DNA of 64,000 nt from Calonectria ilicicola (taxonomy: Eukaryota; Ascomycota; Sordariomycetes; Hypocreales; Nectriaceae), in assembly GCA_020809705.1 (NCBI GenBank), contig CP085829.1, forward strand, positions 6,634,001-6,698,000. The letters are read 5' to 3'. The translations under genes were made by a program, and so were the position numbers. Shown here one piece after another: positions 1 to 64,000 of the stretch. The notes under the pieces were generated by a model that was not told the origin of the DNA, ran no database searches, and saw only the letters and a list, made by a program, of their open reading frames with translations. Numbering within the stretch: the stretch's first letter is position 1; every line of letters starts with the position of its first letter.

Positions 1-955
1 CTGGATAAATGACGGGGGAGAAAACATTGTTGCCTAAAACAACACCAGTGTTTTCAGCTTTTGTAATGGCGCTCAATAGGGTAGACCACTCGACTGTACG
101 TAGACATTGGACTTGGTCAGCTGCGTCACCGCATCCTGCCCAAGAGGAAATATTGCGAAAAGTAGTAGTCACGCGCTCATTGTCAGCATCGAGAAACACG
201 CCGGCCATGGGGCCACCTGATTGAATAATGGCGGCATGGAAAAGGCCATCTGGCTGGCCACCATTCGCGACAAGCTGTGAGCCAACACCCTGCGCGCCAG
301 CGCTCTGACCCCAAATCGTGACATGGTTGGGGTTGCCCCCAAATTTAGCAATGTTGTCTTGAATCCAATGCAGCGCCTGGCGCTGATCATACAGTCCCAC
401 GTTCAAGACAGCATTGCCAGATGCGGCGGCCTCGACGATATCCTTTCCGGCCATGAATCCAAAGCCAGCGTACCGATAAGACGACGAAATGTGAATGACT
501 GGCTTGCCGAAGCGAGCACTCGCTGCGGCGAATGATGTCCCAGGGTATTCGGAGGGAGAGCCTGAAGTGAATCCACCTCCGTGGGTCCAAACAACTACAG
601 GGACTTTGTCACCCTCCTCGACACCCTGAGGTCGATACAGATCTAGGAATAGGCAATCATCCCCTTCAAGACATGTGGTGCCACTATTAAAAGCATCTTG
701 AACCACTGAAGTGTTTGCAGCCTCAACTGTCTCGGCCTTTCTGAATCTGTACGATGCATCAAGGGCTTTGGCAAAGCGTAATCCCTTAAAATATTCGATA
801 TTATGGCCTGCTGATGTTGTGGTATTACCACGGAAATTACCCTGGTGCAAGGAAACTGTTGGGTAATGTGATACAGAGGAAGTCGCAGCAGGATCTGCCT
901 TGATGGCGAAGATCCCAAGGCCTGCGATGGCCCTCAGCAAAGTGTTGGACTTCAT
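1..955 (-). CDS. Carboxylesterase type B / lipase, secreted, truncated by window edge
   Basis: Open without intron for 318 codons from ATG 953-955, running off the left edge. Residues 1-20 form a signal peptide (MKSNTLLRAIAGLGIFAIKA), so the enzyme is probably secreted or vacuolar. The alpha/beta-hydrolase oxyanion-hole motif THGGGF is followed by the nucleophile elbow GQSAGA with Ser218 (codon 302-304). The usual fungal type B motif is GESAGG, so Gln replaces the common Glu. The early CLEGDDCLFLDLYRP block is the second signature of the family. The acid and His of the triad lie outside the window. Family members hydrolyse carboxylic esters of lipids, phenolics or xenobiotics; the substrate cannot be read from this part. 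Confidence 0.9.
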   Translation of the reverse strand, partial: MKSNTLLRAIAGLGIFAIKADPAATSSVSHYPTVSLHQGNFRGNTTTSAGHNIEYFKGLRFAKALDASYRFRKAETVEAANTSVVQDAFNSGTTCLEGDDCLFLDLYRPQGVEEGDKVPVVVWTHGGGFTSGSPSEYPGTSFAAASARFGKPVIHISSSYRYAGFGFMAGKDIVEAAASGNAVLNVGLYDQRQALHWIQDNIAKFGGNPNHVTIWGQSAGAQGVGSQLVANGGQPDGLFHAAIIQSGGPMAGVFLDADNERVTTTFRNISSWAGCGDAADQVQCLRTVEWSTLLSAITKAENTGVVLGNNVFSPVIYP

Positions 956-2784
956 TTGACTTTGATTGATAAGGAACGAGATGAAGAAAGCAATGAATTA
1001 TCAATAGAAATGAAGATCTTATTTCTGGGATGAGTGAGAGAGGTAAACATTTTAACTTGACTTTTTATATCGATGTAAACGAAGCCGGCATCGCGCCATC
1101 CATCACCAAGATGTCCTCTGCTTCAACTTTCCACTTCCATTGGCTGTCGTAATAACGCCGCTTGGCGTTTCGGCACGCCCAGCCGTTCGGTTCCGGTATC
1201 GATCTCGAAATCACCAATACGAACGCACCAGCAACTACAAAATGAGGTCAGGATGGTCACTAAATTCAGTCTCATCCTTCTCTTTACCTAATATTTAAGT
1301 AAAAATATCAAGTTGGCTTTGTCTCTATGTTCGGTAGGATGCCATTTTCTTTTTCCAGCAAGAAAAGCGACTTTTTGTATTCATAAAATTCGGCATCGTA
1401 CTCCAAGACTTAGTTCTCTGAAATCAAGGCCAGAAAATCGAGGTCAGATTTTTCTTCTTCTTTTGTCCAAGTTCAATTTAATTTTGAGCCTCTAGCAAAT
1501 TTTCATTCATTGCAGTAAACTTTCCACGTCACCCGGTGTCCCCTGAAGTGGTAACCGTGCCTCGGAGAGCTACTCTTGCCAATCGGCTTGGTTTTATCCG
1601 CCCGCTTTTCCAAAACCAACAGTCAAAGCTCCTACCCTGTATTCTTCCTCCCATTTCTTCACATTTCATTATGTACAAACAGTGACTTCGTGCTAATTAG
1701 AGATTTGCATTGGCATTCTTTGTTGAGGATAGCTTATACTAAGGGCTGGATAATTTTATTTTGGTATGGGACATGTTTTTCCGTGAATCTACCATGTCAC
1801 CATCGTCGATCAGACGATCGGAATGATCGGAACTTTCCGTCCAAATGTTCTAGAAAAGTCACGACGGAAATTTCCGTGATACAGTTGTAGGGAACAATCT
1901 ACAGAGCCCCCCACACGTAGCCATGCAGAAATTAATTTTGGACCCCCAAGAACGGGCCAAAGATGGCACTAGAATGGGGCACAACGGCATCAAAGCCCGT
2001 GTGGTAAAAGTGGCAGGGAATATTACGGCTGTCATGAACTAAAATTAGAAGGAGTGCATGGAAGCTGATTAGTTTACGAATGAATCTAGCTCAACCAATA
2101 CATTGAAAGTTTTCTTTTCTCGTTCTCGAATTGAATAGATCAAAAGTGTCAACTTAACCTTCCAGTAATACCGGTAAACTTCTCTGAGTAAACCTGCCTA
2201 AACCTCCATGTCAAGCATCAAGTAGAGCACTTACGGATGCCGTATCAATATTCCAACCACAGGAAGGTCGTCCATTACCCGTAACCTGAAATCTAACGCA
2301 AATAAGAATATAATCTCCTCGGGGATCGGGCTATTCCAGGGTTTCTTTGGTAAATGAGCCAGCCATGAGAATAAGATGGCTACGTCGGACTAGATTTGAT
2401 GCTTAATGAAAACCACAGGTGCCTACCACCTTGAGCGCAACCATCAGCTGTTCCTTGTCAATGAAACTTGGCCCAGATTGAAAATTTGTACCTTATATCC
2501 AGGAATAAGAGAGATGTCTTGGTATAGGCCAAAAGTTGCCCAGTAATTGAACGTAACTTGCCTACACGGGGGAAGGTTAGCTTTTGGGGAAACGGACTTG
2601 TATTCGGGATATCTTACAAATCGCTCTCTCCTTCATGTGCGCCTCCCGAGTGATAGATGCTTGCGACAATCCCAGACACAGTGTTAAGCGTGGTCACTAA
2701 CCAAGAGTTCTAGTTATTTGGGCTGTCTTCAAACCTAGTGTTGACTAAGTAGTTTGTGGTTGATGGAGGAGCAACCCTAGTGGA
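956..2784. other. Intergenic, about 1.8 kb
   Basis: Upstream region of the esterase and downstream region of the small secreted gene. Only short open frames without recognisable motifs. No repeat or RNA gene seen. Confidence 0.5.
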
Positions 2785-3127
2785 CTATGGTGTCACCCGT
2801 TCACTTAGAGTTTTACTGGAACTTAGGGCTAACGTTGTCATCAGCTCGGTGGTTGTTATCGGGTCCGACTCCATGGTTGAAGTGGTTGTCGTCGATTCTG
2901 ACTCAGTAGTGGTGGCTGCAGATACGTTGGTGGTAGATTTCTCAGTAACTAAAATTGATAACATGGTCGTTCTGTAATTGTTTGAGTCATTGTCGGGAGC
3001 TCTCTAGCAACGGAAGATAATTCAGAAGTGAGAAGATAGTTGTGTGGGAGAATAACGAAGTGTTACTTACTCTGGCTGCCGTGTGGAGACTTGCACCGGC
3101 GACAATAAGAGCGCATTTCGTACGCAT
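2785..3127 (-). CDS. Putative small secreted Thr/Ser-rich protein (two exons)
   Basis: Not a recognised family. Exon 1 (3071-3127) encodes 19 residues that look like a signal peptide (MRTKCALIVAGASLHTAAR). A 67-bp intron (3004-3070) has a strong GTAAGT donor and a TAG acceptor in phase 0. Exon 2 (2785-3003) continues with RAPDNDSNNYR, then a Thr/Ser-rich stretch of TTT runs, and stops at 2785-2787, giving 91 residues. The Arg-Arg at the exon junction would suit a Kex2-type cut after the signal. The model rests on three coincidences: a hydrophobic leader, a consensus donor, and frame preservation into a biased-composition exon. Such proteins are commonly cell-wall-linked or small secreted proteins. 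It could be a chance model or lack a further 3' exon. Confidence 0.35.
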
Positions 3128-5127
3128 GATGAAGGCCAGCTTTTATCTGGCGCGGTTTTCTTAAATACCTACTGGTCGCAAAAGAGACGCGGAGCAATTC
3201 AGGGACGTTACAACCATCAAAGTTTTTTGGTATGAGTCCAATGTGGCAAATGATGTGGATATCCAGTCTAGGTACCCATGAGTCCAACACACTATTGAAA
3301 ATCATTGCGGCGGAACGCCCAAGAGCGGATGTTAAAGGAAGCTGTCGCTACAACCCATTCCATCCCCCTTTCCCCCATCGAGCTGTCAGTAAAGGCCTAC
3401 ACACTTCGTAGGGTTGATTTTAAAGATGATTACATGGTGTAACCCTAAATTTCAGTAGTGGAGAGATACTCACGCGACCATTGATCCTTTTATTGCCCCT
3501 TCCTGCTGGCCACTGGATAGCTGTCTCTGGGACTAACAACAATTCCAAACTAGGCGCTCCAGCTATTTAATTCGAATTTGAATTGATAAATGTCTCGTTA
3601 TTTTACGATTCTGGAGAAGATATATGGGAAACAAGCCACTGATATGGTCCACTACAAGTCAACCCCCGTGATATTGCTAAAGTCTGGATAACATGCGCAA
3701 AGATGCTTGCGATTTTTCCAGCTTAAGTGGCATTCTACCTGTGTCCCGTCAATTGGTAAATTTATCGCAAGGAATTCCCGCAAACTACTTTTGAATGTAT
3801 CATTGGCGAGGTAAATTATGAAAATAGCCACACATTGGACCGGCTCAACACCGCACCAGAGTAACTGTGCCGAGTCATGATGGGGCTGGGTCCAGAACAA
3901 AGTCGTGAACGTAAAATGCCCTCAGGGGCGAAGATGAAAGGAGCATCACTAAAGAACGGCGAGATAAAATAATAAATACACACTGATTCCGAAATGGCCT
4001 AACTACAGTGTCTTTGGCTGTTTCGGCTGCAGTCTGCATATATATATTCGCCCTCTTAAGCACGCCACACAATATTGAGATTTCGCGTAAATCTATAGCT
4101 GCGCTTTGAGCCTTCAACCAGAATGAATCCAGATTTGTTGTTTAAGATTTCTCGTGTTCGAGTATTAACGGAGCATGCACGGTACACATACCGTCCGACA
4201 GCGTCCTGGTCTGTGTCATGTTTATTGACAACTAATTTTATTCAATTTTCATTCATGTGCATCGAGGTAGTAGTGGCTAGTTTTTGAGAATAGAATGAAA
4301 CGGCAGCTGGGAAGCTCCATATCAGCTGTCGTGCGATATCCCCTTGTTTGGTTTTATTCAGTTTGCGCCCTTGGGGGCTCCCTCCAGACCAACGCCCTTA
4401 CGCGTCAATCGTTTCAGTGGGTGCACTGAAGTTGCTGTCCTTGTAACAAGCTAGCCTTATATGGATAAGGCAGACCTCGGCTCTCGTCAGTCCAACGCGC
4501 CAAGGTGAGCAACGTGTTTCAACACTGAGCTTGGGACAACTGTTCCAAACACACATTACGTCTAATTACGCTCTCTGGCTTTTAAAATCTTCTGCCCATT
4601 TTATCCTATTTATTTGCATTCCCCTTTTCGCATGATGCCGATGGTTATTAAGGTGTGAGAACCCTGCACTGGTCAGGGGCGGGGACGTGCTGATTGGTGA
4701 AGATAAAGCTGACGAATCCCATCATATGGCATCGCGTTTTTCCCCTTTGCGATTTGTCTGAGAGGGTGCACGTCACCATTGTCTGACAGGCTCATTGAAG
4801 CCAATCCGGAGGAGGTTGAGGATCCAAATCTTGATAGACATACGTACGCCGAGGTATCCACAACCAACCACCCCTATTTCCGATCTGCCTGCCAAGCCTG
4901 CACATCTTTTAGTTTCTCAACTTGCTAAAACTTTAGTCAGGCCCAGACAATGGCCTCCTTGGCCAACCGACCCCCAGACAATTCATGTCCCAATGTCGGG
5001 GGACGCGGTCTGAATCCGACTCAGCGTGGTAAATTTTTAGTCACTGAATGTCTTGTCCACTTTATCTGACTGTATATGATCTACAGGGACTTCCGTGGAT
5101 GGAATCAAATGTATACGGGTAGATACC
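3128..5127. other. Intergenic, about 2 kb
   Basis: Upstream region of both the small secreted gene and the DHA2 transporter. The short open frames here carry no family motifs. A CTACAG at 5084-5089 could be the acceptor of a 5' UTR intron of the transporter. Confidence 0.45.
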
Positions 5128-6833
5128 ATGGATAAAAACAATTGCATCATCAATAACGATGACAATCCGCAAGCTCTTGATACTCAGGACCCGGAATCGG
5201 CCAAAAATATTCGACGAACCAAATATCTTCAAGGCCGTGCATTAGTTTGGGCTTTTTTGGGATGGCTCTTAACTGAGTTTATGGGGGGATTGGTGAGTTA
5301 TGTACTCTCAACCAGTAGCCTTATTACGCTAACGAATGGCAGGGTGGAAGCATGCTCTCGCCAGCCTTGCCCATTGTCGCCTCCAAATTTAATGCCCTCA
5401 GCCAGATGGGTTGGCTCGGTGGAGCTTATTACATGGCGCAATGTGGTTGCATGCTCCTCTTTGGCCAGTGGCTGGCTATGTTCAACGCCAAATATGTCTT
5501 GATCACTGCAATTTTATTCTTCATGATCGGCTCGGCCATATCTGGTGTAGCCCACAACATTGATACCCTCATCCTTGGCCGAGCCGTAGCTGGTGTGGGC
5601 TCTGCAGGATGTTGGGTGTCTGTCGTGACCCTCGTGTCGTTGCTGGTGGAACTAAAGAGCCGGCCCCTCGTCATGGGACTTTTCGGTTTTCAGAATGCTA
5701 TCAGTGGCACGATAGGTCCTCTCATTGCCGGTTCTCTTAGCAATTGCGGTCAATGGCGGCTATGTTTCCTCATCGTTGTCCCTCTTGGCGCCATTACCAT
5801 CCTGCTTAACTGGTTCTTATTGCCAAGTGTTCCACCGCTTCCGGTCCAAGAGGACATAAACCGTCGACTAGATCAGCGATTGAGATTCTTTACCAGAAGT
5901 GGAGATATTTCACTCTCTGAAAACTTAAGAAGATGGCTATTAATCGATTGGCTGGGCTATCTTACTGTCACATGCAGCTTGGTGTGCTTTATCCTGGCCT
6001 TGCAATGGGGTGGTTTGACAATGCCCTGGAAATCACCCACCATCATTGGGCTTTTTATTGGGTTTGTTTCAATCATGGCACTCTTTGTTCTAATTGAACA
6101 CTACGCTCCTTGGCCTATGATGCCTCTTCGGGCGTGGAAGAACAGGACAGTCATCGCAGCTGCCATTATGACCTTATTTACACTCATGAGCAACCTTTTT
6201 GCGGCCATCTTCATACCAATCCTCTATGAAGCCGGTAGAGGGGTGAAGTCTCTGAAAGCTGGCGTGCTGATCATACCCTTTCTTCTAACTGTTGTGCTGT
6301 CGCAGGCTGGACAAGGCCTCATCATGACTATCACGAAACGATATTGGCATTGGGGTTGGACAAGCCCTGTTTTGTTAGGCGTTGCCGGCGGTCTCTTCTA
6401 TACGGTAGATTCCAATACATCTGGTGCTGCACTCATCGTATATCAGATAATCTACGGCTTAGGAATTGGTTTGACTCAAAATGTTGCTTACCTGGCGGTA
6501 CAGGCAGACAATGAAGAGTGGGCAATTCCATCTGCAATCGCAATTATCTCATTCACACAACTTTTCGGTGGCATGTGTGGGCCTGTAATTGGAAATGCTG
6601 TACTCCAATCCGGCCTATCGAGTCATTTGGCTGACTCGGGAGTGAATAAAACAACAATTGCGGCCGTGAAGGAGTCGGTCTTTGAGATCTGGGAATTAGA
6701 CGACAAAGTTCGTGTGGTCGTTATTAAAGCATACATCAAAGCCCTGAACAACATCTACATCGGAGTAATTCCGATTTCTGTTATTCTTATCATTTGCGGT
6801 CTATTTATTCGCAATCGCAGTCTTGGCAGTTAA
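5128..6833 (+). CDS. MFS drug:H+ antiporter, DHA2-type (14 TM) efflux pump
   Basis: Exons 5128-5292 and 5343-6833 with a 50-bp phase-0 intron give 551 residues. The ATG at 5128 lies in ACCATGG; an in-frame ATG at 5095 is possible. The soluble N-terminus of about 45 residues is followed by TM1 (WAFLGWLLTEFMGG), then GGSMLSPALPIVASKF, WLGGAYYMAQC and the LGRAVAGVGSAG motif of the DHA2 group, with many more hydrophobic segments to the C-terminus. This is the architecture of fungal toxin and drug exporters (HC-toxin pump class) in the plasma membrane. It is head to tail with a Zn2Cys6 gene and 5 kb from a P450, a usual setting for self-protection or export in a metabolite or detoxification cluster. 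The substrate is unknown. Confidence 0.92.
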
Positions 6834-6999
6834 GAAGCGTCCAGGGTGCCGACTAGTTAGTTTTCATTATCACACTATTACGATAGACATATGCAGTAGC
6901 TTCAGGATCCTAGGCGATTTTCCTGATCTTTCTTTGCTTCCAATCTATAAAATTATTGATTAAACTAAAAAGCAAAGACGGTGAGTTTTATTGGACTGT

Positions 7000-9571
7000 T
7001 CATAACAAGTGTATGTCACCATGTAGGTTTGGTCCAATTTCCGACCCCAAAAAACCACCAACAAATGAGTGTTCTGTATCGAGCGTTCTCAAGAATTCTT
7101 CAATGTGGGACTCAGTGAGATCAGGCTGCTCTGGTGGAATTTCAACTGGAAATAGTGGTTCCAGATCCGTTGATACGTCCGGCAAGGTTGGATATCCTGC
7201 AAGAAGCGAAATGTCAATATATCTAGATGTTTAAGAATGTCGTGTTTGATACACACCTATGGTGGATAGAAATCCGACATAGCGGCGCATGCAATCGTGT
7301 GATTTAATACTCATCACACTTGCGCCCCCAATTGTCTTCAACGAATCGAGAGCATTCAGAAGCAGATTTTTAATCTCGGATGGGTCGCAAAGAATTGTAG
7401 AGAAGGTCGACGGAACTTTCAGAGACAATAGCCAAAATCCCAAAAGATGCAGGGAAATTGTAAGAACTTGAATAATATTGTTAATAACGAGTCATAGCAC
7501 TCTCAAAACTCAGTATTGAGAAACTGACCAGTGTAGTTACAAGTCCACCATATAGCGTTGACATGGAAAAAGTTCGGTTCGGCATCCAAAATCCAGGACA
7601 ATATATGTGATAATTCTTTAGCTGCTAAGAAATCGCGACGGAGCAGCACGCCAGCTACATCATGAAGTATCTCAGACGACTCGTTTCCATTCGATGCAGC
7701 ACTTTCTATTATATTTAGTAAAAGGGGAGCATTAACAAGAAGCAAAGTTCGATAGTAATGGATGGACAGTAGTATGTTATATCTCTGAGCCTCAGCTGTC
7801 ATCTGAGTAGGCTTCCAAGACTTAATATTTTTAATCGGAACCTTGAATGGCGATGAGCTGTTACTCCATGATTCCATTTGTCTCGACAGGTTAAAGGTCT
7901 TGGCGATGAGGTCTTTCAGCTCCGTGCGCGCTGATGAACCTGTGTTGAAAAAGTAGATTGAGTCTACAGCGGTGCCCATGATTTCATGCAGCGATCTAAT
8001 TTCAGTAAGTTGAGTGATCCCAAAAAGATTGAGATTTTCTTACGTCAAATGTCTAAAATATGACGTGGCCTCTTTTAAATTTGTAGATCCTGAATATTCG
8101 GCGCAAGAAATAGAGCCTAATAAATTTACAATATCCGTTTGAACAAGATTAACGGGGATTAAGCTTGGGCGACCGAGAGCAGCGCTTAATGTCCTGTAAT
8201 TAACAGTATTAGAGATTGTGAAGTATAAGTGTTCAAGTTCTTCGATTACCTGTCTTGAATAACAACCGCCAGCCAGAGTCTCGCTCTAAACTGTCTTTCT
8301 CCAAGGTCAAGGCATTCATATGTCGAAGGAGCATGTATTCCCAGCTGGTATGATATCTGAACAGAGATTGAGTGAGTGTTCCAGCTTGATATTGCACGTC
8401 GGCTATTCTGTTGAAAGCTCGCTAAAAGTAGGCACGCCTGGACTATTCATTTATAAGTTGGTGCTTTTGATAGCGAAATGGTGGGACACATACGAGCTTC
8501 TAAGCTGGTTGCCTGCGACATCTTGCTCTCCGCCAACGCAAGAGCGCGCGAATAAAAGAACTCGGATGAAGATTCGTGAATCGTCGACAAGGCATAGGCG
8601 AATACAATATACAACAAAGCTTGGAGATCCGGGGAAAGGCAGGCATCCACCTCAGAGCCGACCTCAATTCGATGCATGGCCTTGATCAGAACTAGCTCGC
8701 TTGTATACGGCAAAACACCACCCATGGTATCAAAAAATTGAGAAATAAGTTGAAGGGCAACCCTGTGTTTTGGGAAGCCAGTCTTGGTGGGCTGGAAATC
8801 TTCAGGGATTTGCCCAATCATATTTGATGATGTAGTCATATGATTGTATTCCGGCTTTCTTTGTGCTGGCCAATTGGATCCGATCCGATAGCCTTGGTTT
8901 ATCATCTCAGCAGTCAAGGATCTGAACAATGCATGGTTTGAACTCGGCCCTAGTAATGAGTTTCAGTCAGATAAATATTGGAGTGTCCAGTGATGATGGC
9001 GGAATAATTACCAAAGTAGCCAATGTCATTTGCTGGCTGTTGATCAAACAATTTCGTGGCCAATACGTCGGCAGCTGATTCGGTATTAGAGTGAATGGAT
9101 GTAGCACTTGCAATGGACGCGTCTCCATGGGATTGCGCTGGAGATGTTCCGTTGGGGATCGTATCTCCGTCTTGCATCCTATTAGAACGATTCGTCACAT
9201 TTTCTCGGGGCTGTGAAGGAGATGAGATCTGAGTTTCAAGATGTCGGATTCTTTTTCTCAACTCCACATCCACTCTTTGCGCACATCAGCTTCTATGAGT
9301 AGTAGCGACAGGAGTGCAAGGACATACTTGTAGCGGTTGGGCCTCTGTTTTCGACCATCTTGGCCATACCTGCAGTCGCTCGCATCCCTAATGCAGCGCC
9401 CACATTTTGGTCTCTCGCCATCGCACTAGCATGCATCTTAGTGACCGAGCCAGCAAACGAGCCAAAGAAGAAAAAGCGGTGCACGCGTACCTTGACCTTG
9501 CCCTGGCGACAGGCGTTGCAGGCAATTGCAGCCCTAGGTCTCTTTGTCACCGGGCGAGTGATATGATTCAT
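7000..9571 (-). CDS. Zn2Cys6 transcription factor with fungal_trans domain (9 exons)
   Basis: Exons 9491-9571, 9328-9425, 9012-9274, 8494-8949, 8421 to 8250, 8193 to 8044, 7995 to 7529, 7466 to 7257 and 7196 to 7000 join in phase to 697 residues. The zinc cluster is split by intron 1: Cys18, Cys21 / Cys28, Cys35, Cys38, Cys45 (CNACRQGKVK|CDGERPKCGRC). A linker and short coiled coil follow (VDVELRKRIRHLETQI), then the regulatory domain, where SISVQISYQLGIHAP and RQFRARLWLAVVIQDR are typical of the fungal_trans fold. The start 9571 is preferred because it opens directly onto the zinc-cluster leader; an upstream in-frame ATG at 9625 exists. It sits between the DHA2 pump and the P450 and may be the local regulator. 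Confidence 0.9.
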
Positions 9572-9911
9572 TCTTCCCAATTCCCAAAAAAGAAAAATAC
9601 AGTCAACACGAGCTGGTGGCAGCAAGCGGGTTTAAATAAAGACGGGGCACAGCCGCTAGTCGGGAGTGCGGGGAAATATGCGGGGGCTTCACGTCTTCAC
9701 CAGCTCCGTCACGAGGTAAAAGCGGCTCCCAATGTGGCGGGGCCGGCCATTTCAATACTTTCTAGCGTTTAATTCGTGAATAATGAGCCGACTGATTCGA
9801 AATACAAAACCCTCAATCTAGCATTGGGTGGGCATCTGTTACACAGAGTGAAATATCCCACAAATCCAAACTCGAAAAGTCAGTTAGTGATCCTGTCCCC
9901 TCTACCCACGC
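9572..9911. other. Upstream region of the Zn2Cys6 gene
   Basis: 340 bp between the P450 stop codon and the factor's start. It must hold the factor's promoter. No convincing paired CGG site seen. Confidence 0.4.
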
Positions 9912-11658
9912 CTATCTCACTCTCGCCTTTACAAGAAGTGGCTGCTCCAAATCACTGACTCCGACACTAATCAAACCAGGGAGTCGCCCATGAAAATATC
10001 CCTGGGCCGCCTTCTCCTTCTCCGACGGGTCAGCAATGCTAAATTCGAAAAGACGCAACAGTGTGCTGCTCAGTTTGTAAATGTTTGTCTGCGCCACTGT
10101 CTTTCCGATGCATTGGCGACCTCCCAGTCCAAAATGCATCAGGAAGCGCGCTCGCTGCCCAGTTTTCTCGTCGTCCCAGCGCTCTGGTTTGAATACGTTG
10201 TGGTCCTGACCCCAGACTTCTGGGTTGTGGTGGAAGGCATGATTGCAAACTGCGACTGATGTCTATACAGAAGTAAACATTAGCATCCAGGTGGAAATTT
10301 TAATCATAAAGAGAAGGGAAATTTTCATACTCCTTGCTTAATATGCTTTCCAGCTATAAAAACCCCTTCTGGGGCTGTAACCCGCCTTGCAAGCGGCATT
10401 GTGAACACCGGAGTGATACGGAAATTCTCTCTCACGCATTGGCGAAGAAATGGTAGCGACGCTTCCACTTCACTGGCGGAATATGCTGCTTGGCCATCTT
10501 CCAACGGCTGGAGCTTTTCGTCAATCTCGGATACACATTTAGCCAAGACAGAAGGGTTGTGGAGGAGATGGTACAGAAGGAGCGTGGTGGTGGCGCTTGT
10601 AGTGTGCGTACCAGCAATTCTTTGTTTGTGTTAGCATACGAGTTCTCATTTCAAAAGTCGGGTCTAACAGCTCACATAAATCCGAACGCCTCAGCCTCTA
10701 AGTCAGATTGTGCCAGGTGCTCCCCGGTATCAGGATGCACAGCCAGGATTAAATTGGTTAGAATATCCTTCCTCTGGCTTTGGCCTTCTTCCTTGGCAAC
10801 TTTCAGCTCTTGGGTGCGACGTTGAACACACTCGGAAGCAAGTCGCGCGCAATCGGCGCGTCCTTTGAATAGGGCTTGCAAACCTGCATGCGGAATCATG
10901 GGCAGCCACTGTTTCAGTGTCATTGTCATGGCTGGCCAAGCGCCCGTGACGGCAGCGAGAAGACTATGCTCAACAACGGGCGGAACCAAGGACTCGTCGT
11001 CGCTAACTTGTACGCCAAATGATTTGCTGAATGCTAATTCTCCAAGAACATCGATTGTATAGTAGTGCAGAAGTTTTTTCAGATCAAATACTTCGCCCTT
11101 TTCGGCAAGGAGTCTGATCTTGTCAATTAAAAGGCTCATGTTGGTATCCAAGTACTGCTCCATGCCTTTGACATATGTGTTGGAGAAGCTGTGCGACATG
11201 TGTCGTCGACGAACGGAGTGCATCTGCATGGCATACGCTGTTAGATCTATATTTTCACAAAATAATACGCTGCCACTTACATTTTCATCACGCATCCCAA
11301 AAACATTTGGGATTTTAGCTCCATACGCATCGTAAAATTCCGTCTTTGGCATGGATTTTCCCCCGCGCTGATAAAGAAGCGGAATAGCTTCCTCTGAGGT
11401 GACGCTCAGTTTATCCGGACCATATCGTACAAAAGGGCCATATTTTTCGTGTAGCTCGGTCAAGTGGTATGGCTGCTTTAGCGACAAGAATTCAGAAACC
11501 TGCCAAAGGTCCGTAATGGAGGCCAAGAATGGCCCTGGGTATGCAGCCAATGGGTGAAAGAAACGCTGGTAGATCACATAGACCAAAAGGCATCCAACAA
11601 TTGAAGACAGCCCGAGTATCGCTGGTTTCTCAATGAGGGCGGCAAAGAGTGCTGTCAT
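9912..11658 (-). CDS. Cytochrome P450 monooxygenase, membrane-anchored
   Basis: Exons 11281-11658, 10676-11223, 10331-10619 and 9912-10262 give 521 residues. The first intron is 57 bp, a multiple of three and stop-free; splicing it restores the motif MRDEN-MHSVRRRHMSHSFS. An N-terminal anchor helix (ILGLSSIVGCLLVYVIY) is followed by the Pro-rich hinge HPLAAYPGPF. The I-helix motif is AGTHTT, the K-helix ExxR is ENFR, the meander is KPERW, and the heme loop is FGLGGRQCIGK with Cys456. An ATG at 11700 would add 14 residues, but a TATA-like box at about 11725-11733 favours 11658. It is an ER monooxygenase using a P450 reductase. The substrate is unknown; the fold is of the fungal secondary-metabolite and detoxification type. 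It is divergent from the lactonase-like gene. Confidence 0.93.
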
Positions 11659-12604
11659 GATGGGTGATTGACACAATTGGTATGACGGTATACCGTGCAT
11701 TATACGTCTCCTGGCACACGACGGTATAAATACATTTCCATTCCATCTTCTCCAGTATCTCTTTACCCGATGTATCCGATAGCAATTATGACATACATTT
11801 GACGCACTGTTTGAATTGCCGATGGATTGACTCTGGTCGGAGTTTGATCGCTGGCCAATTGGAATTCACGTAGCCGAATCTCCGAGTCACGATTCTCCGA
11901 CAGCCCAATAGCGGCACTGGTTTAGCAGTAGCCATCACCTTGCACCTGACTGGCCTATGCATGAATAGACATACAAATGAAGACATGGTAGTTTATAGCC
12001 GCGGTATAATGAAAACTTTGTTGCCAAAGCCTGCACCATACCTCGATCAGACGCGCACACACACTGGATGGATGGCTCCCTGTCCCTACCCCCGCATCAT
12101 CATCCCATAACTTCCTCCACAATCATTTGAAAACTCCAGAGCGACAAATATATAATTAAGTCTTGGATTTTCTTCCACGGAGCCCTCCAGAAAAACTGTG
12201 CGCAGGAGGATTGACCCGTGTATTCTCATGTCTGCCAAGGCCCAACCCTGGAAAGATTAATGATGGAGTGGTGTCGATCCCCATAACCCCTCAGTCAACC
12301 GAGAACAGCACCACGCTTCTTACCCCGCAAACTGCCCTGATGGTTTTAGCAAAGGTCCCATATTTAATGGCGTTCAATGGCTCAGTTCCCTGCGTGCGCC
12401 TGAATCGAATCCTCAAGAGGCCTTAGTCCGCGGACTCATCCGCCGGACTGCTCCGCCATGAATATTTCACTTCACCATCAGTATACAGTTTGCAGCCAGC
12501 TTGCTAGAGTAGAATTTTCTTTAAATACCAAACAAGGTTTCTAGTGTAAACCTTATCGTACAATCTACAATGCAGGAGACAATTCGTACTTGTTAATCGC
12601 CATC
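11659..12604. promoter_or_regulatory. Divergent promoter of P450 and lactonase-like gene
   Basis: 946 bp shared upstream region. On the P450 side there is a TATA-like box (about 11725-11733) and three copies of a CTCCGA/TCGGAG core: GTCGGAG at 11836-11842, CTCCGAG at 11880-11886 and CTCCGAC at 11895-11901. A CCAATTGG lies near 11855. On the lactonase side are the stacked CCG/CGG palindromes listed separately. Confidence 0.5.
12425..12447. promoter_or_regulatory. Stacked CCG/CGG palindromes, candidate Zn2Cys6 operator
   Basis: AGTCCGCGGACT (12425-12436) is a perfect 12-bp palindrome. Three bases later TCCGCCGGA (12439-12447) is an inverted CCG/CGG pair with a one-base centre, then CTCCGCC follows. 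They lie about 160-180 bp upstream of the lactonase-like start. Everted or inverted CCG/CGG triplets are typical zinc-cluster dimer sites; the binding factor is inferred only. Confidence 0.5.
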
Positions 12605-13927
12605 ATGGTCCCCACCCACCTCAATTACCTCGTCTTCTTGTGGCCCTCCCTGGCATGCGCATCGTACCTGCAAGATCTTCCAGGGTCCTTTGATCACAGC
12701 CCCGCAACATGGGCTTACATCTCATACGAAAACCCATCCGTAGCGGTTCTTCAAGGCTCTTTCAACCGCTCCGCATTGGATGCTTCATTTGAGGGCAGCA
12801 GTAGCGATCCAAACCTAACAGCTACGTACGCTACAATTAACCACCCTATTGGACAAATCTAACGATTCCTAATTAAAGAAACGAGTTCTTGAATACTACT
12901 GATTTCATCGCTTACGATGAAAAGTTCCTCGAGCTGATTGGGCCGGATGCGCGTGTTAAGCACGTTCAGCATCTGGCCTATCAAACTCACGAAGCACCAT
13001 GCTACAACCCCAAAACGAAGCAACTGTTTTTCGTCGAATGGGGTCCGCCTAGTGGAGACAATGGCACTCACACTTGGCAATATCTCCTCGACACAAAGAA
13101 CAACACGCTGCGCAAAATCGAAACGACACCTCCAACCATCAATGCTCACGGTTGTGTCGTTTACAAAGACATGATGTACGTAGTGACTGACGGTGGCCAC
13201 AACGAAACCGGAAACCTCGTTCAAATCGACCCGACCACTCTTCAAAAGACAGTATTGCTAAACAATTACTATCAACAACCATTTATGGGCTTCAATGATC
13301 TCGATATTGACTCCAACGGGGATTTTTGGCTTACAGACTCCAAATCCGCCTATGTCAGTTCCCCTTCATCGTATGTTTCATGCGGCTAACCGATGAAATC
13401 AGGGACGTGACTTGATCCCATTTTACCCACCAACTAATCCCACAGTATACATGGTTAATAGAACTACGATGCGCCCAAAAGCCGTGCATCTTACGACCGG
13501 AAATGCAAACGGTGTAGCATGCGGGCTATCAGCCAATGGTCACAATGTTTTGTACCTTCCCGACACTGGAGTATCAGAATTCAAGCCCGTTTCAAGAAAG
13601 AATCCATACGGGAACCGAGCTCTATTCGCTTACGATGTCTCCAATCAAGGCGGCGTGCTGACGAATGCTCGGTTGCTCAACAACCCGATCTCCTATTTTT
13701 ATGACGGCATCCGGGTCTCTAGAAACGGGTGGATATTTGCTGGCGCTGGTGACGGTCTAGATGTGATAGATCCCGCGACTGGATTAACTCTTGGCACAAT
13801 TCGTGTCGGAGGTGGGGAGAATCTGGCAGTAAGTGTTGCCTTTGGGGAGCACGAACTCTGGATAGTGGGCAGAGGAGGCGTATGGCATGTATCTGGGATC
13901 AAAGAGCGGCTAGACCGACGCTGGTGA
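12605..13927 (+). CDS. SMP-30/gluconolactonase-like secreted lactonohydrolase
   Basis: Exons 12605-12825, 12879-13353 and 13403-13927 give 406 residues. The second intron carries a GCTAAC branch site. A cleavable signal peptide (LNYLVFLWPSLACA) suggests secretion. Six-bladed beta-propeller signatures of the SMP-30/gluconolactonase family are present: APCYNPKTKQLFFVEWG, HGCVVYKD, GFNDLDIDSNGDFWLTDS (the calcium-binding Asn/Asp strand), NGVACGLSANGHNVLYLPDTG, and DGIRVSRNGWIFAGAGDGLDVIDP. Fungal relatives include aldonate/D-pantolactone hydrolases that open lactone rings with a bound Ca2+. It is divergent from the P450, so a monooxygenase and a lactonase may act in sequence. A possible further splice at the C-terminal TGGTGA would leave only a 23-bp intron and was not used. 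Confidence 0.88.
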
Positions 13928-14106
13928 GTTTGTGTCGGTTTTGCAGAAATTGGCTTATCCTAGGGTAGTTTAGAAGTCCCCAGACCAGTTTCACATCAGT
14001 ACTTGACTCAAGAAAGCGCATTCCATAAAGGACTATGTCAGTCAATTGGTTTAAATTCGTAACTTCAGTCATTAATCTATTCTATCCCATATCCCGTCTA
14101 TATCGT

Positions 14107-15411
14107 CTATGCGGTTTTTGTAGAGTCAACCCATTCAGGCACTGATTTCTTGAGAAATCTCATAAACTTCCAGAAGCCGACTGCGTGTTCAACGTTCCCT
14201 GCGGGATCCGTCACGCGCTCTGGGAAAGCAATTCCGGCGCCAAACAATCCAGGAATGTAGGTTTTGCCCTGAGCTTTGGGGTTCGTGAAGCGACCGGTCA
14301 GGTCATCGTAGCGAACATCCAACGGCTCAGCCGGAGCACCATCCTTTCCGGCAAGTGTAAGCTCGGGTAGAGGGTTGCGTTGGTAGCCAATGGCTTGGAC
14401 CATGTGGGTACAGCCGGGAAGCTCGGCTTGATAAATACGGTTTTCTTGCTCGGTTGGTGTCAGGAACTTTGTAACGTACTTGCTTACCGGACCACTGGAA
14501 AAGTCCTCTAGGTTGTCGCGAGCCCACTGCGCGGCTTGCCCTTTGAGGCCAGTGTTATCGTACAAGATCCAGCCATCCTTGTACTCGGCGTAGCGCAAGT
14601 CGTTGTGTCGGGTGAACCACTTGATGTTTAGGCCCTGGTGGGAGGAAGCACCGAGGCTGTAGAGGTTCATCAGAACCAGAATGGCCGAGTGCGATGCTCC
14701 CACAACGGCAATGGTATCTTCTACCTGTGGATTGAGTTCTTTTGCCAGCTGCGAGGGGGTGAGGGCAGTGTCGAGGTGCAACATTTTCAGATTCTGACCC
14801 GCCGTCTTCATAATAGGCAGCGGGTTTGAGATTGGGCTGGATCCGGTGCATAGAACAAGCTGTGGTGTTGTAACTTGGTCCTTGCCATCCAGAGTGGCTG
14901 TCCAGAGATTTGTTTGCTGCAGTCGCATGCAATGTAAGCAGGTTTATTTTCAGGTGAGGAAATGAATTGGCAAAAGAAGAAAACATACCGGGTCAAAGCT
15001 GGCAGCAGTAACCTTGCCATGATGCTGATCTACGTTGTCAAAATGGCGAGAGACGCCGTCTGTGAGCATCAAGCACATGTCGGCGGCATATCCGAGATCG
15101 CAGCCCTTGTCCTGGGCCAATCGACGCAAGGCCGTGGCTGCGTTTGGCTCCTGGGCCTTTTCGAGAATGGCTCGAAAGGGGGACACAGCCGAGGCAAAAT
15201 CGAGAAACAGGGCAACCTTGGTGTTACTAGGCACCTCTCGGTACTGCGCACCCACGCGGCCGGCCTTGAATGCAGGATCAACCCACAGCTGGCGGTGATT
15301 GGGCCGCTGCTCCAGGATGTTGCCCACAACGGCAAGGCCGCCGGGGCCGCCTCCGACGACAATGGAGTCGACGAAGCGGCGCTTAGGGACGGACGCGGCA
15401 GCACGAAGCAT
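14107..15411 (-). CDS. FAD/NAD(P)-binding oxidoreductase, flavin monooxygenase-like
   Basis: Exons 14989-15411 and 14107-14916 with a 72-bp phase-0 intron give 410 residues. After a basic leader (MLRAAASVPKRR), possibly mitochondrial, comes the FAD Rossmann motif VVGGGPGGLAVVG at about residues 22-34. The second, NAD(P)-type, motif is IAVVGASHSAILVLMNLY. Near the C-terminus YIPGLFGAGIAFPERVTDPAG resembles the closing flavin-contact segment of the N-oxygenase/monooxygenase group. It is convergent with the lactonase-like gene, with 179 bp between stops. With the P450, lactonase and pump it gives a plausible oxidative pathway, though its reaction is not identifiable. Confidence 0.85.
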
Positions 15412-17622
15412 GGCTTTGAATTGAATTGCTACTTTGTCCTTAGGAGGATGAAGCTGGCGAGATTGATTACGGATCTCGAGCGCGCCCTGTAGAGTCGAAA
15501 AAGATAGGCGGGTGGACACGGTTGACAAATTCAAAGCGTCCAGAACCAATCAATCTCGTTATTAACGCCACCTTGAGCACTCCACACGCGCCACACACAC
15601 ATTTATATTTGCGCATATACACGATGCGAAACAGATCAATTGAGCATGACCAAAGACGTAAAACCACTACAAAGTTCAGTATTGAAAAGGGAAATGTCCT
15701 TTAAAAAAAAAACCATCCAAAAAGTCCATGTCAATCAAGGTAGCACTAAAAACACGCCACAATGTGATTCAGGACAAGACCCACTCGCAGCTCCATTGTA
15801 ATCCCGCGCCGCCGCGTCATTACAGACGATGCAATTGAAAGCACGACAACCAAAAAGGCAACATTTTACCACATTTAAATATCATCTCTATAAGCAATGA
15901 AATTTAGCATCACGTGTCGCAATTCCATATGTTTGTGTACTTTTGTAGATGACGCAATCCACGCGTCGCCCCCAACCGTGATACCAAAATGCATACGATG
16001 CCACTGAGGCACAAGGCCACTATGCGAGAGGAACCTAGTGCATTGCGGCCACCTCGGATCATCATCTTTCACATCTTCCGCGTATCAAGAGCCAATCGTC
16101 TTCAATCCCAACGCCCAGAATACGAAAATTAGGAGCCCGACACAAACTCTAGTTAATCTGCTTTAATGTCTTTCTTACGCCACTCTATATTAAGTACACA
16201 CGAGTTTCCAAAGTAAACAGTGGTGCATTAAAAAATAGAGAATATAATTATACAATATTTCATTACCGAATTCTTCATCTTGCACATTTTGTATATCATA
16301 GAATTGGTTCGTCCACCCTGGTCTAATTCATAATGGGTCTGACCACTCCGCTATCGGAGCGTAATAAGCAGAGCGCAACATGTCACTAGAACACCCGCCC
16401 AAAAAGTGGAAAATAAAAAAGAGTTGGTTATTTTCTATATAAAACTAATCAATTGATGTCAATGAGCTATTGGATTCCAGCGCTGGAGTTAGTTGCCTTT
16501 TTTTTTTTTCCTGTGGTGAGAAAACTTGACCTCTGAACCCGACTTTTCCAATGGAGCATGTCCGATCCTACATGTCTTCAACTATGACTAAGCGGGTTCG
16601 GATAGATCTACCCTGGTATTCGTTATAATTGCATCATAAAGTAAAAAAGAATACAATGCGAATATTAAATGAGAAAAAAAGGAGCTAACCAGGTTTTGAA
16701 GGATTCAGAACGTCTGGATAGAATCTAGTGCAGCTGGCTATAGGTTAGGTCAACTGTTGCTTTGGACGCAGCATCTTCACTGGCCAATCAAGTGGGCGCT
16801 TGACTTGATGGGACGGGACACTGGGGTATTGACCACCTTCTAGCCCGAGCAGGGGGAGGGATAATTTTCAGCTTTCTTGCCCCTCCATAAGATTGTAAAT
16901 ATGCATATGAGCCTAATTTTTAAAATGCGCATCTAGCTAGATTTTATACTGCAAAACGATGCTATAAACCTCCCACATCCGTAATTGCTATTGGCTGCCG
17001 TTTTCCAACCATCACTCAACTAACCCGACCAATGCAAAACTTGGCTCTATCTTTGCACCGGTTTATCAGAGTTTCGTCCCAACAACACGGGAAATGCCAT
17101 TATAGTTTTGTCGCTCACCGATGGTCCATGACGGATGAGGCAGGTGACGCAGAACAATCATGCTCCCCGCCCGACCGCCAAGACATTTGTATGCAACTAC
17201 GACAATGAACAACAAGGCCGAGCTGCCTGAAAGGGCTACTGTGACTCCAGCTGATTCAGCATCGGTGAGATATGACGACACGCCAATGCTGAATTTCGAA
17301 TGCCCCGCCAAACTGGAGCGTAAGCTTAAACATTTGGGAAGGGCAGCTCAGTCCCAAGGTGGAATAGACTTATGGTCATCGATGCGTGATCTACGGATAC
17401 ATCTCCACTCCTCCTCCAGCGAAGCAAGTCTTGGCTACCCAGCCGTCAAGATAGCAACATGACCCAACATTATGGTAACATAACGCCGCAGCCTACAGCT
17501 ATTTATACGCCGCAGGTCCCCGACGGGCCTTTTTAATCGACCTCTCCTCTCCCTATCTCAATAGAGCGTTGGTTTGATCTTGGGGACAAGTCTGGGGCTG
17601 CTCTGGCTCTGTCAACATAAAA
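15412..17622. other. Intergenic, about 2.2 kb
   Basis: Contains the upstream region of the FAD oxidoreductase on the left and of the M28 peptidase on the right. An AT-rich stretch lies near 16140-16460 and a T run near 16498-16510. A TATA-like TATTTATAC at about 17500 lies some 120 bp before the peptidase ATG. A 100-codon frame at 17160-17462 has no family features. Confidence 0.45.
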
Positions 17623-19891
17623 ATGCTTTCCCCGCAGCTCTGCTTCCTTGCCCTCTCTGCCGCTGGCGCACTGGCCTGTCAGCGTGATTTCAATCCCGTC
17701 CGCCGGCACACGCACCGCCAACCGCTAGCTAAGCGAAATGACAATTGGCCACCGGTGCTCAATGAGCATGAGACATTATTAGTTAATGCCTTTGATAATG
17801 TTTCCATTGACGAGTGGTCATACTATTATGGCCACCAAAACAAGCTGGCTGGTTTCGGCAAGGAGGCTGCGCAGTGGACGGCAGACCGCTGGAACGAGAA
17901 TGGCTTCGAGTCTCATCTCAATGAGTATCATGTCTATCTGCGCTATCCCGTGAGCGAATCCCTCCACTTCACGGGCGCTGATGGACAGACATCGGAAGTA
18001 AGGCTCAGAGAAGATGTTCTCGAGGAAGATGATGTCACCGGCTATGATGGGATCTCGCAACGGACGTTCCTCGGCTATGCACCCACTGGCAATGCTACAG
18101 CCGAATACGTATACGCTGGGTAGGCCCCCCTTCTGCAAAACAGTAACATGTCGATCCACTAATTGAAATAAAACAGCCGCGGCTCCATCAACGACTTCAA
18201 AAGACTTGCTGAGCTTGGTGTCGAGGTTGAAGGCAAGATTGCTCTGATCAGGTACGGTGGTCTGTTCCGAGGCCTCAAAGTCAAAAATGCGCAGGACCAT
18301 GGTGCCATTGCTGCCGTAATTTTTTCCGACCCCGGCGATGATGGGAATGTTACTGCAGCCAACGGCTATGAATCATACCCCGGTAAGTAAATGGGTTCGA
18401 GTCGATAAAATATTGTGGCTCTGGGCTAACAAGATCAATAAAGATGGCCCTGCTAGAAATCCGACTGCAGTTCAGAAGGGTTCTACGCTCTTCCTCTCCA
18501 CTCGCCCTGGCGACCCGACAACCCCGGGATATGCATCCCACGAGGGTGTTCCTCGCACGGATGTCTCTGATGTAACGCCTGAAATTCCCGCCCTGCCCAT
18601 CTCCTACTCTGCAGCCGAGCCATTGCTCAAGGCTCTAAACGGCTACGGTGTCTCAGCAGAGAAAGTTAACCGTACTGGTTGGGTGGGAGCACTTGATGCG
18701 GATTACAGCACAGGACCAGCTCCAGGAGTAAAACTTTCCATCGATATTGTCTCTGAGCCCGAAATTAAGCCTATCCAGAATGTCATTGGATGGATCAATG
18801 GTACAAACTCCGACGAGACTATCATTATTGGAAACCACAGAGACACTTGGATGGTGGGAGGCAACGGAGACCCCAACTCTGGCTCGTCCATTCTCGTCGA
18901 GTTTACCCGAGCCTTGTATAAGCTGCGCCAGTCAGGCTGGCAACCCAAGCGAAACATCGTCATTGGTTCTTGGGACGCTGAGGAATGGGGCCTCATCGGT
19001 TCTACTGAATGGGTCGAGGACTATACCGATTGGCTGACCGAAACTGCCGTGGCATACCTCAACATCGATGTTGGAGTCAGTGGTCCGCGACCCAACCTTG
19101 CCACCACGCCTGAGCTCCAAACACTGGCTACCGAAACAATGAAGAAGGTTATTCACCCCAATTTTGGCGGATTTAACATTTCGTTGTATGACGCTTGGTA
19201 TGAGGTGAATGATGGTGTTGTCGAGGTCCTTGGTTCCGGCTCCGACTACACCTCGTTTCTGCACCGCGGTATCAGCTCGTTCGATGTCGGCAGTTCGGGA
19301 GGCGCCAATGACCCGATTTGGCAATACCATTCCAATTATGACACTTACCATTGGATGGCTACTTTTGGTGACCCCGGCTTCCACGTCCACGCTTCCCAGG
19401 GTCAGTATCTCGCACTTGTTGCCTATCACCTGGCCAGTGACGATGTGCTCCCTATTGACACCCAAAACTACGCCGTTGAGCTGCGTGCGTACTATGATGA
19501 CCTTTCCGAGTATTCCGAAGAGGAAGGGGCTAATCTTGATCTTACCGAGCTGGATGAGGCCATCAAGTATTTTAAGGAGAAGGCTGACGCTGTCAAGGCC
19601 CTCGAACGCCGTGCCATTGACACCAATGACGAGGAGCTCAAGACAGTTGTGAACCACAAGTATCGCGACTTCCAGCGTGGGTTTACCTCCCAAGGTGGCT
19701 TGCCTGACCGTGACTTCTTCAGACACGTCGTCAATGCCCCAGGCCTAGATACGGGATATGCCGCGGTTACCTTCCCTGGAATTACCGAGGGTATCCAGTA
19801 TGCTGAAAATGGCAACTACACTACTGCTCAGGAGTGGGTGGGCAAAACTGCAAGAGGCATTGTCGTGGCTGCCAACATTTTGAAGCCATAG
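17623..19891 (+). CDS. Secreted M28 zinc peptidase, glutamate carboxypeptidase II (PSMA)-like
   Basis: Exons 17623-18119, 18177-18382 and 18444-19891 give 716 residues, the normal size of the family. A signal peptide (SPQLCFLALSAAGALA) is followed by a short propeptide ending PLAKR, a Kex2-type site. The protease-associated domain (YAGRGSINDFKRL to HGAIAAVIFSDP) is followed by the co-catalytic zinc site: GNHRDTW (His, Asp), GGNGDPNSGSS (Asp), WDAEEWGL (catalytic and ligand Glu), YLNIDVG (Asp) and HSNYDTYHW (His). The C-terminal transferrin-receptor-like dimerisation domain is present. It would release C-terminal acidic residues or act as an aminopeptidase-like enzyme outside the cell. All metal ligands look intact. 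It is convergent with the siderophore transporter. Confidence 0.94.
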
Positions 19892-20113
19892 ACCTGGGTG
19901 GGAGAGGAACGAGTTCATGACACGTGGTTGAGGTGGTATATATTAAAGAGATATATGAGAATATGATAAATTTATTTTATTGCTTAGTTGAGAAAAAAAG
20001 CTGAGAAAGCGACTTGGACTAAAAGAGTCGCTTGCTCACATGGCTCTAGACATGACAGATTGAATCGTATAACCAACCGTAATGTCGTTGCCCATACCCC
20101 AAAATCGTATCCA

Positions 20114-21988
20114 TTACCAAATCATACCCTTGACCTGTTCAAGCTTCTTCACATTAATGTCCTTCCACATGAGGACAGAGAACAGAGCAATAGTGTACAA
20201 GCAGGTGGCAGCGATCAGCATGAGACGCTGGGTGTCAGCGTAAGCATGGATGATGGCGTTCCTGGTCACAGATCCAACGGGGTAGCTGGATTGGGTGGTG
20301 AGATCACCGTAGATGTTGGAGAAGTTGGACATGGCGCTTTCAGGAAGGTACTTCATGAGCTTGTTAGGGAAAATGCCAGTCCACATAGCGGCGGCAATGG
20401 CATCACCAATGGCACCACCAACGCTGGCAATCATGCTCTCCATGGCCAAAATGGGAGCGACATCCTTTTGCTTAGAGACAGCCATGACGGTCATTTGCTC
20501 GCAGATGACGAGAATACCACCTCCAAAAGCAATGAAGATCTGGCACATGACAATGAATCCAATGTGGGAATCGGGCTGTCGGAACTTGATCATAAGACCG
20601 ACACCCAAGATGGTGAGAGGGACACCAAAGAAAAGGGCCTGCCACTTAAGACGACCGTTGAAGCGGATGATGACTCCCATGACGAGGGAAATGAAGCAGG
20701 AGCCGATAGTGTAGATGTTGGTAATGTACGTAGCGTGGGTAACACTCTCGTTGAACACGACAATAAGGAACGAGTAGAAATAGTTGTCCCAGATGTACCA
20801 GGCAGTGTAAATAGTGGCCACCATGGTGTAAGTGAAGACGACGGTTCTGTTGGCAATCAATTCCCAGGGGATGAAGGTTGCGGGAGCGAAGTACTTTTCC
20901 CAGATAACGAATGCAATGACCAAAAGTCCGCCGAAGATGAGGAAGCAGATGATCAAGGGGGACTTCCAGGTGTCGGTCTGGTAAGAGTAGAGCGAGAAGG
21001 AAAGGAGGAACAGGGCGAGACCTGCACAAATCAGGAGGATACCGAAAACATCGAATTGGATGAGCCAGTAAACGACGGATTGCACGAAGGTACGGCCGCT
21101 GTCGGGCTTCTTCTTAATCAAGCCCATCTTTTCGGCCTTGTTCTGGTAGTAGTAGAACAGGGCCCAGAGAGGGAAACAAACGACTGGGTAGATGATGGAC
21201 CAGAGGCCAAGACCCCATCGGAAGCCGATGCCATCCAGAATGTCCTGGGCAGCAGGGCCGTAAGCCCAAACAGTGAAGAGATAGGGCGAAGAGGCGTAGG
21301 CAATCATGAAGGCTCGGCTCTTCAGGGACGAGGTATCGGCAATGAAGATGGTGTTTGTGAAATCGATGGTGCTGTAGCCGACGTTGTAGAAGACGAGGGC
21401 AGCAGCGTACGTCTCAACAGTGTTGCAGGCGGCCATCATGATGATTCCGAGGGTCATGACAATGATCATGCAGCCGAAAGCCTGGGGACGACCCCAGACG
21501 TTCATGAGCTTGGCGTAAGGAAGCTTGATGAGACCGGACACAAGACTGGCAACAATACCCATGGTTGCAGTCAGGGAGTGAGCCTGGAAGCTACTGGTGA
21601 CGTAGGGGGTCATGGTGCCGATGATACCAGACGAGAAGGCCTGGATGAAGGAGACGAGCCAGATGCTGAGGGTTGGAGACGTTAGCAGTGGTTTTTTTTT
21701 TTGTTTTGTTGGCATCATAGGCAATCAATTGGTGAATCAATTGCTCCATCCTTTGACAACTTACAGAATGTAGGCAAGAACTAGATGCTTGCGGGTCCAG
21801 ATCTGGGTCATGGCACGAGCGGCCTGGACACCATGCTGGTACTCGGCGTCCTCATCGCTGTCCGAGTCTTGGGCATCCTCGGGGACCTTTTCCTTGGAGT
21901 CTGCGAGAACATTCTCGGCATCGACAGGGGTGTTCTCGTCCTCGACGACAGGCTTGTCGTTGGAGAACTTGGGTAGGCGGAATCTCAT
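20114..21988 (-). CDS. Siderophore-iron transporter, MFS SIT family
   Basis: Exons 21765-21988 and 20114-21665 with a 99-bp intron give 591 residues. The acidic cytosolic N-terminus (DAQDSDSDEDAEYQHGVQAA) precedes TM1. SIT-family hallmarks are the leader YQHGVQ, the run LAYILIWLVSFIQAFSSGI across the splice site, TPYVTSSFQ, and LPYAKLMNVWGRPQAF. About 14 hydrophobic segments follow. SIT proteins import ferric siderophores (coprogen, ferrichrome, ferrioxamine or fusarinine types) by proton symport at the plasma membrane; the ligand cannot be told. Two exact ATCWGATAA elements lie about 500 and 600 bp upstream, so iron repression is likely. A TATA-like CTATATAG at 22093-22100 lies about 105 bp upstream. 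A 565-codon frame on the opposite strand is a shadow. Confidence 0.94.
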
Positions 21989-22489
21989 GATGGCGGTCGG
22001 GGGCGACGACGCAGAGCTGTGGTTGAATCGAGAACTACGGGGGGATCTGCAGCTACTACTAGACGTCTGGACCCGAGGCGACGGAACATGGAACTATATA
22101 GCATTGCAGCCGGTGGCATCCCGCGTATTTAGCCCGCAGTCTCGCACATGGTGACGCAGAGCCCTGCGGGTGGATTTCTCTTAGTAGCAGCTTTCTCCCG
22201 TGGTGGAAAGCACACCATACAACGTTCCACTGGGCCTGTTCCGTTCTCGGCTCTGCGTCCGGCACTCAAGACAGGGAAAATTTTCAAAAGGGCTCGACGC
22301 TGCCAGGGTTGGACGAGTTGGGACGCGACCAACACAATACGGCGGATGCTGCTTGGCCAGACAGCATCCACCTCCCGGATAGCACGGCAGTCTGCTGACC
22401 CGCCGGCCGTGGCTTTGGCGGGGACTGCACGTACGACGCGAACTGCGAATCGAGTGGGCTCCATGATCGAAGCGGTTAAAGCCGCCATC

Positions 22490-22498
22490 TTATCTGAT
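22490..22498 (-). promoter_or_regulatory. ATCAGATAA, SreA-type iron GATA element 1
   Basis: On the transporter's strand this reads ATCAGATAA, an exact match to ATCWGATAA, the extended GATA consensus known for the fungal iron repressor SreA/Sre1/Urbs1. It is about 500 bp upstream of the transporter ATG and 91 bp from a second copy. Confidence 0.7.
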
Positions 22499-22588
22499 CA
22501 GGAGATTATGGTTGTCTAATCCATCAGCCGGCCTCGGGCCTAGTTCCCTTTGCATCGCGGACGCACCCCACGCCCTAAGCTTTTTACA

Positions 22589-22597
22589 TTATCAGAT
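22589..22597 (-). promoter_or_regulatory. ATCTGATAA, SreA-type iron GATA element 2
   Basis: Reads ATCTGATAA on the transporter's strand, again exact for ATCWGATAA. It has the same orientation as element 1. Confidence 0.7.
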
Positions 22598-23949
22598 GCC
22601 CCAGAGCCCCGAGCCTATTGTATGAGCAATATTGGCCCGGCCCACACGCGCATGGGGGTCCGCCCAATCGTGGCCGCCTTGGACCTTTGTCGCATTCAGA
22701 AATTTCTTCTGAGCTGTACGGCTTGGCTGGCTCTATGGTGCCTGGATGACGACCATGCGCCCCCAAAGAGGCAGCCCGGCCCATTCGCCACTGTGAATGC
22801 TTTCGTCTTTTTCGTCCCATGTGCCTCCACGGCTGTTGGGTCTAGTTGCCGCTTGCCGGCTCTTGTGATGCGGCTAGAGCTGTCTAGCCCAGCGCACAAA
22901 TTGGGCATCGTGCTCCGCGGGTGAAGATCGTCCGGGAACGCGGTGCCGAGTCTTTTTCAATCATCCCTCGCGAGAAGCAACTCGGCTTCCTCATACCCGG
23001 GGAAAAAACAAAACCAGCAAAGGAACCCCCATGCGTATAGCCTCGACAACGTAAACATCTCTCTCACTGCCGCGAGATCGGCCATGGTTCACGCACATTG
23101 ACTGGAACCCGAGCCTGCGCGCAGGTCGAGCCACTCTCCTCAAGCATAATTTCTACCCACGCACAAGTGGAGTTGCGCCCTGCAACAAAGTTTTAGGGCG
23201 CTAGGTTACCCCTGGTGAATTCGAAAGGGGATGGAAAACAACGCACTTGATCTTGCAGCATCTCTTTTTGCTGCATCACGAGTAATCCGATTTTGACAGA
23301 TGCCGTGGATGCCATTTACGCTACGTGCACTATTCCATGGTCCATGCCGTCACAAGATTCCAGTAACCAACCCCACATGTGAGAAAAAGCCTCATTTCCA
23401 AGCCGTAGCCAACTAGTCTCGTTTTCGCTGCAGCTTTTTCGCAAAATCAGCCGCTCTACGCCATGCAATTCGGCAAACATCTACAACTGACGTTGCCTGA
23501 GATGAATAGTATTAGCCATGCCTGGCTAGTGTGTGGGGTTTGATGCGGCTGATGTTCCTTGGCAAGAAGGATCGCTCTTGGCAAGATGCGCGACATACCA
23601 GGGTTTTACGACGAATACAACCTGATATCGATCAGAAGGAATAAGCGTGTCCACATTGGCTAGATTCAACTTGAAAAAATAATTGCGATTGATGATGATG
23701 TTACTGAGTTGTATCTAGAACGTGTCATGAGGCGTAAGCATCAACTCAGGGTCGCAACCTATGATAGAGAAGACAATCCAGCAACTGACAAAGAAAACTT
23801 TTTTTTATTTTCTTTTTGAATTCCAAAATTTCATCCATAACCATCATGATAATTTATCCTCTCTCAAACTTGACTTATTCGGCGATTTCCTTAACGGGCA
23901 ACCCCTCCCTTGACGCATGATGAGCCTTGCTTCTCGCTCGCTCATCAAG

Positions 23950-25256
23950 CTACGGTTCTTCTGAGTCGGAATCGTTCGAGGTCCTGAATTCAGCGCACTT
24001 TTGTTCCAGGTACGACGAGGACAAGAAATCTGGAAAATCCCAAATGACATATCCGCATTGCCAAAGACTTTTGTCCAAGTCGTTAAAAACACTGGTGGAA
24101 AATGGCTGGTTGGGATGTGCGCTAAGCCATGCACGACATGAACTCGACGTGAGCGAATCTCGCGTTCCATCCAAAGGTCGGGATAGGGACTTGATCTGCT
24201 CGAGCGTGTACGAATTCAATTTTGCCGCGTACTCACTCATCCTATTCGGCCTGAGAAGCCTTCCGGCCATCACGCCGAAAAGATTTGTATGTGGCGTGTA
24301 CAGCGGGTTCGCATGCTTGAATGCACGTAGATCTAGTATTTCCATTTGATCCTCAGGAGTTTCGGCAGCGATGAAAATTGTTATGAATGCAAGTCCTTGG
24401 CGAAGCTGGATAGCGATGGTTAGCCAATTTGATTGATTTCAGCGATGAAGAGTTGAGAAGGACAACTAACAACCCATTGCATCCTTGTAGACTGGTGCGT
24501 CCATATTCTTGCTTGATCATGAAAGTTACCCCAATCAACGAGGTGTTCTATTTGTTCAAAGGCTAGATGACGTTAGATGAGATTTCTAGTTTAACTTGGT
24601 TGACTGCACTTGCCCTTTTTCACCTTCTTCAGCATATGGCCGTACACGCAGACGAGCTGCTCATTAACCCAAGGAGAAAAGTCATAGTAGAACCTATAGT
24701 CGAGCTCTCCTGGAGGGAATAGCTGCTTTCTTTCCGAGCATAACAGGTTGCACATGAGTTGGTATCGAAACAATGCTCTATCCAGGCGAAAACGCTCGTC
24801 TGGCGTGATTTCTGACGAGTGGACAAACCCCAACTTGTCGGCGAGGATGGGGAAGGCATCATTGGCCAAACTCTGGCCTATAAATTTTACGGCGGAGCAG
24901 CTTCGACTCAAATAGGCGTAGTCGGACATTGAGAGACGCGCGAGACGCGTGGAAGAAACTCCTTCCAATATACCCGCCCTTAGCCGACATAGAATTGCTC
25001 GGACATGATCAGGATTATTGTCATCGATATGTTCGGACTCGAGAAGGGCAAGAGCAAAAGGGAGCGTTCTTGCTTGGATTTGATTGGCAATGATGCTTCC
25101 GGCAACCGTGTGGACATTGTCGGCAAACGCATCGTGAAATACACGATGGTTGCAAACTGCCCGTGCAAGCTGCGGAATAGTGTCTAGTCGAGCTAGGATT
25201 TTGGCCGTAATGTGCAATGGAAGCTTCTGCAGACCGCTTACAGCTGTGGACTCCAT
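23950..25256 (-). CDS. Hypothetical protein, possible F-box-like N-terminus
   Basis: The model has exons 24605-25256, 24474-24562 and 23950-24405, giving 398 residues. Residues about 9-35 (LQKLPLHITAKILARLDTIPQ) have the pattern of a fungal F-box-like start. The helical remainder contains WVNEQLVCVYGHMLKK, an arrangement often seen in fungal proteins of this kind. The C-terminus ends in a short acidic tail (DSDSEEP). Exon 2 and exon 3 join cleanly in phase 0. The first intron is only 42 bp with a non-consensus GTCAAC donor, so that junction is the weak point; a GTGAAA donor 18 bp upstream is an alternative but does not keep the preferred frame. If the F-box is real, the protein would link an SCF ubiquitin ligase to a target, but this is tentative. 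Confidence 0.6.
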
Positions 25257-26551
25257 GCTTGTTCGGATGGTGGACACTGTTCTCTAGAGTTAGTCAAGAC
25301 TGATGACGATACAAGTGCGGGAACAGTTAGTTTGAAGCAGTCAAATAGCGCCCGACGAGAATCAACCAACTATAAAATTGATGCCCAAGTACCTTTTTTT
25401 CGTCACTTCATTAGTAATCGAGGTATCAGCGTATATCTTCAGCTGGAGCCAGTAACATGCTTGAAATATGCGCCCACGGAAATATTCCGACGGCTGTCAC
25501 CGTAGTATTTACCCCTCCTATGCGTCGGATTTTCTCAAACTGTGCAGCCACTAATGACATGTATTTCCTTGTGCTTATTTGGTTTGATTATTGCATGAAA
25601 CGCGCAGATGTTATCGGGGTTTTGTTGTTTTTGACCCTGGCTATGGCATCTTATCATGCTGAACTATGCGTCGCCCAGACTTTGGAGACATAAACAAAGA
25701 TCAAACCTAACGACAGTGACGAGGAATTGCGCAGGAACATCAGGAGAATATTTTGAGGCCTGCCATGCATGGAAGCCTATACCTCCGGTCGCTGTTATAG
25801 TGGCCAACTCTACAAACCCGGACGTTAATACAAATCAGCAACCTCGTGAGCTCGAATCAACCAAATCGCTAGTGGCTTTTATATAAATTGAGCTTGTCCC
25901 AATCGATCCTAGATTGGATGTTTAGAAAAGTCGAATTGCGAGAACAAAATCGTGGCTAAAAATAGATCTTGGCGAAAAAGAGAGAATTTTAAGAATTTAT
26001 TAAACCTACCCAATCTCTATCTATGCATCTAGGGCTAGAAAGTCTGGTACCGAGTTCGGACTTGGCTCTCCATGGGCAGTAACACTGGGAATCCACTGAA
26101 CCTGCATCTTTAATGACTGTAACACAAGAATGAATAACGCTAGCAAATGAGAAGCACAATGGGCCACGATTGGTAAGGTCTCGGCTTGGCATTGTGCCAC
26201 CTGGGTGACAGCTCGGCAGTTGCCCACCTTGTCTGTCTCTAAATTAGCCTAATCTCTTCCATTCATCCGGTCAGGCATTTGTGCTCCCCCGGGCGCTAAC
26301 GTCTCAATCATCGTAAGATGATTCATTATCTGCGAGCTGTGATTGGATACCACACTTCCCAACTTATCGGTACATATGTATGTACTCACCTTGTGTTTCT
26401 TGTGTAACACTCCAGCGGGGTCTTTTATGCTGTACCAACAGGCTTGGCAACAAAGTAATCCATGGGACAAAAAATTATCATTTGGCATACATTGCTCTGG
26501 AACGAGGATTCTCCATTATTGAGAGTTCTATTCAAACTCTAGGCTCAATAC
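25257..26551. other. Intergenic, about 1.3 kb
   Basis: Upstream flank of the F-box-like gene and 3' flank of the dipeptidase. No gene, repeat or RNA recognised. Confidence 0.45.
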
Positions 26552-28094
26552 TTATCCGCCCGTGTTAAACACATCCGGGGCGGCTTCTGCCTCAGCAGCC
26601 AACCCTTCAATACTCCTTCTCAGCATGTAGGGATCCTCAGCAAATCCCTTTTGCCACGTCCTTCCTTCATATTCTGACTCAATTGGCTTCCTCCCCGTCG
26701 CTTGGATTTCCTTGGAGCGTCTCTCTACAGCTCCCCACACTCGCAGAATGTTTTCACCCGCTAGTAATCGGACCTGTGCGTCGGTCGCACCCCGCTGCAT
26801 TACAAACTCGAGCAGGCTGGGGTACTTGGAGACATCCTCAAGGCCGATGGGCGCAAAGGACATGCCAAAGAAATCACTCCCAATCCCCACACACTCCCAC
26901 CCGCAGACCTCTGCAATATGGAAAATATGATCGACAACATCGTGTATCGTTACCTGTTTTGGATTCTTAATATTAAGAAATGCATTCAAGAATACGACCA
27001 TGACGATGCCACCATTTTGTTTAAGCAAGCGCAAAACATCGTCTGGAACGTTGCGAAGATGTGGTTGCATTCCATAGGCTCCCGAATGAGAGAATATGAC
27101 AGGGGCTTCGGCAACACCTAGCACATCTCGCATTGTTTGGTGTGAGACGTGTGAAAGATCAACCATCATCCCAATTCGGTTCATTTCTCTCACAGCGTCC
27201 CTGCCAAGGCTAGTCAAGCCTGTATCCGAGGCCCCATTTGCAACAGTAGATGCCGCCATAGCAAACGCATTATCGCAATTATGTGTCAGGGTTAAATACC
27301 GCGCCCCAAGCCCGTACATCTGACGTATGCTGCCAATGCTACCGCCGACTTGATGACCGCCCTCGATGCCAATCATACTAGCAATGCGGCCCGCCTTGAA
27401 TGCTTGCCGCACGCATTTGGATGTGTCGCAGTATTCAAGATCTTTTGGATGCTCGCGAATAAACCGGCGAGTAACGTCTATTTGCTCCAGCGTGTCTCGA
27501 ACGATCCACTTGTCACTTAATTAGTATGATCATGCCACATTTTCAACCATTTCTTGAAAGGAGACTTACAGATGGGTCTTCGAAGTGCTTTTGATTCGCG
27601 TCACAGTCCACAAACACGCTCCAGAACTGACCACCAACCATTCCTTGTCTCATCCTCACCAAGTCTGTATGACCCAGCAGTCGATTCTTGAAGTCAAACT
27701 CGTCATCGTAGATGCGATTATGTAGCTCAAGGCGCAGCAGCAAAGGAAAATCGTTGTGGCCATCAATCAATCTTAGCAGCAGTCAATACAACATCTAGCG
27801 TCGCATTGGTGCATTTCAAACTCACGGTGTAGTTTTCAGAATGCGCTTCGTACGCTCAACGTAGTCTGTATCCCCGCAGGGCTGTTCCCATGGCCATACA
27901 AATGCGAGGGGAGCAAGCAAGACGGCGCACACAGCGGCAATTATGGGTGGACGGGCCCGCATCCACCATGCTACCGTTGGTGATTGGGTACGAGGGACGA
28001 GGGCTTGCCTGTCTGCAGAACTTTGGGTGGTACTAGTGGACTCACCACTAGCCCTCTCATGGGAAGACTCTACACTGGCATCCATTCCTGCCAT
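26552..28094 (-). CDS. Membrane dipeptidase (renal dipeptidase, M19), signal-anchored
   Basis: Exons 27826-28094, 27570-27771 and 26552-27508 give 475 residues. A Ser/Thr-rich cytosolic N-terminus of about 40 residues precedes one TM helix (PPIIAAVCAVLLAPLAFVW), so the enzyme is a type II membrane protein with a luminal or external catalytic domain. M19 binuclear zinc ligands are visible: DGHNDFP (His, Asp), GIEGGH (bridging Glu), DLSHVS (His) and FSHSG (His). Family members hydrolyse dipeptides, including Cys-Gly from glutathione breakdown. In sulfur-containing metabolite clusters (for example GliJ of gliotoxin) this class trims a glutathione adduct. An ACC-synthase-like gene lies 3 kb away, but no glutathione transferase or NRPS is present here. 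Confidence 0.92.
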
Positions 28095-28483
28095 GAACAA
28101 GAGCCTCTTCAATGCAGATTCAAGTCGAAAAAAAATGATGATAAGGAAATGGCGAGACGATGGGTCATTAGTAAATCTGAGTAATTGTGGAGAAGCCTTA
28201 GCGATCGCCAATTGAAACCCTTTTGTTGCTCTTTTCTGATTCGGATTAGTCCACGGCGGCCGCCTCGTGTCGCTCCCAAAACGAACTAGCTCTAGTGTTG
28301 CAAATGGCCGTGTTGATGTCGGACTGTAAGTTAGTGTGTAGCTGTAGTAGAAAAAAACATTATAATCAATCATGAAGTAATGAGCCAGTTGGTTCAAGAA
28401 ATTAATTTCATCTCAACATATTTTACTCTATTTTCCATTTTTCCTTGGTCAAAAAGCGCTGTCATTACCAAGAGTCTATACGT
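28095..28483. other. Upstream region of the dipeptidase
   Basis: 389 bp between the dipeptidase start and the stop of the first Gfo/Idh gene. The cluster's CGG-N7-CGG element is absent. One CGGCGGCCG at about 28255-28263 could be a zinc-cluster half-site pair. Confidence 0.4.
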
Positions 28484-29656
28484 CTAACTGGTGGTCTTGA
28501 ATCCAGCTCTCAGAATCATCTGGAACAATTCTACATCCTTCCTAGCGTCCGATGCGCTGCTCTTGGGAATTTCCCCCCGTGTCGCACACTCGTAAAACTC
28601 TAGAAGCTCAACGGTGTATGGATCCTCATACGTCTTACGAATCTTCCTTTCTTGGAAGCCAGCTTCTCCTACTTTCTCGCGAACCGTCAGAGTGACTGGC
28701 AGTCCCTTCACATACGGTGAATCAAATTCGACGCGAATAATCTTCTCGGGCGAATATACCTCGATATGAGCATCGAATTGTGGAACACCACAGAGTCCGG
28801 ATTCGTAAGTGACTGGAAATCCATTATACTGGAAGAGGACACTGAAGATGCCAGGAAGAGTAAGGACGGCACCCGAGACTGTTTGGGGCATGCCAATAAT
28901 CTCTCTCATTGCCGAAAGATCATGTGTTCCGAGCCTATCAATGTCAGGTTTTCGAAGTGTAATTCTGGAAGAGAATACTCACGCTCCAAGTACGCGAAGC
29001 ATCCTCTTGGATTCCGGCGTTGCATGCACGCCAAACTCCTTCTCTAAAGCTTGTTTGAAAATATCCTCCTCTCTTGAGACTCTATCCTGAGAGTCTGCAT
29101 CGGAAAAGTCATTAAATCGTTGTGGGAATGTTCCAGATTGTGCCACAAAGGTTGAATTGGGTCCAATGATATCACGGACCCTTGCGTAAATGATTTTTTC
29201 CATGCCTCCAACTTCTTTAACAGCATCAAGAAAAGCTGGAGCGTAGCGTCGCATGGTTCCGACAAAAACGTTTCCTTTAGAGGTCTTTTCTGCCTCAATG
29301 AGGGCGTCAATGTCTCGAAAGCATGTCGCAGCGGGTTTCTCCACCAGACAGTATTTGTCGTACTTTAAAGCAAGGATTCCGTGCTCAACGTGGTACGCAT
29401 CAGCGTTGGCAATGAGGACGACATCTACGTCATCAGAGGCGCAGAGTTGTTCCGCGTCGCGGGTAGTTTTCGGTGTTTGCCCAGGAATCTTTTGAGCGCA
29501 GTGACTAAGTGATTGTTCCGAAATATCACAAAGATATGTAATTTTGAATCGGTGAGCGAGGAAGTTTAAGTTGGGTATGTGAGCGACTTGAGTGATCTCT
29601 CCACAACCGATGATGCCGACTCGCAGAATAAGGCTTGTGGCACTTGGGTCTGTCAT
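28484..29656 (-). CDS. Gfo/Idh/MocA NAD(P)-dependent oxidoreductase (1)
   Basis: Exons 28983-29656 and 28484-28934 with a 49-bp intron give 374 residues, the usual family length. The N-terminal Rossmann fold starts LRVGIIGCGEITQVAHIPNL (GxGxxx). The conserved VEKPAATC holds the EKP lysine that contacts substrate and cofactor. VLGALGTHDLSAMREIIG carries the HDL-type catalytic helix (His, Asp). The C-terminal alpha/beta substrate domain is complete. Family members oxidise secondary alcohols of sugars, inositols or their amino derivatives with NAD(P)+. It is transcribed divergently from a second family member 372 bp away, with tandem CGG-N7-CGG elements between them. Confidence 0.93.
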
Positions 29657-30028
29657 TGTTGTTGGCTATACGTCAAAATGTAGTATTAATGAATGGAAGC
29701 GAACAAGTGAATTGTGTTTGATGATGCCATGGAGAGGCCGTCCATCCTCATATTTATGAGCCATCTGTATGCGTTGTATGATCTCCGACCGGGGAATAGC
29801 GGAATCGGGGAGTAGCGGATGCTGGTTTTGTCTCCACTATCACCGCCATCCTTCAGCGCTCCACCAGGATGCGTAGGGATGATTACAGGGCAGTCGTCTC
29901 CGCTATCATCTAACAAAGGTGAGTGTCTATGTTCACTTAAGAGCCACCTGTTCCGCACTACAATAACTCCTCTTCAAGCCCGCGTTTTTATTTCACCTTC
30001 ATTTTATTTATGATAACATTTTTCATCT
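29657..30028. promoter_or_regulatory. Divergent promoter between the two Gfo/Idh/MocA genes
   Basis: 372 bp shared promoter with two tandem copies of the cluster element (29790-29819) and a related 8-bp core TCCGCTAT at 29899-29906. Confidence 0.65.
29790..29819 (+). promoter_or_regulatory. Tandem CGGGGARTAGCGGA elements
   Basis: CGGGGAATAGCGGA at 29790-29803 and CGGGGAGTAGCGGA at 29806-29819, 16 bp start to start. Each is a direct CGG-N7-CGG. They lie 135-163 bp from the leftward start and 210-239 bp from the rightward start. The same 14-mer recurs at two other promoters of this cluster. Confidence 0.75.
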
Positions 30029-31081
30029 ATGGCTGAAGAACTCCCCTCTCTCCGCTGGGGCATTATTGCCACTGGCCTCATTTCGTCCTGGTTCGTTGCT
30101 GATTTGACGTTGGACAGGCCTGATAAAAAGGCAAACCACATCATCCAAGCGATAGGCGCGTCGTCTCTTGATAAGGGCCAACTATTCGTCAAAAATCACC
30201 TTTCGGGGAAATCTCCTGCCATCTATGGAACATATGAGGGCGTCTATCAGGACCTAAACGTTGATATTGTCTACATTGGAACGCCTAATGCTTTCCACAA
30301 ACAAAACTGCCTCGATGCTATTCGTGCAGGGAAACATGTCTTGTGCGAAAAGACATTTACTCTCAACGAATCCGAGGCCAACGAAGTCTTCCAAGAAGCC
30401 GATAAACACGGCGTGTTCGTGATGGAGGCCATGTGGACACGCTTTTTTCCCTTGGTTCAAAAGTTCCACCGCCTCATTCATAGCGATAAAATCATCGGCA
30501 ATGTGTCGCGTGTATTTTGTGATTTCGCCATGAACATGAATATTGCCTCTCTACCGTCAACATCACGCCTCAGGAACCCAAGCCTTGGCGCTGGGAGTCT
30601 TTTGGATGTCGGTATCTACAGCTTAACTTGGGCAATCTTGGCCTTGCAACCAGGAAACCAACAAAATGAGCCCAAAGTAGTCGCCACCCAAAGCCTCTTT
30701 GAGGGCATTGACATCGCCACCACGGTAGTACTTAGCTATCCAAATGGAGAACAAGCCATAGCTACATCATCAACCATGGCAAAAACTCCACCTTCCTTTT
30801 GCAGAGTTGAAGGCAGCAAAGGTACCATAGTTGTTGATGGATTCACAGCATCTGTTCCTGCAACCTTTACAGTTCACCTAAATGGCCAAGATCCCGTCAA
30901 GTATGAATTTGAACGTCCTGGGAAGGGATTCTACTGGGAGGCGGATGCTGTAGCGATAGACATTGCAGCAGTGAGGGTTCAAAACGAAATAATGCCTTGG
31001 AGCGAGACGCTTCGAATGATGCGACTGCTGGATGAGATTCGGCGTCAAGGTGGAGCCAGATTCCCACAAGATGCAAATTAG
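30029..31081 (+). CDS. Gfo/Idh/MocA oxidoreductase (2), dihydrodiol/xylose dehydrogenase-like
   Basis: Single exon, 350 residues. The Rossmann start is LRWGIIATGLISSWFV (GxxxTGxI), followed by VDIVYIGTPNAFHKQ and GKHVLCEKTFTLNE. The canonical EKP is EKT here, a conservative deviation at a normally Pro position. EAMWTRFFP and GAGSLLDVGIYSLTWA are hallmarks of the dimeric dihydrodiol dehydrogenase/NADP-D-xylose 1-dehydrogenase branch. It probably oxidises a cyclic sugar or diol with NADP+ in the cytosol. It is divergent from Gfo/Idh (1), shares the tandem regulatory elements, and is convergent with the PLP enzyme. The two paralogs are from different branches, so two distinct oxidations are more likely than redundancy. 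Confidence 0.94.
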   Translation: MAEELPSLRWGIIATGLISSWFVADLTLDRPDKKANHIIQAIGASSLDKGQLFVKNHLSGKSPAIYGTYEGVYQDLNVDIVYIGTPNAFHKQNCLDAIRAGKHVLCEKTFTLNESEANEVFQEADKHGVFVMEAMWTRFFPLVQKFHRLIHSDKIIGNVSRVFCDFAMNMNIASLPSTSRLRNPSLGAGSLLDVGIYSLTWAILALQPGNQQNEPKVVATQSLFEGIDIATTVVLSYPNGEQAIATSSTMAKTPPSFCRVEGSKGTIVVDGFTASVPATFTVHLNGQDPVKYEFERPGKGFYWEADAVAIDIAAVRVQNEIMPWSETLRMMRLLDEIRRQGGARFPQDAN

Positions 31082-31323
31082 ATCAGGTGGATAATCCAGT
31101 TCATTTACAGGAACCAGATTGACTTTCTAGAATCAGCCAGGCCCAAACGTGTCCCCGTACGATGTTATAATTTTGACTGAATGATGTGATCGCAATTGGT
31201 GTCATGGAAAAGTTTGCAAACAAGCCTATCATAATAGATTGCAACTTTTAATACAATGCGCCAAATTTGATGCATCTATTCTCAAAGAAGTGAATTTAGT
31301 TCTGCTGATCCCAATGTATTCAA

Positions 31324-32622
31324 TTATAGCTTAACTGGCATCTTATTGTTCAATATCGCAGACACCCTGTGCAATCCAGTCTCCAAAAGAATCTCATCTT
31401 GAGCAAAAACGATCCGGAACCACCCAGGGAATTCGGACCCAAAATCCTTTCCAGCCGAGATATATACTTTGTTCTTTAGGAATAAGCTAATCAAGGTGTC
31501 ATCCAATTCTTCATCAGTAACCTCGGGGTTGTTCTTTCTCCAAACGCTTCCAAGACCCACCCATAGGAAGAAAGTTGCGTTCGTTCTCTGCGCATAGGGA
31601 ATACCATTGCTTTTCGCCCAGTTCACCACAAATCTGTGCCTTTCGGAAAGTCTTTGTTTGTTTTTCGAAATAAAACCATCAGTCCACTTTTCATCATCGA
31701 GAACATTGGCCGCAATGTGGTCAGATGCAGATGAAGGAGAGCTGTAAAGAGCCACAGGCACCAAAGCAGCATGTAGTGAGGGGTTAGATTGAGATATGAT
31801 AGCGCCGATTCGAAGCCCGTTAGCACCAAAATCCTTTGACATGCCCCAGATGGTATGGATTTGAGCACTAGGAATGATTCCCGTCGTATCAAGCGACAGA
31901 CAAGACTCAAAAGGTGCTGGCGTGTCTTGGTCGACCCTGTTCTCCCAAACAGACAGTGCGTAAATCTCATCACTAATGAAGTGAAGATTGTGTCTCGCAC
32001 AAAGCTTCATTAAACCTATCAATGCAGTACGAGGATAACATCTTCCCAGAGGATTGTGTGGGTTTGAAATGATGAGACCAGCAACACGTTGACCATTCCT
32101 AATAGCGGACTTGAGCGCAGCTTCATAATAAGAGACGGATTCTAAACCCAGGGGGTCGGCGCCGTGGAAGCTGACTGGCACAACCTTGCAACCAGTCCGC
32201 AAAATTAAATCGGGAACAAAGGTATTATAGTAAGGCCGCCCCAGCAGAAACGCATCGCCAGGATTTGCTACAGCCCAAGCAAGGTGTTCCACAGCTGAGC
32301 TGGCACCGTTGGTGATGCTGAAATGGGCTGGTTCCAGTGGCAGCATGGGCTTCAGATGCCTGTTGAGGAACTTGGCCATGGATGTCTTGAGTCTCTTCGT
32401 CCCAGACATGCCATCACCATATGTGAAGGCATGGTTTGACAGTCGGAAGTGTGTATGCAAATGCGTTGAGAGTTCTTCGGCCATGAGCGTGTTTTCCGCT
32501 ACCCCCAATGTTGCAAACCCTGATGGGTTGTGAATAGGGTCATATAAGTCACCCACAGCCTTCCATATGTGCAATTCCTGGCTTGCCTTCTGTGCCGATT
32601 GGCCACGGGTAGATAGCGCCAT
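31324..32622 (-). CDS. PLP-dependent enzyme, ACC synthase-like (aminotransferase class I/II)
   Basis: Single exon, 432 residues. Fold-type I motifs are FATLGVAENTLM near the N-terminus, SITNGASSAVEHLAW, ISNPHNPLGRCYP (substrate and PLP Asn), FISDEIYALSVW (Asp and Tyr on the pyridine ring), and WGMSKDFGANGLRIG with the Schiff-base Lys. The sequence around it is that of the ACC-synthase-like group. In fungi this group includes C-S lyase-type enzymes such as GliI as well as transaminases; ACC synthesis itself is not implied. The start is the only in-frame ATG fitting the family. It is divergent from the Zn2Cys6 gene, across a region with one CGG-N7-CGG element. Confidence 0.92.
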   Translation of the reverse strand: MALSTRGQSAQKASQELHIWKAVGDLYDPIHNPSGFATLGVAENTLMAEELSTHLHTHFRLSNHAFTYGDGMSGTKRLKTSMAKFLNRHLKPMLPLEPAHFSITNGASSAVEHLAWAVANPGDAFLLGRPYYNTFVPDLILRTGCKVVPVSFHGADPLGLESVSYYEAALKSAIRNGQRVAGLIISNPHNPLGRCYPRTALIGLMKLCARHNLHFISDEIYALSVWENRVDQDTPAPFESCLSLDTTGIIPSAQIHTIWGMSKDFGANGLRIGAIISQSNPSLHAALVPVALYSSPSSASDHIAANVLDDEKWTDGFISKNKQRLSERHRFVVNWAKSNGIPYAQRTNATFFLWVGLGSVWRKNNPEVTDEELDDTLISLFLKNKVYISAGKDFGSEFPGWFRIVFAQDEILLETGLHRVSAILNNKMPVKL

Positions 32623-33360
32623 GTCATGAGGAATATTTGAGCACCGATAATATAAAAAAAATCACAAAGGTGAGCACAGGCTTAGCCCTTGAAGTTGCTT
32701 TCAGATATAGCAGATGAATCTTATACAAAGTGAGAAATGAGCTATGTGACTTCATGAGATCCAGTCCCTCCACTTACGTCTTGTTGTCGTGACCAATTTC
32801 GCCTTCAAAAGTTGTCTCCCTCTAAATTCCTTCCCCACCAAAGTACGTAACGACTGCCTTACGTACAACGCAGCCAAAACGCCGCGCTTTCGTAAGTCTT
32901 GCAAACAAATATCCAACTTGATGCATTGGGGAATTTTCAAAAATTTATCCGCAATTTAGTGTATGAATATAAATACTGACGCGCCTTTTGAGTTGTGCTG
33001 TTTCGATAAGTTCGCGAATGTGTCAGATTCTCCCCAACACGATTTATCTTGTGACTACATGAGGCTAAGAACCCCAAGCCGCCTGCAATGGTCATATTTG
33101 CTAGCTTTTTAGGTGATGCAACCGCATCTATCTATGTTGATTTTATAAATTTACTTATTTTGAGATAATTGAAAGTTTCAGTAAATAAAATAGTCGTCAT
33201 CCGAATTTGTAGTGATACTCTTCAGGTTATTCATCCCCGCACAGCATGGCGATCGGGCATTTATTTCTCCGCAAAGCCGACTCTTGTTCCGCTATTCCCC
33301 GCTCGTGCAAGCCAATAAACATGACGACGCTCAATACGCAGTAGAGGACGCCCCAAATAC
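32623..33360. promoter_or_regulatory. Divergent promoter of PLP enzyme and Zn2Cys6 gene
   Basis: 738 bp. Carries one copy of the cluster element at 33288-33301, 60-73 bp before the factor's ATG, which suggests autoregulation. Confidence 0.6.
33288..33301 (-). promoter_or_regulatory. CGGGGAATAGCGGA element at the regulator's promoter
   Basis: Written TCCGCTATTCCCCG on the plus strand. Identical on the minus strand to the copy at 29790-29803. Confidence 0.75.
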
Positions 33361-35449
33361 ATGATGCCGCCTGGAGAAGATGAACACGGCTCGGGTCATA
33401 AAAGACCTCGGGTTGCATCCTTGTATCAACGCAAGAGGGCCGTGGCAGCTTGCCAACCTTGCCGAGTCAGAAAGACAAAGTGCGACAACGTGAGGCCGAA
33501 GTGTGGCTTCTGTACTCGGCATGGCGCCCAATGCACTTATGCAGACTCTGGAAACGACCATTCCTCGTAAGTTGATTCTTTTAGGCGGTTGAGATTCTTG
33601 CTAATCAGCTCGTCGTGTGATGCAGATTTGATCCGGCAAGCCTGGCCATCTTAGAGCGCCTTAATCACGTTGTCTCGCTGCTGGAAAAAGACCAGTCAAA
33701 TTCTCCACAAAACCCTACCCATTTGCAGACCTCCATAGCAGGCCCCTCATCTTTCAATCAGCCTCCAGACTTGGAGGACCTAGACCACGAAGATGATATG
33801 TTAGAAGAGACCCCAAACTTCCCCGCCGCCCAGAATAACTGTGAGGGCATCTTACAATGGCCTGTATTCCAAGAGTATATGCTGGGTGTGGATTCATTCG
33901 TAATGGAAGTAGGGGATGACGGACCGTCAAACTCGACAGAAAGTAGACCAGGAATAAGCATCCTTGGCCGGGGAATCCAAGAGGAAGACTTTGCCCCGCT
34001 GTCGCAAAAGTTCCTGGCATACGTGCATACAAAAAATCCAATTCTTGACGTAACAGAATTTTCAGGTTTCGTGAGAGACGCTGCTGAAACTGGGCTGAGA
34101 TGGGATGGCCCTTCGTGTCTTGTGGTAAGCCACCGATGCTGTTGTGTCACTATCCGAGTCTCTGGTGATCACAATTGCTAATCAGAAGGTTCCCTTCACA
34201 GCTCATCGCTTGCGCGCTCGGATGCCTTGCCACACCTTTTCGAGCCGAAGACAAGGATGATGACACATTAGCACGATCAACAACAATGCTGATAAACAGA
34301 CAAACGAGTGAAGTGTACTATCTGGCTGCCAAAAAGCGGCTGGGTCTAATGCGACCCTCTCTACTCTACATCCAATGCCTGTTCTTTTGCGGCGTTTTTG
34401 AAATGTACCGCATAGATGCTCTTCAAGCCTGGCATTACTTCAATCTAGCTTGTGTTCAATTCCGCAATCTTCTTTGGAGACAACGCCATTTCTCATCTGG
34501 GGATTTGACAGAATTGCCTCGTCAACAACAACGCATGGAACAGAGACTTTATTGGTCCTGCATGAAATCTGAATGGTAATTGGTATTTCCACAAGTTATA
34601 GGTATATCGTTTTGCTAATGAGCCTGGCGACATAGTGAGTTAAGATGTGAGATTCCCGTCCCAGCAAGCGGGATAAATCGGTTCGGGTTTCCAAAGATAT
34701 TTCCGTCGCCTCCAAATGAGCTTTCCTCGCCACCATCTAATCAAGCAGATGCCGAAAGCCCTTCAGACTTTATAAACCCAGAGGAGGAAAGAAGTTGGTT
34801 CTATTACCTGGCTGAGATTTCATACCGACGTATGATGAACAGGGCCTTTGCATCTCTAGCTAAGCAGGGAGAATCCGGTTGGGGTCAGCGATTTGAAGAG
34901 AATCTTCAAAAACTGGAAACTCTGAATGAACAACTTGACGCCTGGTATGTCTTCCTGAGTTCTCAAGTTCCGAATATTGATTAACTATTTAATCTAAGGT
35001 GTTCTCATATTCCGCCGCAAATCACTTTGACTGAAGGCGATGGTTTTAATAATGAATTCGCTCACTTCATTCATGGCCGAGCGATATCATTAAGGGAATG
35101 GATGCACCGGCCATTTTTATACTATGTCATCCACCAACCTCTCGATGACCAGTTCATTTCACAAGCCCTACCCCTAGCAGAGAAATGTCTCGAGCTTTGT
35201 GTTCAATCCCAGTTGAGAATTCACCCATTCCATCGCCATCACGGAACATGGTATATTGCTCGCACGTCAATGACTCGTGCCCTTTTACTTATTGCAGCAG
35301 CGAAAAGTGGCAGGTTGAGCCTCCCTTGCAACTGGAAAGTAGCTTTGAACTCATCCATGAAAGTTCTAGAGTTTTGGGCCGAGGAATCCCCAGATTTGAA
35401 GAGATCAATTGACATTCTGAGTCGTTTGGTGCCGGACTTTACCGAGTAG
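33361..35449 (+). CDS. Zn2Cys6 transcription factor, likely cluster regulator (5 exons)
   Basis: Exons 33361-33566, 33626-34124, 34202-34575, 34636-34944 and 34999-35449 give 612 residues. The zinc cluster is complete: Cys31, Cys34, Cys41, Cys48, Cys51, Cys58 (CQPCRVRKTKCDNVRPKCGFC). A short leucine-type coiled coil (LAILERLNHVVSLLEK) in exon 2 would allow the dimer that a CGG-N7-CGG site needs. An acidic stretch (DLEDLDHEDD) follows. The C-terminal domain (LIACALGCLATPF, MEQRLYWSCMKSE) is of the fungal_trans type. The element 60 bp upstream of its own ATG, and copies at the flanking enzyme and transporter promoters, make it the obvious candidate binder; this is inference. It is convergent with the sugar permease. 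Confidence 0.92.
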
Positions 35450-35683
35450 CTCTTAGATAGTTGTCTGAACCTCTTGAACCAAGGGCTTCAGAGTATTTTA
35501 ATGAGTCAAATACATTCCAATACTGTGATGTACTGGTTACTTCCAGCCAGAGATGATTTAATATTCTGTCGTGGATTTATCAAACAGAGTATTACTTGAA
35601 CATCCTTGAACCGACACCGCAAGATTGCAATATCGCTACCATCGCACACACAAATATTATTCGACTAATTCGTTCAATACTTG

Positions 35684-37409
35684 TCAATTCCCTGCCTTCT
35701 CCTCTTTGGTCTTGCCCTCCGCTTCGTCCACTTGTGCATCGTTACACATTTCCAACTTGCTATCAGTCATTGCGGATTTTCCCTCAAAGATTTCCGCAAT
35801 CTCTTCAAGAGTGTGTCCCTTTGTTTCAGGGAACAATAACCATACCAAGCCCAGAAGAAATGCCAGAATGCAGCAAAATACTATGTAGTACTTCCACTGA
35901 ATATTCTTCATGGCAATCGGATTCACCTGGTTTCCGAAGATGAGACCCGCATAGGCCGACATATAGCTAACTGTCAATCCACGACTCCGCAAAGTGTACG
36001 GGAAGATCTCAACAGGGTACGCCTGTAATAACGGAGTCCATGCTGTATCGTAGAAGAAATAGGTCACAAAGATGAACCCTACGACTGCTCTTCCAATTGC
36101 TTCACCTCCGTTCTGAACGAAGTGGGCTGTGAGAGCAGTCCATATGATGTAGCTACACAGCATCCCACCAGTAGAGGTTAAGAACAGGGTACGCCGTCCT
36201 AGACGGTCAACCATTAATGCTCCCAGGAATGTTGCAACCAGCCAGTTGAAAATCTGCAACAAGCCATTGATGAGGGTTTGATCCTTGACCTCAGTGATAC
36301 CAATAGTATCAAGAACAAGTGTGAGGTAATAGCTCAATAAACCTATGCCATTACATTGGCTAAACCAGCCCACAATCATGGCGATGAGAGATCGACGTCG
36401 ATTGGCCGGCGTGCGGATCAAGTCGAACCATGAGCCGGATAAAACCTCGGCCTCGAGGGCAAGAGTCTCTTGGACTTCGCGAATCTCAAATCCGACGAGT
36501 GGTGACTCGAGATCTCCACCTGCGTGATGTTGTGCAAATACTTTGCGAGCCTTCTCGACCTTTCCTTTGGACACAAGATATCTGGGAGATTCGGGTACAA
36601 AGAAGACACCTAGTAGTTGGATCAAAGGGACAGCACCTTGGAGAAGCGAGGGAATACGCCAACTCCAGGAATTATTTATCTTAAATGTTCCATAAGTTGA
36701 CCAGGCTGCAAAAATAGCACCAAAATACTTTCCACAAAGTCAGACATGGTGTAATCGAGTGGCTTCGAGAGACTACTCACAAAAAACGTGTTATACAGAG
36801 CCGTAACCTTACCTCTTTGGGTTGGATATGCGAGTTCAGCAATTAGGATAGGGCTCGGCTGGCCGATAAAAGTGGTGGAAAAGCCCAGAAGCGCTCTGGC
36901 TGCTAAAAATGTGCCAAAATTGCGGGCCATCCCTTGCATAATGGAGAATCCCACGCAAGCGACCAACCCGAAAAGGATGGGAACCTTGCGGCCAAACCGA
37001 TCGGAGACGAAAGTTACTATTGGAAGAGCCACGGCTTTTCCGAGGGGGTAGACTACATTCATGACTCCCAAAACAGCTCCTTCGGGATTGTTGAAGTATG
37101 TCCGCCATTGAGGGAGGGTCTGAAGCCCGTTCATCATTGATCCTAGATCAGTATCCATTAGCTGAATGCATTGAATTCGGACATTGCCACTTACCATCAT
37201 ATCCAATCGATGCAGAGGACAGCAAGGGGACCAATAGAATTAGATTTAACCTAAGCATGTGCCAAGTACGATACCATGGCTCCGGGTTTGTTGGAAGAGC
37301 CTAGACAAAGGTTGTCAGAATTCCGTATTCGCAATGTAAGAAATTATCAGATACTTACTGCAGCAAGCTTTGAACCAGCTATTGTTGTACTTCCATCTGC
37401 TGGTGCCAT
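35684..37409 (-). CDS. MFS sugar transporter (12 TM), lactose permease-like (1)
   Basis: Exons 37359-37409, 37195-37300, 36781-37142 and 35684-36727 give 520 residues. The third intron uses an acceptor that yields YFGAIFAAWSTYGT, matching the family. Sugar-porter signatures are SDRFGRKVP (loop 2-3), AYPTQRGKVTALYN, PESPRYLVSKGK after TM6, VDRLGRR, and PETKGHTLEEI at the end of TM12. The first exon is just 17 codons. It would import a mono- or disaccharide or a related polyol by proton symport. One CGG-N7-CGG element lies 415 bp upstream, linking it to the oxidoreductase and PLP genes. It resembles the permease at 56.8 kb. Confidence 0.93.
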
Positions 37410-37823
37410 CGTGAGTAACGGATATTATGTAGCAAAGAAATGAAGCAAACGCGCGAGTCGGGATCGACAGTGTCATGGAGGGTTGGCACAAAAGAGACCC
37501 CTCCCATGGTATGAAGGAGGGGCAGAACCTGAATTAATATTCGTATTCATCATACCCTGTTCCCACCTGTCTAAGCGACACAGCCAAGACCATAGTACTC
37601 TAGCACTCACACATAGACATCTTGCAAGGTGTGAGATGTGGAGAACTCGTAGATCGCGTTCCTCTCCCCATGGGGAAGCTCTGTGGCACGTCCAAGGTTG
37701 CATGCGGGGAGGATGAGGTTTTCCATTATCAACAAACCAGGGTCAATTGAGGTTGAATGTAATCCAGCAAATCAGTCTGGCTGGGGAAGAGCGGAGAGTG
37801 GAGAAGTCCCGGCCAACCCCCGT

Positions 37824-37837
37824 TCCGCTACTCCCCG
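37824..37837 (-). promoter_or_regulatory. CGGGGAGTAGCGGA element at the permease promoter
   Basis: Written TCCGCTACTCCCCG on the plus strand. Identical to the copy at 29806-29819. 415 bp upstream of the sugar permease ATG and oriented with that gene. Confidence 0.75.
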
Positions 37838-37971
37838 ACACTAGCATTCTCGGACTTGGCTTCAAAACCAGGTAGTTATGCGCGACGCATGAGCCAACAG
37901 ACTTGGCATTCTTGGCCATGTGACATGATCCGGAGACGCTTTTCCTCGTTCAGGGATTAGCGAGTTATTTC

Positions 37972-38198
37972 TACAGTACAATCCCTGAAAGATTATATAT
38001 CTTCTTTACTTTTTGTCACCATCTTTTAGCCAAATTGTAAATAAATAAATAAACAAATGATTTATATATAAAAATTATTGTTATTTATTTATTTATTTTC
38101 TTTTCTTCATTATTAAATTCACATCTTCAGGTGGTTGAGTTCTGTGTTGCTCAAGGTGAGGAAGTCACAAGGGCACAATCTTTCAAGGGTGTATTGTA
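37972..38198. mobile_element. MITE-like element, copy 1 (TA-flanked, 223 bp)
   Basis: The body 37974-38196 is flanked by TA on both sides. The left end CAGTACAATCCCTGAAAG and the reverse complement of the right end, CAATACACCCTTGAAAG, are imperfect terminal inverted repeats. The interior is AT-rich with TAAA/TTTA runs and has no coding potential. Ends, subterminal GTCACAAGGGCAC and interior layout are shared with the copy at 49339-49542. TA duplication and CAGT-type ends suggest a Tc1/mariner-class parent that is not in this window. Confidence 0.65.
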
Positions 38199-40140
38199 TA
38201 CACAACCACAAATGCTTAAATAAACGACTGCGCCCTCATTTTCAACGACCTGGTCTGGCGGGCCAGCTCCTCAAAGGAGAATTTCGCTTACGATCACCAA
38301 CTTTCTACTATGGCCGATAGATGACATGCTGAGGCTGCCTTCGTGAGCGATAGTGAAACATACAATCATGCAACTTTTATTCTCAACGGCCATGCCCAGT
38401 CTTTGAAGGCAGCATGCAAATTTTCGAGCCTCGACGGTACCTGCAGAATTTCTCGTCTCGGATCAAGATTTTTACTTCAAAAATGACATGGCATAGTTGA
38501 TAGAGTGATTCCCAGGATCCTCTCTTCCTACAATCTCAGTGTCCTGTGCCTATTCATCGCTCGGCATTACATATTACTGCCCCAGCGTTTCATATACACA
38601 GCTCGGGTGAGAATAATATGGCTTTGTGAGTTTGGCCAAAAATGGCGGCACCCTTTGGCTCAAGGGGAAGCTAACATATCTTCAGGTTTGGTGGTGTCAT
38701 TCATTTGCTCCATCTTCTATTTTCTCAAGTTCAGGGTATCCAATGACAACTCCGATCCCAAATTGCCCTTGTGTAAAGTTTATACAATGAGGAGGGGGCG
38801 ATTTACGAGAAGGCCTGACTGCACTCCGACTACAATATTCGACCTCGGGTTTGAGCAACTTCACTTTGAACGCGTCACTTGATCGGGACGCGCGAAGATG
38901 GCGGCAACAGGTTGGCTATTTCTTGCAACATACTGCACAGGAAAAGGGTCATTTTTGGCTGGCCCCTTGATCTTCTGTGATGCTTCCATTTTCATTCCAA
39001 GGCATGAATCTTCATGGCCAATGGCTGCCAAGACGCGTCAGCTCCTTTGATGATGACAATCTCGGGCATGGCTGGCGTTGAGGCGTCGACACCTGAGTCA
39101 GTGGCGTGGCGTGGCGCTGCAAACCGCACATTAACGGCCGCTGGTATGCCCAGGATATTTCGGTCAAATTTTGGCAACTGTCCCTCTCCAGACGTGTGTG
39201 TCTCGGTAAAGGGAGGATGGCACGAGTAGCCAAGGGGTTAGCGGACTGGGGGAGCCAATTAGGGCGTGGTGAGCGTATGGCAAAGCCACGGTGGGGACGG
39301 ATCGAGGCACTGCCTCAAGGATGTATGTTTCACCGGAAAGTGAGCGAGAGTGGACAAAAGCTAGTGTGATTTTTTCACAGTGAAGTTTCATTGACGAGAC
39401 AAGGATGTTTCGAATTGTGGGAATCCCGGTGCGCTTATCGTGATCGACAAACGGCCTGTTTTTAGCTCAGCGTTGTGAGGTGGGATGGACATTCATTATC
39501 GACACATCCCGGCGTGTGCAGGCAGCGGCAGTTCAGTGTTTAGTTTAGACGACGGATACCACTTTGTTATCTAATGCCAGGGGCCATTTATGCATCATAT
39601 TTACCTTTACGGCTCCGATGGCATATGTTGTGCAGGGAAGATTTACGTAAAGCATCCCGAATTGGACACCGAGTCCCGGGTAGGTTGACGGCACGTTGAT
39701 GAATGAATGGGTTATTTGACTGCGGATAAGAGAGGCCGACGAGATGCAGCGTCGGAGTGGAATGGGAATGGAGATGCGGGTGGGATAAGATGGGATGGGA
39801 TGGAATGAGATGATGGTGACATTGCCACGCCTCACGCAACACAAGACTAACCAAACTAGTTACCACACTCAGTACATACAACAGCCATCGTGATGCTGCA
39901 GATGAGATGGGTGATGATTCAGCCAACCCGTCGGCCGGCAGATGGCAGATGGCACTAGACCTAGACTGGCATCGCACAATACACGTGACAGCGGTATCTG
40001 CCCCACATTACAAGCAAGCTTCTCCAAACCACTGCCACAAACGGTTAGACCAGATGCGTGTTAGCGCATGCAAGCTTCTTTGACAGGGCTTTTTTTCCTT
40101 CTCCAGCATGAACGCAGCAGCCTGAGCGACTGGGAGCCGA

Positions 40141-40172
40141 ACGAAACGAGACGAGACGAGAAGACGAGACGA
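40141..40172 (+). repeat. ACGAG/ACGAA microsatellite
   Basis: Imperfect 5-bp repeats just upstream of the helicase start codon, probably in the 5' leader. Confidence 0.6.
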
Positions 40173-40190
40173 TCGCACACACTGAGAGAG

Positions 40191-42065
40191 ATGGATAATC
40201 CACAGCGCCATCGTCCGCGCCAGCAACGTCGTCGAGGCGGCGGCGGCGGAGGAGGAGGCGGTGGTGGAGGAGGTGAGGGAGGCAGAGGAGGCAGAGGCCG
40301 AGGAGGAGGTAGAGAAGGCTTCGAAGGTAGCAGAGGTGGAAGACGAGGAGGAGGACGAGGCCACGGTCGCAGGCCAGGTAACGGAAACCAGCAGCAACAC
40401 CGCAACGACAATGACAACGACAATGACAACGACCAGGGCGATGATGGTGTAAACACATCCCTGGAGCCCATGGCTGTCGATTCGCCGCTGGAGCAGTCCC
40501 CCGCGCCCACCACCGGTGGTAGCGAGCCCGTCCCCCTGGGCACCCGCAAGTTCAGCGAGCTGGCCGACAACAACCTCATCCACGGCACCATTGTCTCGGC
40601 CATCACCCAGGATCTGGGCTTCACCTACATGACGCCTGTCCAGGCCGCCTCCCTCGATGATCTGCTACCACCTGCCCGTCATGACTGTCTGGTCCAGGCC
40701 AAGACGGGTTCCGGCAAGACGATTGCCTTCCTGCTCCCTGCCCTGCAGACCATGATCACCCAGAAGCGAGGCCCCGGCTCCGGCATCTCGCTCCTCGTCA
40801 TCTCGCCCACCCGCGAGCTGGCCCTGCAAATCGCCAAGGAGGGTTCCAACCTGCTCCAGCGCATGCCCCAGTACCGCATCCGTACCGCCATTGGTGGCAC
40901 CAACAAGGACCGCGAGGAGAGGCAGATTCTCAGCGGCTGCGATATCCTCGTCGCCACACCTGGTCGACTCTTTGACCACATGGCCAACGAAGAAATCATC
41001 TATTCGTTCCGCAACCTCGACACGCTCGTACTCGACGAGGCCGATCGCCTCCTTGACATGGGCTTCATGAAGGCCCTGCGAGATATCATTTCTCGCCTCC
41101 CAGACAAGTCCGAAACCAACCGACAGGGCATGCTCTTCTCCGCAACCATTGCCGACCATGTCAAGCAGGTCGCTGGTCTTGTCTGCTCACCCGGATACAA
41201 GTTCATCTCTACGATTCCAGCCGGTGAAGTCAACACACACCAACACGTGCCCCAGCTGCTCATCAAGGTGCCAACCTTCTCCTCTGTCGCACCCGCTATG
41301 GTGGGTTCTATCCGAGAAGAAGCCCCCAAGCACGAGGCTTTCAAGGCCATTCTATTTGCACCAACAGCCGCCCTCGCAGATTTTTATGGACACATCCTCT
41401 CCAACCTACCCGGCTTCCCTCCCGTTTCCGTTCTCCACAGTCGCATGTCACAGAACAAGCGCACAAAGATTACCAACGAATACCACGCTGCCACAACAGC
41501 CATCCTCGTTGCCACTGATGTCGTTGCTCGAGGCATGGACTTTCCCGGCGTCACCACCGTGTTTCAAGTCGGTGTCCCTCTGGATAAGCAGAGTTACATT
41601 CATCGTCTCGGTCGCACTGCTCGGGCTAGCGCCGACGGACGAGGCATCTTTATCGTCACCGAGGCCGAAGAGTGGTTTCCAAAATGGACCCTCAAGGAGA
41701 TTCCCCTGATCCCGCATGCAGCAGACCTGTCTTCTGCAGATGATGTCTATGCTGTTGCCGTGAAAATGGAGGACGAAGAAAAGGCCAAGGTCTATCAAGC
41801 ATGGCTCGGCTACTACAACAACCACTTGAGGTCTCTGAGATGGGACAAGGTGGAGCTGGTTGCGCAGGCTAATGTGTATGCGCGGGATGGACTTGCATCA
41901 CCCGAGACGCCGACTATTGCTCGGACTATAGCCGGGAAGATGGGACTGAGGGGTGTAAAGGGCTTGGTTATTGTGCCCGACCCACCACGAGATAGACAGA
42001 ATAGGGGCAATGGTGGTGGTGGCGGCGGCGGTGGTGGTCGAGGCCGAAACAGGACAAAGGCCTAG
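40191..42065 (+). CDS. DEAD-box ATP-dependent RNA helicase with RGG/Gly-rich ends
   Basis: Single exon, 624 residues from MDNPQRHRP; the frame is open further upstream but that part looks like leader. The N-terminus is a poly-Gly/RGG region (about residues 14-70) followed by an Asn/Asp repeat. The helicase core has the Q-motif region FTYMTPVQ, GSGKT (I), PTRELA (Ia), ATPGR (Ib), DEAD (II), SAT (III), ATDVVARGMD (V) and HRLGRTAR (VI). A Gly-rich tail ends GRGRNRTKA. The arrangement resembles the Mss116 group of fungal helicases, which remodel mitochondrial group I/II introns, but no clear targeting peptide is seen, so a nuclear or cytosolic role is possible. All catalytic motifs are intact. 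It is a housekeeping gene between accessory regions. Confidence 0.94.
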   Translation: MDNPQRHRPRQQRRRGGGGGGGGGGGGGEGGRGGRGRGGGREGFEGSRGGRRGGGRGHGRRPGNGNQQQHRNDNDNDNDNDQGDDGVNTSLEPMAVDSPLEQSPAPTTGGSEPVPLGTRKFSELADNNLIHGTIVSAITQDLGFTYMTPVQAASLDDLLPPARHDCLVQAKTGSGKTIAFLLPALQTMITQKRGPGSGISLLVISPTRELALQIAKEGSNLLQRMPQYRIRTAIGGTNKDREERQILSGCDILVATPGRLFDHMANEEIIYSFRNLDTLVLDEADRLLDMGFMKALRDIISRLPDKSETNRQGMLFSATIADHVKQVAGLVCSPGYKFISTIPAGEVNTHQHVPQLLIKVPTFSSVAPAMVGSIREEAPKHEAFKAILFAPTAALADFYGHILSNLPGFPPVSVLHSRMSQNKRTKITNEYHAATTAILVATDVVARGMDFPGVTTVFQVGVPLDKQSYIHRLGRTARASADGRGIFIVTEAEEWFPKWTLKEIPLIPHAADLSSADDVYAVAVKMEDEEKAKVYQAWLGYYNNHLRSLRWDKVELVAQANVYARDGLASPETPTIARTIAGKMGLRGVKGLVIVPDPPRDRQNRGNGGGGGGGGGRGRNRTKA

Positions 42066-43504
42066 AGAGGCAGGTAATTCTCGACGAAAAGGAAGAAAAA
42101 AAATTAGGAAAAGAAAATGCTTGGTGAGTATTAAGAGACCATTGTGAATAGCTACGCGAGTCCTGAGTATATCGATGTTAGATTGAGGCTCTAATTGTCA
42201 GCCAATTGTAGTTGGACGGTAGGCACATCACACATGGCCACTAGTCCAAGTTGCTCGACACCATCTATTGCGATGGACATGGGGGATATACGCGTGGGCC
42301 TCGCTTCACCCTGGGGTTGGTTTAAACGGAATTCGGCTAGATGCGCTACCGACACGCCAAGCGATGCACAGTCTCGGCAGGGACATGGCGAGAGGCATGG
42401 ATCATCTCCAAGGAGTCATTCACATGTTTATCCCTCTTTTAACGATTCATCGTAAACTCGATGATTTGCTTGTTCGAGCTGGCACACGTGTCATGGAACC
42501 CATTTCTTGAGTCGCAAGCACTTTTGCAAAATGTATGCATGCACGCGTCATTTACTAGCGTCGACTTACACAGACACACCTTTTCTCTAGCACACACACA
42601 CACACACACACACCTTTGGGGTTGTCTCGCACGAACTGGAATCTAAAATGAGCTGCGGTAGAGCTGCTGCGCCCAGTCAAGGGTCAGGATAGCGGCTCTT
42701 CGGGAATAAGGCTGTGTGCCTCCAAATCTGGGCCAAGCTCGGGGCTAAAGCTTGGCCTCAAGTCTATTTGGGCGGCACCTACTGCCGACGCTTTCGAGAA
42801 ACATGGCTTGATGCAGGGGTCCGGCTTTTGGAACAAAATGTATACCACGGCGGATATTAGCGCCCTCTGTCATCCCTGACGAGAGCGCCTGTGCTTTGGG
42901 TCCAAATGTTGATATTTTACGAGACTGGGGGCTATTGAGAGTTGATCTCAGCCACGCCCATGACGAGTCCTCCACAGCACAATCCCGGCCCCGTCCAATC
43001 GAAGCCGTAAAGATGGCCATGATCGAGGAGACTGGGGCATTGAGCTTGAATACAGGCTTATCACTTTCCGTTCCTGAAAATGGTCCACTTTCGTATCTCC
43101 GTCCTGGGCCTTGCCGGGATGTCGTCTCAACCACGACGTAAGAGATGGGGGGTCCCTTTTGTTGCAAGCAATGCTGCGGCAACCTGATGCACTCTCCGGC
43201 AACTATTTGTCACAGAAAGTGCGTCTTCCCCGTCCATTCGGGCTGGTTCGGGCGTTGCAAAGGCTCCACCTCGTCTCTGAGCCACTCGAGGACGTAGACG
43301 ACACCAGATGTGATGCCATCTCAGATACCAGTCTCAAAGTCAACGGTGAGTAGATAAATGAGGTCTCACATCCCCATGATTTCGTGTCTCAACAGCAATT
43401 CCCCGGCACCGTCGGAATATTCTACCCAGGCCGCATGACTACTCTGCCAAGAGGACCCCTCATCTGCTGCCAAGCATCTCGACCAACCTTTGCTTCACAT
43501 CACC
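42066..43504. other. Intergenic, about 1.4 kb
   Basis: Helicase 3' flank and DHA1 transporter promoter. Holds a (CA)n tract at 42591-42613. A 145-codon frame on the minus strand (42745-43182) has no recognisable family or codon pattern and is not called. Confidence 0.45.
42591..42613. repeat. (CA)n microsatellite
   Basis: 23-nt uninterrupted CA dinucleotide run. Confidence 0.9.
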
Positions 43505-45416
43505 ATGAATAGGCATAGCACGTCGGGCTCTATCGTCAATAGGCTCAGTGGCGTACTGGGAAGAAGCTTGACAGGCGAACATCACGATAGAAAGGGAGCT
43601 ACTGATGAAATCCCCCTGTGCGCCCCTTCAACCCCACACTTGCTCAGTGACGACGATTCCGCTAGTGAGCGGACGCGTTTTGATCAAGACGTCGAGAGCT
43701 CTGGAGAACAATCTGGCTCCGAGGATGCAAAGAAGGATTTCGACTTGGTAAATATTGAAACCTTTCCTGAAAACTTTTGAATGCAGCACTGACAAAACTA
43801 ATACAGGTCACCTGGGACGGACCCGACGACCCAGCGAACCCCCTCAACTGGAGCAAGAAAAAGAAATGGACCGCCACGGCGCTTGTGTCCTGCTTCAACT
43901 TCATCTCTCCCGTATCCTCAACGATGCTCGCCCCCGCGTTATCCTCCATTGCTCGCGATTTCAACATTACATCACCCATACAGACAGACATGGTCATGTC
44001 AATCTTCCTCCTTGCGTATGCTTGCGGTCCGTTTCTTTTGGCGCCGCTTTCAGAGATGTACGGTCGTGTAGTTGTGCTGCAGCTAGCCAACATGGTGTAT
44101 CTGATCTTCAACACTGTTTGTGGATTTTCTCAGAGCTCGACGCAGATCATGGTGTTTCGATTCCTAAGCGGACTGGGAGGAAGTGCTCCACAAACGGTAC
44201 GGCGGTTCCTAATTATGTATCCACTTTCAGTGCTAATATGGCCGGTTTTGCAGCTCGGAGGTGGAGTTTTGAGTGATTGCTGGAGAGCTGAGGAGCGAGG
44301 CATGGCCACTGCTATTTACAGTCTTGCGCCTTTCCTTGGCCCCGCTATTGGACCAATTGGTGAGTGGATGTCATCTCGACTGATTGAAAATGGCTAACAA
44401 ATTTCAGCTGGAGGATACTTGACCCAGTATACAAACTGGCGCTGGGTCTTTTGGGTCGTTTCCATGGCCGATGGCGTTGTGCAGGTTCTCGCCTTCCTTT
44501 TCTTCCCTGAGACGTATGCACCCAAGATTCTCAAGAATAAGGCGAAGAGACTACGACAAGAAACCGGAAACATGAACTTGCAAACAGAACACGAGAGGAA
44601 ATACCAAGGATTTGCTCATTCCCTCAAGACAAATTTTACCCGACCATTCAAGATGCTCTTCACTCAGCCTGCTATTCAAATTACGGCCCTCTACCGTGCC
44701 TATCTCTACGGTCTCATGTACCTCATGTAAGTTGGGGATTCATCTAAATGTGTCTGAGTTCATCACTAACATTGTATCAGTTTTGCTTCATTTCCTCTTG
44801 TTTGGACTAATCAATACCATCAATCAACTGGCCGAGCAAGTCTCAACTATCTGTCCCTTGGCATTGGCTTTACTATTGGCCTCCAATTTTCCGCTTATTA
44901 CATAGACAAGGTAAATCGAGGCTTAAAAACAGAGGTTCTTGAGATGAACACAGGCTAACAGAAAGCTAGGTCTATATTCACTTAAAGGCCCGATACTCGC
45001 AACCCGGCCGGCCTGAGTTCAGAGTACCTCTAATGTTCCCGGTGGCAATCTGTATTCCTGGGGGTTTGATATTGTATGGAGTCTCAGCTCATTTTCGAGT
45101 GCATTGGATTGTACCAAACATTGGAGCTTGCATTTTCGGTGCAGGCCTCATGGTATCTTTTCAGTGTGCGCAGACATACATTACAGACGCTTACGAGAAG
45201 TATGCGGCGAGCGCCACTGGTGTAGCCGCGTTTGTACGCACGCTTGCTGGGTTTAGCTTCCCTCTGTTTGCTCCAAGCATGTATGCTCGTCTTGGTATTG
45301 CTTGGGGAAATGCACTCTTGGCTGGCACCGCACTGGTCCTTTGTCTTGCTGCACCCATCATTCTGTGGACAAGGGGAGAGCAGATCCGCAAACACAGCAC
45401 ATATTGTGCTGGTTAG
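43505..45416 (+). CDS. MFS transporter, DHA1-type (12 TM), multidrug/polyamine-like
   Basis: Exons 43505-43747, 43807-44196, 44254-44359, 44408-44726, 44781-44910 and 44970-45416 give 544 residues, all junctions in phase. A hydrophilic N-terminus of about 85 residues rich in Ser/Asp precedes VTWDGPDDPANPLNWS, the block found just before TM1 in fungal DHA1 pumps. LLAYACGPFLLAPLSEMYGR (motif A), FRFLSGLGGSAPQT and the motif C-like LAPFLGPAIGPIAGGYL mark the antiporter group. The central loop is basic and charged. It exports drugs, polyamines or small metabolites at the plasma membrane. It is convergent with the pectate lyase. The start is the first ATG that keeps the N-terminal block; its exact position is moderately sure. 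Confidence 0.92.
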
Positions 45417-46058
45417 AATATATTCCAATCATTTGGGATCTATTTTCAAAAAGAAAAAAAATCGGTGTGGCGAAAAGGCACCATTGGCCTGGGTGCATCA
45501 GTCCGCGACGTCTTGCGATAGCTGGATTGCAGGTTTCTTTCTGTTCTTTCTTTTTTTTTTCCCCTCTTTTCCTTTCCACCTTCTTTCATTTTCTTTCATT
45601 TTTCCTTTGAAATGGCTTGGCATTAGTGATATTGAGCAAAAATAGAATTACAGCGACGCGACAATGAACTAGAGATATAGAATATGGGTCCAATTTGGAC
45701 AGGGAAACAGGATACATGCTAGAGAATTTTCTTATGTTATTTACTGTTTATAGATGCGACATTGTCTGCGCGAACTGGGTCAAGCGCTGATACAGTCTCT
45801 ACCTTCTAGTAAATTTTGATTTGTTTTGTCCAGGTATAAATATAAATGAAAGAGTTTGAATTGCAGCGTCAAAGAGTCGATTATCGTTTGAAGTAACCAT
45901 CTGACTTTTTAATATGTACTATCTAGAGACGTCCTTGACCATTCCCCAGCCGATCTACCAAAATACATAATATGTACACAAAGTGGACCCAAGCATCAAG
46001 ATTTCACATAGGCTTGGTCTAGAGCGAAAGAAAAAAAAGTGGTTCAAAGCAAAGGCAT
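45417..46058. other. Convergent 3' region with polypyrimidine tract
   Basis: 642 bp between two stop codons. The plus strand from about 45530 to 45609 is nearly all T and C (T11 run included). No gene seen. Confidence 0.5.
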
Positions 46059-46876
46059 TTAGCACTCACCAAGCTTGGTGGGCTCGCAGTCACCGTTGGA
46101 CTTGTCACAACCCTCATAAGCCTGGCACTGAACCTTGGGGAAGCAGTTGTTGTCGTAAGTAGCCTAGGATTAATAGTTAGAATAATTTCGGAGGAATATT
46201 GACTTATTAAAGGAAACCATAGCACGTACCTTGTCGCCGAGGTTGGTGTTGATGCCAATCAGCTCACCACCGTTGACAGCAGTGACACCCTCCATGTGAA
46301 CAGTGCGAGCGCAGTTACCCTTGCAGTTACCGCAGGAGCGGTAGACCTTGCCGTAGTCATTGGCGTAAAAGTTGTAGATGTTGACAGTACCGCAGCCGTT
46401 GTGCTGGATGACCTTGTCAGAGGCACCGTAGGCACCACCGCCGATAATGTTGGCAACGCCGTCGCCCTTGATGGAAATGGCATCCTCGCAAACATTCTCG
46501 AACCAGACAAACTCGAGGGTGCAGCTGCCCAAGCAGTAGACACCCTCCTTCTGGTCAGCACCGATGATGACGTTCTTCAGAGTAGCACCGTCCTCAAGGA
46601 CAAAGACGGTGTCAGCCTCGCCTATCCATTGTCTCAGCATGGAAAATTCAAATTGCAACCATATTAATAACACTTACCTCCCTCGCTCTGGCCAGTGCAG
46701 CTCTCGCCACGGTCGTACTTGACCCAGCCCGCATCAAAGACCTCGCCGGCGCCGATGTACTGAGGCTCGCTCAGAGACTTTTGTCCAGTGGCCGTGGGAA
46801 GACCACCATCGTAACCCAAGCAAGCCATAGCTGCAGGGAGGGCGGCAATCATGGAGATGAGGCTGACGGAATGCAT
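46059..46876 (-). CDS. Pectate lyase, polysaccharide lyase family 3
   Basis: Exons 46678-46876, 46230-46621 and 46059-46163 give 231 residues, typical for PL3. The signal peptide ([14 protein letters not shown]) indicates secretion. The right-handed beta-helix repeats show [50 protein letters not shown] (calcium and catalytic region) and [14 protein letters not shown]. Cysteine-rich turns and the C-terminal [14 protein letters not shown] end (Cys last) are family features. It cleaves polygalacturonate by Ca2+-dependent beta-elimination, a trait of plant-associated or saprotrophic fungi. Upstream, a TATTTAAA on the gene's strand (47050-47057) lies about 175 bp before the ATG. Confidence 0.94.
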
Positions 46877-49800
46877 TGTGATGATGATGTTTTTGGTTGA
46901 TGGGAAAAAAACAAATCCAATCAATGGATATGGAGGTAAAGAATGAGTGTAGCAAAAAGAATGAAATGGGGAATGGACAGGTTTGTCTTGACTCCAGGTC
47001 GATGATGTACAAAGAATGGGAATCGATCTGGACGCGGCATCCTGCTACATTTAAATACCCTCATGAGCTTACCAAGACTTGGCGAGGACGAGTCGGAGGG
47101 GCCCGATGATCCGTCCGCGTCACAACCACAATTGAATTGTAGATAAGGTTATTGGATCTGTTCAGGGTGGTCTATATTCAGAACCCTGTATTGTGTATAA
47201 GCTTAAAGCAAACCTTGCAGGGGTTATGGGTGGTGGTCTGACAAGGTGTGTAGAAATGTCTCCTTGTTTCCAGATCATGGTTGCAATGAACTGGCCGTGA
47301 GAAATCCCCAAGTAAGGGATTAAAAGTATCTTGTATCTGAGCCATCTATTACTTGTCGCATTTGCGAATAAAATCCAAATTACTCGACGCGACGGGATCA
47401 GAAAGCTATTGCGCTTAAAAAGAGCCATCATCAACTGATTGAATTTCTGGAGGACCATCCCACCTTTCCCGCGGTGGATGCATGTGATGTTTCATCTGAT
47501 GACGTGTAATTCGTTCCATTCTTTGATAGAAGTGCCGCGAAGAAAATGAGAAGGGGCAGTGAGGACGGGGCTTTGCCTGAAACGGCCGGAGAAATGGAAA
47601 TCCGGCAGGGGACGTGCTGTATTTCTGACTCCATCACCATCTTGGCAGTTATGGGTTCAGCTCAGCCAGCGCCAGATGAAACAGCAACCCCAGACTGCAG
47701 CGCTGTGCAAGTGGGTCATTTCGTCTGGACTTGTGGATGCGACTCTTCACAGCCTCCAAATGTCACCGGAGAAAATAAATCGCAGCATTCAGCTCTCCCA
47801 GATGGACCGAAACATACATATGTGGGGCTTCCCCTCCCATTTCCAACCACCTCGGTCATGAAACAAGACCGAGATGATTCCAATCATGCCCAGAAGAGAT
47901 GTCACCGGCTGCTCCAATTACCATCACACGAGCTGTCACCAGATATCCTGAATTATCTTGGTTCCTTCGGTATTGCAAGTTATTGCGCTATATATTTCCG
48001 CGTTTTAACGAAATGAGGCGTTAATATGCAAGACTTGGTGACGATCTTGGCACCATTGTCATACCTTCAAGGCAAATAAAGATTCATTAATTGGCTTATC
48101 TCCCGCTACACTGTTGTTTGACACGGCCATCAGATTTCATATCAGGATTTATGAGACTACTGTGTTGGAGGGCTCGTGACAGGGCGATGCAAAACAAAGG
48201 CAAGATGTTCGCCAAATCTACATAGAGAATCAGCGTGGAAAACTCAACAGATTAGATGAGGCGATAACCCACATGAACTCACCCATGCTCAATGCAGCTC
48301 AGCTTTTCAGTTTCAGGTCCTCAGAATCTACTCTTGAAAGCCCCTTTGACTCCGGGTAGTTGATAGATAACATGATTACATGCTTCTATTCATACTATGG
48401 ATTATTAAGTGTATGGGTTGGGCTGCGTAGGTGTCAAATTTAATCACATTGATTTGTGGTATGATGCATTGACGCCGTTGTCTTCCAAATGGGGAAACGA
48501 ACTGGAAAGAGCAAGCTAGCTCAGCATCATTGGGCCTGTAAACAAAGTTCCATATTTCGAGTCGCCTCTAAGAAAAAAGAAATACGAAAAGTTGATTGGG
48601 TTGGGAATAATCTCATCTTCACGTTTTCAAACCGGGCCGAAGGAATTTTTTGCAAGGTCAAATGTCGAGCTAAAACGTTTGTTCAAAATTTTATCGAGGG
48701 ATTACTTAGGATATCTAGTTTTGGGGATGATAAGGGCGATAACGGATGTCACCGTGGGAAAGCAGGTAGTCTAACCAAGCCGGTTCGGCGACTGCGTTCC
48801 CGTGCCATCTTTCTAAGACGGATATGTGCTTTTTTTGCAGGATCTAGGATATCAAGCTTCAACTACGTGCAACCTTTGGTTCAGACGTGTGAGAATGAAA
48901 ATGGTGGCAAACCCTAGGCCGATGCATTCTCCTATCTGCTGTGAACGTTTGTAGGTCGAAAATATATGTGGGGTGGAACCTGGGTGAAAACCAGATTTGG
49001 ATAAGAGCAAGAAAAAGTATAATGATGAGCGGCATGAGGCAATTAGTAGACCTTGGGTTCCCAGCAACGCAAAGGACCTTGGATATTTACTGCCTGTGCT
49101 GGATTGCAGGGGCATGCAGTTGGTGTGGGTGATGTCTCGCCGATGGTCGCTTCGTGTCATAACTTTGCCTGGTCATCTTGGTTATTGTGCTCGAATGCAT
49201 AGATCTGATTGCAGGCAACTTTAAACCTTTTTTATTGAGCAGGCTATTATTGTCACCCAAAAGAAGGAAAGCAGGGTGGATCAATTCCCGGGTTTGATCG
49301 CCATGATCTGTCGCCTCGAGCATCCACTTTGTAATATTTACAATACAATCCTTGAAAGATTGTTTTCTGTCTACTTTTTCCTGCTATTTCTTAACTACTT
49401 AGTAAGGAAATAAATATAAATATATAAATTTATTAGTATTATTTATTCATTTCTAAGTACTAACTTGATATTTTGAGTAATTATGTTCTATGGTACGTAA
49501 TTGGAAAACGTCACTAGGGCACGATCTTTCAGGGATGTTGTAGGTTCAGCAATCCAAGCTAGAATCGGCGATCTCTGAAACCTACGCCACGATTCATGCG
49601 CTAGAAGGAAATTGAGCCCTTGTGATTTAGTTAGGTGAAAAAAAGACACACACACAACTTTAGAAGCTCCATTTCTTTCTTGTTCTTTACTTTTGCCAAG
49701 GCCGTCCAATGTCTTCATTTGGGACTTGCTACCCTACATCAATTGTTGTGCACGTGATTGTTTTGTCGGATCAATCAGCACGCGTAAAGGGTTTTTGCCC

Positions 49801-50552
49801 TTGTGGGTCCCCGATTAGATGAGCTCTGAGCCTTGCGGGAGAAGCCGAGGTTAGCTCGATTTGTCCATCCGGGCTTGATAAGAGGAGATTGATGACACCA
49901 TTTTTGTCTGGCAGGGCTGTGGATCGATATTCTTGTCGCAGCGAAAACCAATGATGTGGATGGTTCGCAGATGTCTATTGATTGAGGGGCGCATGAGCAT
50001 TGGGATGGCGCTGCAGCTAGAGCAGGACTCAAGCCAGAAAGGGGCCAGCTGCGTTAAACTATAGGAATCCCACATGGGAAGCCGAAATAGCTTGGGCTGG
50101 GAGCCAATCATTTTGGAATTGGACAGAGCGAGCGAGGCGGAGCATGGCAGAAAGAGCCCGCTGAGCCTTACAGGGCTTGAGGTGCAACGGCTGCAGGGGG
50201 CTTTTGGCGGTGCGGACATGCCGAAGCTCCTGCGACTTCTGGAGCGTCTGCCGAGCGAGATACAGGCTCAGCCCCCAGGGGCCGCTGGTGATTGGGCTGC
50301 GGAAGCCATGGGCGCGCGCCCACAAGCACGAGCACTCGGTTAGCGTGACAGTGGTGGTGGCTCGGGCCACAGCGACGGACAAGGTTATTTTGTGTCTCCC
50401 GGTGGCATGGCTGCTGAGGATATTAATTAGGCGTTGGGGGCGCCCCCTCAACCTTCTCCCGCACTCGAAGGAAGAGCCTCTGTCTTGTCTGTCCTCGCGG
50501 CACGGCGACGACGCCATCGGCCCCAGATCTGTGTGTGCATTGACCAAGCAAG
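46877..50552. other. Intergenic, about 3.7 kb
   Basis: Pectate lyase promoter at the left, Zn2Cys6 promoter at the right, and a MITE-like element (49339-49542) between. Frames of up to 167 codons occur at 47546-48016 and 50059-50559 but lack any motif, signal or spliced continuation. Confidence 0.45.
49339..49542. mobile_element. MITE-like element, copy 2 (TA-flanked, 200 bp)
   Basis: The body 49341-49540 is flanked by TA. The left end CAATACAATCCTTGAAAG and the reverse complement of the right end, CAACATCCCTGAAAG, are imperfect inverted repeats. The subterminal GTCACTAGGGCACGATC matches copy 1 at all but two positions. The AT-rich interior has TAAATATAAATATATAAA runs and no coding potential. 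Confidence 0.65.
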
Positions 50553-52642
50553 ATGCCATCGTTGATGACGGACCATGACAAGGACAAGGTGGTCGTCTCT
50601 GGAGACGATGCCGCGTCGCCAGAGGTCGAGGTCGAGGTCGAGGTCCAGCCCCAGCTCCGGACCGACGGCGACGGCGCCGTTTCCACGGCTGCTGCGGCCA
50701 CTAACACGGAGCAGTATGATGATGATGGCCCGGAAGAGCAGCAGCAGCATGGCCCTGTCCCCCCTCCAGTCACAGCTGCCTGTCTTGCCTGCGTGAGTGT
50801 CCCCCCAGGAGCAGAAGCATAAGCCGACCGAATAGGCCTGGGCCCTGGGCCTGCGGCTGATCCGAGGATTGCGTTGCTTGCCCCTTCTGATCGGCAGCGG
50901 GGCTAACACACGCTCATCTCACCTACAGCGCGCCAAGCACCTCAAATGCGATGGCAAGCGGCCTTGTTCCCGCTGCATCGCCTTCAGCTGCGACTGCAAA
51001 TACGTCGCATCGCGTCGCGGCTACAAGGGCCCGCGTAGAGACAAGGTCGCCAAAAGATACCCCGCCAAGCTCCATGCCCTGCAGCCCGCTCGCCCGTCGT
51101 CAACCAGCGCCACCAACCGCTTGGTCGTGGCCAATCCCAACTTTGTGACCTCATCATCCAACGCTGCCACCTTCAACCCGGACATCTTCATCTCTAGCGA
51201 CATTCCCTTTCCGGCCTATCCTCCCCAGAACCCATCTTCCAATTTCTACTCCAACTTTGCGTTTTACAATTACGATAATAGCCTCAAGTATGCCTTCGCC
51301 CACCAAGATGGCCAGCTGGCCGTCCTCAAGGAGAAATACATCAGCGCCTTCTATCACCATTTCTATGCCGCGCACCCGTTTGTCTTGCCTAGAGTTTTTC
51401 TCCTCCCATTGGCCGAAGACGGTGGCCTCGAACACCTCCTGGCCGTGATGCGATGGATTGGCTCGCTCTACATCGATGCCGGCCCGACTTGCACTGCACT
51501 CTTCGACCAAGCCTATCGCCTCACATATAGCCCTACCACTCCCAAAGATGCCTTTTTAGTCCAGGCGATGCTTCTTCTAATTCTCGGCCTCGATGGTAAT
51601 CGAAAAAGAGACGAGGTCCTGGCTATTCTCACTGATGCACAACAGTTGTCTGTCAAGATTGGTCTCAACACCCGTGCATTTGCCGGCGCAAATGGTCAAG
51701 GCATCGCCGTTCTGGAGGAGAGCTGGCGGAGGACTTGGTGGGATCTATACGTCATTGATGCTCTGATTGCAGGAGTCCATCGTACAACCGCCTTTCTCTT
51801 GTATGATGTTCCCACTGACGTTGCCCTTCCGTGCGAGGAGGCGCAGTATCTTGCAGGCGTGAGCTTCCCCATGATAACATCTGCATCCTTTTTGGACACT
51901 TGAATGCTAACACAGGCCTTGCTAGTATATCCCACCACCTTTGCACCTAGAAGACATAGATCGCCACTTCCTCGACGGAACTCGACAATTTTCCTCTTTT
52001 GCCTATCGAATCCAATGCGGTCGTAATCTCGGAAAGTTCATGAGAATGTCTGGCATGGGGCCAAAGGACATTGCAAAGATTGAGGCCCTGCTGGCAAACT
52101 GGCGACTCCAGCTACCCGCCTCGAAGCGAGACGCCCTCGATCAATTTGGCCAGCGAGACGAAATGATGTTCCAAGCATTGATGATGGTCCATGCCATCTC
52201 CATCCTCCTCCACCAACCCTTTTCACAGCTGGACCCGTCCCCGACCTGGTACATCAACGCATGCGCACCAAACACACCCGCTCTATCAAGCGAAGACTTT
52301 AATTTACATACAAACCACACAATCAAGTCGGCCAACGAAATTAGTCGACTAATTACCCATCCGGTCCCATTACTCTCACATACGCACTTTTTCGCTTACA
52401 TGATAACACTCTCGTCGACCATCCATCTCAGCCAGTGGGCTCTCACCTTTGTATCTCATAATGACGATCACCTTCGTCAGCAAATTCGCCTCAATCTAGG
52501 TGCTCTAAAATCGTATGCCCGCATATGGCCCGCGGCAGATCACTTGCGCCTTCAGGTCAAAGGCATCACCCAGGAAGTGTTTCGCATGAAAAAGCAGCAG
52601 TTACCCGAAGCAGTTACGGTCCCACTGTTGGACTGGCCTTAG
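50553..52642 (+). CDS. Zn2Cys6 transcription factor (3 exons)
   Basis: Exons 50553-50792, 50929-51858 and 51926-52642 give 628 residues. An N-terminal acidic region includes a VEVEVEV run encoded by tandem GAGGTC units. The zinc cluster is split exactly at its second Cys by a 136-bp intron: Cys77, Cys80 / Cys87, Cys93, Cys96, Cys103 (CLAC|RAKHLKCDGKRPCSRC). A basic arm follows (RRGYKGPRRDKVAKR). The regulatory domain contains EESWRRTWWDLYVIDALIAGVHR, the conserved fungal_trans core. The second intron acceptor is chosen to give AQYLAG-YIPPPLHLEDID. Convergent with an aldehyde dehydrogenase; no regulatory link shown. Confidence 0.92.
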
Positions 52643-53022
52643 ACAAGAAACTCCCACAAAAAACATGGTGATCATTTTAGCTGCTGAGCTTGTTTTTAGC
52701 TGGACTGAAAATACTGGCTGGAATGGATAAACAAGAGCAGTGCGTCTAACGATTAGCTCCTGAAAAGTTTTGGTTTCATTTGGGATCGATTACTATTTTG
52801 AGATTCATTAATCTGTTTGTGCCACGATTGATTCTAATGGCGCTTGTATTGAGGCGATTAGTTGCATCGCACTATTTCCCTTATCGGAGTTGCATGGGTA
52901 GCAAGTAAGGAGCTACTACAGCAATACTGTAGAAGCCACCGCAGCAATACTGTAAAAAGGCACTCATCACAGTTACCATAGTTATATTATTACCATATTG
53001 CTTACTGCTCCGGTAGATCAAA
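52643..53022. other. Convergent 3' region
   Basis: 380 bp between the Zn2Cys6 and aldehyde dehydrogenase stops. Holds the small CTGTA repeat annotated separately. Confidence 0.5.
52916..52954. repeat. CAGCAATACTGTA repeat with hairpin
   Basis: Two copies of CAGCAATACTGTA start 23 bp apart (52919 and 52942). The first sits in a perfect stem, CTACAG-CAATA-CTGTAG (52916-52932). Between two convergent stop codons it may act in 3' end formation or be a relic of an insertion. Confidence 0.6.
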
Positions 53023-54682
53023 CTAATAATGACCGGCCACTGTCAATGTCCCAGTCTTGGACACAAGGTACTCCTCAACTGCAACGTCTTTTCCTGATTC
53101 TTTACCATAACCTGACAATTTGATGCCACCAAATGGAGACTCGGCTGCAGATGAGTTGCCAGAATTCATTCCAATCATCCCAGCCTCCAAATTCTCAAGC
53201 AATCGCCAAGTTCGATCAACATTCTTTGTGAAAAAGTAGCTGGCAAGTCCCATGCTTGTGTCATTTGCATATTGCACGACTTCTTCCTCTGTTTCGAAGC
53301 GGTATGCAGCAAGCACAGGAGCAAAGGTCTCCTCACGACTGATGAGCATCGACTGTGTCGCGTCCCGTAGAATCGTGGGCTGGAAATAGAAGCCGTCACC
53401 ACCGCCCACGTCATTCCCAGGTTTCCCCCCTATGACTATTTTCGCACCTGCGGCGACAGCATCGTCGACGTGCTGCTGTGCCTTTGCGATCCCGCGTGGG
53501 CTGGTCAGCGGGCCGATGGTGGTGCTTGGATCAATACCATGCCCTTGTTTTAGAGTTTTGGTTTTTGAAACTAGTTTTTCTAGGAACTCTTCGTATATGC
53601 CGCTTTGGATGTAAACGCGGTTTGCTGTAATACATGCCTGGCCTGCATGTCGCCACTTGAGCTTGAACAACTCATCGAGCGCTTGATCCTGGTCACAATC
53701 GTCAAAAATGAGAAAAGGGCAGTTGCCTCCGAGCTCGAGAGTCAGCTTCTTCAACCCTTCGGAGCAATGTCGAGCTATAAGGCTTCCAATCCTGGTAGAG
53801 CCAGTGAATGTCACCTTCTTGACTAGCTCATGCTTGCAGAGTGTTTCTGCAACATCTGGCGTGTTGGACAAAGATGTGGGAATTACATTAAACACGCCGG
53901 GTGGGAAGCCGGCATCTGACGCCAGCTTTGCGAGAATGAGACAAGTCAAGGGCGTCTCCGGAGACGGCTTCGCGATCATGGTGCAACCAGCCGCCAATGC
54001 AGCTCCAACCTTGCGGAGGATCATTCTGAGAAATAAGAATGTTAGCATAACTGAGCTGATAATATAGCATATTGACTTACGCGATCGGAAAGTTCCATGG
54101 GACCAGAGCTACACAAACGCCAATAGGCTGCTTGACGACAATGACACGGCGGTTTGCCGTCGCCGGAACGCTCACATTTCCCCGAACCCGTTCGGCTTCA
54201 CCCGCAAACCACCAGGGAAAGCCGAGTGCGTATTCCAGTTCGCCATGAGCTTCTGCGAGTGGCTTGCCAGTCTCATATGTCAAGATGCGCCCAATGTCAT
54301 CTTTGTTATCGCGTATCAAGCGACCCCACTCGAGCAGTTTCTGAGCTCGAACCCGAGGATTCTCTTTTTTATACAAGGCAAACGCCCGTGCACTTGATTG
54401 AACAACCGCATCCACGTCTGATGGGTCAAGATCCGCACACGAAGCAAAGTTTTTGCCAGTGCCTGGGTCTGCACAGGACATTCAATAATTTGCGAGGAAA
54501 CAAGATGGCAAAACGAACCTTGAATGTCAAACCTCTTTCCCGATGCCGCTGGTCTCCATTCACCATGAATGTACGCGTCCGTTTTCAACAGGTCCGGATT
54601 GGCAAGCTGTGTGTGGCTGTCAATATTACGTTAGATGGCGTCCTTTCCACGGAAGTCTGACCTGGAAGGGAAATTGTTCCAT
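53023..54682 (-). CDS. Aldehyde dehydrogenase, succinate-semialdehyde dehydrogenase-like
   Basis: Exons 54662-54682 (7 codons), 54519-54606, 54081-54468 and 53023-54025 give 499 residues. The start exon MEQFPFQ joins LANPDLLKTDAYIHGEW in phase, the usual GabD-type beginning. NAD(P)-binding PWNFP, FTGSTRIG, general base Glu263 in LELGG and nucleophile Cys297 in GQACITANR are present, as are ETFAPV and the C-terminal SPFGGIKLSGYGKE. It should oxidise succinate semialdehyde (GABA shunt) or a similar short omega-carboxy aldehyde to the acid. No long mitochondrial leader is visible, so it is likely cytosolic. All catalytic residues are intact. Confidence 0.94.
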
Positions 54683-56803
54683 TTTGACGTATCCTCTTCT
54701 TCTCCTCGTCCCGATAAATTTTGTGTATGTCAATACCTCGCAGCTCGTCGAGCTAGTCAGCTATAGCGCTTGTAACTAGATCCTGGCTTGTAAATCGAGC
54801 TATATTAAACCGCGAGAACAGGGCATGAGCTCGGTAGCGAGTCGGCGGGGTGAGGTGCGGGGCTTTGCGGGCGCCGTTGCAACCGGAGAATAAAAGCAGA
54901 GGCGGAGTTCGTCATCCGACTAGATAACAAAATTCTTCGGCGACACGGTCGCAAGTTAATGCGGATCCGACATGATAATAGCCTGGTGTTATTGTCATCC
55001 AATACGTATCGCGCGGGGATTGAGCATCATGGTTCTCTTCATTGAATGAATACGAAGTAGCCCATGATATCCGTTGGAGATTTTCGGCACAAATTCAACT
55101 TTGCCGCCATTGTGCTATTGGTGATGGCGACAATTTCAGTTGTCCGTCATGATGAAGGGTTAATAAAGTCCCTACAAAGATCAATCGGCACAAGGCTATT
55201 TATTAATACGGTTCAAACATTAGTACACTGGACGGCGCCTATGTGTAGTGGGAGTGGGGTTGATCTGAATGGCATACATTTTAAAATCTACGGTAGGGAA
55301 AAAAGGATTGGCTGGACGATTGCAAACTCTAGAGGACCACTTATTTATCATTGGCATTTCAAGAAACACAAAGTCAATTAGGTTCACTCTCGTACGGAAC
55401 TAATTACGTGGCCACGGAAAACTAACTCGCGCTTCGACATGGTAGCACAGGTTCCGCACCCCCTGGTCAATTCATGCGATCCGTCCCCACGAAATATCGT
55501 GTCTGGGGGAGGATGTCTGTTTTGTGGAGCAGGCAACTGGGTCATGTGGGAGCACCGTGGCCCAAAGTCGTATGTGGCTTGCTTAGTTATGAGTCTGTCA
55601 TCCATGAAACGGCGGGGGTTTGTCTCGAATCAGGTTATATCTTCATTGCTTAACACTTTGTTAAGACTAGATAAACCACGGTTTGTGAATATAACACCAA
55701 ATCCACAGACATGTAAATGCTCCATCATCAATGCTAGCCGTAGGGCATCAATAAACTTTGAGTTCCCTTTCAAATAACCTCAAGAGGGTCCGTTGTAGAT
55801 CGGAGCAAATAAACTACGGGAGAGCTACTCGCCCGTCTTCTATCGGCCAATTTCATCGCGTCATGCAGGCAATGAAACTGGGGTTAACGACAGTTTGACC
55901 CCATAATGGGCGCTACGAACTGTATTTTACGGACAGGTCCTCAATAGGGTAGGCCAAGCCGCAGATCCCTGGCATGAACTACATGTTTTCGCTCCACCCA
56001 CCAGGCTCAGCCCCCCAAAAGCTCGTCTCGAGCTTCAGTCAAATGGTTCCACGGGCTCATGGTGATCCATAATTGAGCTTTCCATGGCTCTGGGATAATG
56101 CGGGGATAGCGCGCGCAGAAAACGCGGGGTCTCCAAACTCGTAATCGGTCCGATTGCGGTCCATTCATAACCCCCGTCTAGTTGGCCGACAAGAACAGGT
56201 ATTGGGTGGGACTGCACTGGTCTCCCTTGTTTCGACCTCGTTGTTGATTCCCCTTGTTGGTTCAGCTATAGCCGAGCCCTGAGAACAGCGTTGTGTTGCC
56301 AAGGCGAACCAGCCAGGGGCTCCGCGCTATTAGAATTTTAGCACGAGCTTGCTGGCCCTAGTGGCCCGTCCCGATTCGCCCTCGTTGGGATCTTCCCACT
56401 TTCCGACAAGCCCTTTTCAGAAATGTGTGACGAACAAGCCCCGGTGCCCAGCCAGCTAAACTTGAATCGGGCAACTAGCTGTCATGTCATGATGCTACGG
56501 CTGAGGTCCCGACAGAGCTGTTGGGAGTATCAATCATGTCTTGTGATGAATGGTCCATGCGTATTCCCGTCATACCACGAGTCAGGTTTGACATCTTGGC
56601 ATGGACTCCATGATTTTGTCCTGGTGGCTGGCTTGAGACATTGTAACCCTGGCGGGAAACCTCCGTCGGGCACATTCTTACCAGGGCATTCAACTTAAAG
56701 TGCCAGCAATCTGCCAGCATGACCCCGTTTCTGTTCCGCTTGCTCTCGTCTTTTTACATCCAGACATATTTTGCTTTTACAGCCTTGGTTTCATCTTTCA
56801 ACC
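54683..56803. other. Intergenic, about 2.1 kb
   Basis: Divergent upstream regions of the aldehyde dehydrogenase and the second sugar permease. Frames of about 105-112 codons at 55064-55381 and 55439-55777 show no family features. Confidence 0.45.
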
Positions 56804-58574
56804 ATGGGCAACAAGTCGCATCAGCCGACGGTGAATGAGGCCAAAGCCGTCGGTAACGAACTGGCCGCCGTTCTACCCGACGATGGCCCTTGGTACAAGC
56901 AAAAGCACCTCCTCAACCTCAATTTCTGTATCCTTTCCCTCATCCTGTTCTCCTCAACCAACGGGTATGATGGCAGCGTCATGGGAAATGTCTTGGCCTT
57001 GCCTCAATGGAATGACTTTATGGATACTCCCACAGGCGCCTGGCTGGGATTCATCAACGCCATATACTCTCTAGGCTGTGCAATTGTTTATCCTGCTGCT
57101 GCTTGGATGTGCAACAAGTACGGCCGAAAGCCCGGCATTTGGGTTGGATACTTCTTTCTTGCCCTTGGCGCAGCTCTACAGACTGCCGCCAATAACGACA
57201 TTGCATTCGTTCTTGCTCGACTGTTTCTCGGTTGTGCATCTGGGTTTTTCCTCTCTGTTCCCCTCTTGATTGCTGAAATCGCATACCCTACCCAACGCGG
57301 CATCGCTTCGAGTCTTTACAACTGTGGTTGGTATGTCGGCGCGGTCCTGGCAGCCTGGGTCATCTTTGGAACCAGGGAAATGGATGATTGGTCATGGCGC
57401 TTGCCCTCTCTCCTCCAAGCTGCTGTTCCTCTCATGGCCCTGCCGGGCTTCTTGATGATTAGCGAGTCGCCTCGCTGGCTGGTGTCCGTTGATAGAGTGG
57501 ACGAGGCCCGGAAAATTCTTGCCAAGTACCATGCCGGGGGTGACGAAAACTCCCCATTGGTTACCTTTGAAATAACCGAGATCGAGGCCACGCTCAAAGC
57601 TGAGAAGGAGGCGAACGACTCCGCCTCATGGGCCGACCTCTGGAGCACCCCAGGAAACAGGCACAGACTATTCATCTCTGCTACGCTCGGAACCTTTGCC
57701 CAATGGAGCGGCAATGGGGTCGTCAGCTACTACTTGCCGCTTGTTTTGGTAAGGATTCTCTGATGGTGTTTATTGTATGGTCAATACTAACAGCGAGTGC
57801 GTTGTAGAAATCTGCGGGGATAGAAAGCGTACGAGATCAAACCCTCATTTCAGGCTGCATGCAGATTTGGAACCTGATCTGGGCTTCTGCCGCCGCTTCC
57901 ATGGTAGACAAAGTCGGAAGAAGGTTCTTGTTTATGTCGTCTGTAAGTGCAATTTGAGGCGGTGCTTTGCGCTGTCGCTTTACGCCATTGGGGAAGCATT
58001 GTTAATTGACTTTTGGATCAATAGGGAACCATCATGTTGATCGCTTACATTATCATTACTGGTTTATCTGGAAGTTTTGCCAGCACAGGCAACAGCGCTA
58101 CGGGTACCGCCGTCATTCCCTTCTTATTTATGTAAGTCATTGTCCTTTTGCATGCCTTGACGCACTAGCTGACATTCAATAAGCTACTTTTTGGGTTATG
58201 ACATCGCTTTGACTCCGCTCCTTGTGGCCTATCCAGTTGAGATTTGGCCATACAGACTTCGTGCCAAGGGTCTTTCCGCGGCACTGCTCACTAGTCTTGC
58301 GGCCCTTTTCTTCAACACTTTTATCAACCCCATTGCTCTCGAGGCCATTCAGTGGAAATACTATTTTGTCTTTGTCGCGGTGCTTATTGCCATGTTGATC
58401 ACGGTCTGGTTCTACTACCCCGAAACTAGAGGACGCACTCTCGAGAATATGGCGTATCTCTTTGATGGAGAGGACGCGGTGGCTGGCGGCCTTACTGCTG
58501 AGGATGTTCTGAAGACGGCGAATGTGGAACATGAAGAAGGAGACGGCTACAATGAGAAGGCTGAGGCTAAGTAA
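56804..58574 (+). CDS. MFS sugar transporter (12 TM), lactose permease-like (2)
   Basis: Exons 56804-57748, 57808-57942, 58025-58131 and 58184-58574 give 525 residues from MGNKSHQPT in a good ACCATGG context. Signatures: SSTNGYDGSVMGN after TM1, CNKYGRKPGIW, EIAYPTQRGIASSLYNCGWY, SESPRWLVSVDRVDEARKIL, VDKVGRRF and YPETRGRTLENMAY. It shares the AYPTQRG and YHAGGDxxSPLVxFEI blocks with the permease at 35.7-37.4 kb, so the two are paralogs. It imports a sugar or related compound by proton symport. No CGG-N7-CGG element was found upstream, so it is not part of that regulon. Confidence 0.94.
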
Positions 58575-59058
58575 GCCACCGGAATCTGTCAAGTGTAGAT
58601 GGAGAATATGAAAGTTATGAATATTAAATATACGATATCTTCTCATGCCGTTGTACTGCTAGGCTTCACTCATGAATGAAATTTGTTTTGTAATGTGACT
58701 GCCCACTCCAACCCGGTGACCCTCTCTTTGCTCTAAAAAGAGTTCTCAGGATAAGTTGAATACGAGCATCTCAAGGCAAACAAGCCGTTGTATGCCACTC
58801 CGAGAAATGCGCTGTTATGTACCTTGATGTGGCCGTTTCTGATCCCTGTGTTGGGGGAGGAATTGAATACATCATCTGTCATCATCCGGTGGGCCATTTC
58901 ACAACACTTATGCAGATAGATACTCGAGGAATGAATATTGTACGCGATTCGGATAATCATCGGTCCGCTAACAGGGGAGAGCGTATTCCTGATGGGCAAG
59001 GTTGAACTCAATCAATTACTTACTCTACCATCTGCAACAAACTGGAAGATATTTCGAG
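58575..59058. other. Upstream region of the TupA-like gene
   Basis: 484 bp with nothing recognisable. Confidence 0.4.
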
Positions 59059-60109
59059 ATGACGCCCCAATCTACTGCTATTGTCTCACATGGAGACGTC
59101 GAAAAGCACGCCACTGAAGTCTACGGCCAGGGCGATATTGTGTTGCGCATCGGGTAAGGACGAGAATGCCAACACGGACCCTGTGAAGTTGTTGGACACT
59201 AATTGAACCTAGGAATGGCGGTGCTGGTATGTTGTGAAAGCCACTAAAAGATAAACTGCCGCTAAAGAAAATGGCGCGGCTCTAGGTGCCACGGGATTGA
59301 TCAAGGAACTTGCTGAGGATTACTTACAGACACGCAATGGCGGTGGATCAATTGCATGGGTTTGTAATCATTCCCGTAACACGCAATTGGCACTCTTGAA
59401 AGGATACATCGATCTTGCATTCACTTATGAGCGTGATCAAGAAGCCCTCACCGAATCCGAGGGATGGTCTCGGTCTGCGGGGTGTGCTTTTCACGATCAC
59501 TTTTGCGTTGCTGGCCCGGTATTCGATCCCGCTGGGTTAGCATCGTCGCAGAGCTTGACCGATGCCTTCTCAAAAATCGCATCAACCGGCTCGCTGTTTC
59601 ACAGCCGTGCAGATTTGTCAGCTACGATGTGGAAGGAGCGCGGCATTTGGGCTCAGCTGAGTTATGAGCCGTGGAACGATGACAAGGCGATAGCTTGGTA
59701 CAAAACAAGCCTCCTTTCCCCCTCGGAGGCTCTCAAGAAGGCTGATGCGGCCGATGCATACTGTTTAACTGACAGGTCCACTCTCTTGCGCCAAACCGCT
59801 CTCGGGAACATGTCTAACCTGACCGTCTTCTTTGAGCCAACGCACAAGGATGACATTTTAATGAATAGCTGTCATGCTCTCTACGCACCAACAACTTTGG
59901 GAGAAATCCCACACGAAGTGTCTTTATTTCTTGACTACATCTTTTCTGTGCGTGGGCAGGAAATTATTCGAACCTTTGGTGCCTCTGACGCTGGTTTGCC
60001 TCTCTTCGCCTCGGTCAGCGAGGAATTTTCCAAGTCGAGTCTGATTGGAGGTAAATCGATTGATGGGAAATGGACGAGTGATGAGAAGTCGTCCAAATCC
60101 CGACTCTGA
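59059..60109 (+). CDS. TupA-like solute-binding protein (tungstate/PBP-like domain) with a 14-nt micro-exon
   Basis: Exons 59059-59153, 59213-59226 (14 nt) and 59286-60109, separated by two 59-bp introns, give 310 residues. The micro-exon is needed: skipping it shifts the frame, while including it yields RIGNGGAGATGLIKELA, the ligand-loop pattern of bacterial TupA-type oxyanion-binding proteins. Further matching blocks are YIDLAFTYERDQEAL, FHDHFCVAGPVFDPAG, FHSRADLSATMWKERGIW, AIAWYKTSLLSPSEALKKAD, AYCLTDRSTLL and SVRGQEIIRTFG. There is no signal peptide or TM segment, so unlike its bacterial relatives it is probably cytosolic. Eukaryotes have no ABC importer for it to serve. It could be an oxyanion sensor or carrier, of bacterial origin; both are inference. 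Confidence 0.85.
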
Positions 60110-60847
60110 TGACAGACTTGAGAAGCAATTGAGCGATTGAGCGATTTATGGTAGATGGCGCATGAGTTTAACTTTAGTGGATTTATTAAAGGAAGATATG
60201 CCTTCAGCCCAAAGCTACCGATGTGCAAAGGCCTCAACCAACTTTCTGACCCAAGAGCCTGCCCAAATATGTGCAATTGCCCAAAGCCCCACCACTTAAG
60301 TCGCTGGCATGAGGGTTTCAACTCTGACCAAAGAGATGTTGGACTCTGTAGGATGGCACCTCGCTAGAGACAGCGACGGAGCCTTGAGAGCCCAATCAAA
60401 TGTAGGAAATCGAATGCTGCTTGAACAACAATGGATTGCATCTCATCAACGGATGGTCCACGGTGGGATATCGCCGCGAGAGCTGGCATTGCAGCGTACA
60501 GCTATCAATTCCCCTCAATCCCTCAATCCCGAGCGCCCCAGCTTTCTAATAAGCCAACACTCATTGGTTGTACCCGTTACTAATAGTGCCATTAAATCCG
60601 CCCGCCCGCTTTAGCTCGTTGCAAGTGGGTCGGACAGGCAAAGCTTCGTGTCAGTACATGCCGTAAGTTCCCGCATTGAATCGTTGGAAAGAAATGATAA
60701 TGAGGCATCCTACCACGTGACGGGTGAGTCACCAGAGTATTACTAACTGTATGCGGGGAAATAATAACAAAGCCTTGTTGGAAAAAGCAACTTTTATTCT
60801 CAATTCTTAAACCAAAACTAAGCGCCAAATTGTTGTCTGCATTCACC
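60110..60847. other. Intergenic, 738 bp
   Basis: TupA-like 3' flank and M24 peptidase promoter. A 101-codon frame at 60309-60614 has no features. Confidence 0.4.
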
Positions 60848-61546
60848 ATGGACCCTAAAACTGCCACTGAAGAAGAAAGAGCCGCATACCTCTTGGATGC
60901 GCAGAACAAAGCCGTCGATCTCTTCACGGAAATTGAGCGAGATCTCATTCGCCCAGGAATCACTGAAAAGGAGTTGAATGAAAAGATTTATGAGCTGGGC
61001 GCAGAACGCCACAATATTCGAACCCATTGGCACAAGCGCGTCATAAGGAGCGGACCGAACACTCTGCGACCATTCGAGGAAAACCCCCCGGATCGAGTCA
61101 TTGAGGCTGATGATATTCTCGTCGTTGATCTCGGTCCAGTTTTTGAGGCCTGGGAGGCTGATTTCGGCCGAACCTATGTTCTTGGAGACGACCCGCACAA
61201 AAAGAAACTTCGCGATGCTCTCGAGCCGATATGGCTAAAGGTCAAGGCGCTCTACAAGGAGAACCCCGATATGACTGGCGAAGAGCTCTATGACATTGCC
61301 TGCAAGGCGGCCAGCGATGATGGATGGACGTTTGGTGCTCACATTGCGGGCCACATTGTTGGATCGTTCCCCCACGAGCGCATCCCTCGCGATAAAACCA
61401 CCCTATATATTGCAAAAGGCAATTCTAATTCTATGACTGTCCCTGGAAAGGACGGCAAGAAACGGCATTGGATTCTTGAGATCCATCTCCATGATACAGA
61501 GCGCCATTTTGGAGGGTTTTATGAACAACTCATGACAGTTGACTAA
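60848..61546 (+). CDS. M24 family metallopeptidase (pita-bread fold), short
   Basis: Single exon, 232 residues from MDPKTATEEE in CACCATGG context. The catalytic domain alone is present, without the N-terminal half of prolidase/aminopeptidase P. Candidate metal ligands are the two Asp in VVDLGPVFEAWEADFGRTYVLG, His in AHIAGHIVGSFPHE, Glu in WILEIHLHD and Glu in GGFYEQLMTVD. HWHKRVIRSGPNTL is a block shared with stand-alone M24 proteins. The product may be a dipeptidase or X-Pro-type peptidase, or a creatinase-like hydrolase; ligands are intact, so activity is expected. It lies tail to tail with the SDR. Confidence 0.85.
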   Translation: MDPKTATEEERAAYLLDAQNKAVDLFTEIERDLIRPGITEKELNEKIYELGAERHNIRTHWHKRVIRSGPNTLRPFEENPPDRVIEADDILVVDLGPVFEAWEADFGRTYVLGDDPHKKKLRDALEPIWLKVKALYKENPDMTGEELYDIACKAASDDGWTFGAHIAGHIVGSFPHERIPRDKTTLYIAKGNSNSMTVPGKDGKKRHWILEIHLHDTERHFGGFYEQLMTVD

Positions 61547-61729
61547 GGGGTCGGTCTTTTTGTACGATAGGGGTCTATAGGGACACGAGATTATGATGTT
61601 GAGGCGGCTGCAAATCATCAAAACCTGGTTTTTCTAGTACTATCTCGGCGGGGGAAAAATAAACAAATTAGAGCCTATAAAACACCCATTGTAGCCTCGC
61701 AACAACTTGATGCGTGCTACTTCAAAATC

Positions 61730-62785
61730 TCAGAGACCCTTCACTCCAACCTTGAGGACCCATGGGTCTGTGCTAAGCCAGTGTTTAAACTCGGGCGACT
61801 GAAGGTCGTTGACATCCCAAGTTGACCAAACGAATCGGCCATGAAGGAAGTCGGCGACCGGAGAAGCTGCCCAGACTGCAAATTGACCCGGCAAGTTTTC
61901 TGATGGAAGTTAGAGTTAAGTCTCGGATTGGCATCTGGAGAATGTTCACGCACCATCAGCCCAGGGTAATGTTTCCCGAGTATATCCGGCACTAGCAGCC
62001 GCCTCTGTAAATATAACCGATGGATGGAAGCTAACAATTTGCATCAAATCTGGGGACGTATCCCGCGCGATCTGTTGCAACAAACAAGTGAATGCGTTTT
62101 TGGTCAGTTGGTAGCCCGGCATCTGTGGGGCGCTATCCCATCGGTGAACATCTTGAGTTGAGACAAAGAGACAGTACTGAATAGCCTTGGCGTCAGCTTT
62201 ACGTCATGCTGAATAAACTAAACCGGGGATGAGGGATCGTTTAACCTTTTTCTTGGAGTGGTTTGACTGCCTGTAGAATCGTTCTACAAGGTAGAGTGGA
62301 GCCCGTACATTGCCTTCGTAATCTTGCCACAGCCTATCAGTTCCTTGCTCCAAGATTGGCTTCAGCTCCGGATAATGGACTGCATTGAGGACAAGAACGT
62401 CGACAGCGACTGGTTGATTACTGTCTTGGAACCCGTCCCACAAATCTTGAGCCTCTTCCCTACTGAACACATCACAGGCCTGACCAGTAATAGCAGTGTT
62501 TGGGTACGACTTTTGAAGTTGAGAGACTGACTCCCGAAGAACATCGGCCCGACGAGATACGATGATGACCTGCGAAGCTCCAGCTTCACAAAAGTTACGC
62601 GCAATTGCATATCCAATGCCAGTGGAGCCGCCACAGACGAGAACTGTCTTTCCAGCCTGTGACAACTCAGGGCGCAAAGGCGAGATGGCCTCATAGGGTT
62701 TCACGTGGGTTTTCTATTGCTCAATAAGTAAGCGTGCGAAATGAACATGGGCTCTGCTCACGATTTGGAAGTCGCTGAACAACAT
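61730..62785 (-). CDS. Short-chain dehydrogenase/reductase (SDR)
   Basis: Exons 62762-62785 (8 codons), 62246-62713, 61954-62185 and 61899 to 61730 give 297 residues. The start MLFSDFQI joins KTHVKPYEAISPLRPELS, the fixed leader of a fungal SDR group, directly before KTVLVCGGSTGIGYAIA (TGxxxGIG-type cofactor loop; here CGGSTGIG). VLVLNAVHY stands for the NNAG motif. The active-site region reads QMPGYQLTKNAFTCLL, giving the YxxxK Tyr and Lys. A basic residue after the second strand (IIVSRRAD) points to NADP(H). The C-terminus is shorter than in long SDRs. The substrate is unknown. The third-intron donor is GTGCGT. Confidence 0.88.
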
Positions 62786-63686
62786 TTTGATGGGTTGGTT
62801 GATAAGTTTGATTTGAGAGAGGCTAGCAAGGAGGAAGTAGACCTTGGCTGACTACTGAAAAACTGGAAGCTGAAGCAGCTTTGTTGACCGCTTTAAATAT
62901 TCAACATTTGGTAGTTCACCAGGGCTCCGAGTATTCGTCCGAGAATGGTTTAGTCCCTCATTGAACCGTTTGCGACGATAGCATGAATGCCCACTATTAT
63001 TGCTGACACCAATTTAATAGCACGACACAAGCGCATCCTTTCGCCCCACTATGATCATATATCGATGCTTAGCTGTCAATAGTCAAGATGATTGTCATGG
63101 ATGCAGTGAATCAGTCGATTTTCCGAGATGCATACGTAGCCCGTAGCATCCGAGCACTAGCAAATATCGGCCTGGATTCACCTTGGACAATACGACCAAT
63201 GCTCCACTATTTTGCGGTCAAATGTCTCACCTGGACTCTGGTGAGATCTGGTTGCCCTCCGGAGGAGTTAGACCTATTTGGAACAAATGCTGCAGATTCT
63301 CCGGCGCTAAGAGACTTTGTCTAGTTTCCGATTGCTAAGAGATGCCTTAAACAAATGCGAAGGGGTATGAGATGATTATAACGTGATCTTCATTTTGAGA
63401 TGAAATGTATAAGCATAGTTCTTGGATAAGCATGATTCTATCATTTGCTTCGTTCAGGGTCCCTTTCCAGAGGTTCCATTGCGTTTAAAACGCTCGTCGT
63501 GTTTGCAAACTAGCTTCTTTGACGTTTGACCACCAGCCTGGCTAAGCAAATTGATCTGCATTATATATACACTTGACCACACCGATTTCTAGCGTAGTCA
63601 ATTAAAAATAAAGAACACAGAGAAAAGAAACTGCGTTTATTCATTATTAGCATCATGAACCTACAGAGCCAACAAATGCTAGTCAA
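62786..63686. other. Intergenic, about 0.9 kb
   Basis: SDR promoter and 3' flank of the acyl-CoA dehydrogenase. A 78-codon frame at 63088-63324 is not supported by any motif. Confidence 0.4.
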
Positions 63687-64000
63687 TTACAACGCAGCTC
63701 GAGACTTCTTATTAGCATGTTTCGCAATCATGTCCAACAAAACTTCTTCGCTGCCTCCGCTCACCACGAGTGAACGCAAATCTCTTGATATCTGCTCCAC
63801 ACGGCCACCTCTACCACCACGACTGAAGCCCAGCCCACCAAATACCTGCTGTGCCTCTCTGCAGATAAATTCTAAATCATTGGCCGCCTTGACCTTTCCC
63901 AATGCAGCCCAGGTGGCGAATTCACGGGGTCCTAGCTCCGATGATCTCTGGGCTAGGGATTCTAAAAAGGCGTAGGTAGTTTCGATGCGACTGGCCATTG
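63687..64000 (-). CDS. Acyl-CoA dehydrogenase, C-terminal part, truncated by window edge
   Basis: Open from the right edge to the stop at 63687, about 104 residues. The block CREAQQVFGGLGFSRGGRGGRVEQISRDLR is the C-terminal helical-bundle signature that carries the flavin-binding loop (QxxGGxG) and dimer contacts of acyl-CoA dehydrogenases. The end, LLDMIAKHANKKSRAAL, has a basic tail; a peroxisomal SKL signal is absent. The Met at 63998 is internal (MASRIETTYAF) and not a start. The catalytic Glu and N-terminal domains lie beyond the window. Confidence 0.85.
   Translation of the reverse strand, partial: MASRIETTYAFLESLAQRSSELGPREFATWAALGKVKAANDLEFICREAQQVFGGLGFSRGGRGGRVEQISRDLRSLVVSGGSEEVLLDMIAKHANKKSRAAL

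What the first reader, a model, noticed from the sequence alone, without database searches (positions are those of the whole stretch)
28484..37837. A 14-bp CGG-N7-CGG element defines a putative uncharacterised sugar-type regulon
CGGGGA[A/G]TAGCGGA occurs exactly four times in 8 kb: 29790-29803, 29806-29819, 33288-33301 (minus) and 37824-37837 (minus). All are in promoters, none in genes, and I found no other full copy in the window. They cover the two Gfo/Idh/MocA genes, the regulator with the divergent PLP gene, and the sugar permease. A 14-mer with one ambiguous base should not recur by chance at this scale. Direct CGG triplets at fixed spacing are a known Zn2Cys6 dimer-site type, and the copy 60 bp upstream of the Zn2Cys6 gene suggests autoregulation. 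Together, a permease, two dehydrogenases and a PLP enzyme suggest uptake and oxidation/transamination or lyase chemistry on a sugar, inositol or amino-sugar. The substrate is unknown.
Basis: partly seen in the sequence, partly recalled or inferred. Interest (0 to 1): 0.9.

Follow-up and report, generated by a model that had tools for sequence, protein, structure and literature searches.

The report
Fungal sugar-gene cluster's own regulatory switch
A short DNA word found only in the switch regions of one fungal gene cluster is very probably the landing site of the cluster's own regulator protein, and some relatives of that regulator have variants of the same word beside other sugar-handling genes, so a set of untested fungal sugar switches can now be checked at the bench.

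Summary
CGGGGARTAGCGGA occurs four times in the window and nowhere else in the 69.9 Mb genome; one-mismatch copies elsewhere (24) do not exceed a reversed-pattern control (40). All four lie in promoters. Variants, CGGGGA-N4-CGG, recur at four other loci, each beside a paralogue of the cluster's Zn2Cys6 regulator: 8 sites in 90 kb around nine paralogues versus 0.42 expected, several just upstream of the paralogue's start codon; five of the nine loci have none. One locus repeats the module: two Gfo/Idh/MocA genes, regulator, site. Others carry sugar transporters and an arabinofuranosidase. Regulator and first dehydrogenase appear on the same contig in 29 named Ascomycota, by capped listings. The PLP gene is probably a lineage-specific insertion. 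Best reading: an autoregulated, pathway-specific regulator binds as a dimer to CGG-N7-CGG and switches on uptake plus NAD(P)-dependent oxidation of a sugar or glycoside. Substrate and binding are unproven. The CGG-N7-CGG spacing is known from AcuK/AcuM, so this is a new member of a known kind.

The parts
29790..29803 (+). Element copy 1, CGGGGAATAGCGGA, in the gfoA/gfoB divergent promoter
   Evidence: exact match
29806..29819 (+). Element copy 2, CGGGGAGTAGCGGA, starting 16 bp after copy 1 on the same strand
   Evidence: exact match
33288..33301 (-). Element copy 3, CGGGGAATAGCGGA, 59 nt before the regulator's ATG
   Evidence: exact match; gene model
37824..37837 (-). Element copy 4, CGGGGAGTAGCGGA, 414 nt before the permease ATG
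   Evidence: exact match; gene model
37782..37795 (+). Possible weak fifth site, TGGGGAAGAGCGGA (two mismatches), opposite strand in the permease promoter
   Evidence: 0.44 matches with up to two mismatches expected per shuffled window
28484..29656 (-). gfoA: Gfo/Idh/MocA oxidoreductase, 374 aa, one 48-nt intron
   Evidence: splicing; PF01408 E 5e-16; EKP invariant in the 50 homologues aligned; fold of an orthologue
30029..31081 (+). gfoB: Gfo/Idh/MocA oxidoreductase, 350 aa, single exon, nearest solved relative dimeric dihydrodiol dehydrogenase
   Evidence: PF01408 and PF22725; 2o48 E 4e-39
33361..35449 (+). Zn2Cys6 transcription factor, 612 aa, four introns
   Evidence: splicing; Zn_clus and Fungal_trans
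35684..37409 (-). Sugar transporter of the major facilitator superfamily, 520 aa, three introns
   Evidence: splicing; Sugar_tr E 7e-85
31324..32622 (-). PLP-dependent aminotransferase-fold protein, 432 aa, ACC-synthase-like; probably a lineage-specific insertion, membership in the regulon uncertain
   Evidence: PF00155

Best explanation
The 14-bp element is the binding site of the cluster's own Zn2Cys6 regulator (33361-35449). Two zinc clusters of a dimer read the two CGG triplets, seven bases apart on the same strand; the fixed GGARTAG spacer and the trailing A make the site specific to this one regulator. When an inducer derived from the substrate is present, the dimer activates four transcription units: the regulator itself (positive autoregulation), the divergent gfoA/gfoB pair through two tandem sites, and the sugar permease through one strong and possibly one weak site. 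The proteins take up a sugar or glycoside and oxidise it with NAD(P)-dependent Gfo/Idh/MocA enzymes. The regulator belongs to a subfamily expanded by duplication; some relatives keep the CGGGGA-N4-CGG framework with altered spacer and flank bases and run parallel sugar modules. Shown by sequence: the sites, their exclusivity to the cluster, their promoter positions, the paralogue-linked variants, open gene models. Inferred: binding, activation rather than repression, inducer, substrate, the reactions.
For: Four of four exact genomic copies in promoters of one 8-kb cluster. In 90 kb around nine paralogues of the regulator: 7 matches with up to two mismatches versus 0.70 expected (P 9e-6) and 8 CGGGGA-N4-CGG versus 0.42 (P 2e-8); counted by locus, 4 of 9 (P 5e-4). 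Sites lie 51 and 144 bp (C1:164.8k), 45 bp (C3:6908k), 210 bp (C1:7636k) and 292 bp (C8:977k) before paralogue start codons; 6 of the 7 CGG-N7-CGG sites in the eight 700-bp promoters examined are of the CGGGG type. C8 repeats gfoB, regulator, site, gfoA. C1:7.6M has sites before a Sugar_tr gene and a GH51 arabinofuranosidase. The zinc cluster and following helix are much alike among the listed close homologues (44 of 55 rows had a full six-cysteine motif).
Against: No binding or expression data. DNA of other species could not be read, so promoter conservation across species is untested. Five of nine paralogue loci lack a CGGGGA-N4-CGG site, including C3:6397k, whose regulator gives the best single alignment to ours outside the window; the C11 paralogue has a close DNA-binding domain (27 of 38) but no site, while C8 has a site with a weaker one (19 of 39). 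One CGGGGA-N4-CGG also lies in the window at 17510, away from the cluster. The pattern CGGGGA-N4-CGG was fixed after the mismatch scan, so its P value is somewhat optimistic. Genome-wide the pattern is not enriched. At least nine organisms present in both lists have regulator and gfoA rows with different contig lengths. A separate trans-acting protein could bind the sites.
Confidence: 0.75

Rival explanations
1. The sites are ordinary AcuK/AcuM (AOD2/AOD5) sites: CGG-N7-CGG elements that bring the cluster under the genome-wide switch to gluconeogenic carbon sources, not under the local regulator.
For: AOD2/AOD5 bind CGGN7CGG as a heterodimer and AcuK/AcuM recognise CCGN7CCG (passages only).
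Against: The full 14-mer is confined to this cluster out of 69.9 Mb, whereas a general switch should have sites in many promoters. Variants track paralogues of the local regulator. The local regulator shows no PAS domain in Pfam, which AcuK/AcuM have. The A. nidulans AcuK and AcuM sites quoted in the passages share the spacing but not the CGGGGA start. The genome's own AcuK and AcuM genes were not looked for.
Confidence: 0.08
2. The element family is a remnant of duplicated promoters: copies were carried along when the regulator gene duplicated and are not under selection.
For: The sites cluster beside paralogous genes, which share ancestry.
Against: The paralogues are only about 28-39% identical in protein outside the zinc cluster, so unselected promoter DNA should have lost resemblance; within the window the same 14-mer recurs before three unrelated gene families, which duplication of the regulator cannot explain. 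Flanking promoter DNA was not aligned.
Confidence: 0.04
3. The local regulator binds the sites but as a repressor or a redox sensor, with gfoA or gfoB acting on it as Gal80 acts on Gal4.
For: Gal80, a Gfo/Idh/MocA-fold protein that regulates a Zn2Cys6 activator (its role is recalled), is among the Foldseek matches of the gfoA model (ranks 26, 33, 41 and 46 of the 50 listed), and gfoA and the regulator appear as neighbours in many fungi.
Against: The fold match is family-wide and many enzymes rank higher. The EKP lysine typical of active enzymes is invariant in the 50 gfoA homologues aligned.
Confidence: 0.08

Closest known systems
AcuK/AcuM of Aspergillus nidulans and AOD2/AOD5 of Neurospora crassa
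   Same: Zn2Cys6 proteins reading two directly repeated CGG triplets seven bases apart
   Different: Those have PAS domains and act on gluconeogenesis and alternative oxidase genes; here Pfam shows Fungal_trans and no PAS, and the 14-mer is confined to one cluster
AmyR and InuR of Aspergillus
   Same: Sugar-related Zn2Cys6 regulators on direct CGG repeats
   Different: Their spacing is N8
RhaR of Aspergillus nidulans
   Same: Zn2Cys6 regulator of a plant-sugar pathway; a paralogue locus here sits beside a GH78 rhamnosidase (L044)
   Different: RhaR recognises an inverted CGG-X11-CCG site; no sequence comparison with RhaR was made
Gfo/Idh/MocA sugar oxidoreductases (DgpA, levoglucosan dehydrogenase, NAD-dependent sulfoquinovosidase, 1,5-anhydrofructose reductase)
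   Different: Only 16-19% identical in those alignments; substrate cannot be read from this; the top row is YvaA, a putative oxidoreductase

Membership tests
Zn2Cys6 fungal regulators | Six-cysteine binuclear zinc cluster near the N terminus | tested here: met
   PF00172 E 2e-9; cysteine pattern found at 33451
Zn2Cys6 fungal regulators | Binds CGG-type DNA sites | not testable with these tools
   no binding assay; only sequence association
AcuK/AcuM | Target site CGG-N7-CGG | tested here: met
   spacing of all four copies
AcuK/AcuM | PAS domain in the protein | tested here: not met
   Pfam at E up to 0.001 finds Zn_clus and Fungal_trans only; PAS is stated for AcuK/AcuM
AmyR/InuR | CGG-N8-CGG site | tested here: not met
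   all four copies have N7; N8
RhaR | Inverted CGG-N11-CCG site | tested here: not met
   the site here is a direct repeat with N7; RhaR site
Gfo/Idh/MocA oxidoreductases (gfoA) | N-terminal Rossmann domain PF01408 and EKP lysine | tested here: met
   that EKP is the family's catalytic motif is recalled
Gfo/Idh/MocA oxidoreductases (gfoB) | PF01408, a family C-terminal domain and the catalytic lysine | tested here: met
   PF01408 and PF22725; EKT in place of EKP, lysine kept
DgpA-type glycoside 3-dehydrogenase (gfoA) | Oxidation of a glycoside at C3 | not testable with these tools
   DgpA is the top sequence hit, but other superfamily members score almost the same
ACC synthase (PLP gene) | ACC synthase activity | not testable with these tools
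   ACS7 E 3e-51, SKD lysine kept, but the residue aligned to the tyrosine of the DYHG motif is methionine (my reading; its importance is recalled)

The most novel reading that the evidence does not exclude
The cluster is a fungal module that breaks glycosides by oxidation instead of hydrolysis: a permease imports the intact glycoside, and gfoA with gfoB, like bacterial C3-dehydrogenases and NAD-dependent Gfo/Idh/MocA glycosidases, oxidise the sugar ring, labilise the bond and reduce the product. In sister modules under related regulators the same place is held by classical glycosidases (GH51 with a matching site; GH3 and GH78 without). It is switched by a regulator subfamily whose members have split one ancestral CGGGGA-N4-CGG code into separate, mutually distinct dialects.
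Probability: 0.17. Interest if true: 0.75.

Novelty: new member of a known kind. Interest (0 to 1): 0.5.

Why it matters
To my knowledge (recalled) most fungal Zn2Cys6 proteins have neither a known site nor known targets. Here one regulator, its probable site and targets, and several diverged regulator-site pairs in one genome can be read from sequence alone, giving a ready set for testing how zinc-cluster proteins change their DNA code after duplication. It also points to a widely held, untested fungal pair (regulator plus gfoA) with probable sugar or glycoside chemistry.

Tried and rejected
Dispersed repeat or low-complexity word: rejected, four copies in the genome and no excess of near matches. 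Genome-wide regulon in trans: no support, CGGGGANTWNCGG gives 43 versus 55 in the reversed control and CGGGGA-N4-CGG 334 versus 487; single trans targets cannot be excluded. Membership of the neighbouring dipeptidase-like gene (26552-28094): no match with up to three mismatches in its promoter. The three-mismatch match at 32495-32508 is inside the PLP gene, and the number of matches with up to three mismatches in the window is at chance level. The third gfoA paralogue (C7:4.50M, L048) has no site with up to two mismatches and, by eye, no regulator in 10 kb. C11:122-132k (L049), with a gfoB paralogue and another zinc-cluster gene, has no site either. Looking for the cluster in other collections: viral contigs with P0121 and genome contigs with P0003 gave no relative. 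Ten literature searches for the site, the cluster and the regulator listed no paper that by title or start of abstract describes this regulon; only the listed rows were seen, most subscription journals are not held, and I read only passages of four papers (PMC4245848; PMC5295593; PMC12719309; PMC5468973). Gal80 is not among the 50 rows, which does not exclude it. A second structure job was not used. The permease search in the PDB gave only general sugar and related transporters.

Limits of the counts: the nine paralogue loci were those with similarity outside the zinc cluster; one more weak match of that sort (C11:1987672, E 3e-4) was left out. itself gives lower bounds. In one search the L044 promoter belongs to a neighbouring zinc-cluster gene, because the paralogue's own zinc cluster was not found, and L046 was left out as its start was not found; start codons are in-frame ATGs taken. 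The Poisson and binomial figures treat sites as independent. The shared-contig count was made by eye from the best 120 rows (of 1772; of 231); equal contig length is indirect evidence of linkage. Of the 29 named organisms, 26 have regulator identity of 44% or more and three (Boeremia, Aspergillus karnatakaensis, Saccharata) 35-38%, as have the two unnamed records. The eight close locus-tag pairs include one with JGI-style numbers; other JGI-style tags differ more and need not follow gene order (recalled). Organisms in both lists but on different contigs are Phialemonium, Thozetella, Annulohypoxylon moriforme, Colletotrichum shisoi, Zopfia, Thyridium, and Fusarium fujikuroi, proliferatum and oxysporum, where strains may differ. 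In Colletotrichum higginsianum gfoA and a PLP homologue share a chromosome-sized contig length, which says nothing about adjacency.
Full report
What is there. The 14-mer CGGGGARTAGCGGA is present exactly four times in the window, at the coordinates given, with none in 100 dinucleotide shuffles. In the genome as held (69.9 Mb) it occurs four times, all here. Base composition predicts about 0.9 copies genome-wide, so the genome contains no stray copy and one cluster holds four. Near matches are not in excess: 24 one-mismatch copies elsewhere versus 40 for the reversed pattern, 551 versus 912 with up to two mismatches. A further two-mismatch site lies in the permease promoter.

Genes. I spliced the genes at GT-AG introns where needed: gfoA (374 aa), gfoB (350 aa), a PLP protein (432 aa), a Zn2Cys6 regulator (612 aa) and a sugar transporter (520 aa), all open. 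Pfam gives the families. gfoB is nearest to dimeric dihydrodiol dehydrogenase in the PDB (E 4e-39); gfoA hits the superfamily broadly; the PLP protein is ACC-synthase-like. The nearest protein relatives of gfoA and the regulator are in Thelonectria, Neonectria, Ilyonectria and Dactylonectria, with some Fusarium for gfoA, so the host is probably a member of the Nectriaceae (inference).

Where the sites sit. Two tandem copies lie in the 372-bp gfoA/gfoB divergent promoter, one lies 59 nt before the regulator's ATG in the 738-bp promoter shared with the PLP gene, one lies 414 nt before the permease ATG.

The independent test. The regulator has paralogues in the genome. I fetched 10 kb around nine of them that match outside the zinc cluster and scanned with the window's 14-mer. 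Seven matches with up to two mismatches appeared where 0.70 was expected from the genome density (P 9e-6); for CGGGGA-N4-CGG it was 8 versus 0.42 (P 2e-8), and dinucleotide shuffles of the nine loci gave a mean of 0.55 and a maximum of 3 in 60. The 53.5 kb of the window outside the cluster has no match with up to two mismatches and one CGGGGA-N4-CGG, at 17510. Counted by locus, 4 of 9 carry such a site (P 5e-4) and 5 do not. Two of the seven two-mismatch matches (L044, L046) are not of the CGGGGA-N4-CGG type, and the L044 one lies inside a transporter gene. The sites before start codons are at 51 and 144 bp (C1:164.8k), 45 bp with a looser one at 90 bp (C3:6908k), 210 bp (C1:7636k) and 292 bp (C8:977k); for the window's regulator the same measure gives 72 bp.

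What the sister loci carry. C8:974-979k has gfoB, regulator, site and gfoA, so it repeats the module. C1:156-166k has a site between a Sugar_tr gene, whose exact start I did not determine, and the regulator. C1:7.632-7.650M has a site between a Sugar_tr gene and the regulator, a pair just after the regulator, and a pair before a GH51 arabinofuranosidase. Loci without the site still carry sugar genes: C9 a Sugar_tr and a GH78 rhamnosidase, C6 a Sugar_tr, a GH3 and a gfoB paralogue. So these loci as a group go with sugar and glycoside use; the neighbours at C3:6397k, C3:6908k, C11:3470k and C4 were not scanned with Pfam.

Conservation in other fungi. Only proteins could be read. At least nine organisms in both lists do not match in contig. 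A Fusarium austroafricanum gene model fuses gfoB to the regulator, so gfoB is also a neighbour there. The listed PLP homologues that I compared, in organisms that also have a regulator row, are on contigs of other length, or far away on the same one (Fusarium nematophilum tags 010725 versus 011510). The regulator's zinc cluster and adjoining helix are much alike among close homologues (44 of 55 rows with a full motif).

Mechanism. The evidence fits a pathway-specific, autoregulated Zn2Cys6 dimer on a direct CGG-N7-CGG repeat, with spacer and flank bases giving it specificity. Direct repeats with this spacing are bound by AOD2/AOD5 and AcuK/AcuM, so the geometry is workable; AmyR and InuR use N8 and RhaR an inverted N11 site. 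The regulator is not AcuK or AcuM by domain content. Binding, direction of control, inducer and substrate are inferred.

Verdict.

Noticed in passing
L041 and L047 (C1:7632001-7650000): A five-copy variant dialect, CGGGGA[AGT]TATCGG, runs over 11 kb with a sugar transporter, a regulator paralogue and a GH51 arabinofuranosidase; the pair at C1:7639057 and 7639082 has no obvious target gene.
   Followed up: partly
L043 (C8:971001-981000): Paralogous module gfoB, regulator, site, gfoA, with no PLP gene and no permease recognised by eye in 10 kb.
   Followed up: partly
L044 (C9:415001-425000): Sugar transporter, two zinc-cluster-type regulators and a GH78 rhamnosidase side by side; no CGGGGA-N4-CGG site.
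   Followed up: partly
L045 and L050 (C6:5691001-5711000): Regulator paralogue, sugar transporter, GH3 glycosidase and a gfoB paralogue within 15 kb; no CGGGGA-N4-CGG site.
   Followed up: partly
P0160, P0168, P0169 (Colletotrichum): Database proteins in which part of the regulator is fused to a 2-oxoglutarate/Fe(II) dioxygenase, two of them annotated as ACC oxidase; probably a merged gene model that shows a neighbour gene there. Only P0160 was read.
   Followed up: partly
window 26552-28094 (-): A gene that looks by eye like a membrane dipeptidase lies directly beyond gfoA but has no copy of the element; its family was not tested.
   Followed up: partly
window 12877-13924 (+): Open frames that look by eye like an SMP-30/gluconolactonase, about 15 kb from the cluster; family not tested.
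   Followed up: no
window 56723-57760 (+): A second sugar-transporter-like frame, by eye similar to the cluster's permease; no element with up to three mismatches nearby.
   Followed up: no
window 17510 (-): A lone CGGGGA-N4-CGG (CGGGGACCTGCGG) away from the cluster; probably chance.
   Followed up: no
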